Notes under the pieces: generated by a model
Told to the model about the DNA's origin: nothing
Database searches by the model: none
The model's input: the letters and a program-made list of their open reading frames with translations, nothing else
Assembly: GCA_018604165.1 (NCBI GenBank)
Contig: CP075895.1
Location: forward strand, 2,475,001-2,539,000
DNA: 64,000 nt
DNA from: Chitinophagaceae bacterium LGM1
Lineage (GTDB): Bacteria > Bacteroidota > Bacteroidia > Chitinophagales > Chitinophagaceae
Direction of reading: 5' to 3'
Part shown: positions 1 to 64,000 of the stretch, piece after piece
Layout: each line of letters starts with the position of its first letter
Numbering within the stretch: position 1 is the first letter of the stretch
Position numbers and translations under genes: made by a program

Positions 1-363
1 ACCTGTGCTGTTGCTTCCTACTTTCAGGCCTAATACACCACTTACAGGCATTACAGGAGCAGGAGATACAGAACCGGTATAAGTAAAGTTGGCGTTGTTG
101 GTACGAACTGTTACACCGAAACGGCGGTTTGAACGTACACGCAGTTCCTGATTTGCAGAGGTAACACCGTTTGCATAATCGTTTACAGTATTGAAAGCCA
201 GGTTTACAGCTGCACCAGTTGCAGAACCAGACCCTGTGAATGTCAATTCGATTGCGTTGCTCAGATTCAGGTTAACTGTTTGCGTAGCAGTAGAAGATGG
301 AGACTGTGCTTTTGCAGCAAAACCAGTGATACCCAGAGCGATGATTGCGATTACTTTTTTCAT
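1..363 (-). CDS. Secreted protein of unknown function, N-terminal part (runs off the left edge)
   Basis: An open frame runs from an ATG at 363 down to base 1 without a stop, so only the first 121 residues are seen. It begins with a clear Sec signal peptide (MKKVIAIIALGITGFAAKAQ) with cleavage expected after AKAQ. The mature part is rich in Asn, Ser, Thr and Val, with alternating hydrophobic residues as in an all-beta adhesin or pilin-like fold. It has no Cys and no enzyme motif that I recognise. A promoter lies 50-85 bases upstream and the leader is the A-rich type usual in Bacteroidota. I am confident that it is a real gene; its function is unknown. Confidence 0.8.
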   Translation of the reverse strand, partial: MKKVIAIIALGITGFAAKAQSPSSTATQTVNLNLSNAIELTFTGSGSATGAAVNLAFNTVNDYANGVTSANQELRVRSNRRFGVTVRTNNANFTYTGSVSPAPVMPVSGVLGLKVGSNSTG

Positions 364-415
364 TGTTGTTTGTTTTTGTTTGTTTAAAAATTTGTTTTTG
401 TTGTTGTTTATGATG

Positions 416-448
416 CAAATATGGGGGCATCGCTACCCGATGGTCAAA
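416..448 (-). promoter_or_regulatory. Bacteroidota-type promoter for the partial secreted protein
   Basis: On the minus strand TTTG (448-445) is followed after 21 bases by CATATTTG (423-416), one mismatch from the TAnnTTTG -7 consensus. The start codon at 363 lies about 45 bases past the expected transcription start. Confidence 0.55.
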
Positions 449-525
449 TTTTCGGGCTTTGTTAACTGCTGATTTGCAAGCGGTTAACAACCAATTAACA
501 ACTGAAAATCAACAAGTTAGGAAAT

Positions 526-573
526 AAAAAAGCCCCGCGGGGCAGCATGGTAGCGGCTTTGAGGGGCTTTTTT
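526..573. terminator. Bidirectional terminator-like hairpin
   Basis: AAAAAAGCCCC (526-536) and GGGGCTTTTTT (563-573) are perfect reverse complements, and the loop carries a smaller palindrome (GCCCCGCGGGGC, 532-543). The T-run on both strands fits a two-way terminator, although the only gene close by starts at 363 on the minus strand. Confidence 0.6.
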
Positions 574-920
574 CAACAATGAAAAATCAACAACAAATTT
601 TCATTTCACAACTGCCTGCTAATCATGCGTTAACGTTTAGTTTCAGGCAATAAGCTTCGGCGTTGATAATGTAAATATACTATCACCTATTGCCCATAAC
701 GTTTAAAACACAGCCGCTTAACACCAGCTTAACAGGCTGAAACCCGCTACTGTAGATACTTTCAAGCGTATTGTGCTGATTATCAATACACTTAATGAGA
801 TAAGAAATCGCTCAATTATAAAACCCTGAAAACATAATGACGAGATGGATATACCTCTTTACAACGGTTTATACATATAATATTATGCACATCAATATAA
901 TACCTCATCAATACACAAAC
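574..920. other. Intergenic stretch without a recognised gene
   Basis: AT-rich sequence with stops in all frames. I see no RNA gene, no long open frame and no clear consensus promoter in it. Confidence 0.5.
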
Positions 921-941
921 GCCCCTGCAATTAGCAAGGGC
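921..941 (-). terminator. Probable terminator of asnS
   Basis: Read on the minus strand, GCCCTTGC and GCAGGGGC pair with one G-U wobble around a TAATT loop. It lies about 25 bases after the asnS stop. The following T-run is weak. Confidence 0.45.
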
Positions 942-964
942 GTATATTATATAAACAAGTTCAA

Positions 965-2398
965 TTAAAACTCCGCATTCTTCGGTGTGCGCGGGAAAGG
1001 TATCACGTCGCGGATGTTGGTCATACCTGTTACAAACAATACAAGGCGCTCAAAACCTAAGCCAAAACCTGCATGTGGCACTGTACCAAAGCGGCGGGTA
1101 TCCAGATACCAATACAATTCTTCGTGTGGTATGTGCATCTCGGTCATGCGCTGTTCTAATTTCTCAAGGCGTTCTTCTCTTTGAGAGCCACCCACTATCT
1201 CGCCAATACCCGGTGCCAATATATCCATAGCGGCTACTGTTTTACCATCATCATTCTGGCGCATGTAGAACGCCTTAATGTCTTTCGGGTAGTTAGTAAC
1301 GATAACGGGTTTCTTAAAATGTTTTTCAACTAAGTAGCGTTCATGCTCGCTTTGCATATCTATACCCCAGTTCACCTCATACTGAAACTTCTTCTTTTTA
1401 TAAGCGGGCGAATCTAAGAGTATGTTGATGGCTTCTGTATATGTAATACGTTCAAACTGGTTATTGAGTACAAATTCCAGTTTTTCTATCAAAGCCATTT
1501 CGCTACGCTCGTTCTGTGGCTTCTGTTTTTCTTCGTCTTGCAAGCGTTGTTGCAAAAACTCAAGGTCTTCGCGGTTGTTATCTAATGCAAACCTGATAAC
1601 GTACTTAATGAAATCCTCCGCCAAGTCCATATTATCATTAAGGTCGTTGAAGGCCACTTCAGGTTCTATCATCCAGAACTCTGCCAGATGGCGTGCTGTA
1701 TTACTGTTCTCTGCACGGAAGGTAGGACCGAAAGTATATACCTCACCATAAGCCATTGCCCCCAGCTCTGCTTCCAATTGTCCGCTTACCGTTAGGTTCG
1801 TGGCTCGCCCAAAAAAGTCTTCTTTAAAATCTATTGTGCCATCCTCGTTGCGTGGTGCGCCATCAAATGGCAATGTCGTAACTCTGAACATTTCACCAGC
1901 ACCCTCTGCATCACTCGCCGTTACTATCGGCGTGTGCATATACACAAAGCCCTTGTCGTTAAAAAACTTGTGGATGGCATAAGCCAACGTATGGCGCACA
2001 CGAAACACAGCACCGAATGTATTGGTACGAAAACGCAAGTGTGCTTTCTCGCGCAGGTATTCAAGGCTTGGTTTATTTTTCAGTTGCAGTGGGTATTCGT
2101 TAGGGTCGCACTCACCAAGTATCTCGATGGTTTCGGCCATCAGGTCAAACTTCTGCCCTTTACCTTGTGATAGTACTATCTTACCCGTTACAGAGATAGA
2201 TGCGCTTTCGTTTATCTTGCTGAGTATGGTTTCGTCAAACTTGCCGAGCTCTGCTACAACCTGCAGGCTCTTCATGCAGCTACCATCGTTGAGGGCTATA
2301 AACTGGTTGTTGCGAAATGAGCGCACCCAACCTTTTACGTTTACATTGTAATCAGCCTTATCGCTCTGTAAAATATCTTTAATCTTCGTACGGGACAT
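965..2398 (-). CDS. asnS: Asparaginyl-tRNA synthetase
   Basis: A class II aminoacyl-tRNA synthetase of 477 residues that charges tRNA(Asn) with asparagine in the cytoplasm. The N-terminal OB-fold anticodon-binding domain (about 15-110) starts with [11 protein letters not shown]. Class II motif 2 is seen as [19 protein letters not shown] around 225-245, and motif 3 as [15 protein letters not shown] near the C-terminus, followed by [11 protein letters not shown], typical of AsnRS. The length is normal for the family. It is the last gene of a minus-strand run ureohydrolase, TSUP permease, asnS, with only 6 bases between it and the permease, so the three are probably co-transcribed although their functions are unrelated. 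Confidence 0.97.
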
Positions 2399-2404
2399 AT
2401 ATCT

Positions 2405-2785
2405 TTATTTATCAAAAAACAGGTATTTCACTGCTATTATTATCATGAATATCGCGAATATCTTTTTTACCACGCCTACCTCAAGCCCCAATGCCAACTT
2501 ACTGCCAAAGAAGCCACCCACTACAAATGTAATGGCGAGTATCCCGGCAATACGCCAATCTGTTTGCCCTGCTTTGTAATAATTGTAAGCACCTGCAAAC
2601 GCTACTGGTAGTGATAGCAACAATAACGATGTGCCTTGTGCCATCTTCTGGTTCAGCCCGAATATCAGTACCAATGCGGGTACTATGATTACACCGCCGC
2701 CTATACCTACAAGGCTACTCATCATGCCTGCCAGTACACCTACCAGCATCAGCAACAATATTGTTGTAAGGCTCATTTTTTTCAT
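2405..2785 (-). CDS. TSUP-family membrane permease (TauE/SafE-like), half-size
   Basis: A 126-residue membrane protein with about four hydrophobic segments. The N-terminal signature GMMSSLVGIGGGVIIVPAL is that of the TauE/SafE (TSUP) family, whose members move sulfite, organosulfonates or related anions. Usual members have about 250 residues and two repeats, so this is a half-length, single-repeat form that may work as a dimer. I chose the ATG at 2785 because GGGAAAG lies just upstream and the longer frame (to 2845) would overlap the ureohydrolase gene. Substrate unknown. Confidence 0.8.
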   Translation of the reverse strand: MKKMSLTTILLLMLVGVLAGMMSSLVGIGGGVIIVPALVLIFGLNQKMAQGTSLLLLSLPVAFAGAYNYYKAGQTDWRIAGILAITFVVGGFFGSKLALGLEVGVVKKIFAIFMIIIAVKYLFFDK

Positions 2786-2817
2786 TTTATACTTTCCCGA
2801 AAGCTGTAATATACAAA

Positions 2818-3867
2818 CTACTGGCCGCCTACCATAAAATTGCACATCTTATACAACACACGCGCACCCACTATGCTGTCTATACCATCCTGGCTATGCT
2901 CCCCGCACGATACCTCATTCAGGTCGAAGCCGATAACTTCTTTACCACTCTGGTGCAGCAGTTTGAAGAGATAAAAGATATGATCCATCTCAAAACCACC
3001 CGGCACAGGCGTACCCGTATTAGGGCATAGCTTGGGGTCCAGCCCGTCTATATCAAAGCTGATGTACACTTTATCGGGCAGTTCGCTGATGATGTTCTGG
3101 CAAATCTGTTTCCAGGTAGCACCTTCAAATTGTTGTTCTTTAATGTCTTTATCAAAATAAGTAGCAATGCGGTCTGGGTTTTGGCGGATGATGAGTAGTT
3201 CCTCATCGCAATAATCGCGGATGCCCACCTGCACCAATTTCTTCATCTGTGGCACTTCTTTCAGCACATTGTACATGATAGAAGCGTGTGAGTATGTAAA
3301 GCCCTCAAAAGCCTCGCGCAAGTCTGCATGGGCATCTATCTGCAATATCCCGAAATCACTATGCACTTTTCCTAACGACCTGATGAAGCCTAACGGTGTG
3401 CTGTGGTCGCCACCTATCAATCCTACTTTTTTACCTTCTTTCAGCAAGCGACCTGTCATTTCCTCTACCCAATCAATCATCAGGTGGCTGCCTGCATTTA
3501 CTTCGTCTAATTTTTCAGATAGCTGCTCGTTTTCTGCCACCACGCCACCATCTACCAAGTGAGATATGATGAGCTCTGCACACTGGCGCAGAAAGTCGCT
3601 TTTCTTTTTGATGACCTTATCTACAGGCAGCATATAAAAGCCTTTCTTCCAGCCGTCCATCACATCGGGGTCGTACAAATCTACCTGCATAGACGAGTCG
3701 AAAATATGCTCCGGCCCGCGCGATGTACCATTACGGTACGAAACAGTTACTTCCCAGGGTACAGGCAGCAATACCAGTTGCGCATCTTCTTCCTTGAAAG
3801 GCAACCCGAAGATGTTGTTCGATTTAAGTCCTACGGAGTTGGGGTCAAACTGCGAAAGGTCAGTCAT
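2818..3867 (-). CDS. Ureohydrolase-family protein (arginase/agmatinase/formimidoylglutamase fold)
   Basis: A 349-residue cytoplasmic enzyme of the binuclear-manganese ureohydrolase family. The metal ligands are in place: GGDHS at 152-156, DAHAD at 178-182 and DIDGLDP at 272-278. The family hydrolyses guanidino compounds such as arginine, agmatine or formimidoylglutamate. An insert at about 100-135 makes it longer than a typical agmatinase (about 300 residues). No polyamine or histidine-degradation gene lies nearby to settle the substrate. It is the first gene of a probable operon with the TSUP permease and asnS; a -7 promoter element lies at 3891-3898. Confidence 0.88.
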   Translation of the reverse strand: MTDLSQFDPNSVGLKSNNIFGLPFKEEDAQLVLLPVPWEVTVSYRNGTSRGPEHIFDSSMQVDLYDPDVMDGWKKGFYMLPVDKVIKKKSDFLRQCAELIISHLVDGGVVAENEQLSEKLDEVNAGSHLMIDWVEEMTGRLLKEGKKVGLIGGDHSTPLGFIRSLGKVHSDFGILQIDAHADLREAFEGFTYSHASIMYNVLKEVPQMKKLVQVGIRDYCDEELLIIRQNPDRIATYFDKDIKEQQFEGATWKQICQNIISELPDKVYISFDIDGLDPKLCPNTGTPVPGGFEMDHIFYLFKLLHQSGKEVIGFDLNEVSCGEHSQDGIDSIVGARVLYKMCNFMVGGQ

Positions 3868-3890
3868 TGTCTTTGTTTTAATTTGAGGCG

Positions 3891-3898
3891 CAAAATTA
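3891..3898 (-). promoter_or_regulatory. -7 element for the ureohydrolase operon
   Basis: TAATTTTG on the minus strand matches TAnnTTTG and ends 23 bases before the start codon at 3867. A TTTG at 3917-3914 is only 15 bases away, so the -33 part is uncertain. Confidence 0.5.
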
Positions 3899-4000
3899 GG
3901 GTTTATATCATATCAAACCATATCTTTCTTACATATATTAAGGTAGCTTCTATAAATAGCTAATCTTTATCTATAAAAACGTTTTTAGTTCATTTAGGCT

Positions 4001-4008
4001 TAACTTTG
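4001..4008 (+). promoter_or_regulatory. -7 element for ccmE
   Basis: TAACTTTG matches TAnnTTTG and lies 40 bases before the chosen ATG at 4049. No convincing -33 element is seen. Confidence 0.5.
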
Positions 4009-4048
4009 CCTAGCCTGCAAAACAGGTTTGATACAAAGACAGGATTTT

Positions 4049-4444
4049 ATGAAGAGGACGCACATCATTCTGCTTATTCTGGTAGCCGCAGCGGTTACTA
4101 TTATCGTTAGCATGTTTGGCGATTTCAGCACGTACGAAACCTTTGCTTCTGCAGCTAAAGAGCCGGGCAAGCAATACCATGTTATCGGTTTTCTGGACAA
4201 TAGCAAACCTTTTGTTTACAACCCGGAAGTTGACCCCAACCATTGCACATTTTACGTAAAAGACAAAGCTGGCAATCTGAATAAAGTAATATTCAATGGG
4301 GCAAAACCTACGGATATTGAAAAATCGGAACAAATAGTAATGACAGGCAGTATGCAGGGCGATGCTTTTCGTTGCCACAAAATACAAATGAAATGCCCGT
4401 CGAAATACCAAAACGACCAGGTAGCGATAGGAAATGCGAGTTAA
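4049..4444 (+). CDS. ccmE: Cytochrome c maturation heme chaperone CcmE, CxxxY type
   Basis: A 131-residue protein with one N-terminal membrane anchor (about 6-22) and a periplasmic OB-fold-like domain, as in CcmE, which holds heme covalently and passes it to the CcmF heme lyase. Instead of the usual His in HxxxY, this protein has Cys116-Pro-Ser-Lys-Tyr120, the CxxxY variant known from some archaea and sulfate reducers. The ATG at 4049 has an AGGA ribosome site; a TTG at 4028 in the same frame is less likely. ccmF follows after about 100 bases on the same strand, which supports the assignment. Confidence 0.85.
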   Translation: MKRTHIILLILVAAAVTIIVSMFGDFSTYETFASAAKEPGKQYHVIGFLDNSKPFVYNPEVDPNHCTFYVKDKAGNLNKVIFNGAKPTDIEKSEQIVMTGSMQGDAFRCHKIQMKCPSKYQNDQVAIGNAS

Positions 4445-4545
4445 ATAATGACTAAATGGCTGAATTGCGCAATGGCTCAATTTTGCTTTTTACTTTTTAA
4501 TTTTTGATTTAATTGGAACAAGTACAATTCATAGGAGAACATCTC

Positions 4546-6999
4546 ATGCCGGGGAAACTCGGCCATTTTTTTGCAATACTCTCTTTCGTTATGGCACTGT
4601 TCAGCGCGTTTACTTACTGGCGCGCGGCAGCTACCGAAAACAAAAATGCAGATAGCAGCCGTAGCTGGCAGTTGCTGGGGCGCAATGGTTTTATATTGCA
4701 TGTAGCAGGTATGGCAGGGGTGTTCATTACCTTATTCTATATTATCCAGAACCACCTGTTCGAGTATCACTACGCCTGGCGCCACTCCGATTTATCTCTT
4801 TCTCCTAAATACCTGCTATCCTGTTTTTGGGAAGGGCAGGAAGGTAGTTTCCTCTTATGGTCTATCTGGCATTGTGTATTGGGGCTGATAGTGATGTTTA
4901 CGGCTAAAGGTTTGGAAAGCCGTGTGATGACGGTTATATCCATCGTACAGGTAGCACTGGCAAGTATGTTGCTGGGCTTCTATCTAGGCCCGGACATCAA
5001 AATAGGCAGCGACCCTTTTATCCTGTTGCGCGTAATGATGCAAGAAGCTCCTATCTTCTCTCAACCCAATTATTTAGACTTTGTAAAAGACGGTAACGGG
5101 CTGAATGTATTACTCCAAAACTACTGGATGGTGATACACCCCCCTATCCTATTCCTCGGCTTCGCTTCCACGCTCATACCTTTTGCTTATACAATAGCAG
5201 CTTTGTGGAAAGGTGATTACAAACAATGGCTGAAACCAGCACAGGTATGGTCTTTGTTTGCTGGTGGCATATTGGGTACAGGCATTATGATGGGTGGCGC
5301 ATGGGCTTACGAGTCACTTACATTTGGTGGCTACTGGGCTTGGGACCCTGTAGAAAATGCATCGCTGGTACCATGGTTGCTGTTAGTGGCTGGTTTGCAT
5401 ACGCTCATTGTATTCAAAGCTACAGGGCGTTCTATTATCATCACCATCATCCTCATGTGCCTGATGTACCTGTTTGTATGGTACTCTACTTTCCTTACAC
5501 GCACTGGCGTATTGGGCGATACGTCCGTACACGCGTTTACAGACGAGGGCAAAGCACTTTACTGGCATCTGTTATTCGTATTGGGTTCGCTGATGCTACT
5601 GGCACTCTTGCTCATCATTGCTCGTTGGAAATCCTTTCCACGTGTTAAAACAGAAGAAGCCGTCAATAGCCGCGAGTTTTGGATGTTCATTGGTTCATTC
5701 ATCCTACTGCTCAGTGCTATTCAAATCAGCATCACTACTTCTATACCTGTTTGGTCGCCATTGGCAAAAGCCATCACAGGCAAAGACGTAGCACCACCTA
5801 CCGATGTGGTAAAACACTACAACGATATACAAGTATGGGTAGCTATCATCATTACACTACTCACTGCCACTATATTATATCTACGCTTCAAAACCAGCGA
5901 TAACAAAACCGTGCTGAAACGCCTCGGCATCACAGCAGGTATTGCTGCAGTGTTATCAGCCATCATGGCTTACACACAACGCATTGGCGATGCACGTTAC
6001 ATTGTGTTGCTGTTCGGCAGCAGTTTCACCATCGTTGGTATGATATACTATGCCATCAAAGTACAGAAAGGCCAATTGAAAAAACTCGGTGCGGCATCTA
6101 CGCACCTCGGCTTTGGCATCTTCATACTCGGCGTACTCTTTTCTTCTTACAACAAAGAAGTAATGTCTATCAATACCATGGGCGTTATGATGGACTTTGG
6201 TAAAAAGAACGCATCCGAAAATGCCCGTGAGAGCATGGAAAATGTACTGCTCTATAAAAACACACCCGTTGTGATGGGTGAATATACCGCTACTTTCAAA
6301 GGAGATTCTACATCTCCAGACGACCCGCGTGTGTTTTATAAAGTAGCGTATGAACGCCGCGATACCACTACCAATAAGGTAACAGAATCTTTCACGCTTT
6401 ACCCCGATGCTTTCATCAACCCCAAAGGGCAAGAAGAAAACAGCATGAGTCCCAACCCCGACTCTAAACATTACCTGACGCGCGACATCTTCACCTACGT
6501 TACCAAAGCCTACGACCCCAACGCAAAAACGGACGATACCTCTCAGTACAAAACACACAAAGTACACGAGGGCGATACCGTATTTACCAATGAGGGTTAC
6601 CTGATTTATGCAGGGCTGAATACCAACCTGCCTGCCAATGTGTACGATAAGCAACCCAATGATATTGCCGTGCAGGCAGTATTGATGGCTTATGATATGA
6701 AAGGCCCTGTTGATACCCTCTACCCGCTCTACTACATCCGCGACCAGTATGCTTACCAGCTGGATGATACATTACAGGCAAGCAACCTCTACGCACGCAT
6801 CGGCAACATCATCCCCGATGAGAAAGCCATAGAGTTGAAAATAAAACAACCTGAGAAAGAAGACGACTACATTGTTATGAAAGCCCTGATATTTCCATAC
6901 ATCAACCTGGTATGGCTGGGCGTTATCATTATGGCACTCGGTTTCTTCCTCGCTATGCTCAACAGAATAACGAAGAAAGAAAAAGCGGTAGCGGCGTAA
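4546..6999 (+). CDS. ccmF: Cytochrome c heme lyase subunit CcmF (CcmF/CcsA family)
   Basis: An 817-residue polytopic membrane protein that ligates heme to apocytochrome c on the periplasmic side. It carries the WWD-type heme-handling domain (GGYWAWDPVENASLVPWL, about 261-278), the upstream signature FWEGQEGSFLLW (94-105), and candidate heme-ligand histidines in VIHPP (H198) and AGLHT (H284/285). A large soluble region at about 530-780 between the last membrane segments makes it longer than many CcmF proteins (about 640). I chose the ATG at 4546 because AGGAGA lies 7 bases upstream; a TTG at 4513 is in frame. A strong hairpin (7016-7042) ends the unit. Confidence 0.93.
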   Translation: MPGKLGHFFAILSFVMALFSAFTYWRAAATENKNADSSRSWQLLGRNGFILHVAGMAGVFITLFYIIQNHLFEYHYAWRHSDLSLSPKYLLSCFWEGQEGSFLLWSIWHCVLGLIVMFTAKGLESRVMTVISIVQVALASMLLGFYLGPDIKIGSDPFILLRVMMQEAPIFSQPNYLDFVKDGNGLNVLLQNYWMVIHPPILFLGFASTLIPFAYTIAALWKGDYKQWLKPAQVWSLFAGGILGTGIMMGGAWAYESLTFGGYWAWDPVENASLVPWLLLVAGLHTLIVFKATGRSIIITIILMCLMYLFVWYSTFLTRTGVLGDTSVHAFTDEGKALYWHLLFVLGSLMLLALLLIIARWKSFPRVKTEEAVNSREFWMFIGSFILLLSAIQISITTSIPVWSPLAKAITGKDVAPPTDVVKHYNDIQVWVAIIITLLTATILYLRFKTSDNKTVLKRLGITAGIAAVLSAIMAYTQRIGDARYIVLLFGSSFTIVGMIYYAIKVQKGQLKKLGAASTHLGFGIFILGVLFSSYNKEVMSINTMGVMMDFGKKNASENARESMENVLLYKNTPVVMGEYTATFKGDSTSPDDPRVFYKVAYERRDTTTNKVTESFTLYPDAFINPKGQEENSMSPNPDSKHYLTRDIFTYVTKAYDPNAKTDDTSQYKTHKVHEGDTVFTNEGYLIYAGLNTNLPANVYDKQPNDIAVQAVLMAYDMKGPVDTLYPLYYIRDQYAYQLDDTLQASNLYARIGNIIPDEKAIELKIKQPEKEDDYIVMKALIFPYINLVWLGVIIMALGFFLAMLNRITKKEKAVAA

Positions 7000-7015
7000 T
7001 TAACAATTTTATGAC

Positions 7016-7042
7016 AATAGCAAGCTCACATAGCTTGCTATT
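7016..7042 (+). terminator. Terminator after ccmF
   Basis: AATAGCAAGCT and AGCTTGCTATT form a perfect 11-bp stem with a CACAT loop, 16 bases after the ccmF stop, followed by TTATG. Confidence 0.65.
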
Positions 7043-7103
7043 TATGCGTCAGTTTATTTGTTTTGTATATCATTGCATTACTTCACACCCTAAAAAAGTA
7101 CGC

Positions 7104-7733
7104 ATGCAACGTTTACGGCATACCCTCTTTACGGCAATCATGGTAATGATTGCCTTTATAACCGTTACCTACACTGCTTGCAAAAAAGGTGATTGCGTGG
7201 ATATGGTTTGTCTTAATGGCGGTATATGCGATCATGGTAAATGCAGTTGCCCTACAGGCTATCAGGGTTCTCGCTGCGAAGAAATCATTGTTAATGTGAG
7301 TACGCCACCCACTACCCAAATAGATCCCTGCAAAAATATTTTCTGCAAAAACGGGGGTGTGTGCAAAAGCGGTATTTGCCAATGCCCAACAGGTTATTAT
7401 GGTACTTATTGCGAAAAAGCACTGAACAGTATATTTTTTGGCACCTTCAATGGAAATGAAACCTGTACATCAGGAGAAGAAAAATATGCATTGACCTTTA
7501 CACCCACATCACCGGCATCGCCTACTACCATGCTTTTAAGCAACCTATATAATGACAACTACACTGCCAACTGCAATATGTTAAACGCAACTGACTTTTC
7601 TTTTAGTGGCTCGTCTACTAACGGTACTGAGTATACCGGCACAGGAAGTCTCAATAACAATGTCCTTACTGTCAATTATACCATAATGAATGGGAGCACT
7701 AGTAACACCTGTACATTTATTGGCAGTAGATAA
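7104..7733 (+). CDS. Lipoprotein with two EGF-like domains
   Basis: A 209-residue envelope protein. A hydrophobic N-terminus ends in TYTAC (Cys26), a plausible lipobox. Two EGF-like modules follow (about 31-58 and 73-100), each with the pattern C-x4-C-NGG-x-C-x4-C-x-C-PxGYxGxxCE. The rest (about 105-209) is a Thr/Asn/Ser-rich beta domain with three or four Cys. The role is unknown, probably protein or carbohydrate contact at the cell surface. I chose the ATG at 7104; the frame is open further upstream into ccmF, but the signal sequence starts here. Confidence 0.75.
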   Translation: MQRLRHTLFTAIMVMIAFITVTYTACKKGDCVDMVCLNGGICDHGKCSCPTGYQGSRCEEIIVNVSTPPTTQIDPCKNIFCKNGGVCKSGICQCPTGYYGTYCEKALNSIFFGTFNGNETCTSGEEKYALTFTPTSPASPTTMLLSNLYNDNYTANCNMLNATDFSFSGSSTNGTEYTGTGSLNNNVLTVNYTIMNGSTSNTCTFIGSR

Positions 7734-7805
7734 CGTAGAGATTATTACTTTGCCTTTATTATATGCTTACTGAATGTATTTTTACATCAGTGATACTGCA
7801 TCTGT

Positions 7806-8249
7806 ATGATTGACATAGATTTTTCCGGTGCTATACTGAAACTGCGCAAAGAGGAAGGCAAAACACAAGTGTACGATATAGTACGCCGTAAGTGGATAGT
7901 CCTTACCCCTGAAGAACATGTAAGGCAATACATGCTGCATTATCTCATCAATAGTTTACAATACCCTGCATCGCTCATTGCGGTTGAAAAACAGGTGAAA
8001 CTGGGCAACCTCTCCAAACGCTTTGACGTTGTAGTATATGACCGAACGCATAACCCCTGGCTACTTGCAGAGTGCAAAGCCCCCGAAATAGATATTGATA
8101 GCATTACATTGAACCAGCTACTGCAATACCATAATAGCCTGCAATGCAGGTACTGGTTGCTTTGCAATGGCAGAGAGATTTTTTGCGCAGACGCTGCTGA
8201 CGCGACCAACATCAAATGGTTAGAAGCCCTGCCTGCCTATAATGGCTGA
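7806..8249 (+). CDS. Stand-alone HsdR N-terminal-like nuclease-fold protein
   Basis: A 147-residue protein resembling the N-terminal PD-(D/E)xK domain of type I restriction R subunits (HSDR_N_2 type). The nuclease-fold residues are visible: E61 in VEKQ, D74 in RFDVVVYD, and E89-x-K91 in AECKAPE. No helicase, HsdM or HsdS partner is present, so it is not a restriction system as it stands. The protein is common as a single domain in Bacteroidota and its role is unknown. Its last 30 bases overlap the 3' end of the convergent S41 peptidase gene. Confidence 0.75.
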   Translation: MIDIDFSGAILKLRKEEGKTQVYDIVRRKWIVLTPEEHVRQYMLHYLINSLQYPASLIAVEKQVKLGNLSKRFDVVVYDRTHNPWLLAECKAPEIDIDSITLNQLLQYHNSLQCRYWLLCNGREIFCADAADATNIKWLEALPAYNG

Positions 8250-9872
8250 GTATTGAGGGCTATTCATTATCTCTACCGTTTTACGGATTACATTATCATC
8301 CCAAACAGTAATGGCATAGTACCCATTATTGCGGTACAGGATACGAGCCAATTGTGCTTTTAATTGCAGGCAGAAGTAATTATAGTTCGTTTTGTTGCGC
8401 AACACACGCTCTACCGCCCGTCTGAATACCGCATCCTGACGTTTCATAAAACCATTAACCAACTCATCGCACTTAAAAGACGTATTGAAAGCGGCTATGT
8501 TTTTGTATTGCAGTAATTCAGCTCGGTGGCTCATATAATAATCCCAAACTACACGGCGGGCATCGTCGCTATACAGCATATTACTGATGCCGGGCGTTAT
8601 CCTTGCCGTATCAAAGGGCACATACACATCGGGCTTTATGCCACCACCACCATACACTACACGCTTATTAGCAGTATAATACTTAGTGGTATCTGCACTG
8701 AATGCGCTGTCATTCCCTTGCAGCACATCATGCTGAAAGCGGGTGATAAAATCTTCCGCATAGGCGTCTCTGCCTTTTTCGTAAGGGCGTTGTATGCTTC
8801 TACCCGATGGAATATAATACTTCGCAATCGTTAACCTGATAGCAGCACCGTCGTTCATTTCGTATTGCTCTTGTACCAGCCCCTTACCGTAGCTGCGCCT
8901 ACCCACTACTATACCCCTATCCCAATCTTGCACTGCGCCTGCCAGTATCTCACTTGCCGATGCAGCACCTTCGTCTATCAATATCGCTACTTTGCCTTTT
9001 TCAAAACCATGTCTGCCATTGGTTTTATAGTCCTTACGCTTTTCGTGTATCCCTTGCGTATATACTACCAACTTATCATCCGCCAATAGCTCGTCGGCAA
9101 TATATTGCGCTGCCGTCAGGTATCCACCGGGGTTTTGCCTTACGTCTATCACCAATTGCTCCATACCGCTTTTCACCAATCCCAGCAATGCTTTGGCAAA
9201 TTCGTCGTAGGTTGTAGCGCTAAAACGGTTTATCTTAATATAGCCTGTCTTATTATCCAGCATCAGGTCGGCAACAACGCTGTATATGGGTATTTCGCCG
9301 CGTGCTATTTTTATAGTCTTAGTAGCGTTTGCTGTCGGTTCTATCAGTTGTACCGTTACTTGTGTGTTCAGCTTGCCTTTCAGCATACGTATCACATTAT
9401 CGCTGGGCATCTTTACACCTGCCACTACACTATCACCTACACGTATCAGCTTACTACCTGTTACTATACCTGCTTTAGCTGCAGGCCCATCGGGTATTAC
9501 AGATGTTACATTGATGGTATCGTCAAACACATCAAAGCCTACGCCTATCCCGTAAAAACTACCATCCAAATCCTCGTTCACTTCTTCCAGCTCGTCGGCA
9601 GCTATATAATTGGTATGCGGGTCTAAATGGCTCAATATCCCTTCTATGGCATCTTGGTACAGCGCGTCTTTATCTACCGAGTCAACATATTTTTCGTTGA
9701 TGAGGTCTATTATCTGCTCCAGCCTGTCGTTGCGCTCTATCACTGCCTGTATATCACGCTTGCCACGCAAGGTATCGCGCAGGTTGAAACCCAACGCCAT
9801 ACCGCCCACCATTACTATAGAAAAAAACAGGGGCATCCAAACCTTGAATCCGCCCAATTGCTTACCATCCAT
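8220..9872 (-). CDS. C-terminal processing peptidase, S41 family
   Basis: A 550-residue membrane-anchored periplasmic serine protease of the Ctp/Prc type. It has a membrane segment (about 11-29), a PDZ domain (about 105-195) and the S41 catalytic domain with VIDVRQNPGG (241-250), the ASASE nucleophile motif (about 304-308), and Lys330 in SYGKGLVQ for a Ser-Lys dyad. The C-terminal 130 residues are helical and specific to this group. I chose the ATG at 9872: the longer frame (9905) contains a TAACTTTG -7 element, so its ATG would lie upstream of transcription. Likely substrates are envelope proteins with free C-termini. Confidence 0.93.
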   Translation of the reverse strand: MDGKQLGGFKVWMPLFFSIVMVGGMALGFNLRDTLRGKRDIQAVIERNDRLEQIIDLINEKYVDSVDKDALYQDAIEGILSHLDPHTNYIAADELEEVNEDLDGSFYGIGVGFDVFDDTINVTSVIPDGPAAKAGIVTGSKLIRVGDSVVAGVKMPSDNVIRMLKGKLNTQVTVQLIEPTANATKTIKIARGEIPIYSVVADLMLDNKTGYIKINRFSATTYDEFAKALLGLVKSGMEQLVIDVRQNPGGYLTAAQYIADELLADDKLVVYTQGIHEKRKDYKTNGRHGFEKGKVAILIDEGAASASEILAGAVQDWDRGIVVGRRSYGKGLVQEQYEMNDGAAIRLTIAKYYIPSGRSIQRPYEKGRDAYAEDFITRFQHDVLQGNDSAFSADTTKYYTANKRVVYGGGGIKPDVYVPFDTARITPGISNMLYSDDARRVVWDYYMSHRAELLQYKNIAAFNTSFKCDELVNGFMKRQDAVFRRAVERVLRNKTNYNYFCLQLKAQLARILYRNNGYYAITVWDDNVIRKTVEIMNSPQYSAIIGRQGF

Positions 9873-9890
9873 TTTTTTGAAAAAGATGGG

Positions 9891-9898
9891 CAAAGTTA
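9891..9898 (-). promoter_or_regulatory. -7 element for the S41 peptidase
   Basis: TAACTTTG on the minus strand ends 18 bases before the ATG at 9872. It decides the start of that gene. Confidence 0.55.
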
Positions 9899-10011
9899 GC
9901 TGCATTTAATGATTAAATAATAAACTTATTCAACTGACGGACACTATTAACAAAACCATATTAGGAAAATGAAATACGATGCCGCAAATTTGTAAGACAA
10001 ATCTCCCCGTT

Positions 10012-10863
10012 ATGCCTTCTATACTCGTTGTTGAAAGCGGCTCTACAAAAACCGATTGGTGCTTGCTTGCCAAGGGAAAGAAAGCCCTGCACTTCAGCAC
10101 CGCAGGCATCAACCCCCATTTGCAAACAAAAGAAAACATACTGCAACTGCTGCAAACCGAACTACGCTGGAACAAAAAGAAACACCATGCCGACAAGATT
10201 GTGTATTACGGAGCAGGTGCAGGCAGTACTGCTAAACAAAAACTGATAGCAGGTGTACTCAAAAAACACTTTGGCATAGATAAGATAGAAGTGAATGGCG
10301 ATATGATGGCTGCGGCAAGGGCATTGTGCGGAACAAACAAAGGTATGGTGAGCATATTAGGCACTGGTAGTAATTGCTGCTATTACAATGGCAATAAGAT
10401 AGCCGAACAAAAACCATCGCTCGGTTTTATAGCTGGCGACGAAGGTAGCGGCAACTATATTGGCAAACGGGTATTGCAATACTACGCCTACAACACTTTT
10501 GATGCGGAACTGAAACTGGCGTTTGAGCAACTGTTTGGTAATGATGTACAAGCCATTATCAACAAACTATATGCAGAGCCATTCCCTAACAGATACCTGG
10601 CAGGCTTTGTAAAGTTGTTGATAGATACACGCGGGCATTACATGACGGAGAACATTATTGAAGATTGCCTGAACGATTTTTTTCATCATCATATACTGAA
10701 GTACCGAAATAGTTGGAAGCTACCTTTATACTTTACAGGCAGCGTAGCATACGAATTCAGAGATGTGATAGAAAACCTGTGCAACCAGTACGAACTGGAG
10801 CTTGGCACCATAGCCAAAAGCCCTATGGACGGGCTGATGGCATATCATAAAAAACAATTATAA
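10012..10863 (+). CDS. N-acetylglucosamine-kinase-like BadF/BadG/BcrA/BcrD family ATPase
   Basis: A 283-residue cytoplasmic protein of the actin-like ATPase/sugar kinase superfamily. The phosphate-1 motif VESGSTKTDW is at the N-terminus, the phosphate-2 and adenosine motifs follow (ILGTGSNC, about 113-120; FIAGDEGSGNYIG, about 135-147; YFTGSVA). The closest known activity is phosphorylation of N-acetylglucosamine, often linked to cell-wall recycling, but the substrate cannot be read from the sequence. I chose the ATG at 10012 since the family motif begins four residues later; an upstream ATG at 9979 is in frame. Only 2 bases separate its stop from the convergent T9SS gene. Confidence 0.85.
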   Translation: MPSILVVESGSTKTDWCLLAKGKKALHFSTAGINPHLQTKENILQLLQTELRWNKKKHHADKIVYYGAGAGSTAKQKLIAGVLKKHFGIDKIEVNGDMMAAARALCGTNKGMVSILGTGSNCCYYNGNKIAEQKPSLGFIAGDEGSGNYIGKRVLQYYAYNTFDAELKLAFEQLFGNDVQAIINKLYAEPFPNRYLAGFVKLLIDTRGHYMTENIIEDCLNDFFHHHILKYRNSWKLPLYFTGSVAYEFRDVIENLCNQYELELGTIAKSPMDGLMAYHKKQL

Positions 10864-10865
10864 AT

Positions 10866-13616
10866 TTACTCTTTCGTAATCTTCACCCTGATGTTATTGC
10901 TTTTATTATCATCGAGCAGCAATATATAATTGCCTGAGATAAGGTTTTGCATATTCAGTGTTTCGTTGTTGCTGATGGCTGTTTTGCGAATGAGTGCCCT
11001 GCCTGCAACATCGGTTAGTTGTATAATTGTGCCTGTTTGTATCCCCTCTATTATCAGTAAGTCTTTTACAGGGTTGGGATAGATGCTCGGTTGCTTACCA
11101 ATCCATGTACCTTTGATGCCTGTTGTTTCGATGCTTACTTTAATGCAGTTGCTCTTAACCGTTTTAGGATTGGGGCATAGATAACTGCTGGTCATGTTCA
11201 CACATATCTCATCGTTATTACTAAGCGTAGGCGCACCCCATATATTGCTCAATGCACCTACTATATTGCTTCCGTTACGCGTCCATTGATAAGTAGGACT
11301 GTTACCCCCGTTGGTCGGCGTGGCGGTAAAGTTTATCATCGTACCACTGGGTACTGTGGTGGTCGGGTTGGCGATGATGGTCACTTTGGGTGCCAGCCAC
11401 GGAAAAACCCTGATAAGTATCTGGCTGCTGGTATCTGTAAACGGCTCTGCACAGTTACCACCAGTTAGCGCTACATAATACACATCATTATCGGCAGCGG
11501 TTGAAGTAGCATAATTAGTACCTGTAGCAGCAGATATGAGGGTATTGTTTCTGTACCACTTGCGTTGGAAGACACTTCCTGCATTACTCTGGCTCGATAC
11601 GAATGTGAGCGTTGCACCCTGACAAATACTATCATTAGGGCTGGGGTACATATTGATGGTTGGCGCGGGGTTGACAGTAACCGTCACACTATCTATACCC
11701 GAACTGCAACCATTGGCTGTTGCCTGTACATAATATTTGCCTGCCATTGCAGTTGTTGCAGTTGGGCGTACTGGGTTTTGCAAAGCAGATGAAAAACCTA
11801 TTGCACTTGTCCAAGAATAAGCTGCACCTGCTACGTTGGTAGCTGTCAGTTTTAAATCTTGCCCCGTGCATACGGGTGTATTGGCAGATGGTACGGGTGT
11901 AGCAGGTATGGGAAATACCGTACCAAAAGCCGTGTCTTTATCTGTACAACCATTAAGGGTAGCAGTGAGTATATATGCGCCTGAAGCTGTAGTAGTAGCA
12001 GATGGAATATTGGGGTTTTGCAGTGTGCTTGTAAAGCTATTAGGGCCGGTCCAACTAAAGTTGACACCGGTAGAAGTAGTATTGCCTGACAAAAAAAGCG
12101 TATTACCCGCACATATTGTACCTGCCGTAGCATTGAAGTTGGCAGGCAGTGGTTTTATGAGTACCGTTACTGTATCGCGGATAGTGCAATCTGTATAGAA
12201 AGCGGAGAATATATAATCACCACTCATGGCAGGCAGTGAATTATTCCGAAAAGTATCTTTAGTAGAAGATATAAAGCTATCTGGCCCAATCCAACTATAG
12301 CTGTTAGCTGCTATCTGCACGAATGCAGACAAGATAATACTATCACGTTCGCAAACAGGAGATGCAGCAATAGTTGTTACTATAGAAGTCGATAAGGAAG
12401 AAACCGTAATTACTGTGGTATCTTTTGCGATGCAGCCGAAGAGACGTGCAGTGACTATATAGCTGCCACTGTTGGCAACGGTTGCAGATGTAATTGTAGG
12501 GTTTTGCTGGCTAGATATAAAGCTTATAGGACCTGCCCAACGGTATGATACACCTGAGGAGGTACTGGAAGCAAAGAGGTTGATTTGCTGGCCAGTGCAC
12601 ACTGGTGTGTTGCTGCTATTGGATACATTTGGGCGTGTAATACCAATGCTGATAGGGTATTGGTTAGCATTGGAGCCATCTACAGAACTTGTAGAGAGGA
12701 TGCGTATACGATAATTCGTACCTGGTGTGATGGTTGTCGGGACTACACAGGTGATGCTACCAGCCGTAGTAGCTGTACGTGTACCGATAATAGTAGTGCC
12801 ACTTACGAATGAACCACTACTGTTGCTAAGCTGGACACTGAATATATTGGTGCCTATAAACAAGCTCGTACTGTTGAGTGTATAGGGGACCTGAAAGGTG
12901 TCCCCAGCACATATCATGCTATCATTATACATGTTGTTAATTCCAGAAGTTTGGCGTACAACAACAGAGTCAATATAATAGTATGCATATGATCCGAAAC
13001 CACCTAAACCATGATTTGTTGCTGACTGACCAGTTGTTGTTGAACTGCCGAACCCCCCGATTACGATGTTATCATATGCTGAATCTGCAATGAAAGTAGC
13101 ACTTAACCTAACCCAATTAGTTGTATCTGTAACACGAATAGGATAGGCTATTTGGGGTACAACAGATAATGCTGTTGAACCTGTTATAGTTGTTGTAGGA
13201 CCATTATCATAAAACCATGCACCGATATCGTTTGTGGTATATCCGCTAACATTTGCAAGCGAAACAGATATTGATACTTCGTAACGCTTTCCAATTGATA
13301 ATGGAGTGATAGCTCTTGCTATGTATTCTTTATAGTTAGCAGATGAATTATAGGATATCACACCGCTATACGCTACACCTTGAGCAGCTACTTGATATCC
13401 TAAAGCATTTATGGGTGTTCCTACAACTATGTTTGTGCAGTTGAAATAGTCAGAGGTACCACCATGGTATTGCCACCAACCTATTGCCTTTGCAATTTCA
13501 GAATAATTTGTAGGACAACTACTATAACTCTCAAAACTCCCATTAGGTACTAAATTTTGTGCCTTACCTAATAAGGGTAGTAATAAATAAAAAAGTATAC
13601 AGGTTATCTTTTTCAT
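10866..13616 (-). CDS. Large secreted protein with Ig-like/PKD-like repeats and T9SS type A sorting domain
   Basis: A 916-residue secreted protein. After a signal peptide (about 1-19, ending GKAQ) comes a galactose-binding-like domain (about 20-225; it opens with LVPNGSFESYSSCP). Then follow several repeats of about 90 residues with the pattern SNTPVC-x-GQ...YxWxGPxxF...QNPxI...SGxYxVTA...GC. The C-terminal about 80 residues (PSIYPNPVKDLLI ... RVKITKE) are a T9SS sorting signal, so it is exported and probably anchored at the surface. The whole C-terminal half is closely similar to that of the protein at 37312-41127. Function unknown, adhesion plausible. Confidence 0.85.
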   Translation of the reverse strand: MKKITCILFYLLLPLLGKAQNLVPNGSFESYSSCPTNYSEIAKAIGWWQYHGGTSDYFNCTNIVVGTPINALGYQVAAQGVAYSGVISYNSSANYKEYIARAITPLSIGKRYEVSISVSLANVSGYTTNDIGAWFYDNGPTTTITGSTALSVVPQIAYPIRVTDTTNWVRLSATFIADSAYDNIVIGGFGSSTTTGQSATNHGLGGFGSYAYYYIDSVVVRQTSGINNMYNDSMICAGDTFQVPYTLNSTSLFIGTNIFSVQLSNSSGSFVSGTTIIGTRTATTAGSITCVVPTTITPGTNYRIRILSTSSVDGSNANQYPISIGITRPNVSNSSNTPVCTGQQINLFASSTSSGVSYRWAGPISFISSQQNPTITSATVANSGSYIVTARLFGCIAKDTTVITVSSLSTSIVTTIAASPVCERDSIILSAFVQIAANSYSWIGPDSFISSTKDTFRNNSLPAMSGDYIFSAFYTDCTIRDTVTVLIKPLPANFNATAGTICAGNTLFLSGNTTSTGVNFSWTGPNSFTSTLQNPNIPSATTTASGAYILTATLNGCTDKDTAFGTVFPIPATPVPSANTPVCTGQDLKLTATNVAGAAYSWTSAIGFSSALQNPVRPTATTAMAGKYYVQATANGCSSGIDSVTVTVNPAPTINMYPSPNDSICQGATLTFVSSQSNAGSVFQRKWYRNNTLISAATGTNYATSTAADNDVYYVALTGGNCAEPFTDTSSQILIRVFPWLAPKVTIIANPTTTVPSGTMINFTATPTNGGNSPTYQWTRNGSNIVGALSNIWGAPTLSNNDEICVNMTSSYLCPNPKTVKSNCIKVSIETTGIKGTWIGKQPSIYPNPVKDLLIIEGIQTGTIIQLTDVAGRALIRKTAISNNETLNMQNLISGNYILLLDDNKSNNIRVKITKE

Positions 13617-13684
13617 AAATAGGTAGTTGAAGTGATATAAAAATAAGCAATAATCACTTAGCCATTATTAAACAGGCATTAAAA

Positions 13685-13705
13685 AAGCGGCTTATAGAGC
13701 CGCTT
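13685..13705 (-). terminator. Terminator after the TonB receptor gene
   Basis: AAGCGGCT and AGCCGCTT pair perfectly around TATAG, and on the minus strand the hairpin is followed by a run of T (complement of 13681-13686). Confidence 0.75.
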
Positions 13706-13725
13706 GTATGTTATCATTTATTCCA

Positions 13726-16176
13726 TCAGAAATCCACCACCAGTTTCACATTGATGAGCCTTGCCGTCAGGCGGTTGGGTACGGCAAATGTTTTACCGCT
13801 GCTCTGGTCTTGCACCCATGTATAAGACAGGGTATTTTGTATGCCCAACAGGTTGAAGACTTCTAAGCTAAACCATGCGTTCTTTACACTGCTCCATACT
13901 TTGCTGTTGGGGTGCTTGCTGCCATTCAGTATCAGTGTGCTGAAACCAATATCTACCCTTCGGTAGTCGGGCAGGCGTAGTGTATCTCCATAGCGGTTGG
14001 CATCGGGCGGGCCAAAAGGTAAGCCCGTAGCATACATCAGGTTCAGGTGCATTTTAAAGTTTTTCCATTTAGGAAAGTAGTCTTCAAAATACATACCCAG
14101 CATCAGGCGTTGGTCTGTAGGGCGTGGTATATAGCCGGGTGTTATGGTGGCACTGTCATTACCATTCGCGCCTTTCAATACTATCTTATCATTCTGCACA
14201 TCTTCCATACTCTTCATCACCCCTATGCTTATCCACGATGTGGCATCTTTCACAATATCGCCATACAGGCGCACCTCGCCACCTGCTGCATAACCCACTG
14301 CGCTGTTCTGCCCGAAGTAACGGATGCGCACATTATCATACTCATACGGTACTATATCCCACATGCCTTTGTAGTATAGCTCTGTGGTCATTTTAAAAGG
14401 CCTGTCCCATGCTTTGAAATTGTAGTCGAGCCCTGCTACGGCGTGGTAAGATTTCTGTGCTTTGAGGTTGGTATTCACATTGCCGTTCAGGTCGCGCATC
14501 TCTCGGTAAAAAGGTGGCTGCTGATACAAGCCGCCCGATAGTTTGAATACTACATCGTTCTTCCACTTGGGCTTGTACGATACCTGCATACGCGGGCTAA
14601 CAAGAAATTCATTATTCAGCGTATTATAGTTAAAACGTACACCGAGCGATATGGTGAGGTCGAGCGAATCGTTGAAACGGAAATTGTCTTGCAGAAAGCC
14701 TGCATAACGCATATAGTTGAGCGTAGTAGCCGAGCGATAAAAGCGTGTCAGCTCCAGCTTGTTGGGATTGTAGGGCTGTGTGAAGCCTGCAGAATCTCTG
14801 CGTTCCCATTCGTATAGTTTGTCTTCAATATTGGTAAGATTGGCATCTACACCCCATTGTATAAAGTGCAGGTTGGCATTGTAAGAGCCGCGGTGCGCGG
14901 CATTACCCACGTTTACTTTCAGGTAGTTGCGTGCGTAGTTGTGTATTACACCCGTACCCAAGTAGGTTTTTACCTGCCCGAAGTTTTCTTTGCCGAGGTC
15001 TGTTTCCAGTTCGCCCAGCAGATACTCACCTATGATGTCGTAGGTTTCTTTTTCATTGGTTTGAAAACCTGATGCAAGTAGTTTCAGTTTCAGCTTATCG
15101 TTGGGGCGAAAGGTGGTCGACAAACCACCAAAGCGAGAATCGAACTGGTCTATCTCTCCACCCTCATAAAACATACGCAACTGAAATGCTTTGTTGATAA
15201 GCCCGAAACTACTGGTAGCTTCTTCCGGTATAAAATTGAAACGGTTTCGCGCGTAGTTCCCTATGGCTTCTATTTCCCATTTATCATTAAAACGATAATT
15301 AACCAACGCCTGCGCATCTGTAAAAGACGGATTGTAAATACCCTTCACGGGTTGAGAGCGCAACAGGTATTGGTTGCTTTTGTGGCGTACACCTACAAGG
15401 TAGGTGAGCTTTTGGTTTTTGCTCGCACCTTCCAATGCTATGCTTGCACCTAACATGCTGGCTACTGCCCTGCCACCAAACTCTTTAGGGCGTTTGTAGG
15501 TAACATCCAGCACACTGCTCATCTTATCGCCATATTTGCTCTGAAAACCACCTACCGAAAAGTTGACACCCGATGCAAGGTCTGCATTCACAAAGCTCAT
15601 ACCCTCTTGCTGTCCGCTGCGTGTAAGAAAGGGACGGTATATTTCAAAGTCGTTTACATACACCAGGTTTTCATCAAAGTTACCACCACGTACATTGTAT
15701 TGAGAAGTTAGCTCGTTGTTACTACCCACCAATGTTTTAATCATCGCTTCTACGCCATCACCAAAATTCCCACCTGGTAGCAATACAGATTTATTGGGGT
15801 CTAAGCGAATGGTATTAAGGTCTGTTGTTTTATCTCCTTTTACTGTAACGCCTTTCAGCTCTTTATCAACCCTTGTAAGGCGCGCATTTATTTCACGTGT
15901 TTCATTTGCTTTTAGTGAGATGGTGTCTTTGCGTTCTGTAAATCCACTGAATGAAAACACGACAATAATCTTATCGCCTGCGGGTAATGAGAGGTTGTAA
16001 TATCCCTTGTTATCTGCATTGGTACCAATGCTGGTACCCTCGATGGCTACAGTAGCTGCTTCCAGCGGCCTGCCACGGTTGTCCGTTACCCTGCCGCGTA
16101 TGGTGGCTTGTTGTGCCTGTGTATATATGGATGCCAATAACAGTATGGCAAAAACTACGATGCGCTTGGGGGACAT
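13726..16176 (-). CDS. TonB-dependent outer-membrane receptor with carboxypeptidase-like regulatory domain
   Basis: An 816-residue outer-membrane protein. It has a signal peptide (1-21), a CarboxypepD_reg-like beta-sandwich (about 22-105, TIRGRVTDNRGRPLEAATV), a plug (about 130-225, with YNVRGGNFDENLVYVNDFE), and a 22-strand-type barrel ending in an aromatic residue (VVDF). It imports an unknown ligand using TonB energy. It follows rpe by 31 bases on the same strand, so it may be transcribed with rpe, and a terminator lies right after it. No SusD partner is present, which speaks against a classical glycan-utilisation pair. Confidence 0.92.
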   Translation of the reverse strand: MSPKRIVVFAILLLASIYTQAQQATIRGRVTDNRGRPLEAATVAIEGTSIGTNADNKGYYNLSLPAGDKIIVVFSFSGFTERKDTISLKANETREINARLTRVDKELKGVTVKGDKTTDLNTIRLDPNKSVLLPGGNFGDGVEAMIKTLVGSNNELTSQYNVRGGNFDENLVYVNDFEIYRPFLTRSGQQEGMSFVNADLASGVNFSVGGFQSKYGDKMSSVLDVTYKRPKEFGGRAVASMLGASIALEGASKNQKLTYLVGVRHKSNQYLLRSQPVKGIYNPSFTDAQALVNYRFNDKWEIEAIGNYARNRFNFIPEEATSSFGLINKAFQLRMFYEGGEIDQFDSRFGGLSTTFRPNDKLKLKLLASGFQTNEKETYDIIGEYLLGELETDLGKENFGQVKTYLGTGVIHNYARNYLKVNVGNAAHRGSYNANLHFIQWGVDANLTNIEDKLYEWERRDSAGFTQPYNPNKLELTRFYRSATTLNYMRYAGFLQDNFRFNDSLDLTISLGVRFNYNTLNNEFLVSPRMQVSYKPKWKNDVVFKLSGGLYQQPPFYREMRDLNGNVNTNLKAQKSYHAVAGLDYNFKAWDRPFKMTTELYYKGMWDIVPYEYDNVRIRYFGQNSAVGYAAGGEVRLYGDIVKDATSWISIGVMKSMEDVQNDKIVLKGANGNDSATITPGYIPRPTDQRLMLGMYFEDYFPKWKNFKMHLNLMYATGLPFGPPDANRYGDTLRLPDYRRVDIGFSTLILNGSKHPNSKVWSSVKNAWFSLEVFNLLGIQNTLSYTWVQDQSSGKTFAVPNRLTARLINVKLVVDF

Positions 16177-16207
16177 ATTCGGTATCTATAACGCTAAAAA
16201 GGTACGT

Positions 16208-16861
16208 TTATTTTCCTGCCTGTTTCAGCTTTTTTATGGTATCCACCGGGTCGGGCGATGAAAATACTGTATTACCTGCTACCAGTGCATCAGCACCTGC
16301 TGCTACCAATGTGCCCGCATTATCAAGTGTTACACCACCATCTACTTCTATCAATGTATTGCAGCCGGCCTCATTTATCATGGCTTTCAGCTTGCTGATT
16401 TTATTAACTGCCTGTTGTATAAATTTCTGCCCACCAAAGCCGGGGTTCACACTCATTATCAGTACAAGGTCTATTTCGGTTATGATGTCTTCCAGTACAC
16501 TTACGGGTGTGTGCGGGTTCAGCGATACACCAGCCTTCATACCCAGTGCTTTGATGGCTTGCATACTGCGGTGCAGGTGGGTACTGGCTTCGTAGTGTAC
16601 AGTTAATATGTCTGCCCCTGCTTTTTTAAAATCTTCAAAATACTTTTCAGGTTCAACAACCATCAGGTGCACATCCATCGTCTTCTTTGCCAGCTTCTTC
16701 ATCTGCGCGATGATGGGCATACCGTAGCTGATGTTGGGTACAAAACGCCCGTCCATCACATCGAGGTGAAACCAGTCGGCTTCGCTGTTGTTCACCATTT
16801 CTATATCCCTGCCAAGGTTCAGAAAATCGGCAGAAAGCATTGAGGGCGCAATAATCGGCAT
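16208..16861 (-). CDS. rpe: Ribulose-phosphate 3-epimerase
   Basis: A 217-residue TIM-barrel enzyme of the pentose phosphate pathway that interconverts D-ribulose 5-phosphate and D-xylulose 5-phosphate. Family motifs are clear: IIAPSMLSADF at the start, HLDVMDGRFVPN (about 33-44), DVHLMVVEPE (about 67-76), VNPGFGGQKF (about 139-148) and EVDGGV (about 174-179). The length is normal. A TACCTTTG -7 element lies 23-30 bases upstream of the ATG. The TonB receptor gene follows closely downstream. Confidence 0.97.
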   Translation of the reverse strand: MPIIAPSMLSADFLNLGRDIEMVNNSEADWFHLDVMDGRFVPNISYGMPIIAQMKKLAKKTMDVHLMVVEPEKYFEDFKKAGADILTVHYEASTHLHRSMQAIKALGMKAGVSLNPHTPVSVLEDIITEIDLVLIMSVNPGFGGQKFIQQAVNKISKLKAMINEAGCNTLIEVDGGVTLDNAGTLVAAGADALVAGNTVFSSPDPVDTIKKLKQAGK

Positions 16862-16883
16862 ACAGTAGTTTTAATTAGTGGTG

Positions 16884-16891
16884 CAAAGGTA
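16884..16891 (-). promoter_or_regulatory. -7 element for rpe
   Basis: TACCTTTG on the minus strand matches TAnnTTTG. No clear -33 TTTG is seen at the usual distance. Confidence 0.5.
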
Positions 16892-16934
16892 AATAATTAT
16901 CATTGCGGGCAGGTGTATAAAACATTATGATTTA

Positions 16935-16965
16935 TTTGAATTGAATAATTTTTTTATTATATTTG
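16935..16965 (+). promoter_or_regulatory. Consensus Bacteroidota promoter for the hybrid histidine kinase
   Basis: TTTG (16935-16938), exactly 19 bases, then TATATTTG (16958-16965). This is a full match to the -33/-7 consensus and is one of the best in the window. The leader to the ATG at 17050 is about 80 bases. Confidence 0.75.
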
Positions 16966-17049
16966 TAATAAGGGTGCAAGAAAGAGAACATAACCTACCT
17001 GTAATAAGCCTCTATAATATTTAACTGCTAAACAGTCTGAAAAACTGCT

Positions 17050-18723
17050 ATGAAAAAAAATAAGCAGAGCAGGATATTGTTGCACCTGAACATTATCGCC
17101 GTATTAGTCTGCCTTTCGTTTTTGGTGTACATAGCTGCCTATATCGGCAAAGCTACACATGCATCATATTTTGCCATAGCGGCTGTGGCATTTATCAGCA
17201 ATCTGTACTTGCTGCACAGAAAAAAAGTACATACCGTTGCCGTAATGAGTGTGGTGTATTCGGATATGCTGGTACTCTTGTTCGATTCCGGTTTTGTAAA
17301 CAATTACAACAACAGTGTGGTGCTGTATATCCCACTATTGCTGTTTGGTTATGTAGTTACGGGTTACGAAAACAGGTGGCAGCGTGTTTTTACCATATCG
17401 TTTACGTTTCTGTGCCTGCTGGCAGTAAACCTTACAGACCTGACACCCAAACTGGGGTTAGCTTTTCAGCAAAATGACGAGATGGCTATTGCCATGCAGA
17501 TATTCAATCTCATCATTGCCATCATCTGCACATTGCTGATAGCGCGTACCATCACCCGCAACAATTTTTATATGGAAGAGGCATTGGCAGATGCCAAAGA
17601 AACCGCCGAGCAATCGCTGAAAGAGAAAAACCGTTTTCTTTCTATCATGAGCCATGAGATACGTACCCCTGCTAATGCCATACTGGGCATGACGCACCTG
17701 CTGAAAGAAAAAGGCGTGCCGGAAAGCATCAGGCGAGATGTACAATTACTGCACTATTCATCGCAACACTTGAAATCGCTGATAGACAATGTACTCTACT
17801 ACAATAATCTGGAAATGGGTAAAGTAGATGTAGAGCTGCGCCCTTTCGACATCCGCAAATTTTGCCACAACGCCGTTGATAGCTTTGTACTGGAAGCTGC
17901 CAAGAAAAACATAGAACTGCATTTTGATTTTGACGACAGAATACCGCAATTCGTTTTGGGCGATTATGAAAAGCTGATATTGGTATTGCACAACTTGCTG
18001 AGCAATGCCATCAAGTTTACTAAAAAAGGCGAGGTGTTTTTGTGGGTGAAGATGAGCCATATTGATGACAAGAACTGCTATGTACTGTTTAAAATTGCAG
18101 ATACGGGTGTGGGGATTAATGATGAAAAAATGGCTGATATATTCAGCGTCTTCAGCCAGTTGGATAGTAAGATAACACGTAGCCACGATGGTATGGGGCT
18201 AGGCTTGTCTATATCGCAAAAACTGCTGCAACTGATGCATAGCTCCCTGCACGTCAGTTCTGAAGAAGGGGTGGGTACTACCTTTTCTTTCGAGGCTACA
18301 TTGGGGCTTACGAATGAAGTGAAAGACGATGAGCAACGCTTTATAGAAACGCACGACCTGAGCACGGTAAAAGTGCTGCTGGTAGAAGACAATAAACTGA
18401 ATATACTGGTAGCGAAAAAAATACTGGACAGTATGAATGCCAGCGTGTCTGTTGTTAAAAATGGGCTGGAAGCTGTGAAAGAACTAACTAACAATGCGTA
18501 CGATGTTGTATTGATGGATCTGCACATGCCCGTGATGGATGGCTTTGAAGCTACCAGGGAGATACGCAAGAAAGACAATCGTACCCCCATCATCGCCTTT
18601 ACCGCAGATGCATATGAAGAAGCAAGACTGAAAGCCAAAGAAGCAGGCATGAGTGATTTTATTACCAAACCATTCGACCCAGTGTTGCTATACCATAAAA
18701 TAATAACCAACCTTGCACCGTAA
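17050..18723 (+). CDS. Hybrid sensor histidine kinase with C-terminal receiver domain
   Basis: A 557-residue inner-membrane sensor. Five or six membrane segments occupy about 9-165 with no obvious extracytoplasmic sensor domain. A short coiled linker leads to HisKA with the phosphorylated His202 (SIMSHEIRTP), then the ATPase domain (N-box around 313-325, DTGVGI at 351-356, GMGLGLSI at 381-388). A receiver domain (about 440-555) has the acidic pair in VEDN, phosphoacceptor Asp490 (VLMDLHMP) and Lys540 (TKPF). No output domain is fused and no partner lies next to it, so phosphate probably moves to a distant histidine phosphotransfer protein. It has its own consensus promoter. Confidence 0.92.
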   Translation: MKKNKQSRILLHLNIIAVLVCLSFLVYIAAYIGKATHASYFAIAAVAFISNLYLLHRKKVHTVAVMSVVYSDMLVLLFDSGFVNNYNNSVVLYIPLLLFGYVVTGYENRWQRVFTISFTFLCLLAVNLTDLTPKLGLAFQQNDEMAIAMQIFNLIIAIICTLLIARTITRNNFYMEEALADAKETAEQSLKEKNRFLSIMSHEIRTPANAILGMTHLLKEKGVPESIRRDVQLLHYSSQHLKSLIDNVLYYNNLEMGKVDVELRPFDIRKFCHNAVDSFVLEAAKKNIELHFDFDDRIPQFVLGDYEKLILVLHNLLSNAIKFTKKGEVFLWVKMSHIDDKNCYVLFKIADTGVGINDEKMADIFSVFSQLDSKITRSHDGMGLGLSISQKLLQLMHSSLHVSSEEGVGTTFSFEATLGLTNEVKDDEQRFIETHDLSTVKVLLVEDNKLNILVAKKILDSMNASVSVVKNGLEAVKELTNNAYDVVLMDLHMPVMDGFEATREIRKKDNRTPIIAFTADAYEEARLKAKEAGMSDFITKPFDPVLLYHKIITNLAP

Positions 18724-18765
18724 CGGTACAGGTTGGCTATGGTCAATCACCCCTGATGACGATCT

Positions 18766-19422
18766 TTATTGCTTCCTTACTTTTCCTGAACCCGATATAT
18801 CTGTATTGACGGTAGATGGATTGCCCCAATACTTTATCTGTCCAGAGCCTGATATGTGTGCATCTAATTTTTCTTCTACCGTTATTTCAATATCGCCAGA
18901 GCCCGAAACTTCGGCACGCACATATTTGCCTGTTGCTTGCCGCATGTTTATATTACCACTGCCATTTATATCTAACGATAGGTTTTGGAAATAGTTCGGA
19001 TAACTATACACATTGCCGCTACCGTTTATTTCTACTTTCAGGTTATCAGTCTTCAGGCTGTCTTTGATGTTGATGTTACCACTGCCGTTCAGTTCTATTT
19101 TGTTGAGGCTTGTGGTGTAGAGTGTTACTTTGATGTTGTTATTGCGCACGTTATAATACTTGCGTTCAAACTCAAGGTTCAGTGTGCTGCCCGATACATT
19201 GGTTTTATATACAGGTACTAAATTCTGATACCCGCTCACTACTATTTTGTTTTCTTTTGATGGTACTATTTCCAACTCCTCGCTACCGTTCAGATTCACC
19301 TGTGTGATGGTGCCGATGCTGCGTGTTTCTGATACGATGGATCCTTCTCCTTTGATGCGGTTTTTGCTGCAAGATGCGAGTGTCAGTGATGCGCCTATTG
19401 CCAAGGCTAGTATTCTTTTCAT
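18766..19422 (-). CDS. Head-GIN-domain (DUF2807) lipoprotein
   Basis: A 218-residue lipoprotein with lipobox LASC (Cys18). The rest is the DUF2807 / head-GIN type: a right-handed beta-helix-like array with repeated NGSGN / SGSG turns (ELNGSGNINI, EINGSGNVY, DINGSGNINM, EVSGSGDIEI, HISGSGQIKY). Such proteins are auto-transporter-like surface or periplasmic adhesins of unknown function. It follows the TonB receptor gene by 38 bases on the same strand and is probably in its operon, hence under the ECF-type promoter at 21884-21909. Confidence 0.85.
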   Translation of the reverse strand: MKRILALAIGASLTLASCSKNRIKGEGSIVSETRSIGTITQVNLNGSEELEIVPSKENKIVVSGYQNLVPVYKTNVSGSTLNLEFERKYYNVRNNNIKVTLYTTSLNKIELNGSGNINIKDSLKTDNLKVEINGSGNVYSYPNYFQNLSLDINGSGNINMRQATGKYVRAEVSGSGDIEITVEEKLDAHISGSGQIKYWGNPSTVNTDISGSGKVRKQ

Positions 19423-19460
19423 TGTACTATTGTTTTTATACTTATAGATTGGTTACTTGA

Positions 19461-21863
19461 TTAATGAAACTCTATACGGTAACTCAGGTTGGGGAACAAG
19501 CCAAGTTGATTAACTGTTTTTATGCCTGCTGTTTTATCATCGTAATAAGAGAAAAAGTAGTTTTTGCGGTTGGTTACATTTTGTACATCCAACTGTACTG
19601 TGTGCGTAGCACGTTTGTTATTTACTTTATAGTATACACCGCCATCTACACGAAAATAGCCTGGTACTTGTGTGGTGAAGTATTGCCCCTGCACATATTC
19701 AGCCTTGCCGCTTTGCTTCGATTTAGCAATATCTATCACTGATTCGCGAGAGCCACCATTTGACATGAGCTTGCTATTCAGCCCTATCAGCTTACGCCCG
19801 CTATGGTTTAGTTTGAATTCTTTACCGCCCACTATATTGAATGTATATCCTCTGTTAAAACGTGTATTGTACTCTTTACCCCCATAGGTTGTGTAAGAAC
19901 TTTTGAAAACAGAGCCTGTAGCCAGTATATAATAGTTATTGGCAAACGGACGTTCGAGGCTGATGTCTAAGCCGTAATTTCTGCCAGTACCCTCACTCAC
20001 CAATTGTTTAGTACCAAGTAGCGAGTACACATCCAGCGCATTGATGATGGAGAAGCCCGAATTGCTGTCTTTTTCCACAGGTATGTTATACAGATGCTGA
20101 TAATACACTTCTGCTTTCAGGCGTGTTTTGAAAGGCAATGATGTTTCGTAACCCAATACGGTATGGAAAGCGCGTTGGAGGTCGAGGTTTTTGTTGGGGT
20201 GTGTTACCGCTTGTCCCAGGTTTGCATTTTGGAATAGGTAGGTAGAGAGGTGTTCGGGTTTGCTATGCAAGCCTGCTGCCAGTGTGAATTTGTTTTTATT
20301 GGGCTGATACGTAATTGTAGCGCGTGGCTCTATGCTGTACTTGCTATTGAGTGCCAGATAAGAACCATGCACACCCGCTGTTGCAGTCAGCTTTTCAGAG
20401 AGTCTTGTTTTCCATTGCAGATAGGCTTGATAGAATTGTGTGTTCCCATCGCCATCCAGTATGTTGCGCCATGTATCATCCGAAAAGTCAAAATATTGTT
20501 GGTTCATAGTATATGCCCAATACTGCCCTATTACACCCACCCTATAAGTATGACGTGCGTTTACTTTCTGGTTGTACATGACAGATGCACGCAAGGCATT
20601 GTTTGTAATACCGCTACGTTGTATAGATACCCTTTCATAATCGTTGGCGGGATTCAACGTATCTGCATCGTTGGTTGATTTGTCTTGCGATACCGCAACA
20701 ACCGTTTTGATGTAAGCATCTTTCTTTACAAAATATTGATGCGATATACCACCTGTGTATATGTGGTTTCTGCTGTCGAATTTTATATTGAGGTTATCAT
20801 CATCCCATTTGCTGCTGTCTTTGTCTGGTGTATTGGCAGCCACATTGTAGCCCCCTAAACCCCAAAGTGTAAACGTACCCGCTTTAGCAGTTGGCAGGTT
20901 CACTTTGAATGAACCATCCTGATAGGCAGGAATTGACTCTCCTACATCAATAAAGTTTTTCAGTAGGGTGAGTGTAGAATACCGATAGTTGACAAGGTAT
21001 GAGCCTTTGCTGTTTTTACTGAATGGCCCTTCGGTTGCCAACTCTATACCCAATGTACCAATGGCAACTGTATGCTCCGCACGTTTGTTATTACCTGTAC
21101 GCAGGTTCAGGTCGAATGCACCTGAAAGGGCGTTACCTATTTCGGGTACAAATGCACCTGTGTAGAAGTCTGAATTGCCCAGTGTGTTAGCATTCAGCAT
21201 ACTGATAGCACCCCCACTTGCACCTTGCGATGTAAAGTGGTTGGGGTTGGGTATCTCTATACCTTCCATACGCCACAGCACACCTTTGGGCGAGTTGCCG
21301 CGTACTACAATGCTGTTATCCATATCGCCCGCATTGCTTACCCCGGGGAAGTTTTGCACCATACGCGCAGGGTCTGCAAACGCTGCAGCATAACGGCGTG
21401 TTTCTTCTACCGAAAATGCACGAGCACTAACGGCTGCAAATTCGTTCATGGGTTTGATGCGGTCTTTACTTGCTGCTTTTACCGTTACTTCGTCCAGCTT
21501 TTTCAGGCTCTCGTTCATAGAAATATTCAAGTCCAGTTCCTTACCGCTGATAACGGGTGTTTCGGCAACTGTATAATCTTCAAAACCTACCATTTTAAAG
21601 ATGAATGTTTGCCTGCCCAATGGCACGCCTGTTAGTGTGTATGCACCTGCATCGTCCGTTATGGCATTTATTTTAGTGTCAGATTGCAGTACCACTACCA
21701 CACCGGGCAGTGGCTGTTTTGATGCAGCGTCCGTAACAATACCATGCACTTTTTGGGTGATGGTCGTTTTCTTAGTGCTTGCGGCTGCTTCTTGCGCAGT
21801 ACCTGTGTTGCTGTTAATTAGTGCCAGTCCTGCTATCAATAGCCAGTTTCTGAAGTGTAACAT
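19461..21863 (-). CDS. TonB-dependent outer-membrane receptor with carboxypeptidase-like regulatory domain
   Basis: An 800-residue outer-membrane receptor: signal peptide (about 1-22), CarboxypepD_reg-like domain (about 38-120, VHGIVTDAASKQPLPGVVVVLQ), plug (about 145-260, with NFPGVSNAGDMDNSIVVRG and MEGIEIPNPNHF), and a barrel to the C-terminus. The plug wording resembles receptors for metal chelates or small organic ligands, but the ligand is unknown. I chose the ATG at 21863: a promoter-like ECF element lies at 21884-21909, inside the longer reading frame. The head-GIN lipoprotein gene follows 38 bases later. Confidence 0.92.
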   Translation of the reverse strand: MLHFRNWLLIAGLALINSNTGTAQEAAASTKKTTITQKVHGIVTDAASKQPLPGVVVVLQSDTKINAITDDAGAYTLTGVPLGRQTFIFKMVGFEDYTVAETPVISGKELDLNISMNESLKKLDEVTVKAASKDRIKPMNEFAAVSARAFSVEETRRYAAAFADPARMVQNFPGVSNAGDMDNSIVVRGNSPKGVLWRMEGIEIPNPNHFTSQGASGGAISMLNANTLGNSDFYTGAFVPEIGNALSGAFDLNLRTGNNKRAEHTVAIGTLGIELATEGPFSKNSKGSYLVNYRYSTLTLLKNFIDVGESIPAYQDGSFKVNLPTAKAGTFTLWGLGGYNVAANTPDKDSSKWDDDNLNIKFDSRNHIYTGGISHQYFVKKDAYIKTVVAVSQDKSTNDADTLNPANDYERVSIQRSGITNNALRASVMYNQKVNARHTYRVGVIGQYWAYTMNQQYFDFSDDTWRNILDGDGNTQFYQAYLQWKTRLSEKLTATAGVHGSYLALNSKYSIEPRATITYQPNKNKFTLAAGLHSKPEHLSTYLFQNANLGQAVTHPNKNLDLQRAFHTVLGYETSLPFKTRLKAEVYYQHLYNIPVEKDSNSGFSIINALDVYSLLGTKQLVSEGTGRNYGLDISLERPFANNYYILATGSVFKSSYTTYGGKEYNTRFNRGYTFNIVGGKEFKLNHSGRKLIGLNSKLMSNGGSRESVIDIAKSKQSGKAEYVQGQYFTTQVPGYFRVDGGVYYKVNNKRATHTVQLDVQNVTNRKNYFFSYYDDKTAGIKTVNQLGLFPNLSYRIEFH

Positions 21864-21883
21864 TTTGTTGGTTTTAGATAAAA

Positions 21884-21909
21884 GACAATGAGTGAATATT
21901 TTACCCCTA
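21884..21909 (-). promoter_or_regulatory. ECF-sigma-type promoter element, copy C (TonB receptor)
   Basis: On the minus strand TAGGGGTA (21909-21902), 14 bases, then TGTC (21887-21884). The same arrangement with the same spacing occurs before the sigma gene and before the repeat protein. The ATG at 21863 is about 20 bases past TGTC. Assignment to the local sigma factor is inference. Confidence 0.7.
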
Positions 21910-22066
21910 TGAGAGGTTGATATTTTTATTATTATATATTTTTCACGAAGTATTGTATTTCGATTGTGCTGCAAAGCAAATACAGGCAATGGTTGTACGG
22001 AATTACCCTTCGGTAAAAACAGTATATCAATCGGTCAATACACTTGTACGTGCGGTGAATGTTTTA

Positions 22067-23188
22067 TCAGAGGTGAAAGTGCATACCTGCCGCAAAACCC
22101 AGATAGATGCCGTTGAAATTGCCCCATTCATACCGGCTCCACAGATAGTTGTTGCTGATTTCATTGCCGTTGTAGTTTTCTCCCTGTACATGGTTGATGG
22201 CAGGGCCTGCAAATACTTCAATTTTGTTGCCTACACTGTATGCGGGCATTACACGTAGCGATGACTTCAGGTATATCTCGTCTGTAAAATCTGTATAACT
22301 GGTGCTGCTGCCCTCTATGTTCAGTCGAAACTTCTTAGTGATGCGCAAGTGCGCTCCAAGCCCTGCCTCTGCGGCATACAATGGTTTACGTGCATTGTTG
22401 TGGTAGCCTGCACCTACTAATCCATACATCACCCTGCCACCCGAACGGAAGGTAGCCATATTGGTAACACCATCGTAGGTAGTAACGCCTAAAGATTTTT
22501 GCCCGTTGCGTATGATGTTAATGGGTGCAATGGGATAATCGCTACTGTCTGCTATGTTGATGAAACCTGCCACCTGCACACCACGCACTTCTTCGGCAAT
22601 GTTTATAAAACCTGCTATTTGCGCATCTGCATCTTTTGCCTGATTGATGAAGCCCCCTACCTGCACACCATCTACGTTGCCTGCACTATTCATAAAGCCC
22701 GCCACCTGCAAGCCCCTGAAATCTTTTACAGCGAGGTTTATAAAACCTGCACCTTGTATACCTTCGCTTTGTTCAAATGCTATATTGGCAAAGCCTCCCA
22801 ATTGCGCACCATTGATGCTGCCTGCAATATTCATAAAGCCTGCTGCCTGCAAGCCATGTGTATAGTTGCGCACCGTATTCATAAAGCCCGCCAGTTGCGC
22901 GCCATTCATCTCGTTGCGCACATGGTTGGAGAAACCCGCGAGCATTATTCCATCCGCATTATTGAATACATAACTGCTGAATCCTGAAGCGCAAAAAGAT
23001 GTTTCGTTATAAGACATACCACCAATAACATGCAGTGAAAAGCCATTGGTATATTCTTTAGCAAAAACGCCATTGGTACTAAGTGGATAAACAAACCCTA
23101 TATGCGCTGCCGAAAATTTACGTGGCTGCGCATAGGTTGTGGTAGTAAAAAGCAAGGCTGCTAATAATCCTGCTAATTTCGTTGTCAT
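22067..23188 (-). CDS. Secreted/outer-membrane protein with 16-residue GxQxxGxxN repeats
   Basis: A 373-residue protein with a signal peptide (about 1-20, TTTTYAQ). From about 75 to 215 it carries about nine repeats of 15-16 residues with the pattern [VIM]-x-G-x-Q-[LVI]-[AG]-G-F-x-N (for example MNGAQLAGFMNTVRNY, VRGVQVAGFINIADSS). The C-terminal 150 residues look like outer-membrane beta strands ending in an aromatic-rich stretch. It is a smaller paralog of the STN-repeat protein just upstream. I recall similar surface repeats named after Leptospira LA_2272, but cannot check this. The ATG at 23188 is set by the ECF element at 23214-23239. Function unknown. Confidence 0.75.
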   Translation of the reverse strand: MTTKLAGLLAALLFTTTTYAQPRKFSAAHIGFVYPLSTNGVFAKEYTNGFSLHVIGGMSYNETSFCASGFSSYVFNNADGIMLAGFSNHVRNEMNGAQLAGFMNTVRNYTHGLQAAGFMNIAGSINGAQLGGFANIAFEQSEGIQGAGFINLAVKDFRGLQVAGFMNSAGNVDGVQVGGFINQAKDADAQIAGFINIAEEVRGVQVAGFINIADSSDYPIAPINIIRNGQKSLGVTTYDGVTNMATFRSGGRVMYGLVGAGYHNNARKPLYAAEAGLGAHLRITKKFRLNIEGSSTSYTDFTDEIYLKSSLRVMPAYSVGNKIEVFAGPAINHVQGENYNGNEISNNYLWSRYEWGNFNGIYLGFAAGMHFHL

Positions 23189-23213
23189 ATACTTTCTTTC
23201 TGTTTGATAGTAT

Positions 23214-23239
23214 GACAACAAGCGGAGCATATACCCCTA
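23214..23239 (-). promoter_or_regulatory. ECF-sigma-type promoter element, copy B (repeat protein)
   Basis: On the minus strand TAGGGGTA (23239-23232), 14 bases, TGTCATAC (23217-23210). It sits between the STN-repeat gene and the repeat protein gene and gives a leader of about 18 bases. The match extends further to copy A (GTTGTCATAC) and to copy C (CTCATAGGGGTA). Confidence 0.72.
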
Positions 23240-23248
23240 TGAGATTTT

Positions 23249-25096
23249 TCAGAAAATATTGATGCCTACGCTCCAGCCTATCCAGCTTGTCCAGTCTTTG
23301 TTGTGGCGTGTACCACCAAAGCCCAGATTGGGTATGTCATTGCGATAACCTGCGGGAAATTTGGTCTGGTCTATATAACAGTAGTTATAAGACGGTGCAA
23401 TGTATGCAGAGAGGTACTTATTCAATTTGTAATTGACACCAGCCTCTAAACGGAAGAAGCCATTTGTATATTCAAAATCGCCGAGGTAGAGTTGATTAAC
23501 CGTCAATTCAGGATTGATGGAAAAATGCTTACTGATATTGAACTGTCTGCCTATACCATAACCGCCTGTTAATGCCATTTGGTTACCTGCATTTACCCCA
23601 AAAGAAAGAATGGTGTACATATTGCGGTTGCCCAGCTTACCTGCTACATGGATATTGGTTACCTCGTTGGACGATATCACTACTTTATGATACCCTTTTG
23701 CAATAAAGTTTACGAAGCCTATACTCACACCAGATGAGGTATCCGCAATATTTATTAAACCCACCTGCACACCTTTTACATGCTTGGCATAATTGAAAAA
23801 GCCCGATACCTGTGTGCCTTCCATCTCTGTATGGGCTACGTTTACAAAGCCCGCTATTTGTGTACCCTCTACCGTATCGTGCGCGTAGTTGGCTGCGCCA
23901 GATACTTGTACCCCCTCTATCTTCTCTACCGCAACATTCACAAAGCTCGCTATCTGTGCGCCATTAACGGTACTGTCTGCATAGTTCACAGCACCACTTA
24001 TCTGTGTGCCATTCACATTGCCTTTCGTCAGGTTCACAAAGCCCGCTATCTGCGCACCCTCAATGTTGCCCCATACATGGTTGTATGCACCGCCTATCTG
24101 CATTCCTTTCAGCTCTGCATTTACCAGATTGGCAAAGCCTGCAAACTGCCATCCTTCCGATGCGTGCATCACATGGTTGTACACACCTGCTATTTGCAAA
24201 CCACTTACCCTGCCGCCAGCCATGTTGAAAATACCTGCCAGTTGCGCACCACGCACATCTGTTTTGTTGATGTTGAATACACCTGCCATTTCAAAACCAT
24301 TGACACCCCCGGCATATCCACCTAATAAGTTGAAAGAAAATTTATTGACCGCCTGCCCGCTCATACGCCCGTGTGTACCCAAGCCCGGTATCAATGATGT
24401 TTGGTATGGTTTGTCGGCAAAGAATTTACCGAGATTTACACCCTGCATACGTTGTTTGGAAGAAAGAAATAAACGACTGAGCCAATTGCCCTCTACACCT
24501 GTTTTCTTTGTTACCACAAAAGAGTCCAGTTCAAAATTCTTGGGCGTGATGCCAAGTTTCACTTCCTGTTTTGTGGATGCATGTACTACAATTGCCGTAT
24601 CTATATACCAGGATTTGCTGACGGATATAACCGCAGGTTTGTTTCTATCTCTCAGCCGCAAGCGGAAGTAACCCAACTCGTTGGTGAGTGTACTGACAAA
24701 TTGTGTTTTCTCGTACACGCTGGCATGGGGTATGCTTTCGCCTGTTACCACATCTTTTACATACCCTGTAGCATACCAATACATAGCCGCCGATGGCTGT
24801 ATGATGATGTGCGTAGCTGTTTCAGTGTATTCAAAATTTTTATCGAACAGCATACCCAATACCTGCCGTACAGTTTTGTTGTTGGCAGATACCGACACGA
24901 GGCTATCATCCTGTATCAGCTCGCTATTGTAAGAAAAATAAAAGCCCCCTTGCTTGCTAATGGTTTTCAACACTTCGCCCACGGGTTTACGTTTGGCATC
25001 TATATTGATGTTCTTATTTAAATACTGCTGCGCCGTTGCAATAAACGGCGAAACAATACAGAGTATGATGCATATTAGTTTGTACAGATAGTTCAT
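23249..25096 (-). CDS. STN-domain surface protein with carboxypeptidase-like domain, 16-residue repeats and C-terminal barrel-like region
   Basis: A 615-residue envelope protein with an unusual order of parts: signal peptide (1-22), STN domain (about 28-102, NINIDAKRKPVGEVLKTISK), CarboxypepD_reg-like domain (about 106-185), then about thirteen 16-residue repeats (about 265-470; IEGAQIAGFVNLTKGN is typical), and a C-terminal barrel-like part. The STN domain is normally the signalling head of TonB-dependent transducers that talk to FecR, yet no TonB plug or receptor barrel is present. The gene follows sigma and FecR (19 bases after FecR), so it is the likely outer-membrane partner of that pair. 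Ligand unknown. Confidence 0.82.
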   Translation of the reverse strand: MNYLYKLICIILCIVSPFIATAQQYLNKNINIDAKRKPVGEVLKTISKQGGFYFSYNSELIQDDSLVSVSANNKTVRQVLGMLFDKNFEYTETATHIIIQPSAAMYWYATGYVKDVVTGESIPHASVYEKTQFVSTLTNELGYFRLRLRDRNKPAVISVSKSWYIDTAIVVHASTKQEVKLGITPKNFELDSFVVTKKTGVEGNWLSRLFLSSKQRMQGVNLGKFFADKPYQTSLIPGLGTHGRMSGQAVNKFSFNLLGGYAGGVNGFEMAGVFNINKTDVRGAQLAGIFNMAGGRVSGLQIAGVYNHVMHASEGWQFAGFANLVNAELKGMQIGGAYNHVWGNIEGAQIAGFVNLTKGNVNGTQISGAVNYADSTVNGAQIASFVNVAVEKIEGVQVSGAANYAHDTVEGTQIAGFVNVAHTEMEGTQVSGFFNYAKHVKGVQVGLINIADTSSGVSIGFVNFIAKGYHKVVISSNEVTNIHVAGKLGNRNMYTILSFGVNAGNQMALTGGYGIGRQFNISKHFSINPELTVNQLYLGDFEYTNGFFRLEAGVNYKLNKYLSAYIAPSYNYCYIDQTKFPAGYRNDIPNLGFGGTRHNKDWTSWIGWSVGINIF

Positions 25097-25115
25097 GCAG
25101 GGGTAGATGCTTTGC

Positions 25116-26090
25116 TTATTCTAATACTATTTGTCCGTCTTTTCTTACTACTGTAATATTAAAAGTACCACCCAACACATCCAGTATATCATCCAGCGAT
25201 TGATTGTTGAATGTTGTCGTTATTCGCAAGTTGTTCAGTGTGGCATTAGCTATTACTATGTTGGCATTGTATGCCTCGTTCAGCACAGGTACAAGGCGGC
25301 TGAGTGGTGTGTTATTGCAAACAAAGGCTTTGGTACGGTAGTAGTTGTGCAATTCATCTTCCGTCTTTTCTTTGATGGGCAGCTCGGTATCTTTTTTTAC
25401 AGTAGCTCTTTCTTTCGGATTCAGTACTACGCCTTTCAGTTTTTTGCTCACCTGCACCACACCTGTTTCTACCACTACTTCTGTTTGGCTGCTGTTTGTT
25501 TTTACGTTGAATGATGTACCTACCACCTGCACATCTGCCTCGTTTGCATGTATGATAAAAGGCTTTTGTTTATCGGGTGCTACGTTGAAGAATGCTTCAC
25601 CGTCCAGCGTTACCTCTCTGGTATCGCCACTGAATTTTTTGGGGTACTTTATTGTCGCATGTTTGTTGAGTGTAATGGTAGAGCCGTCGGGTAGCGTTTG
25701 TGATAATACCGCATCGCCCGAAGCAAGCGTAACAGTTCCTGCGTTATACAAGTATAAATAGGCCATCCAGCTACCGCCTATCAACAGTATCAGTGTTGCT
25801 GCAATGCGTAGCCAGTTGGTACGCCTGCCAAGTGGTATGGTTTTGGTAGTGGTCGTTTGTGTATCTATTCTTTGTTTAAAACGTTGCCATGCAGCATTCT
25901 CATCAACATTACTAGTTGCTTCCAATTTTTTTGATTCAGCCCATATATAGCCTAACTGCTCCAGCTGCTTTTTATTGGCATCACTGGCAGCCGCCCATTG
26001 CTCCACTTGCTCGCGCTCTTCGGGCGTAGCCTCTCCCAACAGGTATTTTACCTGTAGGTCATTATTTATATGGCTGTTGTTCTCGTTCAC
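25116..26090 (-). CDS. FecR-family anti-sigma / sigma regulator
   Basis: A 324-residue single-pass inner-membrane protein. The cytoplasmic part (1-90) binds sigma; a membrane segment lies at about 93-113; the periplasmic FecR domain (about 118-215, with DGSTITLNKHATIKYPKKF and EVTLDGEAFFNVA) is followed by the DUF4974 domain (about 245-324), which in this family has an STN-like fold and can contact an STN domain. It starts 10 bases after the sigma gene and is followed by the STN-repeat protein gene, so the three form one signalling unit: outer-membrane STN protein to FecR to sigma. Confidence 0.93.
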   Translation of the reverse strand: MNENNSHINNDLQVKYLLGEATPEEREQVEQWAAASDANKKQLEQLGYIWAESKKLEATSNVDENAAWQRFKQRIDTQTTTTKTIPLGRRTNWLRIAATLILLIGGSWMAYLYLYNAGTVTLASGDAVLSQTLPDGSTITLNKHATIKYPKKFSGDTREVTLDGEAFFNVAPDKQKPFIIHANEADVQVVGTSFNVKTNSSQTEVVVETGVVQVSKKLKGVVLNPKERATVKKDTELPIKEKTEDELHNYYRTKAFVCNNTPLSRLVPVLNEAYNANIVIANATLNNLRITTTFNNQSLDDILDVLGGTFNITVVRKDGQIVLE

Positions 26091-26100
26091 TTTGTTTGTT

Positions 26101-26634
26101 TTACATATACAGTAATATTATCCACAATACCGGCAGCAGGTCTGCCATTTTTATACGCATCATTTTCAGTGCTTTGCCCATTTGGTTTTCCACTGTTTTT
26201 ACTGAAAGTCCCAATTTGTCTGCTATCTCCCGGTATTTCAATTCTTCAAACCTACTTAGCTGGAATATGGTGCGGCACTGTTCGGGTAGTTCTGCCAATG
26301 CCTGCCGTAGTCGTTCTTCCAGTTCATGCACCCTTTTTGTTGATGCGTTATTATCTGCTTCGCTACCGGTATGTATGGCGTGTTTTCTGTAGTTAGCTTT
26401 TACTTTTTCATGTTTCAGATAGTTCATACAATCGTTGTGTATGGTACGGTACAAGTACGCATTTGCAGATTGTACCTCATGCAGCCTCTCTCTCTTTTCC
26501 CACAGCTTCATAAACATCTGTTGTACTATTTCTTCCCCTTCGTCTTCGTCGTTCAGTATAGTGCAGGCGTAGGCATGTAACCTCTTGTAGTGAGATTTAA
26601 ACAGTTCTTCAAACAGTATGTCGGTATTCGCCAT
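26101..26634 (-). CDS. ECF RNA polymerase sigma factor, FecI-like
   Basis: A 177-residue sigma factor. Region 2 is at about 8-75 (FEELFKSHYKRLHAYA ... DEDEGEEIVQQMFMKLWEKRE) and region 4 at about 115-165 (LPEQCRTIFQLSRFEELKYREIADKLGLSVKTVENQ, here split: REIADKLGLSVKTVE is the helix-turn-helix). The frame is open to 26718, but a TATCTTTG -7 element at 26691-26698 lies inside it, so I use the ATG at 26634, which also matches the usual family start; ATGs at 26661 and 26667 are alternatives. It is co-transcribed with FecR, and an ECF-type element upstream suggests autoregulation. Confidence 0.9.
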   Translation of the reverse strand: MANTDILFEELFKSHYKRLHAYACTILNDEDEGEEIVQQMFMKLWEKRERLHEVQSANAYLYRTIHNDCMNYLKHEKVKANYRKHAIHTGSEADNNASTKRVHELEERLRQALAELPEQCRTIFQLSRFEELKYREIADKLGLSVKTVENQMGKALKMMRIKMADLLPVLWIILLYM

Positions 26635-26690
26635 GCTTGTGGTGGCATTACCGTTTGTCATATCCATGCAGCCTGTGTGGTATCGGGGTG

Positions 26691-26698
26691 CAAAGATA
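26691..26698 (-). promoter_or_regulatory. Housekeeping-type -7 element for the sigma gene
   Basis: TATCTTTG on the minus strand (in CTTATCTTTGCACC) is an exact TAnnTTTG match. Together with the ECF-type element at 26728-26753 it suggests two promoters, one basal and one autoregulated. Confidence 0.55.
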
Positions 26699-26727
26699 AG
26701 TGCTTCTGCCGTTGCCATTTAGTGTAT

Positions 26728-26753
26728 GACAACATCCTGCAACAATACCCCTA
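26728..26753 (-). promoter_or_regulatory. ECF-sigma-type promoter element, copy A (sigma/FecR operon)
   Basis: On the minus strand TAGGGGTA (26753-26746), 14 bases, TGTCATAC (26731-26724). Spacing and both boxes equal those of copies B and C. A T/A-rich stretch lies upstream, as with an UP element. Confidence 0.72.
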
Positions 26754-26882
26754 CGCCCCAACGATAGTTTTTTTACAAAATTATTATTTACACCTATGTT
26801 ATTGATAATCAACAATATAGGATTTAGCTTGGTAATGGCTTGTTAACCGCTTTTAAAGCATCCGTTAAAACCCCTCAAACAC
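26754..26882. other. Intergenic AT-rich stretch upstream of the sigma operon
   Basis: No gene or RNA is recognised here. It contains A/T tracts just upstream of ECF promoter copy A. Confidence 0.4.
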
Positions 26883-26939
26883 TTGCAAATAGCGGTATAC
26901 CCATTGCATATTTGTTATTATCTGACAACAAAAGCAGTA

Positions 26940-27122
26940 ATGAATATAAGGATGGAAACACAGCCGTATATAAAAAACACACCCGAATACAATGTACCGG
27001 GTGCGCCTGTTGCCGACAATAGTGCCGGACTGAAACTATTTCTGATGTTATTTCTTACAGCTATCGTCGCATTCGCTAGTGCAGCCTTTGCTACAGTCGT
27101 GGTTGCAAGTTTCGCTGCATGA
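26940..27122 (+). CDS. Possible small membrane protein, antisense overlap with the next gene
   Basis: A 60-residue frame whose first half is polar (METQPYIKNTPEYNVPG) and whose second half is one strong hydrophobic segment (LKLFLMLFLTAIVAFASAAF). TTG (26883-26885), 21 bases and CATATTTG (26907-26914) upstream look like a promoter on this strand. The last 75 bases overlap the 3' end of the minus-strand gene at 27048, and the hydrophobic part is antisense to its Cys-rich tail, so the frame may be a chance shadow. Confidence 0.3.
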   Translation: MNIRMETQPYIKNTPEYNVPGAPVADNSAGLKLFLMLFLTAIVAFASAAFATVVVASFAA

Positions 27123-27908
27123 TTCTTTGCTGTACTTTCCGTTTACATCATACTCTTTTATGCGTTTGAAAGTGGCTTTGTCCACATCTATATATATCTT
27201 CTTTACCGGGTAATCGGCCTTTGCAGGCGTTATGGGTATGTTGTTTATTTTCTCTGTTGCTAACAGCGCCTGCTCGTCTATCTCTTTTACATATACCGTT
27301 CCTTCACAATCATCGCATTCACAATCTTCGCGGCTGTAGTAGCGTGCATACACTTTTACTTTCAGTTTGGCAGTACCTGTACAACGCTCTACATATTTAA
27401 CTGTTTGGTTTTCTATAGTGGGATTGTAGTGATAGAAGGCGTTGCCGCATTCGTTCATGATGTACAGGTTGCAATAGCCGGGCATGGGCTTTATCAGCCA
27501 GCAGGCAATATTGCGCTGATTGTTTAGCGCCAGCAGGCTGTATATATAATTGTGCTTGCCATCGCCCAGCATACCTATAGCACCAAACGGAATGTTAGTA
27601 GCTACCAACTTGTCTTTGGTAAAAGCAGGGTCTGCAACACCCGTATAGCCTATAGAGCGAAACAGTGCGTTGATTTCGTCTTTATACCTTGCGTCTTTAT
27701 CCAATGCTTTCAAATTTTTGAAATACACATCGGCGTTTACCACATAGCGCAGTGGTATGAATTGTGGTGATGCACCCAGTTTGGTGATAACAGCAGGTGT
27801 CTTGTCTTTTGGTACATTGAATATACGGTGCTTGCCCCCACAATTTGATTGCGCGTAAGATGAAACAGCCATAACAGCCAGCATACAAAGCAGAAAAGCC
27901 TTCTTCAT
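27048..27908 (-). CDS. Secreted hypothetical protein with Cys-rich tail
   Basis: A 286-residue exported protein with a signal peptide (about 1-19, ending SYAQ). The body has no domain that I recognise. There is a short CECDDCEG motif at about 215 and a C-terminal 22-residue tail with seven Cys in a CxxxC-type spacing (CSETCNHDCSKGC, then TSECDDSCKK), which suggests metal binding or disulfide knots. I chose the ATG at 27908, where the signal peptide starts. It is divergent from the outer-membrane protein at 27999. Function unknown. Confidence 0.65.
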   Translation of the reverse strand: MKKAFLLCMLAVMAVSSYAQSNCGGKHRIFNVPKDKTPAVITKLGASPQFIPLRYVVNADVYFKNLKALDKDARYKDEINALFRSIGYTGVADPAFTKDKLVATNIPFGAIGMLGDGKHNYIYSLLALNNQRNIACWLIKPMPGYCNLYIMNECGNAFYHYNPTIENQTVKYVERCTGTAKLKVKVYARYYSREDCECDDCEGTVYVKEIDEQALLATEKINNIPITPAKADYPVKKIYIDVDKATFKRIKEYDVNGKYSKESCSETCNHDCSKGCTSECDDSCKK

Positions 27909-27998
27909 AAAAAACGGTTTGATGACAAGATACATATAAAATGATATTAAGGCAATACGTTATGTGCCTGCTCACAGGTACTTGCCGTATATTGCAGT

Positions 27999-28700
27999 AT
28001 GAAAAAGATACTGGCAGTGTGTATGATGTCTTTTTGCCTGCAGGGGTATGCACAGGTAGATGCCGGATTGGGCGGCGCATTTGGTTTCCCCATGTTGTTT
28101 AACAGCAATCTAGGTGGTTACAACCATTCGTTGGGTGCACCCGCAGGGCGTGTGCAAATAAACTACCTGCCTGCCAACGCTACTTTTGTACCATCGCTGA
28201 GCATGGAAATAGCCCCATATGAATTGCCCGTTAGCAGACTGGGCAATACCGACCGTGTATTAAACATGAACTTTACCGTGATGAATGCTATGCTGCATGG
28301 CAGGGTGCGCAAAACATTGGCTAATAATAAAGAACTGTACTATGGCATAGGCGTGGGTGCAATGTATATGAGTGGCAGGCGCGTTGGCCTCAGTGGCGAC
28401 CAGAACAGCTACCTGACTGTTATTGAAGACTCTGCCGACTATATAAAAACTATTATACCGAAAATGTGCGTAAGCGTGGAATATGTAATGCCTGTAACAA
28501 GCGACGCCCCTGTAATGCTGGGCATAGGCGCGCAACTGCAATACAGTTACTTCTTCGAGCGGCAAACTACATGGCGTGTGTCTGTTGTAGATGCGCAATA
28601 CAATTTATACAACCTGCGCCCTAAGCTACAGGGGCATTTTATTAATTCAGGCGTGTATGTAGTATTGTATTACAGGTTCAAGGGCAAGGAACGTTATTAG
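27999..28700 (+). CDS. Outer-membrane beta-barrel protein
   Basis: A 233-residue exported protein with a signal peptide (1-18, ending GYAQ). The rest is a series of amphipathic strands with glycine and aromatic residues (YYGIGVGAMYMSG, MLGIGAQLQYSYFF), ending in YVVLYYRF plus a short polar tail, as in 8-stranded Bacteroidota porin-like or PorT-like proteins. It has no enzyme motif. The TPR lipoprotein gene starts 25 bases later on the same strand. Exact role unknown. Confidence 0.7.
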   Translation: MKKILAVCMMSFCLQGYAQVDAGLGGAFGFPMLFNSNLGGYNHSLGAPAGRVQINYLPANATFVPSLSMEIAPYELPVSRLGNTDRVLNMNFTVMNAMLHGRVRKTLANNKELYYGIGVGAMYMSGRRVGLSGDQNSYLTVIEDSADYIKTIIPKMCVSVEYVMPVTSDAPVMLGIGAQLQYSYFFERQTTWRVSVVDAQYNLYNLRPKLQGHFINSGVYVVLYYRFKGKERY

Positions 28701-28712
28701 TCGTTAATTAAT

Positions 28713-28720
28713 TAAGTTTG
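28713..28720 (+). promoter_or_regulatory. -7 element just before the TPR lipoprotein start
   Basis: TAAGTTTG matches TAnnTTTG and ends only 5 bases before the ATG at 28726, so a transcript from it would be almost leaderless. No -33 element is evident. Confidence 0.4.
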
Positions 28721-28725
28721 CAGAC

Positions 28726-29724
28726 ATGAAAAAACTATTGTGTCCGTTGTTGGCTGTTGTGCTGTTGTTGGCTTGTAAAGAGGGGAACAAACAAACTGCT
28801 AATAATACATTGTTTGGTAGCGGCAAGCTGAAAGACATCAGTGTTAAAATAAATGATAAGCCTGATAATGCTGCTCTTTACTTTGAGCGGGGACAACTAC
28901 TGCACCAGATGCAGGAAGACTCACTGGCAATAGCTGACTTTAAAAAAGCTGTTTCGTTAGACAGTAGCAAAGCGCCCTATTACAGTGCCATTGGCGATAT
29001 ATTGTTTGAACATAAAGACATCAGTGGCAGTGTACCTTGGATAGAAAAAGCTATTAAGCTAAACCCTGAAGACAAACAGGCACAACTAAAGCTGGCAAAA
29101 CTATTCGTATTCATCAAAGAATACACCAAAGCCTTTCAGTCTATCAATACCGTATTAAGGCAAGATGTATATGCTGCCGAGGGTTACTTTCTGAAAGGCA
29201 TGATATACAAAGACCTTAAAGACACAACCAAAGCTATATCCAGTTTCCGTACGGCTGTGCAGGTTGATGCAAATTATCAGGAAGCGTTCGTGCAACTGGG
29301 ACAGCTATTCAGTGCAAAAGGAGATCCTATTGCATTAGCTTATTACAACAATGCTTACAGTGCAGATACTACAGATGTTTTCCCACTCTTTGCGCGTGGC
29401 GTTTTTTATCAGGACCGTAAAGAATTTGAGCTGGCTAAAAAAGAATACCGCAATACCGTACTCCACAACAGGCTTTATCTGGATGCCTATTTCAATATGG
29501 GCTATGTGCTGATGCAACAAGACTCTTTAGAAAAAGCAATGCGACAATATGAACTAATTACCAACATAGACCAAACCAATGCAGAAGCCTATTACAACAA
29601 AGGACTCTGCTACGAGTTGATGGGTAAAAAAGAAGAAGCCATCAAAGAATATAAACAGGCGCTTGTTTTTGAAGAAGGCTATGATATGCCCAAAGAAGCA
29701 CTGAAACGCCTTGGTACACAATAA
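28726..29724 (+). CDS. TPR-repeat lipoprotein
   Basis: A 332-residue protein with lipobox LLLAC (Cys17), so it is likely an envelope lipoprotein. From about 45 to 325 it is built of about eight tetratricopeptide repeats (for example AEAYYNKGLCYELMGKKEEA near the C-terminus), an alpha-helical scaffold for protein contacts. Such lipoproteins often serve in assembly of outer-membrane or gliding machinery; the partner is not known. It follows the outer-membrane protein gene by 25 bases and may share its transcript or use the element at 28713. Confidence 0.85.
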   Translation: MKKLLCPLLAVVLLLACKEGNKQTANNTLFGSGKLKDISVKINDKPDNAALYFERGQLLHQMQEDSLAIADFKKAVSLDSSKAPYYSAIGDILFEHKDISGSVPWIEKAIKLNPEDKQAQLKLAKLFVFIKEYTKAFQSINTVLRQDVYAAEGYFLKGMIYKDLKDTTKAISSFRTAVQVDANYQEAFVQLGQLFSAKGDPIALAYYNNAYSADTTDVFPLFARGVFYQDRKEFELAKKEYRNTVLHNRLYLDAYFNMGYVLMQQDSLEKAMRQYELITNIDQTNAEAYYNKGLCYELMGKKEEAIKEYKQALVFEEGYDMPKEALKRLGTQ

Positions 29725-29754
29725 TCAGCATACACACTACCATATCTCTATACA

Positions 29755-29774
29755 AAACACTATATTTAGTGTTT
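29755..29774 (+). terminator. AT-rich hairpin after the TPR gene
   Basis: AAACACTA and TAGTGTTT pair perfectly around TATT, 31 bases after the stop. It is low in GC, so it may be a weak terminator or an operator for the next gene. Confidence 0.3.
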
Positions 29775-29831
29775 GTGAAACCATGTAGTATTATTACAAC
29801 TACACGTAATCTATAGAGAAAAACAACTTCT

Positions 29832-30674
29832 TTGGGTACAGGTAAATTTATTATACATTGCTTTGCTTGGCTGTTTTTATGTACGCCCGTATGGTGTGTG
29901 GGGCAAACAAAAAAGAAGAAACCTCAACCTAAGCCCGACCTTACAGAATCTACCCCCATTATACCTCGCAAAAAACAAGATAGCGCATCAAATACACCAC
30001 CTGTCATTTACGAAACCATACCTGCACGCAAACCCAAGCAAGCTGAAACAATAGAACCTGTTTACCGCATAAAGGAAACTGTAATAGAAACCAAACCCGG
30101 CAAAGCTGCAACACCACGCAAGAACCTACCGATTATATATGACACCGTAAAGCTGGCGAAGAAACCACGGGAAGAAGATATGCCTGCAGCAAAGCCAGCG
30201 TACGATACAGTCATAAGCATTGGTACCAAAACAAATGTAAAGCAACAAGACACAACACTGGCAGAAGGTACTTGTAAATGTGTTGATATCACTATCAATG
30301 CACAGGAAACAATACAGTTTGAAGACTATGTCAATTACTCTTTTACATTTCGTAACGATTGTAAGAATGATGTGTTTGTGCACTCTGCCAGCTTTCGCTT
30401 TACAGTAGCAGATTATTTTGGCAAATCAGTAAAGCGCATCCGCAAGCTCGATTTCATCAAACGATTCGACCATCCTGAGTTTGTACGCCTGAGCCCCGGC
30501 GAAACCTACGAATATCGCTTTGCAGACGACCCTTTTTTTGAATATGAGCTATCCAGAGGCTCACAATATCGTTTCACATTTATGTACTACAATATAGCCA
30601 GCAAATACAAACCACAACCTGCCAAAACACTGCTATGTAATAAGTACAGGGAAGTTACTATCAATGTGAAGTAG
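29832..30674 (+). CDS. Secreted hypothetical protein with Pro/Lys-rich linker
   Basis: A 280-residue exported protein. The only start consistent with the signal peptide (FIIHCFAWLFLCTPVWCVGQ) is a TTG at 29832. Residues about 25-140 are a Pro/Lys/Thr-rich low-complexity linker in which the phrase (V)IYxTV/I recurs. The C-terminal 130 residues form a compact beta domain with four Cys (GTCKCVDI ... NDCKND ... LLCNKY). I do not recognise the family. The linker could span the peptidoglycan or periplasm. Its stop lies 2 bases from the end of the convergent membrane protein gene. Confidence 0.65.
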   Translation: MGTGKFIIHCFAWLFLCTPVWCVGQTKKKKPQPKPDLTESTPIIPRKKQDSASNTPPVIYETIPARKPKQAETIEPVYRIKETVIETKPGKAATPRKNLPIIYDTVKLAKKPREEDMPAAKPAYDTVISIGTKTNVKQQDTTLAEGTCKCVDITINAQETIQFEDYVNYSFTFRNDCKNDVFVHSASFRFTVADYFGKSVKRIRKLDFIKRFDHPEFVRLSPGETYEYRFADDPFFEYELSRGSQYRFTFMYYNIASKYKPQPAKTLLCNKYREVTINVK

Positions 30675-30676
30675 TG

Positions 30677-31291
30677 TTACACATCTCTGAATTTTTCTAT
30701 TTCAGCCAGATTGGCTTTGATATTTTTTATAGTATCGAAGTATAAATATTTATACAATAATAGCTGCACAATAATCATAAGTACAGAACCAATAATCATT
30801 CTTGGCAGAAAAATATCAGGCAAATCCTGCACATCCATTCTTAAAAGCCATTTTACAAATACAATAACAGTACTGACAATAATTACAGGTGAAAGTATAA
30901 GCGTAGCCAATCGTTCTTTAATAATAAATAACCTGAAACGCTCAATAGTACCTGCCGTTTGTGTAAGATTATTCATATTTAAATCAAGAGATGTAAGCAT
31001 TTTATGTTTGTAGTAAAATGTCACAAAACATGTTGCCACTAATGCTAATGATATAAAGTAAGAAACAGTCATCAATGCATTGTCAAATGCTGTATTGAAT
31101 TGTAACAAATAAACCATTGCCAGCAAGCAGCATATCACAAAACCCAGGTATTCAAAATTCAAGATTTTTCTAATCGCATTTTTCGATTTGTCTTTCAGCA
31201 TCATACTGATAATCTTTTCATTCAGCATTTTGTTCTGTTGCAATACTTTGTCATACTGTTGCCATTTGTTTTTCATTTCTTCCAGTTCCAT
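30677..31291 (-). CDS. Four-helix membrane protein paired with an ECF sigma factor
   Basis: A 204-residue protein with a charged, coiled N-terminus (MELEEMKNKWQQYDKVL), four hydrophobic segments (about 45-65, 72-94, 128-150, 165-185) and a short cytoplasmic tail. It has no zinc-binding anti-sigma motif and no FecR domain. It starts 22 bases after the ECF sigma gene on the same strand, so it is a candidate non-FecR anti-sigma factor or regulator; this is inference from position only. It ends 2 bases from the convergent gene. Confidence 0.7.
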   Translation of the reverse strand: MELEEMKNKWQQYDKVLQQNKMLNEKIISMMLKDKSKNAIRKILNFEYLGFVICCLLAMVYLLQFNTAFDNALMTVSYFISLALVATCFVTFYYKHKMLTSLDLNMNNLTQTAGTIERFRLFIIKERLATLILSPVIIVSTVIVFVKWLLRMDVQDLPDIFLPRMIIGSVLMIIVQLLLYKYLYFDTIKNIKANLAEIEKFRDV

Positions 31292-31313
31292 TGCTACACT
31301 TTTTAAATTTTGT

Positions 31314-31808
31314 TTACAATAATGGCTGCGCTTGTTTGCGCATCCTGTCTTTTATACGGTTCAGTTTTGTGCCTACATTGCTGATGCTGATGCCCAATAT
31401 ATCTGCTATCTCTGCATGAGGCCTGTCTTCCAGATAAAGTAATACCAACGCCTTGTCAAGCGGGGGTAGTGTACCTATCATTTGGTGCATCAGTTTGTAG
31501 GCTTCGGCATCAGCACTATCCAATTCGTCTGCCATTTGTATAGCAGTCATATCGGGTAATTGTGCTGAGTGGTATTTACGCTTCTTTCTTTTGTGGGTGA
31601 TGGCTGTATTCAATGCTACCCTATATAGCCATGTGCCAATAGCTGCATCGCCGCGGTAGCGTTGGTAGCCACTCCAAGCTTGTAATACTATTTCCTGAAA
31701 CAAGTCGCGGGCATCTTCAGCATCAGCCGCATACAGGTGGCATACTTTGTACACCAGCCGCTCGTGCTGTTGTATCATATCCGTAAATGCTGCCTGTAGC
31801 TGTTGCAT
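31314..31808 (-). CDS. ECF RNA polymerase sigma factor
   Basis: A 164-residue sigma-70 factor with region 2 at about 10-75 (HERLVYKVCHLYAADAEDA, DLFQEIVLQAWSGYQRYRG) and region 4 at about 105-160 (LPPLDKALVLLYLEDRPHAE, IADILGISISNVGTKLNRIK). It lacks the extra domains of FecI-type factors and is closer to the generic RpoE-like group of Bacteroidota. The four-helix membrane protein gene follows 22 bases later and probably encodes its regulator. I see no ECF promoter element like the TAGGGGTA one upstream. Confidence 0.9.
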   Translation of the reverse strand: MQQLQAAFTDMIQQHERLVYKVCHLYAADAEDARDLFQEIVLQAWSGYQRYRGDAAIGTWLYRVALNTAITHKRKKRKYHSAQLPDMTAIQMADELDSADAEAYKLMHQMIGTLPPLDKALVLLYLEDRPHAEIADILGISISNVGTKLNRIKDRMRKQAQPLL

Positions 31809-31869
31809 AACAATAATATACTACTATTAGTATTGCATTGCTATACTATATCACACAAAGGAGTAAAAA

Positions 31870-33381
31870 TTACTGCACTGTCAGTTGGCTGCTGTAGTAT
31901 CGTTTGCCGTCTGCACCAGATACATTACACTGATACGCTCCTGCTGGTAAGGTGGTAACAGGCAATTTGACTTGATGATTACCCGCACCATATTGCACTA
32001 CACCTGTAGTATATACTATGCGCCCTTGCATATCTGTCAGCTCTGCCAACATGGTTGCAGGCTGTTGCAGGTTTACCTGCAGCGTTGCCATTTCTTTAGC
32101 AGGGTTGGGGTATAGCTTTATATCGGCAGTAAATGTTGCACTTTGCACAGATAACTTCTTATAATTATACTTTAAAAGTTCTTCGCCCACACCACTACAA
32201 TCATTCGCTCTGAAGTAAAGGTCGTCACCCATTGCCAATAGCTGTTGCGGGTTGCTGCCTGTTGCCCCTTTACACAAATCCAATATAAGACTTGGCGCAT
32301 TTGTTCCATCGTACGCCCATAGCTCCAGCCCTGTAGTATCGTTATAGGCTGTAAAGTATAGTTTGCCACCGTAGGCGGTCAGCCAACCTGGTTCTGATGT
32401 ATTTGTACCATTGGTACTTGCAGCCATTGTTGCATTGCCCGTTGCAGGGTTGTATACATATAGTTGGTTTATCAGATTTGCATCGCTACCTGTGAAGTAT
32501 ATTTTATTATTGAAACCCGCTATTACAGGTTGAGCCGCATCCGGCACACCGTTGAACGAACTTGCAACAAGATCTGTAATACGTTGCGGAAGGCCTGCGC
32601 CATCCAGCACATACAGCTCTCTGCCCGTAGCATTGTTTTCTGCTGAGAAGTAGAGCTTGCTGTTGATGACTACCAGATTTTTAGGGGTTGATGGTGCAGC
32701 ACCAGGGTTAATATCTTGTACCATGCTAACTGTATTGCCAACAGGCTCATAAGCCCACAGTTCGTTATTACCACCCAAGCTGTCTGCAGTAAAATATATC
32801 TTACCACCAAAAGCTATGATATTGCCTGTAATGCTGCTATCGCTGCCGGGTTTTAGGTCTGTAAGACGTGTATGTTGGTTAAGCGCGGGGTTGTATGTCC
32901 ATAATTCATACCCTTCTGCCGTTGTATTTGCCCTGAAGTACAGATTACCGTTCAGCACAGCAAAGTTATCGGGCGAGCTGCCACCAGTGCCTGATTCTAT
33001 TTCGGGGGTCATAAGTGGTGTACCTGCCCCGTTGTAAGAAAAGAGCTCTGTTCCGTTCAGTCCGTTATCTCCGGTAAAGTATAGTTTGCTGCCAATTACC
33101 GCCATGGGGCTGTGATAATAAAGACCAACACTGCTACCTGCTAACGGATTCAGATCTGCCACTAAAACAGGGGCGCTGCTACCTTCTTGTGTGTACAGTT
33201 CCCAACCCTTGCTGCCATTATTGGCATAGAAAGCTACTTTGCTGCCGTATGGTGTTATATGTAGCGGGTAAGAAGATGAGAAACCAGTATTGATATCATA
33301 TTTTTCTAACCCCGGCTGTGCATAAAGGCTTATAGATAAGAAGGACAAAATACTACTTATGATGAAACGTACTGAAGGCAT
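31870..33381 (-). CDS. Secreted ELW-repeat protein with T9SS type A sorting domain
   Basis: A 503-residue secreted protein with a signal peptide (about 1-21, LYAQ). The body has about seven repeats of 45-50 residues with the pattern KLYFxAxxxxxGxELWxYxG (for example KLYFTAYNDTTGLELWAYDG), probably a beta-propeller. The last 75 residues (LYPNPAKEMATLQV ... YSSQLTV) form the T9SS sorting signal. Its role is unknown; similar ELWxxDGT repeat proteins are common extracellular proteins. It is the third minus-strand gene next to the sigma pair but lies upstream of them and is separated by 61 bases. Confidence 0.85.
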   Translation of the reverse strand: MPSVRFIISSILSFLSISLYAQPGLEKYDINTGFSSSYPLHITPYGSKVAFYANNGSKGWELYTQEGSSAPVLVADLNPLAGSSVGLYYHSPMAVIGSKLYFTGDNGLNGTELFSYNGAGTPLMTPEIESGTGGSSPDNFAVLNGNLYFRANTTAEGYELWTYNPALNQHTRLTDLKPGSDSSITGNIIAFGGKIYFTADSLGGNNELWAYEPVGNTVSMVQDINPGAAPSTPKNLVVINSKLYFSAENNATGRELYVLDGAGLPQRITDLVASSFNGVPDAAQPVIAGFNNKIYFTGSDANLINQLYVYNPATGNATMAASTNGTNTSEPGWLTAYGGKLYFTAYNDTTGLELWAYDGTNAPSLILDLCKGATGSNPQQLLAMGDDLYFRANDCSGVGEELLKYNYKKLSVQSATFTADIKLYPNPAKEMATLQVNLQQPATMLAELTDMQGRIVYTTGVVQYGAGNHQVKLPVTTLPAGAYQCNVSGADGKRYYSSQLTVQ

Positions 33382-33538
33382 ATCCTATTCGTTATTTACA
33401 CAATTATATACTGACCTACTAAATTAAATAAAATATGGCCTTCGTCACCTTTCACCACCTGAAAAGCAAATAATATCATCAATTAACACTATATGTACAT
33501 TTTTTAAAATTTATTTAAAATATTGATGCGGGTCAATA

Positions 33539-33566
33539 TTGTATCAGATATTTTTTGATACATTTG
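33539..33566 (+). promoter_or_regulatory. Promoter with overlapping inverted repeat
   Basis: TTG (33539-33541), 17 bases, TACATTTG (33559-33566) form a promoter for the gene at 33589. The arms TGTATCA (33540-33546) and TGATACA (33556-33562) are perfect reverse complements with a 9-base centre and overlap both promoter boxes, as an operator would. Confidence 0.5.
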
Positions 33567-33588
33567 AAATGTATAAGGTCCCCCGATA

Positions 33589-33921
33589 ATGAAAGAGAAC
33601 ATTTTATCTTATGATGAAGCGGTAGCTGTGTGCCGTGAAAATCAACATGTGGTAGGTCAGCTTTTTTGTGGTGAATACCGCGAGTTTGGTCAGGTGCATG
33701 CTGTAGTTGTAGCACCTGCCAGCAAATTGGATAAATGGGCTTTTACTAAATATTACCAAAAGTTTAATGACAGTGTACAAGCACTCGCTTTTTATACAGG
33801 TACGGAGTATGACGTGGTATTGATTGGCAAAGATAGTACAGGCAATATAGTTTGCAGAGATTTGAGTGCCCATCTTGCTTTTGCCGGCAGCTCCCCCGAT
33901 TTTTTTACTGAACTGGATTAA
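33589..33921 (+). CDS. Hypothetical 110-residue protein
   Basis: A small soluble protein with no signal peptide, membrane segment or recognised motif. It has an acidic C-terminus (SSPDFFTELD) and mixed alpha/beta composition (VHAVVVAPASKLDKWAF, EYDVVLIGKD). A good promoter with an internal palindrome lies just upstream and the codon use looks like that of neighbours, so it is likely real. It stands alone between two T9SS genes, followed by the broken small gene at 34100. Function unknown. Confidence 0.6.
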   Translation: MKENILSYDEAVAVCRENQHVVGQLFCGEYREFGQVHAVVVAPASKLDKWAFTKYYQKFNDSVQALAFYTGTEYDVVLIGKDSTGNIVCRDLSAHLAFAGSSPDFFTELD

Positions 33922-34099
33922 GTTGATACATACAAAAACACATCAAGAAAATAATATAACAGCCATTTTGATAGTGTACCACAAAAAGTAATGGTTTGTT
34001 TAGTACATTTGAACCAGTACAATAGTATCATCAAACAAATTCCAAACAAATAAGAGATAGCAGAGAGGGGAACTTTTATTATTTATTACACCCGCAAAC

Positions 34100-34383
34100 A
34101 TGCATCGAGAGCCGGAAATTGTTCAGATTTTTAACGCCATGGCAGCTAATATTGCTGCAAGGTATACCATTAACATACAGGCAGAAACCACTATACGCGG
34201 CAGCCGCCCCCATTTGAAGAATTGATGCTACTACTGCAACAATTGGACAAAGAGCTTACCACACAGTGTGTAAAACTGCTTGAAGGTTACAAAGCGTCTG
34301 CCGGGCAAATACCCGATACGCTGACGGCAAGCTGCAAGCAAATTATTACCGATACTGTAGAGCAATTTGTAAAACAACTGTAA
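34100..34383 (+). pseudogene. Small gene split by a -1 frameshift in a C5 tract
   Basis: An ATG at 34100 opens a frame (MHREPEIVQIFNAMAANIAA...) that stops soon after a run of five C (34207-34211). The next frame continues without a break as PFEELMLLLQQLDKELTTQC... to a TAA at 34381. With one more C the two parts join into a 94-residue, helix-rich, cytoplasmic-looking protein. Both halves have coding-like composition. This may be a pseudogene, a homopolymer sequencing error, or a phase-variable or slippage site. TACATTTG at 34004-34011 could be its -7 element. I do not recognise the family. Confidence 0.55.
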
Positions 34384-34584
34384 ACATAGCAGCTATTACC
34401 CTTGCTTTGTATTGCTATTGATTATCAATGCTATTTGCATAGAATTAATTATGTTTTGTTGCGTTTTGTTGCAATTTGCGGGGTTTTGTGAAAAACTGCA
34501 ACAAATTATAGAAACGATTAACGGATGGCTTTTTCAAAGAGCTTTTTTACTATAGCAAATATACGCAATTTATGCGTAATATAC

Positions 34585-34610
34585 AAAAGCAACGCCTGAG
34601 CGTTGCTTTT
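34585..34610 (-). terminator. Strong terminator between the broken gene and the T9SS gene
   Basis: AAAAGCAACGC and GCGTTGCTTTT form a perfect 11-bp stem with loop CTGA. It can act in both directions; it lies 35 bases after the minus-strand T9SS stop. A smaller palindrome, TACGCA / TGCGTA (34562-34578), lies beside it. Confidence 0.8.
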
Positions 34611-34645
34611 GTATTGTTGGGATGGTGGATAAGGATAATAATGTA

Positions 34646-37057
34646 TTACTGCTGGATACTCAGTTTTTGCTGGTGTACCATAGCACCATTGCTGTATACA
34701 TGTACTATGTATAAACCTGTAGCAACCTGTGGTAAAGAAATAGGATGATTACCTGTTTCTACAGCTTTACCATTGTAAAGTTCTTTAACCACCTGCCCTT
34801 GTACGTTAACCAATACTACTTTCACATTCGCTTCAGCGTTTATAGAACTGGCTAAGCTGACGTTAATCTCATTGGATGCAGGATTGGGGAATATAGTGGT
34901 TTTAGCACTTTGTAGTCTGGTTACACCATTACCTTGTTTATACACGGGGTTGCCGCTCGGGCTGAAATAAATGCCTGTACAATCTCCATAGTAATCAAAA
35001 GGTTGATTCGTAAAAACAGCATACGGCCTGTCTATTATCTCAATATCCGTAGGCTGATACATGTCTAACTCTGTAAGGAAAGTACCCGTAGACTCAATCT
35101 CTTCTGACGAAAATGTATTAGGAGTAAAAATTTCATTTATGCAGGGGTCTACGCCGGTTTGTGTACCATATTTAAAAAATATAGGGTCAACAAACATTGC
35201 TTTTATGCCGAGGAAATTGCCTGCTGGGCTCGCCGTAGAATATATATCCCATTTAGGGGCGTTCAATATAAAATCGCCGGTTCCGCCTATTATAGCTTTT
35301 GCCGCAAATGTTGGCCCCCATAATACGGCAGACATATCATAGCCCATCGACAGGTAATTGTTCCAGTTTGTTCCAGTATTGCCCGTACCTGTCAGGTTAG
35401 GATAAACCTTAATTTTTTCGTTACCAGAACCAGGATTGAACAAGGTATTACCAATAACAGCGCCACCTGTAGTGCCGGTAAAGCTTGACTGGCCTTCTAA
35501 CAGAAAGGGATTGACATTATTGACACCGGGCCCGGGGGTAACGGTGAATGTTGGGTCGGTATGCATCATACCAGCGATAACATAATTAGCAGATGTAATA
35601 TTGCTATTTGTACCTCCGCTTACTCCTTGACCCGGTAATACCTGCAATGCCCAGCCCAGGTTACTTTTTTCCCGCTGGTTGAAAGGGGTTGCCAAATTAG
35701 CAAGGCCTACGTGGTTTACATGCGTTACGGTAAATACATCGGGTTTCAGATTAAACCCCCCGTATATGCCTACCCCGCCCAATACACCTGCCGGATTGGT
35801 AAGCCAGGGCAGATTGTAGGGCCCGCCAAGCGCATTGGGCTGGCCATCGTACAGATTGCTGACAACATAGTTGTGGCCATCGCCCGGCCCTTCTACATAA
35901 CCAACACCATATTCGCTACGGCCTACCCCATCTCCATTAGCACGCGATATAAAGGGCCTGTTAGAAAACGGGTTGACGGCAAGGGTTACATCATCTATTA
36001 TCATATTCATAGTACCGCTACGCACAAACATTAGGTTGGGCGGCACATTATTAGCACCTGTTTTGGCAGTAACGCTGCCCGTAACATGTATATCGCCACC
36101 CCAAGACGCTTGTTGACAGGTACCACACCATGACGAATAAGTAGGCGATAATTCCGTCATTCGCATGGCTATATCAAAATCATACTCCGGTGTATTATTG
36201 CTTGTGCCTGTGTATGTCCAATCATAATACTTGCAGGCAAGCAAGGCAGTGCCCGATGGGGCATCTACATCTATACACATTACAAATGCTTTTTTGGTAC
36301 TGGTAAAGCCAGGGTAGGGTTTAGGGCCGGGTGGTGGTGGCGGGAAAATACTAACAAGCGTATATGGGCCGGGATAACCAATGGTAGACTCTTCGGTTAC
36401 ATAACCGCATATATACAATTTATTGACACCACCTACTTGTTTGAAGATGGTATGCACGGGGTACAGGCTATTGCCCCATTCAATACCCGCAGGCCTCACA
36501 TCTGATATTACTAAACCAGGCATCAAAGGATTACCGTTAATATCTACTGCCAGTACTTTTATCTTGTCTCGCTGCTGCCCGGGCTGTGTCGCATCTTCGC
36601 GCACAGATGATGTGATGAAGAATGTTTGTGTAGTGGAGCCGGTAATACCTTCAACTATATCTACAACACGGTGGTCGAAAAAAGACTGGTCGTCATATAT
36701 CACAATGTCGTTGTTGGGCTGATTGGCAATATCGGGGAAAGCGCCTAAAGGATGCCCATCATCAAAATGTACGAAAATAGGTGTGCCGTGTCCGTTATCA
36801 GGATTGTAAATAGTACCTGCCATTACGCTTTGACGGTCGGTACCGGTTACATGCTCAGTAGAAAAACCTTTCACATTTTCCCAATCGCTGAATTGGCTGA
36901 GTGCAGCACCGTAGAGCCGGTAAAACTGTGTGTTGGTAGGGGGTTGTGCTGCTGCCTGCTGCAGGCCGATAGAACAAGCTGTAATAGCTGCAATGGATAA
37001 ATACCTGCACCATGCAGGCATGCGGCAGGTGCTGCCGCGGGCTGTACGCTGTTTCAT
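34646..37057 (-). CDS. Large secreted protein with T9SS type A sorting domain
   Basis: An 803-residue protein with an extended signal peptide (about 1-37, ending QQAAAQ; an internal ATG at residue 13 is an alternative start). The body (38-720) is rich in Gly, Asn, Thr and Pro and has few Cys; I recognise no catalytic motif. It contains many isolated aromatic turns and a poly-Pro stretch (FPPPPPGPKPYPG). The last 75 residues (IFPNPASNEINVSL ... QQKLSIQQ) are the T9SS signal. It may be a structural surface protein. It is divergent from the SBBP-repeat gene at 37312. Confidence 0.8.
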   Translation of the reverse strand: MKQRTARGSTCRMPAWCRYLSIAAITACSIGLQQAAAQPPTNTQFYRLYGAALSQFSDWENVKGFSTEHVTGTDRQSVMAGTIYNPDNGHGTPIFVHFDDGHPLGAFPDIANQPNNDIVIYDDQSFFDHRVVDIVEGITGSTTQTFFITSSVREDATQPGQQRDKIKVLAVDINGNPLMPGLVISDVRPAGIEWGNSLYPVHTIFKQVGGVNKLYICGYVTEESTIGYPGPYTLVSIFPPPPPGPKPYPGFTSTKKAFVMCIDVDAPSGTALLACKYYDWTYTGTSNNTPEYDFDIAMRMTELSPTYSSWCGTCQQASWGGDIHVTGSVTAKTGANNVPPNLMFVRSGTMNMIIDDVTLAVNPFSNRPFISRANGDGVGRSEYGVGYVEGPGDGHNYVVSNLYDGQPNALGGPYNLPWLTNPAGVLGGVGIYGGFNLKPDVFTVTHVNHVGLANLATPFNQREKSNLGWALQVLPGQGVSGGTNSNITSANYVIAGMMHTDPTFTVTPGPGVNNVNPFLLEGQSSFTGTTGGAVIGNTLFNPGSGNEKIKVYPNLTGTGNTGTNWNNYLSMGYDMSAVLWGPTFAAKAIIGGTGDFILNAPKWDIYSTASPAGNFLGIKAMFVDPIFFKYGTQTGVDPCINEIFTPNTFSSEEIESTGTFLTELDMYQPTDIEIIDRPYAVFTNQPFDYYGDCTGIYFSPSGNPVYKQGNGVTRLQSAKTTIFPNPASNEINVSLASSINAEANVKVVLVNVQGQVVKELYNGKAVETGNHPISLPQVATGLYIVHVYSNGAMVHQQKLSIQQ

Positions 37058-37311
37058 TTTTCTGGTTTTTATTGGTTAAAAAATATTTCAATGACGATTA
37101 AAAAAGTAGTCTGTTCGGTTTGTGATATTAAAGCTAAGACGATGTTTTGTCATTAGCAATAGTTTTTTCACGGGTGGCGTCAGTTACCCGTATTTTCACG
37201 CACAAGTCATTGATTTTCAATATTATTTTTTTTATCATTTTTAAATTGTAGCTTAGCATAGCTGCCTGCGGGTGGCGGTATTATTTTACTATTTTAAACA
37301 TACCATGTAAT
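37058..37311. other. Spacer between two divergent T9SS cargo genes
   Basis: AT-rich spacer without an open frame. It has one hairpin, ACGGGT / ACCCGT (37170-37191). No consensus TAnnTTTG promoter is clear for either gene. Confidence 0.4.
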
Positions 37312-40300
37312 ATGAAACCAATAGCCATCATCTGTATAGCGGCGGCTGTGTGCATAGCCCAAGCTGCTACAGCACGCGAAACTGCAGCAGCTAACAAGCC
37401 ACTTGTATTTATAGAAAATAAAGGACAGATAACCGACCAGCACGGCAAGCCGCGCAGGGATATTGATTATAAACTGGATGGCGGCAATGTAACGATGTTT
37501 GTAGGTGGCGGGCAGTTGCATTATCAGTGGAGCAGCCCCCTCCTGGCCTCCCCCCAAGGGGGAGGGGTTTCCCCTAAATCCACTAAAGGGGATTTAGGAA
37601 ATGGCAAGCACAAAGCTCCCCTCCTTGGGAGGGGCGGGGGGGAGGCTGTTTACCGTATGGACGTAACCCTGCTGGGGGCGGATAAAAACGCGTGGGTGGT
37701 GGCAGAGGATGTGCAGCCCTATTACGAAAACTATTACCTGCCCGCTACACCCGATGGCGCAACGGCGCATAGCTACCGCAAGATAACGTACAAGAATGTG
37801 TACCCCCATATAGACTGGGTGGTGTATACCCCCCAGAGCCTCTCCCCCGCCCCTCCCAAGGAGGGGAGCCTGACAGGTATTACCCCCTCCCCCTTGGGGG
37901 GAGGTCGGGAGGGGGCTTCTTCGGTTAAATACGATTTCATCGTACACCCGGGAGGCAACCCTGCCAATATACGCATTGAATACAAGGGTGCAACCGATTT
38001 GCAATTGGTAAACGGGGCATTGGTAGCTGCCACACCTTATGGCTGCATTACGGAAGATGCGCCGTATAGTTATGATGCTGATAACAAAGAAGAAGTAGCA
38101 ACGGCGTACAAGCTGCAAGGCAATATATTGTCTTTTGAAGTTGCGAATGCTGCCGACAACCATACATTAGTAATAGACCCCAGCCTGAAATGGGCTACAT
38201 ACTATGGCAGTAGTGTGCTGGAAACAAACTTCGGGATGGCATCTGACACGGCAGGTAATGTTTATATAACGGGCAGGTCGACAGGCAATGGTAATATTGC
38301 CACCAGTGGTGCATTCCAAACAGTGTATGCAGGTGGTACGTATGATGGGTACGTTGCCAAATTCAGCCCCGGTGGCAGCCGCCTCTGGGCTACTTACTAT
38401 GGCAGTAGCGGTAATGATTTAGGCTTGTTTAGTTCGATAGCTATAGACCCTGTGGGTAATATTTATATGGTTGGCAGTACAGATGGCAGTGGGCTGGCAA
38501 CATCGGGTACACATGCAGCAGCTATAGCAGGGCTGGATGATGCGCTACTGGTAAAATTCAACAGCAGTGGCCAACGCATATGGGCCAGCTATTTTGGCGG
38601 CACAAGTGCAGACGATGGCGTAGATGTAGCCTGCGATGGTAGTGGCAATGTGTATATAGTGGGCAGCACCGGAAGTACCGGACTTGCCACTGGTGGGGCG
38701 CACCAACCCCTATTATCCTCGCATTATTTAGCCAAATTCAGTGGTGTGGGGCAGCGATTGTGGGCTACCTATTATGGCGGTGGGTACGGGGTGAAGTGCG
38801 ACGCCTCAGGCAATGTGTATTGTTTTGGCTTTACAGATAGTACTACTGGAATAGCTACAACGGGCGCGCACCGCACTAGTTTCGGCGGTGCTTTTATAGC
38901 CAAATTTACCGCATCGGGCACCAGGCTATGGGGTACCTATTATGGCAGTAGTGTAAGCGGGGACCATTTTTTGGATATGGTAGAAGATGGTTTGGGCAAC
39001 CTTTATTTTGTAGGGAGTGCTACATCTACAACCGATATAGCTACCACAGGGGTGTACCAGACAACAAAAAGCGGAAGCATAAGCGGGAATGCCAATGGCA
39101 TGCTGGTAAAATTCAGCCCTACGGGCACCAGGCTGTGGGGTACATATTATGGCGGCAACGTAAGTGATTTTATAGAAGGTTTAGCAATAGACCCTAAAAA
39201 TCGTATATACATAGGGGGTACTGCGCGTAGTACCACAAATATATCTACCCCCGGTGCATATCAACCCAACCATGCCGGATCTACGAATAGTGAAAGTTGT
39301 TTTATGGCTGTTTTCAACACAGCAGGCAACAGGCTATACGGCACTTATTTTGGTGGCTTCTCAGGCGGAGATGATTTGACTAATGGTGGCGTAAGCTACA
39401 ATAAAGGCTTCGTATATATTGCCGGTAGTACAGGCAGCTATACAGGCATTGCCACTACAGGGGCATTTCAAACCAGCTTAGGCGGTAGCCAGGATGCTTT
39501 TATAGCGCAGTTTGCAGTAGATACGGGTGTGTATATCGTACAGCCCTTTACAGATACAGTAGTGTGCAGCGGAGATACGCTGAGCATACCGTACGGGGTT
39601 ACGCAGAGCTTCCGTACTACCAACAATTTTGTGGTGCAGTTATCCAATGCATCGGGCAGCTTTGCCAGTGGGGTAACCACGCTCGGCACACTTACGGGCG
39701 CGCAAAACGGCGGCGTGTATAATTGGGTAGTGCCGCACGGCACCACGCAGGGTACAGCCTACCGTGTGCGCATACTGGCTACCGCCCCTGTAGATACCGC
39801 TACTATGGAGTATAACATCCGCATCAGCACCACCCCGCAAACGGTGAATGCTACCAGCAATACACCCGTATGCAGCGGCAATACCATCAACCTCAGCAGC
39901 AGCACCGTTACCAGTGGCGTAGCCTATAGTTGGGCAGGGCCGCAAGGTTTTACCAGCACCCTGCAAAACCCTACCCGCGCCAACGCGCGCACCAACCACA
40001 GCGGCAGTTATATCGTAACATTCACCAACGGGGGCTGTATATCTAAAGACACTACTACAGTTGTTGTAGACAGCACCCCTGTAGCCATCACAGCAAGCAA
40101 CACAGGCCCCTACTGCGCAGGCAGCGATATACAACTGAATGCTACCAACACTACGGCAGGGGCTACCTATACATGGGCAGGGCCTGCATCATTCAGCAGC
40201 AGCTTGCAAAACCCTGTTATAAACATAGGTACGCTAAGCAATACAGGTACTTATACGGTATATGCAGTATTGGGCAGTTGCAGTACGGCAGTTGCCAATA

Positions 40301-41127
40301 CGGTAGTAAGTGTAGTGGCTGGCCCAACGGTCAACATCTACCCCAGCCCTAATGATACGGTATGCGGCAATGTAACAGGCAATGCTAACTTTACGGCTAT
40401 ACCAGCCAATGCGGGCACAGGTTTTGGTTACCAATGGTACAAAAACGGCAACCCCATAGCAGGTGCAACTAATGCTACGTATGCAGCCACAGGTGTACTA
40501 TCGGGTGATGTGTATAACGTAAAGCTGATACCCGGTAGTGGTGCGCCTTGCAACACACCTGTAAACAGCAACAGCATAGCCATGACAGTACTACCGTTTG
40601 TAACACCGGGTGTAACGATAACAGTGAACCCTGATAGCATAGCATGGAGTGGGTTGCTACTCACCTTCACCGCTACCCCCAACAACGCAGGCAGCAATCC
40701 AACTTATCAATGGAAGCGCAACAGTCAGAATCAGACAGGTGCCACGAGCAACACATGGGGTGCCCCCAACCTGACGGACAATGACAAGATAACCTGCGAG
40801 GTAACGAGCAGCTACATCTGCCCCCAACCAAGCAAAGCCACCAGCAACACCATCAGGCTGAAGATAAGTACGGGAATAAAAGGTACATGGGCAGGTAAGG
40901 TACCTTCCATCTACCCCAACCCTGTAAAAGACTTGCTGATAATAAAGGGTATAACAACAGGTACAACCATACAACTAACCGATGTAGCTGGCAGAACACT
41001 CATCCGCAAAACAGCCATCAGCAACAACGAAACATTGAACATGCAACAACTCATCCCCGGCAATTATATGTTGCTGCTCGATGATACTAAAGGTAATAAC
41101 ATAAGGGTGAAGATTACCAAAGAGTAA
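37312..41127 (+). CDS. Secreted SBBP-repeat / Ig-like protein with T9SS type A sorting domain
   Basis: A 1271-residue secreted protein: signal peptide (about 1-22); an N-terminal domain (about 30-285) of the kind that precedes SBBP repeats in Bacteroidota (FIENKGQITDQHG, YENYYLPATPDG, HSYRKITYKNVYPHIDWV, KYDFIVHPGG); about seven SBBP beta-propeller repeats of 55-60 residues (LWATYYGSSG type, about 290-740); Ig-like repeats (about 745-1190); and the T9SS signal (PSIYPNPVKDLLI ... RVKITKE). Two GC-rich palindromic elements are inserted in frame in the N-terminal domain. The C-terminal half is paralogous to the protein at 10866-13616. Function unknown. Confidence 0.88.
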   Translation: MKPIAIICIAAAVCIAQAATARETAAANKPLVFIENKGQITDQHGKPRRDIDYKLDGGNVTMFVGGGQLHYQWSSPLLASPQGGGVSPKSTKGDLGNGKHKAPLLGRGGGEAVYRMDVTLLGADKNAWVVAEDVQPYYENYYLPATPDGATAHSYRKITYKNVYPHIDWVVYTPQSLSPAPPKEGSLTGITPSPLGGGREGASSVKYDFIVHPGGNPANIRIEYKGATDLQLVNGALVAATPYGCITEDAPYSYDADNKEEVATAYKLQGNILSFEVANAADNHTLVIDPSLKWATYYGSSVLETNFGMASDTAGNVYITGRSTGNGNIATSGAFQTVYAGGTYDGYVAKFSPGGSRLWATYYGSSGNDLGLFSSIAIDPVGNIYMVGSTDGSGLATSGTHAAAIAGLDDALLVKFNSSGQRIWASYFGGTSADDGVDVACDGSGNVYIVGSTGSTGLATGGAHQPLLSSHYLAKFSGVGQRLWATYYGGGYGVKCDASGNVYCFGFTDSTTGIATTGAHRTSFGGAFIAKFTASGTRLWGTYYGSSVSGDHFLDMVEDGLGNLYFVGSATSTTDIATTGVYQTTKSGSISGNANGMLVKFSPTGTRLWGTYYGGNVSDFIEGLAIDPKNRIYIGGTARSTTNISTPGAYQPNHAGSTNSESCFMAVFNTAGNRLYGTYFGGFSGGDDLTNGGVSYNKGFVYIAGSTGSYTGIATTGAFQTSLGGSQDAFIAQFAVDTGVYIVQPFTDTVVCSGDTLSIPYGVTQSFRTTNNFVVQLSNASGSFASGVTTLGTLTGAQNGGVYNWVVPHGTTQGTAYRVRILATAPVDTATMEYNIRISTTPQTVNATSNTPVCSGNTINLSSSTVTSGVAYSWAGPQGFTSTLQNPTRANARTNHSGSYIVTFTNGGCISKDTTTVVVDSTPVAITASNTGPYCAGSDIQLNATNTTAGATYTWAGPASFSSSLQNPVINIGTLSNTGTYTVYAVLGSCSTAVANTVVSVVAGPTVNIYPSPNDTVCGNVTGNANFTAIPANAGTGFGYQWYKNGNPIAGATNATYAATGVLSGDVYNVKLIPGSGAPCNTPVNSNSIAMTVLPFVTPGVTITVNPDSIAWSGLLLTFTATPNNAGSNPTYQWKRNSQNQTGATSNTWGAPNLTDNDKITCEVTSSYICPQPSKATSNTIRLKISTGIKGTWAGKVPSIYPNPVKDLLIIKGITTGTTIQLTDVAGRTLIRKTAISNNETLNMQQLIPGNYMLLLDDTKGNNIRVKITKE
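37535..37646 (+). repeat. In-frame GC-rich palindromic element, copy 1
   Basis: This 112-bp segment begins GCCCCCTCC, contains CCCCCCAAGGGGGAGG and CTCCCCTCCTTGGGAGGGG, and ends GGGGGGAGGC. A second inverted repeat, CCTAAATCC / GGATTTAGG, lies in its middle. It adds about 37 residues (LLASPQGGG ... LLGRGGGEA) at a point where the domain normally passes straight to YRMDVTLLG, and it keeps the frame. Confidence 0.75.
37838..37916 (-). repeat. In-frame GC-rich palindromic element, copy 2 (inverted)
   Basis: The reverse complement of this 79-bp segment matches copy 1 almost base for base, except that the 33-bp middle part is missing (112 - 79 = 33, a multiple of 3). It encodes about 26 residues (SLSPAPPKEG ... 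PLGGGREGA) in the loop before VKYDFIVHPGG and keeps the frame. Confidence 0.75.
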
Positions 41128-41152
41128 ACAAGTGCAAACGGACATAAAAAAC

Positions 41153-41179
41153 GAAAGCTCCGCATGTTGCGGAGCTTTC
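41153..41179. terminator. Bidirectional terminator between the SBBP gene and rplQ
   Basis: GAAAGCTCCGCA and TGCGGAGCTTTC form a perfect 12-bp stem with a TGT loop between two convergent genes. Confidence 0.85.
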
Positions 41180-41200
41180 TTGTATTCGCTATAAAAAAGA

Positions 41201-41758
41201 TTAAGCGTTGTTTTCTTCTGTACCTTCTGCAGCAGGTGCTTCAGGTGCAGCTTCTGTAGCAGGTGTTTCGTCAACTACGGGTGCTTCGGCAACAGGAGCC
41301 GCTACTGGTGCAGCAGTTTCAGTTTTCTTAGTACCTGTTGTGCTACGGCGGCTACGGCGTGTTTTCTTAGCACTATCCTTAGCGTCTTTCTTGTAGATTT
41401 CGTTGAAGTCAACGAGTTCTATCATGGCCATATCAGCAGCATCGCCCATACGGCGTGGCAGCTTGATGATACGTGTATAACCACCAGGGCGGCTAGCCAT
41501 TTTATCGCCTATTGTACCAAACAATTCTTTGATGGCTTCTTTGTCTTGCAGATAGCTGAACACAACACGGCGGTTGTGCATACTGTCGTTCTTAGAACGT
41601 GTTATCAACGGCTCTGCATATACACGCAAAGATTTTGCTTTAGCCAATGTAGTGATAATGCGTTTGTGCTCTATCAACTGGCAAGCAAGGTTTGAAAGCA
41701 ACGCAGCGCGGTGAGAAGCGGTGCGGCCTAAGTTTTTAATTTTGTCTCCGTGACGCAT
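41201..41758 (-). CDS. rplQ: 50S ribosomal protein L17 with Ala/Glu-rich tail
   Basis: The first about 115 residues are a normal L17 ([54 protein letters not shown]). L17 sits near the tunnel exit of the large subunit. A C-terminal extension of about 65 residues is first basic (KKTRRSRRS) and then rich in Ala, Glu, Pro and Thr, as in other Bacteroidota; it is probably disordered. It is the last gene of the alpha operon, after rpoA, and is separated from it by a long inverted repeat. Confidence 0.97.
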
Positions 41759-41821
41759 GACTGTTAATTTTAAATTCCCTCATACCGTGTCAAGGAATAT
41801 GAAGTACTGTGTTAAATGAAA

Positions 41822-41869
41822 AATTCAAAATTCAAAAGCCAAACATTTTTGACTTTTGAATTTTGAATT
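41822..41869 (-). repeat. 17-bp perfect inverted repeat between rpoA and rplQ
   Basis: The arms 41822-41838 and 41853-41869 are perfect reverse complements (made of AATTCAAA-type units) around a 14-base loop. It is AT-rich and lacks a T-run, so it may be an mRNA processing or stability element, not a terminator. Confidence 0.55.
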
Positions 41870-41875
41870 ATATTA

Positions 41876-42871
41876 TTAATCGTTACTACGGTGGAATTTG
41901 CTGATGTCCATACCGAAGTGCAGACCGCGTTCGCCCAACACTTGTTCAATTTCAGACAGTGATTTCTGGCCGAAGTTGCGGAATTTCATCAGTTCTTCCT
42001 GTGTATATTGTACCAGTTCGCTCAAAGAATTAATCTTAGCAGCTTTCAGGCAGTTGAATGCACGTACAGAAAGTTCCAAGTCTTCAAGCGGTGTGTTCAA
42101 TACTTTGCGCAGTTGCAGTGTTTCTTCGTCAACGACTGTTTCTTTTTCTTCACGCTTCGTATCCAGGCTGATGTTCTCGTCTGTGATAATCATCAGGTGC
42201 TGAATAAGGATGCGAGATGCTTCTTTTACAGCTTCTTCAGGATGAATAGTACCATCTGTTACTACTTCCATTATCAGTTTTTCGAAATCGGTGCGTTGTT
42301 CCACACGCGTATTTTCGATGCTGTATTTTACGTTTTTGATAGGCGTGTAGATAGAGTCGATTGCCATCAGGCCAACCGGCGCTTCGGCAGGGCGATTCTC
42401 TTCTGCAGGCACGTAACCACGGCCTTTGCCTATGTGCAATTCTATATGGAAATTAGTACCAGCATCCATTGTGCAGATAACCAATTCAGGGTTCATCACT
42501 TCAAAGTTTGGCAATGCCTCACCTATCATACCGGCAGTGAATATTTCTTTGCCTTTGATGTTCAGTTCTACTCTGTCAGATGAAATATCGCTGTCTATCG
42601 CTTTTTTCAAACGAACTTGCTTCAGGTTCAGAATGATTTCAGTTACATCTTCCAGCACACCTTTGATGGTAGCAAATTCGTGGTCTGCACCTGCTATTTT
42701 GATAGCAGTGATAGCGTAGCCTTCCAATGAAGAAAGCAATACGCGGCGCAATGCGTTACCAATGGTAACACCATAACCCGGCTCTAGCGGGCGAAATTCA
42801 AACTGAGCTTCAAAATCGGTTGCTTTCTGCAAAACGATTTTGTCCGGCTTTTGGAAATTTAAGATTGCCAT
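41876..42871 (-). CDS. rpoA: DNA-directed RNA polymerase subunit alpha
   Basis: A 331-residue alpha subunit. The N-terminal domain (about 1-235) carries the assembly surfaces (PLEPGYGVTIGNALRRVLLSS, split here: GYGVTIGNALRRVLLSSLEG), and the C-terminal domain (about 255-325) has NCLKAAKINSLSELVQYT and MKFRNFGQKSLSEIE for contact with DNA and activators. The length is normal. It lies between rpsD and rplQ in the usual alpha-operon order. Confidence 0.98.
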   Translation of the reverse strand: MAILNFQKPDKIVLQKATDFEAQFEFRPLEPGYGVTIGNALRRVLLSSLEGYAITAIKIAGADHEFATIKGVLEDVTEIILNLKQVRLKKAIDSDISSDRVELNIKGKEIFTAGMIGEALPNFEVMNPELVICTMDAGTNFHIELHIGKGRGYVPAEENRPAEAPVGLMAIDSIYTPIKNVKYSIENTRVEQRTDFEKLIMEVVTDGTIHPEEAVKEASRILIQHLMIITDENISLDTKREEKETVVDEETLQLRKVLNTPLEDLELSVRAFNCLKAAKINSLSELVQYTQEELMKFRNFGQKSLSEIEQVLGERGLHFGMDISKFHRSND

Positions 42872-42944
42872 ATACTTATTAATTTGTGATTCGCGAGGGA
42901 CATTCTATCCAACGCAATCGGTTAATAAACTACGTTAAAAACTA

Positions 42945-43550
42945 TTATTTAGAGTACAACTCTACTATCAATTGTTCCTTGATGTTTTCAGGTACGTTAT
43001 CACGCTCAGGGTGAGCGATGTACGTGCCTTTCATTTCTTTCTCGTTCCAATCAACCCATCCAATTTTAGGGTTTTTGCCACGCATCAGGCTCAACAATGT
43101 AGGGTTGATTTTGCTCTTAGGCTTCAACTCTATGATGTCGCCCGGCCTCAACTGGTAAGATGGTATGTTTACCACTTCACCATTCACCATAATGTGCTTG
43201 TGAGCTACCAACTGACGTGCAGCAGGACGTGTAGGAGAAATACCCAAACGGTAGATAGTATTATCCAAACGTGCTTCCAGCAATTTGATAAGGTTTTCGC
43301 CAGTCGCGCCTTTCAGGCGAGAAGCTTCAACATACGTGTTGCGGAATTGCTTTTCCAATACACCATACGTGTATTTAGCTTTTTGCTTTTCTTTCAGCTG
43401 AATGGCGTACTCGCTCGCTGTTTTGCGTTTGCGTGTACCACCGTGTTGACCCGGAGGGTTGCTGTTTTTACCGAGGTTCTTACCTGAACCCAGTATTGGT
43501 TCGCCGAAAATGCGGCAGATTCTGTTTTTTGGACCTGTGTAACGTGCCAT
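42945..43550 (-). CDS. rpsD: 30S ribosomal protein S4
   Basis: A 201-residue S4 that binds 16S rRNA early in assembly. It begins MARYTGPKNRICRIFGEP and contains the S4 RNA-binding domain (about 95-155, RLGISPTRPAARQLVAHKHI). The Zn-type N-terminal Cys cluster is absent; only one Cys is seen there. In other bacteria S4 represses this operon; no proof of that is visible here. Confidence 0.98.
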   Translation of the reverse strand: MARYTGPKNRICRIFGEPILGSGKNLGKNSNPPGQHGGTRKRKTASEYAIQLKEKQKAKYTYGVLEKQFRNTYVEASRLKGATGENLIKLLEARLDNTIYRLGISPTRPAARQLVAHKHIMVNGEVVNIPSYQLRPGDIIELKPKSKINPTLLSLMRGKNPKIGWVDWNEKEMKGTYIAHPERDNVPENIKEQLIVELYSK

Positions 43551-43650
43551 GTTCGATTTTTAAAACTGCTTCCGTCTCATTTAAAATCGTAAATCTCGAT
43601 ACGGAGCAGTAAGTTATTATTTGTTATTTATGATTTGTGATTTCTCACTA

Positions 43651-44052
43651 TTATACCCTACGTTTTTTAGGAGGACGGCAACCGTTGTGCGGCATTGGTG
43701 TAACGTCTTTGATAGACACTACTTCTATACCAACACTTGCCAGTGCGCGGATAGCACCCTCACGGCCCGAACCCGGACCCTTAACGAATACATCCACTTT
43801 TTTCAAACCTGCATCTGCAGCTACTTTACCACAGTCTTGAGAAGCCATTTGTGCAGCGTATGGTGTGTTCTTTTTAGAACCACGGAAACCCATTTTACCT
43901 GCTGAAGACCAAGAGATAACCTGACCTTGTTTGTTAGTGATACTAACGATGATGTTGTTGAACGTCGCGCTGATATGTACATCGCCGTGCGGGTCAACTT
44001 TCACTACGCGCTTTTTAGCAGCGGTTTTTGCAGAAGATTGTGCTTTTGCCAT
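43651..44052 (-). CDS. rpsK: 30S ribosomal protein S11
   Basis: A 133-residue S11 of the small-subunit platform. Family motifs are clear: [37 protein letters not shown] and the C-terminal [18 protein letters not shown]. The length is normal. A structured spacer (44091-44159) precedes it. Confidence 0.98.
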
Positions 44053-44090
44053 TTTACTTTTAAAATAAGGTAGTCGTTAAAAAAACCATC

Positions 44091-44159
44091 AACCGGTATT
44101 ACCCGGCCCCATGCCACTCCTCCCTGCTGCAGCTTTGCAGATCCGGCAGTGGCGCGGTT
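44091..44159 (-). other. Structured RNA-like spacer between rpsM and rpsK
   Basis: Nested pairings can form in the transcript: AACCG / CGGTT on the outside, GCCACT / AGTGGC inside, and CTGC / GCAG in the centre. The spacer is GC-rich compared with its neighbours. It could be a leader for translational control by a ribosomal protein. No known motif is recognised. Confidence 0.4.
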
Positions 44160-44160
44160 A

Positions 44161-44541
44161 TTATTTCTTAGCTGCTTTCTTTTTACCTGCAACAGTTTTG
44201 CGCTTACCTTTACGGGTACGGCTGTTGGTACGTGTACGCTGGCCACGCAAAGGCAATCCTTTACGATGACGCAAGCCACGGTAACAAGCAATATCCATCA
44301 GGCGTTTGATGTTCATCTGAACTTCAGAACGCAACTGGCCTTCTACTTTGAACTCTGTGCTGATGGTGTTACGAATAGCAGCCTGCTCTTCGTCATTCCA
44401 CTCCATCGCTTTCTTGTCATAATTAATCCCTGATTTGTCAAGGATGTACTGAGCAGTGCTACGGCCAATACCGTAGATGTAAGTGAGGGCTATCTCACCA
44501 CGCTTGTTCTTCGGAAGGTCTATACCAGCTATACGAGCCAT
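44161..44541 (-). CDS. rpsM: 30S ribosomal protein S13
   Basis: A 126-residue S13 of the small-subunit head, which contacts tRNA in the P site. It begins [20 protein letters not shown] and has the helix-two-turn-helix and the basic tail ([30 protein letters not shown]). It has normal length and standard position after rpmJ. Confidence 0.98.
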
Positions 44542-44582
44542 GTATGATATAAATTTTTAAATACTAATTACTAAATACTAAA

Positions 44583-44699
44583 TTATCCCTGACGTTGTTT
44601 GAAACGAGGGTTCTTTTTGTTAATTACATACAGCCTGCCTTTACGACGAACTATTTTGCAATCGGCACTACGCTTTTTAATAGCAGCTCTAACCTTCAT
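44583..44699 (-). CDS. rpmJ: 50S ribosomal protein L36, zinc-free form
   Basis: A 38-residue frame beginning [20 protein letters not shown] and ending NPRFKQRQG. The context (infA-rpmJ-rpsM) and the sequence identify L36. The usual zinc site needs three Cys and one His; only one Cys (14) remains, the other positions being Ser, Asn and Phe/Arg, so it does not bind zinc. This is the common form in Bacteroidota as far as I know. Confidence 0.95.
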
Positions 44700-44732
44700 G
44701 ACCGGTTATTGTTTTATTGTTTAATTATCTTG

Positions 44733-44951
44733 TTATTTATACCTATATATAATACGGCCTCTGCTCAAATCGTACGGGCTCATTTCAACGCCTACTTTAT
44801 CTCCCGGCAATATGCGTATGTAGTGCATGCGCATTTTACCCGATATTGTAGCCAAAATTTCATGCCCGTTTTCAAGACGTACGCGAAACATTGCGTTAGA
44901 CAGTGCTTCTACGATAGTACCATCTTGTTTAATCAAAGACTGTTTAGCCAT
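44733..44951 (-). CDS. infA: Translation initiation factor IF-1
   Basis: A 72-residue OB-fold protein, [20 protein letters not shown] ... GRIIYRYK, which binds the ribosomal A site during initiation. The frame is open to 45092, but a consensus promoter (44966-44997) lies inside the longer frame and the family starts at this ATG. It is the first gene of the alpha operon here. Confidence 0.97.
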
Positions 44952-44965
44952 ATTAAAAAGGACTG

Positions 44966-44997
44966 CAAAGGTAATGGGTATTTTTTTTCTATCCAAA
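44966..44997 (-). promoter_or_regulatory. Consensus promoter of the alpha ribosomal operon
   Basis: On the minus strand TTTG (44997-44994), 20 bases, TACCTTTG (44973-44966). The ATG of infA is 15 bases past the -7 box. A terminator for gmhB lies just upstream, so this is the only evident source of transcription for the operon. Confidence 0.75.
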
Positions 44998-45058
44998 TAA
45001 TTTGAAAGGCTGTATATGAGATAATTTTCAGCCGCTTTGCAGGGTGCAAATATATACA

Positions 45059-45083
45059 AAACAGGCACAATAAGTGCCTGTTT
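45059..45083 (-). terminator. Terminator after gmhB
   Basis: AAACAGGCAC and GTGCCTGTTT form a perfect 10-bp stem around five bases, followed on the minus strand by TTGTATAT. Confidence 0.75.
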
Positions 45084-45114
45084 ATCAATCATTTAACCCA
45101 TTCTCACACATATC

Positions 45115-45693
45115 CTACCCTACCATCTCTGCCATCTTAACGGTGGCAGCCCAGTCTTTTAATGATGCGTATTGTTCGTCTATCAAATCGTGTGGCATGG
45201 GATATGGCTCGTGTTTGGTTGTGAGGAACACGGTATGCATACCCAGCCTTTTGCCAAATTCCATATCGCTGATACTATTACCCACCATCACGCTCTTTTT
45301 AAAGTCTATGGCAGGGAAATCTTCTTTTGCTTGTAGTGCCATACCCGTATTAGGCTTGCGATTGTGGTCATTATCTTCGGTAGCTGTGCAGGCATATATC
45401 TTATCTAAGCGCCCGCCAGCTGCTACAATATTACCCGTCATCTGTTCGCCAATCTCTTTCAGGTCTTCTTTGCTCATAATGCCCTTGCCTACCCCACGCT
45501 GATTGGTTACTACTACTATATTACCAAACACCTCGCCCAGATGCTTCAACGCATCCAGTGCACCACCGCAAAACTCAAACTCCTGCCAGTTGGTAACGTA
45601 AGAGCCTACATTCTCTATATTTATCACACCGTCCCTGTCAAGGAACAGTGCCCAGCTTTTATCTATCGTTGCCTGAATATTAAACGTTGTCAT
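45115..45693 (-). CDS. gmhB: D-glycero-manno-heptose 1,7-bisphosphate phosphatase (HAD family)
   Basis: A 192-residue HAD-superfamily phosphatase of the histidinol-phosphatase-like group. Motif I is FLDRDGVIN (nucleophile Asp19, acid/base Asp21), motif II VVTNQRG, and the motif III/IV region MVGNSISDMEFG. It removes the 7-phosphate (or C7 equivalent) from heptose bisphosphate on the way to ADP-heptose for lipopolysaccharide core. The usual Zn loop with three Cys/His is not evident. Its neighbour gmhA acts earlier in the same pathway, which supports the call. Confidence 0.85.
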   Translation of the reverse strand: MTTFNIQATIDKSWALFLDRDGVINIENVGSYVTNWQEFEFCGGALDALKHLGEVFGNIVVVTNQRGVGKGIMSKEDLKEIGEQMTGNIVAAGGRLDKIYACTATEDNDHNRKPNTGMALQAKEDFPAIDFKKSVMVGNSISDMEFGKRLGMHTVFLTTKHEPYPMPHDLIDEQYASLKDWAATVKMAEMVG

Positions 45694-45715
45694 CTTGTTT
45701 GCTTTTTCTTCTTTT

Positions 45716-46288
45716 TTAAAACATCCTTTCTTCTACCAATTGGCACATAATATGCCCTATGGTGATGTGGCTTTCCTGTATCCTCGGCGTATCGTTGCTT
45801 GGTACGTTTACCAGATAGTCGCACAGGTTTTTCATTTTGCCGCCACCCTCTCCTGTAAGTCCTACAGTAATCATACCAATCTCACGTGCGGTTTGTAATG
45901 CATTTGTAATATTCACCGAATTGCCCGATGTGCTGAGCCCTATCAGTACATCGCCTTGCTTGCCAGTGCCTTTTACTATCCTGCTATAGACCACATCGTA
46001 TCCGTAGTCATTCGCCACTGCTGTTATATACGAAGTATTGCAGTGCAAGGCTTCAGATGGCAAAGGGTCTCTGTCATTATAAAACCTGCCGCTGAACTCT
46101 GCTGCTAAATGCTGTGCATCTGCCGCGCTGCCACCGTTACCGCAAAACAATACTTTATTGCCGTTTTTAAAAGCCGTAGTTATTTTTTCTACCACAGCCT
46201 CTATGGTTTGCAACAAAGCAGGATTGTTAAGTATCTGTGCTTTTACATCTATAGAGCCTTGCAATATATCTTTTATCTGTTGCTGCAT
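45716..46288 (-). CDS. gmhA: Sedoheptulose-7-phosphate isomerase (phosphoheptose isomerase)
   Basis: A 190-residue SIS-domain protein. Signature parts are CGNGGSAADAQHLAAEFSGR, STSGNSVNITNAL, and ESHITIGHIMCQLVE near the C-terminus, as in GmhA, which converts sedoheptulose 7-phosphate to heptose 7-phosphate, the first step of ADP-heptose synthesis. I chose the ATG at 46288; a TTG at 46297 adds three residues. gmhB follows 22 bases downstream. A terminator for queA lies directly upstream, and no consensus promoter is seen in the short gap. Confidence 0.9.
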   Translation of the reverse strand: MQQQIKDILQGSIDVKAQILNNPALLQTIEAVVEKITTAFKNGNKVLFCGNGGSAADAQHLAAEFSGRFYNDRDPLPSEALHCNTSYITAVANDYGYDVVYSRIVKGTGKQGDVLIGLSTSGNSVNITNALQTAREIGMITVGLTGEGGGKMKNLCDYLVNVPSNDTPRIQESHITIGHIMCQLVEERMF

Positions 46289-46303
46289 ATCTTCCAAAAA
46301 TAC

Positions 46304-46333
46304 AACAGCGCACGATATGATACGTGCGCTGTT
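46304..46333 (-). terminator. Terminator after queA
   Basis: AACAGCGCACG and CGTGCGCTGTT form a perfect 11-bp stem, followed on the minus strand by GTATTTTTG. Confidence 0.8.
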
Positions 46334-46359
46334 TATAAAACGTTTATTTTCTGTGGATA

Positions 46360-47409
46360 TTATAATACCAACATAGCATCGCCATAGCTGAAGAAACGGT
46401 ATTTTTCTTTCATTGCAGTGTTATAAGCTTCCATTGTCAATTCATAACCTGCAAATGCGCAAACCATAATCATCAGGCTTGTTTTAGGCAGGTGGAAGTT
46501 GGTAACAAGGCTGTTGGCAATTGAAAAATCGTATGGCGGGTGGATGAACAGGTTCGTCCAGCCTTCTTCTGCTTTCAGTAAACCTTGTGCGGTTACTGAG
46601 CTTTCCAAAGCACGCATAGTTGTCGTACCGATAGAACAGATGCGCCTGTCTTCCAGTTTAGCTTTATTAACTATTTTGGTAGAGAAATCATCAACACGGA
46701 AGTATTCAGCATCCATTTTATGCTTCGACAAGTCTTCTACCTCTATAGGGCGGAAAGTACCTAAGCCTGTATGTAGTGTTACCTCTGCAAACTTCACACC
46801 TTCAATTTCCAGACGCTTTATCAGTTCTTTGCTGAAGTGCAAACCGGCCGTTGGTGCTGCAACAGCCCCTTCATATTTTGCATATACGGTTTGGTAGCGC
46901 TCTTTATCTTCTTCTTCAGGTTTGCGTTTGATATATTTAGGCAGTGGTGTTTCACCAAGTGTTTCTAATATTTTCTTGAACGCTTCTTCGTCACCATCAA
47001 ACAGAAAACGGATGGTACGACCACGAGATGTAGTATTATCTATTACCTCTGCTACCAGTTCGTCATTATCACCAAAATACAGTTTGTTGCCCACACGTAT
47101 TTTACGAGCCGGATCAACGATAACATCCCACAAACGGTTAGGTTTATTCAGTTCGCGCAACAAGAACACTTCAATCTTCGCGCCTGTTTTTTCTTTGCGT
47201 CCGTAAAGGCGGGCAGGAAACACTTTGGTGTTGTTTACCACCATTACGTCTTTATCATCAAAATAGGTGATAATATCGCGGAAGGTTTTATGTTCCATTT
47301 TACCTGTGTCGCGGTGAACAACCAACAGGCGGCTTTCTTCTCTTGTTTTAGCTGGGTGCTGGGCAACAAGGTTGAGCGGAAGGTCAAATTTGAATTGCGA
47401 CAACTTCAT
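46360..47409 (-). CDS. queA: S-adenosylmethionine:tRNA ribosyltransferase-isomerase
   Basis: A 349-residue enzyme that transfers the ribosyl part of SAM to 7-aminomethyl-7-deazaguanine in tRNA, making epoxyqueuosine. Family signatures include [51 protein letters not shown] (about 184-197), [13 protein letters not shown] and [19 protein letters not shown] near the end. The length is normal. A consensus promoter lies at 47436-47467 and a terminator follows. Confidence 0.97.
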
Positions 47410-47435
47410 ATACGGAACTATAATTTAAAAGTGTG

Positions 47436-47467
47436 CAAAGTTAATACAAAATCAAGCCTAAAACAAC
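47436..47467 (-). promoter_or_regulatory. Promoter of queA
   Basis: On the minus strand GTTG (47467-47464), 20 bases, TAACTTTG (47443-47436). The ATG at 47409 follows 27 bases later. Confidence 0.65.
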
Positions 47468-47572
47468 ATATTATTTAATTATTGAAAATCAATCACTTAA
47501 CCCCTGTTTCAAGTCTGTGTTGCCGGTATCTTGTCAAAGGGTTAAAAATAAGGTGTATTCCTGCCCATAGTG

Positions 47573-47602
47573 TTGGGCTATGTGGCTAATTATTTACATT
47601 TG
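47573..47602 (+). promoter_or_regulatory. Promoter of the M20 dipeptidase
   Basis: TTG (47573-47575), 19 bases, TACATTTG (47595-47602). The ATG at 47621 follows 19 bases later. The promoter lies inside the longer open frame and so decides the start. Confidence 0.65.
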
Positions 47603-47620
47603 AAGCCTAAATCTTTTTTC

Positions 47621-48988
47621 ATGCAAGTTTGGAATGATTATATGGCTGCCAATAAGCAGCGTTTCCTCGATGAACTATTAGACCTGTTGCGCATACCATC
47701 TGTAAGTGCCGACAGTAAGTATAAAGCCGATGTGGCACGTTGTGCGGATGCCGTAAAAGATAGCCTGCTGAAAGCAGGTTGCGATAATGCGGAAATTTGC
47801 CCAACTCCGGGCCACCCGATAGTATATGGCGAAAAAATGATTGACCCCAAACTGCCAACAGTGTTAGTGTATGGACACTACGATGTGCAACCGCCCGACC
47901 CGCTGGAACTGTGGCATAGTGGCCCGTTTGAACCTGTGATAAAAGACGAGAAAATATATGCACGCGGTGCTTGCGATGATAAAGGACAGATGTTCATGCA
48001 CGTAAAGGCGATAGAAGTAATGGTGAAAACCAATACCCTGCCTTGCAATGTGAAGTTTATGATAGAGGGCGAGGAAGAAGTAGGCTCGTCGAACCTTGGC
48101 AAGTTTTTGGAAAGCAATAAAGAGAAACTGAAAGCAGACATCGTACTGGTATCAGACACATCTATGATAAGCATGGAACACCCATCGCTTGAAACAGGCT
48201 TGCGCGGGTTGGCGTATATGGAAGTGGAAGTAGTAGGCCCTAACCGCGACTTGCACAGTGGCGTGTATGGTGGTGCTGTTGCCAACCCGATCAACATACT
48301 GGCAAAAATGATTGCATCGCTGCACGACGAAAACAACCACATAACCATACCCGGCTTCTACGACAAAGTGCAAGACCTGACGGAAGCAGAACGCGCCGCA
48401 CTAAACAGCGCTCCTTTCAATCTTGAAGAGTATCAGGAAGAATTGGGCATCAAAGAAGTAATGGGCGAAAAAGGCTACACTACACTCGAGCGTACCGGCA
48501 CACGCCCTACGCTGGATGTGAACGGTATATGGGGTGGCTATATTGGCGAGGGTGCTAAAACCGTATTGCCATCAAAAGCCAATGCTAAAATATCTATGCG
48601 CCTTGTCCCTAATCAAAGTTCTGACGAGATTTCAGCATTATTCCAGAAACATTTTGAGAGCATAGCACCCGCCGGTGTAAAAGTGAAAGTAACTCCGCAT
48701 CATGGTGGTGAGCCTGTTGTAACACCAACGGACTCTGTAGCGTACAAAGCGGCAGCGAAAGCTATACAAACTGCATTTGGCAAAGACCCGATACCTACAC
48801 GCGGTGGTGGTAGCATACCCATCATAGCACTATTTGAACGTGTGCTGGGTTTAAAAACCGTGCTGCTTGGTTTCGGTTTGGATAACGACAATATCCATTC
48901 GCCCAATGAAAAGTATGATGTGTACAATTACTTCAAGGGTATAGAAACCATACCATACTTCCATAAGTATCTGGCAGAGATGAGTTAA
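47621..48988 (+). CDS. M20-family metallopeptidase (dipeptidase)
   Basis: A 455-residue zinc peptidase of the M20 family, CNDP/ArgE-like group. Metal ligands are seen in VYGHYDVQPPD (His and Asp), GACDDKGQ, the catalytic and ligand Glu pair in EGEEEVGS, and a late His in NDNIHSPNE. The dimerisation domain lies at about 195-315. It has no signal peptide, so it probably acts on dipeptides or modified amino acids in the cytoplasm. I chose the ATG at 47621 because the promoter overlaps the longer frame. Confidence 0.92.
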   Translation: MQVWNDYMAANKQRFLDELLDLLRIPSVSADSKYKADVARCADAVKDSLLKAGCDNAEICPTPGHPIVYGEKMIDPKLPTVLVYGHYDVQPPDPLELWHSGPFEPVIKDEKIYARGACDDKGQMFMHVKAIEVMVKTNTLPCNVKFMIEGEEEVGSSNLGKFLESNKEKLKADIVLVSDTSMISMEHPSLETGLRGLAYMEVEVVGPNRDLHSGVYGGAVANPINILAKMIASLHDENNHITIPGFYDKVQDLTEAERAALNSAPFNLEEYQEELGIKEVMGEKGYTTLERTGTRPTLDVNGIWGGYIGEGAKTVLPSKANAKISMRLVPNQSSDEISALFQKHFESIAPAGVKVKVTPHHGGEPVVTPTDSVAYKAAAKAIQTAFGKDPIPTRGGGSIPIIALFERVLGLKTVLLGFGLDNDNIHSPNEKYDVYNYFKGIETIPYFHKYLAEMS

Positions 48989-49000
48989 ACCCCAAACCCA

Positions 49001-49027
49001 GCCTGCGGCAGGCAGGCCCTAAAGGGG
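49001..49027. repeat. Short GC-rich palindromic element
   Basis: GCCTGC-G-GCAGGC is followed by AGGCCCTAAAGGGGCTT. The second part resembles the CACTAAAGGGGATTT unit within the in-frame element at 37535. It lies between the dipeptidase stop and its terminator. Confidence 0.4.
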
Positions 49028-49043
49028 CTTTGTATATTATTAT

Positions 49044-49068
49044 AATAAGGGGCTATGTGCCCCTTATT
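49044..49068 (+). terminator. Terminator after the M20 dipeptidase
   Basis: AATAAGGGGC and GCCCCTTATT form a perfect 10-bp stem with loop TATGT. Confidence 0.75.
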
Positions 49069-49096
49069 TATTGTGCATGATTCAGTATATTTGAGT

Positions 49097-49309
49097 ATGG
49101 AAACAATGAAAGTTGACATATTGCACCCTAAAGCTGCAAAGTTGCTGAAAGACCTTGCAGACATGAAGCTTATCAGCATTCAGGATAATGCTGATAATCC
49201 TTTTTTGAAAGTTGTGAAAAGATTACGTAATAAAAACAAACAACGTATATCTCTTGAAGAAATAACAAAAGAAGTAGCAACTGTCAGGGCAAAACGTTAT
49301 GGCAAATAA
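49097..49309 (+). CDS. Putative antitoxin of a PIN toxin-antitoxin pair
   Basis: A 70-residue protein (MKVDILHPKAAKLLKDLADMK...) with a short beta strand, a helix and a basic C-terminus (KEVATVRAKRYGK), the usual build of antitoxins beside PIN toxins. It has no recognised DNA-binding motif. Its end overlaps the toxin start by 11 bases, so translation is coupled. TATATTTG at 49086-49093 lies 3 bases before the ATG at 49097; if this -7 box is used the mRNA would be nearly leaderless and the ATG at 49106 may be the start. Confidence 0.7.
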   Translation: METMKVDILHPKAAKLLKDLADMKLISIQDNADNPFLKVVKRLRNKNKQRISLEEITKEVATVRAKRYGK

Positions 49310-49712
49310 GACAAAGCGCATAATCCTTGACACTAATCTTTGGATTAGTTTTTTACTGACACATAATTATACCAAAATAGACAAGCTCTTGTCTTCTAAT
49401 AATATCAAACTCCTATTCAGCGAAGAACTATTGAATGAGTTTTTGGAAGTAGCTGCAAGACCAAAATTCAAGAAATATTTTACTGTTACTGATTTAGAAG
49501 ATTTAGTTACAACAATTCATGAACACGCACTGTTTGTAAAAGTAAAATCTAACGTAACCATCTGTAGCGATCCTAAGGATGATTTTCTACTCGCGCTTGC
49601 TAAAGACGGCAAAGCAGATTATCTTATTACGGGCGACAATGCCTTATTAGCCCTACATAAATACAGGAATACAAATATTGTTTCCATCAACAAATTTTTT
49701 GAAGAAATGTAG
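49299..49712 (+). CDS. PIN-domain ribonuclease, toxin of a toxin-antitoxin pair
   Basis: A 137-residue protein of the VapC-like PIN fold (COG1569 type). The acidic metal-binding residues are visible: Asp11 in ILDTNLW, Glu in SEELLNEF (about 42-47), Asp91/Asp95 in CSDPKDDFLLALA, and Asp113 in ITGDNALL. It is expected to cleave RNA when free of its antitoxin. The antitoxin gene overlaps its start, and a strong terminator follows. Confidence 0.85.
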   Translation: MANKTKRIILDTNLWISFLLTHNYTKIDKLLSSNNIKLLFSEELLNEFLEVAARPKFKKYFTVTDLEDLVTTIHEHALFVKVKSNVTICSDPKDDFLLALAKDGKADYLITGDNALLALHKYRNTNIVSINKFFEEM

Positions 49713-49737
49713 TCTTCAATTCACATTTAACTTATTT

Positions 49738-49764
49738 AAAATGGCACTCTTGTAGTGCCATTTT
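49738..49764 (+). terminator. Terminator after the toxin gene
   Basis: AAAATGGCACT and AGTGCCATTTT form a perfect 11-bp stem with loop CTTGT and a T-run. Confidence 0.85.
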
Positions 49765-49795
49765 AATTTACCATATTTTTATAACAAACACAATG

Positions 49796-49826
49796 TTTGT
49801 ATTACCGAAAGGTTGACGGAAATTTG
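49796..49826 (+). promoter_or_regulatory. Promoter of cmk
   Basis: TTTG (49796-49799), 19 bases, GAAATTTG (49819-49826), one mismatch from TAnnTTTG. The ATG at 49832 follows 5 bases later, so the leader is very short. Confidence 0.5.
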
Positions 49827-49831
49827 TGGTG

Positions 49832-50530
49832 ATGGCAAAGCCTAAAATTATCATAGCAATAGATGGCTACTCTTCTTGCGGCAAGAGTACGGTGGCTAAA
49901 GAATTAGCCGCCAGGCTGGGCTATAGTTATATAGACAGCGGTGCCATGTACCGTGCCATTACCCTTTATTTTTTGCGTAATGATGTAGATTATAAAAACA
50001 GCGAAGAAGTATTGAACTCTCTGAAACATATTCATCTCTCATTTGCTTTCAACGAAGCGAGTGGCAAATCTGAAATAAACCTGAACGATGAGAATGTAGA
50101 GCATTACATCCGCGATATGATAGTGGCGGAGAAAGTAAGTGAAGTAGCTGCCATCAAAGAAGTACGTGCGTTTGCCACCGCACAACAAAAAAAGCTGGGC
50201 AAGAAACGTGGCATTGTAATGGACGGCCGCGACATAGGCACCACCGTCTTCCCCGATGCAGAACTGAAAATATTTATGACCGCATCGCCCGAAGTAAGGG
50301 TGAAACGCCGTTTTCAGGAACTGTATGCCACAAACCCCAACATAACGCTGGAAGAAGTAAAACATAATCTGGAACTACGTGACTATATAGACAGCAACCG
50401 AGAAGAAAGCCCGCTAAGGCAGGCAGCCGATGCGGTAGTACTTGACAACAGCCATCTGACCCGTGAGGAACAACTTACAAAAGTGATAGGCTGGGTAGAG
50501 GCGAGGATTTCTCAACCATCAATTTCATAA
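49832..50530 (+). CDS. cmk: Cytidylate kinase
   Basis: A 232-residue P-loop kinase that phosphorylates CMP and dCMP. The P-loop is DGYSSCGKSTVAKELA near the N-terminus, followed by YIDSGAMYRAITLYFL, MDGRDIGTTVFPDAELK and RDYIDSNREESPLRQA, all typical of Cmk. I chose the ATG at 49832; GTG codons at 49826 and 49829 are in frame. The TIMP-like gene follows after 4 bases on the same strand. Confidence 0.97.
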   Translation: MAKPKIIIAIDGYSSCGKSTVAKELAARLGYSYIDSGAMYRAITLYFLRNDVDYKNSEEVLNSLKHIHLSFAFNEASGKSEINLNDENVEHYIRDMIVAEKVSEVAAIKEVRAFATAQQKKLGKKRGIVMDGRDIGTTVFPDAELKIFMTASPEVRVKRRFQELYATNPNITLEEVKHNLELRDYIDSNREESPLRQAADAVVLDNSHLTREEQLTKVIGWVEARISQPSIS

Positions 50531-50534
50531 TCTA

Positions 50535-50963
50535 GTGACCAAGTTATTTTTCATCTTAGCAGTATTACTATATACATATTCATCTGCTTGTACTTGTGTA
50601 GGTACTTCTACCATAACTGAGCGTTTCACTAATGCAGATGTAATACTTTCAGGAAAAGTGATAAAGATTGATACAACATCATATCCCGATGATAAGTTAA
50701 ATGGTGTTACACATTTATGGCAAAAAGTCAGCTTATTAGTCTTCAAATATTATAAGGGCGAACTACAAAAAGATACAGTGGTAGTTGAAAGCGGAATAGG
50801 CAAAAGTGATTGTGGAGCAACATTTATACTGAATGAAACTTACATTGCATTTTTCTATATCCACCCTGAAAGATACGTAACTACTATCTGTGAGAAAAAT
50901 AGAATATACAACAAGAGAGATAACAGAACACTGTTAAGACTATCTCGCAAACACAATCAATGA
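50535..50963 (+). CDS. Secreted TIMP/NTR-like protein
   Basis: A 142-residue exported protein starting at GTG (50535), with a signal peptide (about 1-18). The mature chain begins CTCVG, then TERFTNADVILSGKVIKID; this CxC start followed by an ADVIxxGKV strand is like the N-terminal netrin/TIMP domain of metalloprotease inhibitors (animal TIMP also begins CTCV). Two more Cys follow (SDCGATF, TTICEKN), fitting two disulfides. The likeness is mine from memory; an inhibitory role is speculation. Its TGA overlaps the ATG of the PolX gene, so translation is coupled. Confidence 0.6.
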   Translation: MTKLFFILAVLLYTYSSACTCVGTSTITERFTNADVILSGKVIKIDTTSYPDDKLNGVTHLWQKVSLLVFKYYKGELQKDTVVVESGIGKSDCGATFILNETYIAFFYIHPERYVTTICEKNRIYNKRDNRTLLRLSRKHNQ

Positions 50964-52621
50964 CCAATTACGAAATAGCCGACCATTTTAGTTTTTTATC
51001 CAAGCTGATGGATTTGCATGGCGAAAACGCTTTCCGTGCCAAGTCTTTTGGTGTAGCCTCTTTTTATATAGAAAAGTTTGAAAAAGAAATTGCGGAGATG
51101 GACGATGCCGAACTGTTTGCACAAAAAGGCATCGGCGAAAGTATGGGGCGTTACATACGTGAGCTACAAACTACTGGCAAACTACCACCACTTGAAGAAA
51201 TACTGGCGCGCACTCCGCAAGGTGTGCTCGACATCATGCAGATAAAGGGGCTAGGCCCAAAGAAAGTAGCCGTGATATGGAAAGAGATGGGCATAGAAAG
51301 CGTGGGCGAACTGGAATATGCTTGTAATGAAAACCGCCTCGTCAACTTCAAAGGCTTTGGTGCTAAAACACAGGAAGCCATTCTGCAAAACATAAGCTTT
51401 ATACGTTCCAACCAAGGCTTTCATTTATGGGCAGAGGTGCAGACGGTAGCGAATATGCTGGCAACACAACTAAGCAAAGCCAATGCAGGCAAGCTGTTTT
51501 CTTTAGCAGGTGCATACCGCAGGCAGATGCCAACTGTTGAAAGCATAGATATTGTAACAGATACACCTGCATCTACCATCAAACAACAATTCAGCATCAC
51601 GCCGGGCATTGAAATAATAGAAGAGGGTGATGTACTATTTATCAATGCGCCCAACCAGCCACTGATAAAAGTACATTGCACCACTACGGCATCTTTCTAC
51701 ACAACACTGTTCAACACATCTTGCAGCGATGCTTTTTTGCAGGCTTTCAAAGAACGATATGCAATGCCTGAAAACCCCACGAGCGAAGAAGCCATATTCG
51801 ATGTAAACGGCTTACAATATATACCTGCTCCGCAACGCGAACTACCCGACATACTTGACAAAGCTGCGAAGAACGCTTTGCAACAAGTGATTCAACCTAC
51901 AGACATCAGGGGCATTATACACAACCACAGCACATGGAGCGATGGCATGAATACCATAGCCGACATGGCAAAAGCCTGTATGGATAAGGGTTATGAATAC
52001 CTTGTTATCAGCGACCACTCGCAAAGTGCTTACTATGCCAACGGGCTTACACCCGAACGCATTGCAGCGCAACAACAAGAGATTGACAACCTGAATACAA
52101 AATTGGCACCGTTTCGCATATTCAAAAGTGTGGAAGCTGATATTCTGGGCGATGGCAGCCTTGACTATAATGAAAGCGTGCTCAAAACATTCGACCTTGT
52201 AATAGCATCTGTACACAGCAACCTGAAGATGACGCAAGAACGTGCTATGGAGCGTGTATTGACTGCCATTCGCAATCCCTACACTACAATTCTCGGCCAC
52301 CCGACAGGCAGGTTGCTACTTAGCCGCGAGGGTTATCCGCTCGACCATAAAATCATCATTGACGAATGTGTGAAGCACAACGTAGTGATAGAAATTAACG
52401 CACACCCCCGAAGACTGGACCTCGACTGGACTTGGATTGAATACGCCATGCAGCAAGGCGCGCTGCTATCTATAGACCCCGATGCACACATAATAGGTGG
52501 TTTTGACGATGTATATTTTGGTGTAATGGCAGCACAAAAAGCCGGACTAACAGCCAAGCACAATCTGAGCAGTTTTACATTGGCAGAGTTTGAGGCTTTT
52601 TTGGAGAGGAAGAAAGGGTAA
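50960..52621 (+). CDS. polX: PolX-family protein: helix-hairpin-helix and PHP exonuclease with degenerate polymerase site
   Basis: A 553-residue protein with the order of bacterial PolX: an 8-kDa-like helical domain with HhH motifs (about 1-145; QIKGLGPKKVAVIW, NFKGFGAKTQEAI), a polymerase palm (about 150-290) and a C-terminal PHP phosphoesterase (about 315-553; HNHSTWSDG with His321, His323 and Asp328, VISDHSQS, EADILGDG, IASVHSN, LGHPTGR, INAHPRRLDLD). In the palm, active PolX has GSxRRG...GDID; here the sequence is GAYRRQMPTVESID, so one catalytic Asp is replaced by Ser. It is probably a 3'-5' exonuclease or AP endonuclease in base-excision repair, not a polymerase. Confidence 0.88.
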   Translation: MTNYEIADHFSFLSKLMDLHGENAFRAKSFGVASFYIEKFEKEIAEMDDAELFAQKGIGESMGRYIRELQTTGKLPPLEEILARTPQGVLDIMQIKGLGPKKVAVIWKEMGIESVGELEYACNENRLVNFKGFGAKTQEAILQNISFIRSNQGFHLWAEVQTVANMLATQLSKANAGKLFSLAGAYRRQMPTVESIDIVTDTPASTIKQQFSITPGIEIIEEGDVLFINAPNQPLIKVHCTTTASFYTTLFNTSCSDAFLQAFKERYAMPENPTSEEAIFDVNGLQYIPAPQRELPDILDKAAKNALQQVIQPTDIRGIIHNHSTWSDGMNTIADMAKACMDKGYEYLVISDHSQSAYYANGLTPERIAAQQQEIDNLNTKLAPFRIFKSVEADILGDGSLDYNESVLKTFDLVIASVHSNLKMTQERAMERVLTAIRNPYTTILGHPTGRLLLSREGYPLDHKIIIDECVKHNVVIEINAHPRRLDLDWTWIEYAMQQGALLSIDPDAHIIGGFDDVYFGVMAAQKAGLTAKHNLSSFTLAEFEAFLERKKG

Positions 52622-52749
52622 TGCTATTGATAATACAAACATCATATTAGCCACATAGTGCAGCATGTTGGCAACAAGTACGTATTGATGTATTTTTGCG
52701 TATATTTATTTGCTATCTTCGATACTACATAAATCAGGAAAAGAGAGAT

Positions 52750-53958
52750 ATGCAACTTGCTGCCATACCACAAAACGAACACGAAAGACTTACCACACTA
52801 CACTCCTATCATATTCTCGATACACTACCCGAAAAAGACTTTGATGATATTGTTGCCATTGCCGCACAAATATGCGGCACGCCCATGTCGCACATCAGCA
52901 TTATAGACAAAGACAGAAACTGGCTGAAATCGCAAATAGGGCTGAGCCTTGGCGAGGGCACACCTCGCGAATTATCTTTTTGCGCGCATGCTATCAACCA
53001 TCCCGATGAAATTATGCTCGTACCTGACTCTACAAAAGACGACAGGTTTCATGACAACCCGTATGTAGTGGGTGCTCCTTTTGTAAACTTCTACGCTGGC
53101 GTGCCGCTTGTAACAGGTGGCGGACATGCATTGGGTACGCTTTGTGTACTTGATACAGAGCCACGCCACCTGTCAGAAACGCAGTTGGCTTCACTACGCG
53201 CTTTAGCCAATCAGGTAGTATCTCAACTGGAGTTGAGAAAGAAAAACAGAGAGCTGGCACTCAGCAAATTTGCTATACAGGAAATAAACGAAGAGCTTGA
53301 AAAATTTGCACACGTTGTAGCGCACGATTTGAAATCGCCCTGTAACAACTTTATAGGGTTGGCAGACATACTACTGGCAGATGCCAATAACAACCTGACG
53401 GAAGACAGCAAAGAAATAGTAAACTACATCAGCGATAGTGCCAAACAACTGAAACAACTGATAGATGATATACTGAAGTATTCTAAAACACTCAACTTCT
53501 CTCACGACAGCACACAAGACTATAGTTTTGAGCAACTGATGCAGGCACTACGCCCCATGCTGCAATTGCCCGATACGTTTGAACTGCATTACCACGGTCC
53601 TAATGCACTCATCAGTGTATCTAAAGCGGCTATGTTGCAGATATTGCTCAACTTTTGCACCAACGCCATACGCTACAACGATAAAGAGCATGGCACCATC
53701 AACATTCTGTTTTCAGAAGAAACGGATTACTATGTTTTCTCTGTAGCAGACAACGGGCGCGGCATACACGAGGCTGATTTTGAACGCATCTTCGAGCCGT
53801 CGTTCAGTACGCTGAAAGGCACAGACCGTTTTAATACATTAGGGCAAGGCATAGGGCTGGCAACTGTCAAGCGCCTTGTCAACAAACTGGGTGGCGAAAT
53901 ATCCATCACATCCAAACTGGGCGAGGGAACGACTTTTCATTTTACGATTGCAAAGTAG
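52750..53958 (+). CDS. GAF-domain sensor histidine kinase
   Basis: A 402-residue cytoplasmic kinase without membrane segments. A GAF domain (about 20-162, ISIIDKDRNWLKSQIGL, FYAGVPLVTGGGHALGTLCV) is followed by HisKA with the phosphorylated His192 (VVAHDLKSP) and an ATPase domain (NFCTNAIRYND, VADNGRGIHE, LGQGIGLATVKRLV). Such GAF proteins sense small ligands or redox state, or resemble phytochrome-like kinases. No response regulator lies beside it. The ATG at 52750 has AAGAGAG upstream; a possible -7 TATCTTCG lies about 25-32 bases upstream. Confidence 0.9.
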   Translation: MQLAAIPQNEHERLTTLHSYHILDTLPEKDFDDIVAIAAQICGTPMSHISIIDKDRNWLKSQIGLSLGEGTPRELSFCAHAINHPDEIMLVPDSTKDDRFHDNPYVVGAPFVNFYAGVPLVTGGGHALGTLCVLDTEPRHLSETQLASLRALANQVVSQLELRKKNRELALSKFAIQEINEELEKFAHVVAHDLKSPCNNFIGLADILLADANNNLTEDSKEIVNYISDSAKQLKQLIDDILKYSKTLNFSHDSTQDYSFEQLMQALRPMLQLPDTFELHYHGPNALISVSKAAMLQILLNFCTNAIRYNDKEHGTINILFSEETDYYVFSVADNGRGIHEADFERIFEPSFSTLKGTDRFNTLGQGIGLATVKRLVNKLGGEISITSKLGEGTTFHFTIAK

Positions 53959-54009
53959 CTGCAAACCATAGACTATACTCCACCCCTTATACTTGTACAA
54001 AAAACAAGT

Positions 54010-54570
54010 ATGGACATAGTTACAGAACAACCAACAAGGGTTAGCAATATTGTACAACGCAATCTGCTGCAACAACGCAAAATATTCCTTTGGGGGATGG
54101 TAGAAGACGAGACTGCTAAAGTGATAGTAGAGCAACTACATTATCTGTCTGCACAGGATGAAAGCCCCATACATTTTTACATCAACAGCCCCGGTGGTGT
54201 GGTAACGGCAGGCTACGCAATTTATGATATGATAAACACCATCGCCGCACCTGTATATACTTACTGCATGGGCTTTGCGGCTTCTATGGGTTCGGTATTA
54301 TTATCGGCAGGTGAAAAAGGGCACCGTTACATATTCCCTACTGCAGAGGTAATGATACATCAACCAAGTATGGGTGGCTTTCAGGCAAGGGCAAAGGACA
54401 TAGAGATACACGCGCAACAGATAGTAAAAGCAAGAGAAATAAGTGCGAAGATATTAGCGGCTAATTGCGGCAAAGATGTAAAAACCATTCTACGAGATTT
54501 TGACCGCGATTACTGGATGGATGCACAAGAAGCCATTGCTTACGGCATTGTAGATAAGCTGGCAGGCTAA
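54010..54570 (+). CDS. clpP: ATP-dependent Clp protease proteolytic subunit
   Basis: A 186-residue serine peptidase that forms the ClpP barrel and degrades proteins fed by ClpX or ClpC. The catalytic triad is seen as Ser92 (GFAASMGS), His117 (VMIHQPSMGG) and Asp167 (FDRDYWM). The propeptide is very short, and the sequence departs from the main ClpP type (CMGFAASMG where GQAASMGA is usual), so it may be a second, paralogous ClpP. ACTTGT / ACAAGT inverted arms (53991-54009) lie right at the start. It overlaps the convergent MerR gene by 4 bases. Confidence 0.9.
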   Translation: MDIVTEQPTRVSNIVQRNLLQQRKIFLWGMVEDETAKVIVEQLHYLSAQDESPIHFYINSPGGVVTAGYAIYDMINTIAAPVYTYCMGFAASMGSVLLSAGEKGHRYIFPTAEVMIHQPSMGGFQARAKDIEIHAQQIVKAREISAKILAANCGKDVKTILRDFDRDYWMDAQEAIAYGIVDKLAG

Positions 54571-54965
54571 GCAGCTTGTTTCATTTCGGGTAGTTGGATG
54601 ATATGATTTGTACGCTTCTCGTAGAGTGCCTGCCTTGCTTTGCTTAGTTGCATACGCATAGCGTGCAGGCGTTCTATCTCTTCGTCTACGCCTGTTATTT
54701 TTATCTCTATCAGTTGAGATAACTTAGCAACATCCAATACCTTAATGGATTGCAGCACCAGCAATTCCCGTATTTCTTCCAGCGTAAAGCCTAAATCTTT
54801 GTATTTGCGAATAGCTTGTAGTTGATGCAGCACTTCTTCAGGATAATCTTTATAATTATTCTCCCTACGCGCCTTGCGTGGCAATACAATCAAACCAATC
54901 TTCTCATAATACCTGATAGTATCTCGAGAAAAACCTGATAGCTTTGATAATTGACCTATGAGCAT
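54567..54965 (-). CDS. MerR-family transcriptional regulator
   Basis: A 132-residue regulator. The winged helix-turn-helix is at about 1-70 (MLIGQLSKLSGFSRDTIRYY, then EKIGLIVLPRK, YKDLGFTLEEIRELLVL), followed by a dimerisation helix (about 80-115). No Cys is present in the C-terminal part, so it does not sense metals in the MerR/ZntR way. It follows the DUF4145 gene after 9 bases on the same strand; they are probably co-transcribed. Confidence 0.9.
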   Translation of the reverse strand: MLIGQLSKLSGFSRDTIRYYEKIGLIVLPRKARRENNYKDYPEEVLHQLQAIRKYKDLGFTLEEIRELLVLQSIKVLDVAKLSQLIEIKITGVDEEIERLHAMRMQLSKARQALYEKRTNHIIQLPEMKQAA

Positions 54966-54974
54966 GGGAGTGAA

Positions 54975-55595
54975 TTACTTTTTATCTCTTTCTTCTATTG
55001 CTTTTAATAAGTTTGGTGGTAATGAAGCATACATACTTTCCACTTTCTTTGGCTCAGTAATCATTACATCAGCTATAATATTTATCAACCCGAATAATGA
55101 TGTAGCTAATTCAATATTGTCCGTTAAATCTATTAGACCAGGATGAACAGCATTATTTCCTATCACTCTTACAATATCTAATGATTGTTGAACCTTTACA
55201 GGTAGTCCTTTCTTAACAAGATTTGCAATATCATCGTTAATATTCTTTCCTGGCTCGCCTAAATGACTACATAATTTTTGTATTGCCAATCTTAATAACG
55301 CAGAAGCACCTCTAGGCGACTTATTTAATATACTTCTTGCTTCATTATAATCATCTATAATGTCTTTTGGCAAATCAGGATTTGGCATTGCTACAGAACC
55401 AGAATCAGGTAAAATCATAACCCCACCATACCAGTATGAAAACTCTTTACAATGTGCACAGTGCGCAACTTTTAATTTATGTAATGGATACTGAGAACTC
55501 ACATAATATGTAGGATACCATTCTTGTTTGGCAAACACACTACACATTGGGCAATGAAATTGCTGTTGTTGATAAACTGGTGGATAGAAATTCAT
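54975..55595 (-). CDS. DUF4145-domain protein with zinc-ribbon-like N-terminus
   Basis: A 206-residue protein. The N-terminus has two Cys pairs (FHCPMCS and AHCAHCKEF), a zinc-ribbon-like module, and the C-terminal half is the DUF4145 helical domain (DDYNEARSILNKSPRGASAL, LRLAIQKLCSHLG, VRVIGNNAVHPG, about 80-195). DUF4145 is found in restriction-linked and other accessory proteins and its activity is unknown. The MerR regulator follows in the same direction. The pair looks like an accessory cassette between clpP and the thiolase. Confidence 0.82.
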   Translation of the reverse strand: MNFYPPVYQQQQFHCPMCSVFAKQEWYPTYYVSSQYPLHKLKVAHCAHCKEFSYWYGGVMILPDSGSVAMPNPDLPKDIIDDYNEARSILNKSPRGASALLRLAIQKLCSHLGEPGKNINDDIANLVKKGLPVKVQQSLDIVRVIGNNAVHPGLIDLTDNIELATSLFGLINIIADVMITEPKKVESMYASLPPNLLKAIEERDKK

Positions 55596-55623
55596 TATAA
55601 AACTATATACTGTAAATCTACAT

Positions 55624-55653
55624 AAAAAAGCCGCTACTTATCGTAGCAGCTTT
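55624..55653 (-). terminator. Terminator-like hairpin 1 upstream of DUF4145 / after the thiolase
   Basis: AAAAGCCGCTAC and GTAGCAGCTTTT pair with one G-U wobble. T-runs occur on both sides. Confidence 0.5.
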
Positions 55654-55671
55654 TAGTATTAATCCATGTTA

Positions 55672-55704
55672 TTACGAGATTGCTTCGTTGCACGCTATGA
55701 CTCG
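55672..55704. repeat. Degenerate REP-like palindromic element
   Basis: ACGAGATTGCTTCGTTGC and CGCTATGACTCG resemble the widely spread GAGATTGCTTCG ... CGCAATGAC palindromic repeat that I know from many bacterial genomes. Only one imperfect copy is present in the window. Confidence 0.35.
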
Positions 55705-55712
55705 AATAAAAA

Positions 55713-55734
55713 AGCCGCTACAAACGCAGCGGCT
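55713..55734 (-). terminator. Terminator after the thiolase gene
   Basis: AGCCGCT and AGCGGCT pair perfectly around 8 bases; on the minus strand the stem is followed by TTTTTT (complement of 55707-55712). Confidence 0.7.
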
Positions 55735-55788
55735 AATACCAATTACCTTATTAACTAATTGACCTGTTAACTTATTAACCAATCAACT

Positions 55789-56967
55789 TTACAGTCGCTC
55801 AATCACCACGGAGCTACCACCACCGCCACCGTTGCAGATGCCTACAGCACCATACTTAGCGTTTTTCTGGTTCAGTACGTTGATGAGTGTTACCAATATA
55901 CGCGCGCCACTTGCACCAAGCGGGTGTCCTAATGATACTGCACCACCATTTACATTCACCTGTTCTGGTTTCAGGTTCATGCGCTGGCTGTTTACAATAC
56001 CTACTACCGCAAATGCTTCGTTCAGTTCAAAGTATTCTATGTCCTGCATTTGCAAGCCTGCCTTAGCTACCGCCATCGGTACTACTACCGATGGTGTGGT
56101 GGTAAACCATTCAGGTGCCTGCTCTGCATCTGCATAGCCTTTTATTTTAGCCAATGGTTTGATGCCCAATGCTTCCGCTTTTTCTTTGCTCATCAGTATC
56201 AGCGCGGCTGCACCATCATTCATGGTACTGCTGTTGGCGGCCGTTACACTACCATCTTTTACAAACGCCGATTTCAGTTCGGGTATTTTTTCAAACTTTA
56301 CATTCCAAGGCTCCTCATCTTTTGCAAATACTACAGGCTCCCCTTTTTTGCTTGGTATGCTGATGGGTACTATCTCGTTATCAAACCTGCCCTCATTCCA
56401 TGCAGCCTGGCTACGCTTATAGCTTTCTATCGCAAACTCATCCTGTGCCTCGCGGCTGATGTTGCATTCTTTCGCGCACATTTCCGCAGCATTGCCCATC
56501 ATATAGTTATGATACACATCCAGCAGACCATCTTTTACAATACCATCCGTCAGGTTTACGTTGCCGTATTTATTTCCCCAACGCAGATGTTCACTGTAAA
56601 AAGGTACGTTGCTCATACTTTCCATACCGCCTGCTATTACCACATCGGCATCGCCCAGCATAATGGCTTGCGCGCCCTGCATCACGGCTTTCATACCGCT
56701 GGCGCATACTTTGTTTACCGTTGTGCAAGGCACATTGTCGGGTACACCTGCAAAGCGGGCCGCCTGTCTGGCAGGTGCCTGCCCCAGATTGGCCTGCATC
56801 ACACAGCCCATCAATACTTCATTTACTTCGGCGGGGTTCAGCCCTATTCTATCCATCGCGCCTTTGATGGCGAATGAACCTAATTGGGTTGCCGAAAAAC
56901 CTTTCAACGCACCACCCCATGCACCCATTGCGGTGCGCACAGCCGATACGATATATACTTCTTTCAT
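55789..56967 (-). CDS. Acetyl-CoA C-acyltransferase (thiolase)
   Basis: A 392-residue thiolase. The nucleophile is Cys88 (NKVCASGMKA), the second Cys and the active-site His are in GHPLGASGARI and CNGGGGGSSVVIE. It condenses two acetyl-CoA or cleaves 3-ketoacyl-CoA. The sequence is closest to biosynthetic acetoacetyl-CoA thiolases, but the direction cannot be settled from this. It stands alone; a good promoter lies at 56991-57020. Confidence 0.95.
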   Translation of the reverse strand: MKEVYIVSAVRTAMGAWGGALKGFSATQLGSFAIKGAMDRIGLNPAEVNEVLMGCVMQANLGQAPARQAARFAGVPDNVPCTTVNKVCASGMKAVMQGAQAIMLGDADVVIAGGMESMSNVPFYSEHLRWGNKYGNVNLTDGIVKDGLLDVYHNYMMGNAAEMCAKECNISREAQDEFAIESYKRSQAAWNEGRFDNEIVPISIPSKKGEPVVFAKDEEPWNVKFEKIPELKSAFVKDGSVTAANSSTMNDGAAALILMSKEKAEALGIKPLAKIKGYADAEQAPEWFTTTPSVVVPMAVAKAGLQMQDIEYFELNEAFAVVGIVNSQRMNLKPEQVNVNGGAVSLGHPLGASGARILVTLINVLNQKNAKYGAVGICNGGGGGSSVVIERL

Positions 56968-56990
56968 AAAGAAAATTTTTTAAAGACCGC

Positions 56991-57020
56991 CAAAGCTACT
57001 GAAAAAAAAGACTTGTCAAA
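56991..57020 (-). promoter_or_regulatory. Promoter of the thiolase gene
   Basis: On the minus strand TTTG (57020-57017), 18 bases, TAGCTTTG (56998-56991). The ATG at 56967 follows after 23 bases. Confidence 0.7.
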
Positions 57021-57116
57021 GCGAGGGTATAAATTGCGGTTATACAGGCATTTCAGCGGCTGTTAAACCACCGTTAAAACGAATATTTATTAACAACACG
57101 TGAATAAGAGTTTATA

Positions 57117-57124
57117 TATCTTTG
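57117..57124 (+). promoter_or_regulatory. -7 element for the YkuD-like gene
   Basis: TATCTTTG matches TAnnTTTG, 40 bases before the ATG at 57165. No -33 element is clear. Confidence 0.5.
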
Positions 57125-57164
57125 AACAAGTACTCATTACTCATCATATTCTCGTTACAGCATA

Positions 57165-58004
57165 ATGAAGGGATTGACTTTGCGGATATTGGTTTTGCTG
57201 CTGGCAATAAACTTGCCTTATATTTCACTCGCAACAGAGGGTGCAAATAATATCAATAGCATTGCAGACAGGCACATTGAGGAAGTGTATCATACTATTT
57301 GTGCCAACGGGCAATCTTTACCTGCATTCTGTGTTTTCGAAAAAGCCTATCGTGGTTACCTAAACCTGCAAAGCGCAGGCAAACTGAATGCCGAAAAAAA
57401 TATACTTACCATTTGCGACCTTTCCCTTTCTGCCAACGAAAACCGCATGTGGATTATAGACCTTGCACAGAAAAAAGTATTGCTGCATACATTGGTAGCG
57501 CACGGGCAAGGCAGCGGTGAGGAATATGCGGTTAAGTTTTCTAACAAAATGAACTCTCACCAAACCAGCCTCGGTTTTTATGTAACGGGCAACACCTACA
57601 CGGGCGACCACGGGCGTTCCTTATACCTGCACGGGGTTGACAAGGGCTACAACCACATGGCGTATGAACGTGCTATTGTAGTACATGGTGCGGAATATGT
57701 ATCGAAAGATTTTATTTGCGATAACGAAAGGCTGGGACGCAGTTGGGGATGTCCTGCCGTACCTAAGCATTTGTCAGATGTTGTCATTAACCACATCAAA
57801 GACAGTACATGCCTGTTTATATACTATCCGCAGCAGCGTTATTTAAAATCATCTGTTTGGCTCAATAAGCGCATCAACCATATACCAACTGATATGGCGA
57901 AGCAGTTTGAAATAAAACCACAACGCAAAGTGGTATATGAATTCAGCCCCAAACTACAAGCTATGCTGAAGCAAGTACCTGTCTTAAAGCTGCCATTACT
58001 GTAA
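57165..58004 (+). CDS. Murein L,D-transpeptidase catalytic-domain protein (YkuD_2 type)
   Basis: A 279-residue exported protein with a signal peptide (about 1-23). The catalytic part (about 75-235) has the L,D-transpeptidase-like residues His174 (IVVHGAEYV) and Cys196 (GRSWGCPAVP), and HGQGSGEEYAVKFSN as in the YkuD_2 family. The family is thought to make or remodel 3-3 cross-links or anchor proteins on peptidoglycan. It is convergent with, and overlaps by 9 bases, a YcbB-type L,D-transpeptidase gene. Confidence 0.88.
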   Translation: MKGLTLRILVLLLAINLPYISLATEGANNINSIADRHIEEVYHTICANGQSLPAFCVFEKAYRGYLNLQSAGKLNAEKNILTICDLSLSANENRMWIIDLAQKKVLLHTLVAHGQGSGEEYAVKFSNKMNSHQTSLGFYVTGNTYTGDHGRSLYLHGVDKGYNHMAYERAIVVHGAEYVSKDFICDNERLGRSWGCPAVPKHLSDVVINHIKDSTCLFIYYPQQRYLKSSVWLNKRINHIPTDMAKQFEIKPQRKVVYEFSPKLQAMLKQVPVLKLPLL

Positions 58005-59684
58005 CAGAGCCTGTAGTTTTCTGTCGCGCTTGTACACGTCTGTCAACAGGCGTATCTGTGTACCTGTTGTGTCTTCAAAAGCCGTGAGGTAAACGATGTG
58101 TACAGGTATCTTATTCTTCAACACCTCGTACCTTGTTTTTTTGGTAGTAATCACCGAGTCAATTCTATCTAAAGGATAGCGTTTGCCTTCCAATTCCGTT
58201 AATATAAATTCAGCCAGTTCTCTTGGTTTCTGTACACGTACACAACCGGAGCTCAGGTAGCGGTCTTTCTTGCCAAAGTCTTCGCGGTGTGGTGTATCAT
58301 GCAGGTATATGTCCCACTTATTCGGCAAATTGAATTTTACATAGCCCAACGCGTTATCATCTCCGGGGTCTTGGCGAAAAACATAACGCTTGTAGTTGTT
58401 GCTGTTTACATTACCTGCATTTACACGGTTGCCTTTCAGGTCATACACTTTCAGCCCTTTCTTGTTCAGGTATGCCTGCCCGCTACGTGCCATCCCCGGT
58501 AGCACATCTTTCTTCATAATAGTGGGCGGCACACCCCAGGGCGGGTTGATGACTACATTCGCCATATTCGCGTTGAGGCTCGGTGTCTGTCGCAGGGTTT
58601 TACCTACCACCACTTCCATGTGCATAGCATTTTCGCCATTAATACGGAAAAACAATTCCAGCAACGGAATATTAACGATGATGTATTTTTCTTCGGGTGC
58701 TTGTTGCATCCAGCGCAAGCGTTCCATGTTTACTACAAAACGCATAATCAATGTATCTATTGGCGCTTTCAGGTAGGCTTGTGTAAGGCTGTCTTTTTTA
58801 CGATGGTCTTTGATGCCCAAAAAGTATTGATACGATTTCAGCATCCCTGCACTCACAGTCAATGTATCGGGCGTGGCGGCTTGCCAGGGCAATTCGGCAG
58901 CTATTATCACATTGCGTATGCTGTCTGTAAACCCGCCACCGTTAGCTGCTTGCTTGGCATACAGGTAGTTGCTGTCCGCTTGTAATATGCTGTATTTCTT
59001 CATCGCATCGCGTAGCAATATGTATGTTTTCAGCTTGCTCCTGAAACTATCAAGCGATGGATAATCGGTATCTGCCCTACCCAATGCTGCAAGCATACTA
59101 TATGGCTGCCATGCAGAGTCGTTGGCATGAAACCAAAGTGAATCAACTTTCTTAGGCACTACAGCACCTAGCAACAAATCGCGCGATGCCTGCAGATAGC
59201 TTTGTGTACACAGTGTATCGAAGTTCACTACAAATGCTTCATCAACCGTTTGTGCATTTTGATATTGGTGCAACAATGTTTTCAGCTTCGTTAGCTGATA
59301 CCTTGCCGTATCAAGTCCATCATGTTGCAATGCTTCCAAATCTTGCAACAGGCTTGATACATAACTTACATCCCCATTCTCCGTAAGCCATATAGGAAAG
59401 TAGTCTTCGTCCGCGTACGATTTTGCCAATGCCTTGCTTATATCATACACTCGTCCCTTCTCAAACAAGCTATCGTCAACCAACCTGCCAGCTAACAGGT
59501 TATCCAGTGCATCCGCAGCATCTGCTTCGTTAAACTTAGGCTTAGGCGCATTTACTTCCTTTGCTTGTGCATGTTTACTGGCTTTGCGCTCCTTTCGCGA
59601 GCGACAAGAACTTATAAGCAATACAGATAATGCAGCCAGTAAGAGTACAGAAAAATACTTGGTAGGACGTTTGTCAATTTCCAT
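57996..59684 (-). CDS. L,D-transpeptidase, YcbB-like
   Basis: A 562-residue periplasmic enzyme with an N-terminal lipobox-like LLISSC (Cys27) or membrane anchor. The N-terminal scaffold and a peptidoglycan-binding-like region (about 60-330) precede the YkuD catalytic domain (about 360-515), with His462 (LHDTPHRED) and Cys481 (YLSSGCVRV). It forms 3-3 cross-links in peptidoglycan. The large N-terminal part is like that of YcbB/LdtD. It ends against the smaller YkuD_2 gene, so two transpeptidases of different families meet tail to tail. Confidence 0.92.
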   Translation of the reverse strand: MEIDKRPTKYFSVLLLAALSVLLISSCRSRKERKASKHAQAKEVNAPKPKFNEADAADALDNLLAGRLVDDSLFEKGRVYDISKALAKSYADEDYFPIWLTENGDVSYVSSLLQDLEALQHDGLDTARYQLTKLKTLLHQYQNAQTVDEAFVVNFDTLCTQSYLQASRDLLLGAVVPKKVDSLWFHANDSAWQPYSMLAALGRADTDYPSLDSFRSKLKTYILLRDAMKKYSILQADSNYLYAKQAANGGGFTDSIRNVIIAAELPWQAATPDTLTVSAGMLKSYQYFLGIKDHRKKDSLTQAYLKAPIDTLIMRFVVNMERLRWMQQAPEEKYIIVNIPLLELFFRINGENAMHMEVVVGKTLRQTPSLNANMANVVINPPWGVPPTIMKKDVLPGMARSGQAYLNKKGLKVYDLKGNRVNAGNVNSNNYKRYVFRQDPGDDNALGYVKFNLPNKWDIYLHDTPHREDFGKKDRYLSSGCVRVQKPRELAEFILTELEGKRYPLDRIDSVITTKKTRYEVLKNKIPVHIVYLTAFEDTTGTQIRLLTDVYKRDRKLQALLQ

Positions 59685-59738
59685 GAAAGATGTGCGATGC
59701 GTTTACGGGGTAATGATACAAAAACCATTCCCGATTTT

Positions 59739-60083
59739 CTAACCTAATAATTCCATTACAGGGTCCCAAAACAACTTATCAAAATCCACTACTTTATCGT
59801 CTTTCACTTTAATGCCCTCTTTTTTCAGTAGCTGCTCCATTTTTTCGGGTGGGGTGAAATGGTGTTTGCCTGTTAGTAAACCATTTCTGTTCACTACCCT
59901 ATGGGCAGGCACTTTGGGTTTCGTGCTATGGCAGGCGTTCATAGCATAACCCACCATCCTTGCGCCCGACTTGACACCTATGGCTGCCGCAATAGCCCCG
60001 TACGATGTTACCCTGCCTTTGGGTACCATGCGTACTATATCATATATCACATCATAGATGCTTTGCTCAGGAGCTTTGGCCAT
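59739..60083 (-). CDS. Alkyltransferase-like protein (ATL), Cys replaced by Ala
   Basis: A 114-residue protein of the O6-alkylguanine-DNA alkyltransferase C-terminal fold. The PCHRV active-site motif is PAHRV (Ala60), so it cannot accept the alkyl group; ATLs bind O6-alkylguanine and flag it for nucleotide excision repair. The helix-turn-helix (RVTSYGAIAAAIG) and Arg finger region (KSGARMVGYAMNA) are intact. It overlaps the DUF5522 gene by 17 bases on the same strand. Confidence 0.9.
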   Translation of the reverse strand: MAKAPEQSIYDVIYDIVRMVPKGRVTSYGAIAAAIGVKSGARMVGYAMNACHSTKPKVPAHRVVNRNGLLTGKHHFTPPEKMEQLLKKEGIKVKDDKVVDFDKLFWDPVMELLG

Positions 60084-60267
60084 TTTGTTGTCTTTTATCT
60101 AACAGGTGTTGCCGCTTATCAGGATTGTCAACATTAATATATTCGTACGGGCAACACAAGCAGCCTTTACCGCAACAATACCCACGCTCCAGATGGTATT
60201 TTTCTGAAAACACCAAACGCCCGTCCGGCAGTTTGTAATAATCTTCCCCCTCAATCAACTGCTTCAT
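60067..60267 (-). CDS. Small Cys-rich DUF5522 protein
   Basis: A 66-residue protein with five Cys in RGYCCGKGCLCCPYEY (31, 32, 36, 38, 39), the DUF5522 pattern, probably binding a metal. It overlaps trmB upstream and the ATL gene downstream by 17 bases each, so the three are translated together. I chose the ATG at 60267. The role is unknown; position suggests a link with nucleic acid modification or repair. Confidence 0.75.
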   Translation of the reverse strand: MKQLIEGEDYYKLPDGRLVFSEKYHLERGYCCGKGCLCCPYEYINVDNPDKRQHLLDKRQQNGQSS

Positions 60268-60943
60268 GCTTCGCAAACCTTTCGGGTAATATAATGGGCT
60301 TATCGGGCAACGAGAATGAAATGAAATAGATAGTCCTGCCTTCGGCAAGGTGCATCTTCTCGTAATAGGTCTGTATGGCTAACGCACCTGTTGCTTTGCC
60401 CTTGCCATATATATCAGCAATGTTCTCGTGTATGTGGCAGCCTTGCTCGGCAATCGTTTCCAAAGTAAAATCGTACAGCTCTTTTGAGTCTGTCTTTAAA
60501 TTGATAGTTGCCCCCGGCACCAACACTTGCTGATACAGATGTAGAAAACGAGCGTGTGTCAGCCTGTTCTTCGCGCGAGATTCACGCAGAAAAGGGTCTG
60601 GAAAAATTATCCATATTTCTTTCACCTCACACGGTTCAAAATATTCATTGAGCTTACCGATGTGTGTGCGCATAAACGCTACATTGGTCAGTTTTTCCGC
60701 CAATGCTATTTTAGCCCCTGTATATATACGGTTGCCTTTTATGTCAACACCTATAAAGTTGCGGTCAGTATGTTCTCTTCCCAAGCCCACACTGTATTCT
60801 CCTTTACCGCAAGCCAACTCCAATGTTATGGGTTGATTATTCTTAAAAAAATCACACCACTTGCCCTTTATATTCTCAGGATATTGTAGTACATTCGGGT
60901 AATTGCTGATTGCCTCAAACTTTAGTAACTTCTTTTGCCCCAT
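60251..60943 (-). CDS. trmB: tRNA (guanine-N7-)-methyltransferase
   Basis: A 230-residue SAM-dependent Rossmann enzyme that methylates G46 of tRNA. Motifs: ELACGKGEYSVGLG (SAM binding, about 43-56), FIGVDIKGNRIYTGAK, WIIFPDPFLRESRAKNRLTH (family signature with PDP), and LKTDSKELY. I chose the ATG at 60943 since the longer frame holds a TATCTTTG -7 box (60955-60962) and the family starts here. It overlaps the DUF5522 gene. Confidence 0.95.
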   Translation of the reverse strand: MGQKKLLKFEAISNYPNVLQYPENIKGKWCDFFKNNQPITLELACGKGEYSVGLGREHTDRNFIGVDIKGNRIYTGAKIALAEKLTNVAFMRTHIGKLNEYFEPCEVKEIWIIFPDPFLRESRAKNRLTHARFLHLYQQVLVPGATINLKTDSKELYDFTLETIAEQGCHIHENIADIYGKGKATGALAIQTYYEKMHLAEGRTIYFISFSLPDKPIILPERFAKHEAVD

Positions 60944-60954
60944 AATTAAGGAAG

Positions 60955-60962
60955 CAAAGATA
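60955..60962 (-). promoter_or_regulatory. -7 element for the trmB operon
   Basis: TATCTTTG on the minus strand ends 11 bases before the ATG at 60943, giving a very short leader. Confidence 0.5.
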
Positions 60963-61007
60963 AGCATTAGCTTATTCTTAATTATTTGTCACAATTAAAC
61001 AACCGAT

Positions 61008-61880
61008 ATGAAGAAAAAAAATCTACTCTTAACTATTATTGCTGGTTTTTCAGCATTTGTCATTTCAAGTTATTCTGCTGGGCCTGCAGGTATGGGTGCT
61101 AACCGCACAGGTAGCAACGGCACTACCGCAGGCTGCGACGGTGCTGGTTGTCATGCAGCTAATAATACTGCTCTAACTGTCAATATATCAGTTGCTGACA
61201 CTTCTACTACTGCGCCAATAACGTCTTATGTACCTGGTAAAAAATATACTTTGCGAATTCTTGGTGGAACTACCAGTTTGACACAATCACAATTCGGCTT
61301 TCAGGTATCTGCGGTTAGGGCAAGTAATACTTCAACACAAGCAGGCACAATAACTGCAGGTGGTTCAAGTACTCCAAATACAACTGTAAAAAACGTAGGT
61401 AGTATACAAATTGGTGAACATACTGCACCATTAGCTGGCACAAGCGTTGGTGGTGGTTGGGTATATGATGCAGATGTATATTGGACAGCCCCTCCGGCCG
61501 GATCTGGAGCAGTGAAGTTTTATGCCGTAATCAATGCTGTAAACGGAACAGGTAATTCTTCTGGTGACGCACCAAATGCGGGTTCAATTACTATAGGCGA
61601 ATCTACTTCCGTATCAAATGTAGATAATGCCGCATCATTCAAAGCATTCCCTAATCCGGCAATCAACAGTGTAAACATTACAGCAGAAGGCATCAGCAAT
61701 GGAGCATTATCTATGAACGTATATGATGTACGTGGCAAAGTGATAGCTACGCAAACTGCTAATGCTGCCAACAGTTCACTGAATACAAGTATAGATTGCA
61801 GCAAATGGGCAACTGGCATGTATTATGTACAGATTATTAAAGAATCATCCAGCAGCATTATACCCGTTGTAAAACAATAA
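61008..61880 (+). CDS. Secreted choice-of-anchor-V-like protein with CX4CH motif and T9SS sorting domain
   Basis: A 290-residue secreted protein with a signal peptide (about 1-23). After GSNGTTAG comes CDGAGCH (Cys43, Cys48, His49), a CX4CH variant of the c-type heme motif, then a reelin-like beta domain (about 55-205; YVPGKKYTLRILG, QFGFQVSAV, KFYAVINAVNGTG). The last 75 residues (AFPNPAINSVNITA ... IIPVVKQ) are the T9SS signal. Similar Bacteroidota proteins usually have CxxCH at this place. The function may be electron transfer or heme binding at the surface; unproven. A strong terminator follows. Confidence 0.82.
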   Translation: MKKKNLLLTIIAGFSAFVISSYSAGPAGMGANRTGSNGTTAGCDGAGCHAANNTALTVNISVADTSTTAPITSYVPGKKYTLRILGGTTSLTQSQFGFQVSAVRASNTSTQAGTITAGGSSTPNTTVKNVGSIQIGEHTAPLAGTSVGGGWVYDADVYWTAPPAGSGAVKFYAVINAVNGTGNSSGDAPNAGSITIGESTSVSNVDNAASFKAFPNPAINSVNITAEGISNGALSMNVYDVRGKVIATQTANAANSSLNTSIDCSKWATGMYYVQIIKESSSSIIPVVKQ

Positions 61881-61901
61881 CACATTCATTTACAAATACT
61901 T

Positions 61902-61928
61902 AAAAGCACCGCTGTGAGCGGTGCTTTT
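61902..61928 (+). terminator. Terminator between the two CX4CH genes
   Basis: AAAAGCACCGCT and AGCGGTGCTTTT form a perfect 12-bp stem with loop GTG and a T6 tail. Confidence 0.9.
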
Positions 61929-62099
61929 TTATTTATATGCAGATTAAAAAACAAAGCCGTTTTTTAATACAATTCAGTGGTTTTATGGCTTTAACTTTAT
62001 AATAGTTCTTATTATAAAGCATGGCATAGTATCATCAATCAGGCAGTGTTTCAAGGTCAGGAATTATATGAATATTCTTTTTACCCAAAAAACTGTTTT

Positions 62100-62960
62100 A
62101 TGATTAAAAAAGCTTTACTAACTACAAGTTCTTTTTTGTTTTGCACGATTATCTTTATGAGCAATAAAGACGGTCCGGCAACAAACAGCCAAGGCATCAA
62201 AACCGGAGGCCCAGGCTCCAATGGCGAAACATGTGCAAAAGCCGGCTGCCACACTACTGGCGCGGGTACTACATCCGGAGGTTTTGAAGTGCGCAAAAAA
62301 TTCAAACCCGATTCAGGCACTATTGTCAACTCATATGTTCCAGACTCCCTTTACTTAGTAAGATTATCAGGTTCACATACTACTCTTACCAAATTTGGAT
62401 TTCAGCTACAAGCAGTTAAAATAAGTGATAGTAGCGATGTAGGTATTTTCAGTGCATTGGCTCCTAAAATACAAATGGTTACTGTGGGTAGCAGGAAGGT
62501 ATTGGAGCATACAGACACCATGTCAAAATTCGGCGGTGGTATTGATATTGTATTTACATGGAAAGCTCCGGCTAAAAATAGCGGACAGATACGTTTTTAC
62601 GCTGTACTGAATGCCGTTAATGGAGATGGCACTGGCAATAATGATAAACCAAGCAACACCATTGTATTTGCATTAGCAGAAGCGTTGAATGTACCCTACA
62701 ACACAAATGCGGGCGAACTGAAAATATATCCTAATCCTGCTGCTGATTTTTTCAACATAGAGAATAAATATGCTGCTAATGGCGATTACCAATTACAGGT
62801 TATTAACAGCACAGGACAGGTAATTGCAAGAGAAACATTCACTGTACAAAACAATTTGCTATCTCATAGAGTAGCAACCAACAACTGGGCAAGTGGTTTG
62901 TACATCATCCACTTATCGCACAATGGCAAACAAGAGGTAACGACTGTAATAAAACAATAA
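62100..62960 (+). CDS. Secreted choice-of-anchor-V-like protein with CX4CH motif and T9SS sorting domain, paralog
   Basis: A 286-residue secreted protein, paralogous to the gene before it. It has a signal peptide (about 1-22), CAKAGCH (Cys45, Cys50, His51; CX4CH), the same beta domain (SYVPDSLYLVRLSG, KFGFQLQAV, RFYAVLNAVNGDG), and a T9SS signal (IYPNPAADFFNIEN ... TTVIKQ). I chose the ATG at 62100; a GTG at 62046 is in frame but lacks the signal peptide. It has its own terminators on both sides and so is transcribed separately. Confidence 0.82.
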   Translation: MIKKALLTTSSFLFCTIIFMSNKDGPATNSQGIKTGGPGSNGETCAKAGCHTTGAGTTSGGFEVRKKFKPDSGTIVNSYVPDSLYLVRLSGSHTTLTKFGFQLQAVKISDSSDVGIFSALAPKIQMVTVGSRKVLEHTDTMSKFGGGIDIVFTWKAPAKNSGQIRFYAVLNAVNGDGTGNNDKPSNTIVFALAEALNVPYNTNAGELKIYPNPAADFFNIENKYAANGDYQLQVINSTGQVIARETFTVQNNLLSHRVATNNWASGLYIIHLSHNGKQEVTTVIKQ

Positions 62961-62977
62961 CATCATCCCCTTATGCA

Positions 62978-63005
62978 AAGCGGCATACCTCATGGTATGC
63001 CGCTT
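62978..63005. terminator. Bidirectional terminator between convergent genes
   Basis: AAGCGGCATACC and GGTATGCCGCTT form a perfect 12-bp stem with loop TCAT. Confidence 0.85.
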
Positions 63006-63026
63006 ATTTATTTTTATACGCCAATA

Positions 63027-64000
63027 TTACAGTGGTATATTACCATGCTTGCGCTTAGGCATACTCACCGCTTTATTCTCCAGCATCTTGTAAGCCCTTA
63101 TCAGCTTTGCTCTTGTTTCAGATGGTAGTATCACTTCATCAATAAAGCCACGTGCTGCTGCACCATACGGGTTGGCAAATTTTTCCGTGTATTCCAGTTC
63201 TTTTTCTTTCCACTTGGCATCGTGGTCTGCTGCTTCGGCTATCTCTTTTTTGAAGATGATTTCCGCCGCGCCCTTCGCACCCATCACGGCAATCTCTGCC
63301 GTAGGCCATGCGTAGTTCAGGTCGGCACCAATATGTTTAGAGTTCATCACATCGTATGCGCCACCGTAAGCCTTGCGTGTTATCACTGTTACTTTGGGTA
63401 CAGTTGCTTCGCTTAATGCATACAGCAGTTTAGCCCCGTTGGTAATGATGCCATGCCACTCCTGGTCGGTACCCGGCAGGAAGCCCGGTACATCTACTAA
63501 CACCAGTAACGGTATATTAAACGCATCGCAAAAACGTACGAAACGCGCGCCTTTTTTGCTTGAGTTAATATCTAACACCCCCGCAAGAAATGCAGGCTGA
63601 TTAGCTACCACACCCACGCTACGACCGCCAATACGCGCGAAGCCCACTACTATATTCTCCGCATATTCTTTATGTACTTCAAGAAAGGAATCAGCATCTA
63701 CTACTTCTTCTATCACTTCCTTTATATCATAAGGTTGATTAGGATTTTCAGGAATAATACTGTCTAATTTCTCTCGTATTTCATCAGCCGCTTCATATGC
63801 ATATATCGGTGCTTCTTCTTCACAGTTTTGCGGCATATAGCTCAGCAGGCGTTTGATGTGGTCTATACATTCCACCTCATTAGCCAATGCAAAATGCGTA
63901 ACACCGGATTTGGATGCGTGTGTATGCGCACCGCCCAATTCCTCGCTCGTTACTGTTTCGTGTGTTACGGTCTTTACCACATTCGGCCCTGTTACAAACA
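63027..64000 (-). CDS. Acyl-CoA carboxylase beta subunit (propionyl-CoA carboxylase type), N-terminus beyond the right edge
   Basis: The C-terminal 320 or so residues of a carboxyltransferase beta subunit (PccB/MmdA family). The frame stays open to base 64000 (FVTGPNVVKTV precedes the internal GTG at 63980), so the start is missing. Signatures include ELGGAHTHASKSG, QPAFLAGVLDINSSKKGARF, DVPGFLPGTDQEWHGI, RKAYGGAYDVMNSKH and GAKGAAEIIFKKEI. It transfers CO2 from biotin to propionyl-CoA or a related acyl-CoA. The biotin-bearing partner is not in the window. Terminator at 62978-63005. Confidence 0.95.
   Translation of the reverse strand, partial: FVTGPNVVKTVTHETVTSEELGGAHTHASKSGVTHFALANEVECIDHIKRLLSYMPQNCEEEAPIYAYEAADEIREKLDSIIPENPNQPYDIKEVIEEVVDADSFLEVHKEYAENIVVGFARIGGRSVGVVANQPAFLAGVLDINSSKKGARFVRFCDAFNIPLLVLVDVPGFLPGTDQEWHGIITNGAKLLYALSEATVPKVTVITRKAYGGAYDVMNSKHIGADLNYAWPTAEIAVMGAKGAAEIIFKKEIAEAADHDAKWKEKELEYTEKFANPYGAAARGFIDEVILPSETRAKLIRAYKMLENKAVSMPKRKHGNIPL

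Follow-up and report, generated by a model that had tools for sequence, protein, structure and literature searches.

A conserved two-box element and the predicted ECF sigma regulon of an STN-protein locus in Chitinophagaceae

Genes and elements of the locus

The locus comprises six genes on the minus strand of the window, the whole 64,000-nucleotide stretch of the Chitinophagaceae bacterium LGM1 genome that was analysed. It begins with a FecI-like ECF sigma factor (26101-26718; 205 aa from the ATG at 26718, or starting at the ATG at 26667), which in a profile search scored 178.9 bits against TIGR02985 (cut-off 126.4) and matched Sigma70_r2 and r4_2. The FecR anti-sigma factor that follows (25116-26090) matches PF04773 (FecR) and PF16344 (FecR_C) above cut-off, and a single hydrophobic segment can be read from its sequence. 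The third gene encodes the presumed sensor, a 615-aa STN protein (23249-25096) comprising an STN domain (PF07660, above cut-off), a CarboxypepD_reg-like, transthyretin-like domain (PF13715, just below cut-off at 30.6 against 32.2), LA_2272-type repeats (NF047436, 34.5 bits against a cut-off of 25) and C-terminal strands. Next comes a second repeat protein of 373 aa (22067-23188), akin to the repeat part of the sensor and lacking an STN domain; it has no Pfam match, and its NF047436 score of 16.7 bits is below the cut-off of 25. The preliminary description of this region had called it a paralog of the presumed sensor. The relatedness holds (34% identity, E 2.7e-30), and for the sensor role itself the STN repeat protein is the best candidate, as discussed below. 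The last two genes encode an 800-aa TonB-type receptor (19461-21863), with the CarboxypepD_reg domain PF13715 above cut-off, Plug below it (21.5 against 23.9) and no STN match in Pfam, and a head-GIN (DUF2807) protein (18766-19422; PF10988, 115.1 bits against 24.2), by the look of its signal sequence a lipoprotein.

The genome contains two FecR genes in total and 21 TIGR02985 matches at E 1e-3. The only other FecR gene (L079, 543-2118) has its own FecI-type sigma gene, upstream of which the best match to the element described below has 4 mismatches (L198). On either side of the locus, the head-GIN gene is faced by a convergent hybrid histidine kinase/receiver gene (17050-18723, plus strand), and upstream of the sigma operon lies a gene (27048-27935, minus strand) for a 295-aa protein that has a Cys-rich tail and no Pfam match; both are kept in the five closest relatives fetched (L058-L062). 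A second ECF sigma, of another type (31314-31808, minus strand), is followed by a gene (30677-31291, minus strand) whose 204-aa product has hydrophobic segments, lacks a Pfam match and is perhaps the membrane partner of that sigma.

Three minus-strand copies of one element, TAGGGGTA-N14-TGTC, had been described with identical spacing. Scanning the window recovered exactly these three matches, all on the minus strand. Copy A (26728-26753) is the predicted promoter of the sigma/fecR/STN operon; copy B (23214-23239), which begins 9 bases past the stop codon of the STN gene, that of the second repeat protein; and copy C (21884-21909) that of the TonB-type receptor and head-GIN protein. Shuffling the window 100 times gave a mean of 0.01 copies, and three were reached in no shuffle. 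A scan of the whole genome (one contig of 3,322,193 bases), which the preliminary description had suggested, found the exact pattern three times, all inside the same 4.9 kb, and the reversed-pattern control not once; no further exact copy exists on the contig. The shared flanks reported earlier, GTTGTCATAC in copies A and B and CTCATAGGGGTA in copies B and C, are likewise present. As a T precedes TGTC in every copy, the element is best written TAGGGGTA-N13-TTGTC.

The copies had been placed about 20 bases upstream of their start codons, with copy A further away. This is accurate for copy C, whose TGTC ends 20 nt before the ATG at 21863, and for copy B (25 nt, ATG at 23188); for copy A the distance is 9 nt to the in-frame ATG at 26718 or 60 nt to the later in-frame ATG at 26667, depending on which is chosen. 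In related loci, TGTC lies 18-32 nt ahead of the first ATG for most repeat-protein genes and 19-46 nt ahead of it for nearly all receptors, and most sigma genes have an in-frame TTG, GTG or ATG 8-21 nt past TGTC, often with an ATG at 56-65 nt. Copy A therefore looked further from its start because the sigma gene has a near in-frame start plus a later ATG. The stretch between the two ATGs (26667-26718, minus strand) may be a coding N-terminal extension or a second, housekeeping promoter. A conserved frame, E-A/G-x-I-F from a TTG or ATG, runs through it in most of 60 aligned loci, and in L189 stops occur between the copy A site and the later sigma ATG. The same stretch of the window holds a TATCTTTG box that recurs in many relatives; the flavobacterial -7 consensus is given as TAnnTTTG in one passage of the literature (PMC9723704), and no TTG element was seen at the usual distance from the TATCTTTG box.

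The element had also been put forward as a ready search key. Its exact form gives three matches against none for the reversed pattern. The relaxed form GGGGTA-N13-17-TTGTC matches 11 times in this genome against 15 times for the reversed control, and is thus no better than chance here. Allowing one mismatch to TAGGGGTA-N13-TTGTC gives 8 matches in the genome against 2 reversed; five of the 8 lie outside the locus, three of them inside open frames. A candidate extra target is marked by TAGGGGTA/T-N13-TTGTT (L261, 1501-1526), 42 nt before an unlinked gene of this genome (G000) for a 457-aa protein, which we take, by eye, to be a flavin amine oxidase. Of 14 other congeners, G006 alone has this protein at E 1e-60 (86% identity); in G006, TAGGGGTT-N13-TTGTT stands at the same place before the gene (L266), and the upstream sequence is otherwise different. 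The amine-oxidase-like gene is thus a plausible candidate for a fourth target. Another one-mismatch site lies 205 nt before a gene whose product is, by eye, presumably transposase-like.

Conservation of the element across Chitinophagaceae

Loci were fetched by similarity to the STN protein, ignoring the element, and the 80 named loci are the best 80 of 124 relatives. Most belong to Chitinophagaceae (Chitinophaga, Taibaiella, Niastella, Terrimonas, Flavipsychrobacter and others); Pedobacter, Mucilaginibacter and Desertivirga contribute one locus each. Sigma and fecR genes accompany the STN gene in 77 of the 80; L171 and L184 have neither a sigma nor a fecR match, and the truncated L125 has no sigma match. 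In the window and these 80 loci, a site was counted when it had at most two mismatches in 13 positions at spacer 13, no more than 400 bases upstream of a gene; a gene was excluded if its start had under 150 bases of surrounding sequence, and the sigma gene of L119 is part of another system. A site was found upstream of the sigma gene in 69 of 76 cases, of the second repeat protein in 45 of 45, of the receptor in 45 of 50 and of the head-GIN gene in 9 of 48, counts that come from loci related to one another and are not independent events. None was found upstream of fecR (0/79) or STN (0/81) in the same set; as both genes lie inside the operon, their lack of a site serves as a clean negative control. 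Exact matches occur solely at spacer 13 among spacers 9-17, and other spacers, chiefly 10 and 16, give some matches with one or two mismatches (at most 6 with one mismatch per gene class). The boxes are kept across many genera of Chitinophagaceae, and a locus each of Pedobacter and Desertivirga has them ahead of repeat-protein genes; some loci carry variants such as TTGTT. Core conservation across the 168 sites is inflated by their selection, and bases outside that selection are conserved as well: a purine precedes the -35 box in 165 sites and a G precedes TTGTC in 120, with T at position 28 in 133 and A at positions 35 and 36 in 138 and 149.

At the level of genomes, the exact element is present in 107 of 394 members of the family (208 copies), against 21 (22 copies) for a spacing one base longer. 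At E 1e-20, 135 of 388 genomes, nearly the same draw as the 394, have the STN protein. Among the element-bearing genomes, 87 of 107 are STN-positive, and G004, which is outside that draw, has the STN protein too; among genomes with at least two copies the figure is 59 of 62, or 60 counting G004. The exact element is absent from 48 STN-positive genomes. Fisher's test on these numbers (table 87/19/48/234) gives p 7e-33, a value which assumes that the smaller draw is nested in the larger and that genomes are independent, which they are not. The longer-spacing control is also commoner in STN-positive genomes (12 of 21), so that part of the co-occurrence may reflect genome size.

Of the 208 copies, 41 from 21 genomes were fetched, hand-picked mainly for their distance from regions already examined. 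The genes that follow belong to the sigma, receptor, repeat, head-GIN or 208-aa families in 34 of the 41: 11 copies precede a sigma gene of the same type, 14 a TonB-type receptor (7 of a more distant family), 3 a repeat protein, 2 a head-GIN gene or fragment and 4 the 208-aa protein. The remaining 7 precede none of the regulon families. In a second set of 30 copies picked by program, which partly overlaps the first, 18 stand before regulon families and 12 before none of them; taken by itself, the short exact pattern gives a sizeable share of false matches. A single contig of G138 carries the sigma gene and two receptors at distances of 1.5 to 5.6 Mb, all three with a site. These gene families keep the element far from the sigma locus, as must be the case for a regulon acting in trans.

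The 208-aa family, which has no Pfam match, carries the element in four genomes (L259, 493-1116; L244; L256; L257), and in L171 and L184, where neither sigma nor fecR was matched, relatives of it directly precede the STN gene. The same 287-aa gene has the element 90 nt upstream of it in two genomes that share a genus (L254, 461; L255, minus strand, 4032). Its product looks like an acyl-ACP UDP-GlcNAc acyltransferase; either regulation or coincidence could account for this arrangement.

The sigma factor that probably reads the element

To our knowledge, few ECF promoter sequences have been established in Bacteroidota, and some genomes hold scores of FecI-type sigma genes (151 TIGR02985 matches in G016, for example). 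We examined the 500 bases upstream of 30 TIGR02985 sigma genes from six genomes, among the matches listed. The exact site is present at 5 of the 30, which are the sigma genes of this system (G000, G006, G016, G023 and G142), and the other 25 have no site in those 500 bases, their best matches showing 3 to 6 mismatches.

Covariation between promoters of the same locus was measured over 60 loci with at least two sites, giving 123 promoter pairs that were permuted among loci. Agreement within a locus was 0.94 against 0.63 permuted at position 26, the last base of the -10 box (z 11.0), 0.72 against 0.53 at position 22 (z 5.6) and 0.50 against 0.32 at position 27 (z 4.4), and was weaker at positions 28-30 and at -1, the base next to the -35 box. 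At the thirteen spacer positions (9-21) agreement did not exceed permutation, with z from -1.8 to 2.2. The T form at position 26 is uniform in 14 loci, which may be one clade, so that the -10 covariation may rest on few events; each such change involves several promoters. A search for the sigma residue that accounts for the C/T switch at this position found only broad differences between groups.

The preliminary description held that the local sigma factor controls its own operon, the second repeat protein, and the receptor with the head-GIN gene. The distribution of sites across the related loci supports this claim, as do the unlinked copies before the same gene families, the 25 other sigma genes that lack a site and the covariation of the -10 box. 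Comparison across loci and genomes shows conserved sites at these positions, as expected of one predicted regulon, and ties them to this sigma among its paralogues. The three elements most likely answer to one regulator in an autoregulated ECF regulon, and we infer that the sigma factor encoded at the locus recognises them directly.

Presumed sensor, proposed mechanism and comparison with known systems

The structural model of the STN protein (mean pLDDT 85, pTM 0.56) has an STN-like fold followed by another beta domain, a linker of helices, a repeat region and eight C-terminal strands. In Foldseek searches the second domain matched transthyretin-like domains of carboxypeptidases (E 4.9e-4) and the C-terminus matched barrels such as PcoB and OmpA (both 9.8e-4) and NspA (3.7e-3), these barrel matches being weak and both sets having low TM-scores over the query. 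The second repeat protein gave similar weak barrel matches, none below E 1e-3. At E 1 the Protein Data Bank holds no sequence relatives of the STN protein, and Pfam gave it neither a Plug nor a receptor-barrel match. Of 49 relatives, at least 90% end in Phe, and a C-terminal Phe is common in outer-membrane barrels. The sensor does not look like a classical TonB receptor, and the STN repeat protein is the best candidate: an STN domain carried on a small predicted outer-membrane barrel with surface repeats is the likely sensor.

Taken together, we consider it probable that the elements are promoters of the one ECF sigma factor encoded at the locus, which an STN-barrel sensor and a FecR relay would place in a positive-feedback regulon for a surface ligand. 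At rest, the sigma factor would be held by FecR. The outer-membrane protein, with its STN and transthyretin-like domains, repeats and small beta-barrel, would sense something outside, and its STN domain, in the periplasm, would hand the signal on to FecR by way of the STN-like domain at the C-terminus of the latter. FecR would then be processed and the sigma factor become active, raising expression of its own operon, of the second, STN-less repeat barrel, and of the TonB-type receptor with the head-GIN surface protein. The outcome would be a positive-feedback regulon that senses one surface ligand and binds it or takes it up. In this scheme the relay from STN to FecR, the direction in which regulation runs and the ligand are proposals.

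The regulon and its promoter could be read correctly and the sensor still be FecR itself or the TonB-type receptor, with the repeat proteins as mere products. The receptor is the usual sensor in Fec-type systems, according to the part of the literature that bears on this point (PMC9249621); here it lacks an STN match, and it is the STN gene that partners sigma and fecR in their operon in 77 of 80 loci, whereas the receptor can lie elsewhere. We regard this possibility as unlikely. That the element is instead a site or promoter for another regulator, or for several, such as a general FecI-type promoter or an operator, seems to us quite improbable. Another sigma group was presumed to share promoters in Flavobacterium, as one section of a published study has it (PMC9723704). 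Against this reading, the other 25 of the 30 FecI-type sigma genes examined lack such a site, and this genome has just three exact copies alongside 21 TIGR02985 matches; the fixed spacing of the two boxes, their -35/-10-like layout and their nearness to start codons fit a promoter.

That the three copies match by chance, or stem from a recent local duplication that serves no function, is close to inconceivable. The copies do share short flanks, as duplicates might, but shuffles give 0.01 copies, the spacer bases agree no more than when permuted, and the boxes persist family-wide, which contradicts such an origin. A broader proposal, on which we judge the evidence evenly balanced, is that the locus represents a signalling class widespread in Chitinophagaceae and some relatives, with a non-TonB STN/repeat small-barrel transducer and an STN-less, sigma-induced twin that is perhaps an amplifier or decoy. 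If true, signalling would be independent of TonB energy and of transport. With one sigma factor, one sharply defined promoter and a compact regulon named together, a genetic test is straightforward.

Among the papers listed for the letters TAGGGG and GTTGTC, none concerns regulation in Bacteroidota by its title. Among those listed for Bacteroidetes STN/FecR signalling, proteins with STN and LA_2272 repeats, and DUF2807, no title or opening of an abstract describes this regulon; the ECF reclassification may mention the motif.

Several known systems resemble parts of the locus. In Sus-type polysaccharide loci, an ECF/anti-sigma pair likewise stands beside a TonB-type receptor and a surface protein; here the surface protein is DUF2807 instead, and no SusD-type Pfam match, as a SusC/SusD pair would give, was found among the six genes. 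In Porphyromonas an adhesin has been described that is a DUF2807 protein, in the portion of the report concerned (PMC10949514), and the regulon may therefore serve uptake or attachment. The repeats of the sensor score above the cut-off for the LA_2272 surface repeat proteins (NF047436) but are fused here to STN and transthyretin-like domains. Dma anti-sigma factors share with the predicted system a Bacteroidota ECF sigma factor controlled from the outer membrane without a TonB transducer. There, as an extract of the study describes, a single protein spans from the outer membrane to the cytosol (PMC13088901), whereas FecR (25116-26090) and the presumed outer-membrane protein (23249-25096) are separate open frames here.

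The closest parallels are with FecI/FecR/FecA-type signalling (Fec, Pup, Fox). The locus has, in common with these, an ECF sigma factor, a FecR-type regulator whose C-terminal domain is STN-like, and a presumed outer-membrane partner that carries an STN domain and is encoded here in the sigma/fecR operon. A sigma-type promoter at the TonB-type receptor gene, predicted from the site at 45 of 50 genes, would be a further likeness. In known surface signalling, the STN domain of a TonB-dependent transducer meets two periplasmic subdomains of the regulator, one of them STN-like (PMC7186176, in part), and a later study has argued, in the section relevant here, that this contact shields the regulator from proteolysis before the signal (PMC11637429). 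Two features differ. The sigma operon bears the promoter of the regulon, unlike fecIR of E. coli, which one passage of PMC9249621 has transcribed by sigma-70, and the STN domain belongs to a 615-aa repeat protein, predicted to end in a small barrel, rather than to a TonB receptor. The locus would work like FecI/FecR signalling but lacks one defining FecA-type feature, and is best seen as a variant of that type. It suggests that a protein other than a transporter can be the origin of STN-to-FecR signalling, with implications for the role that the STN domain of TonB transducers plays on its own.
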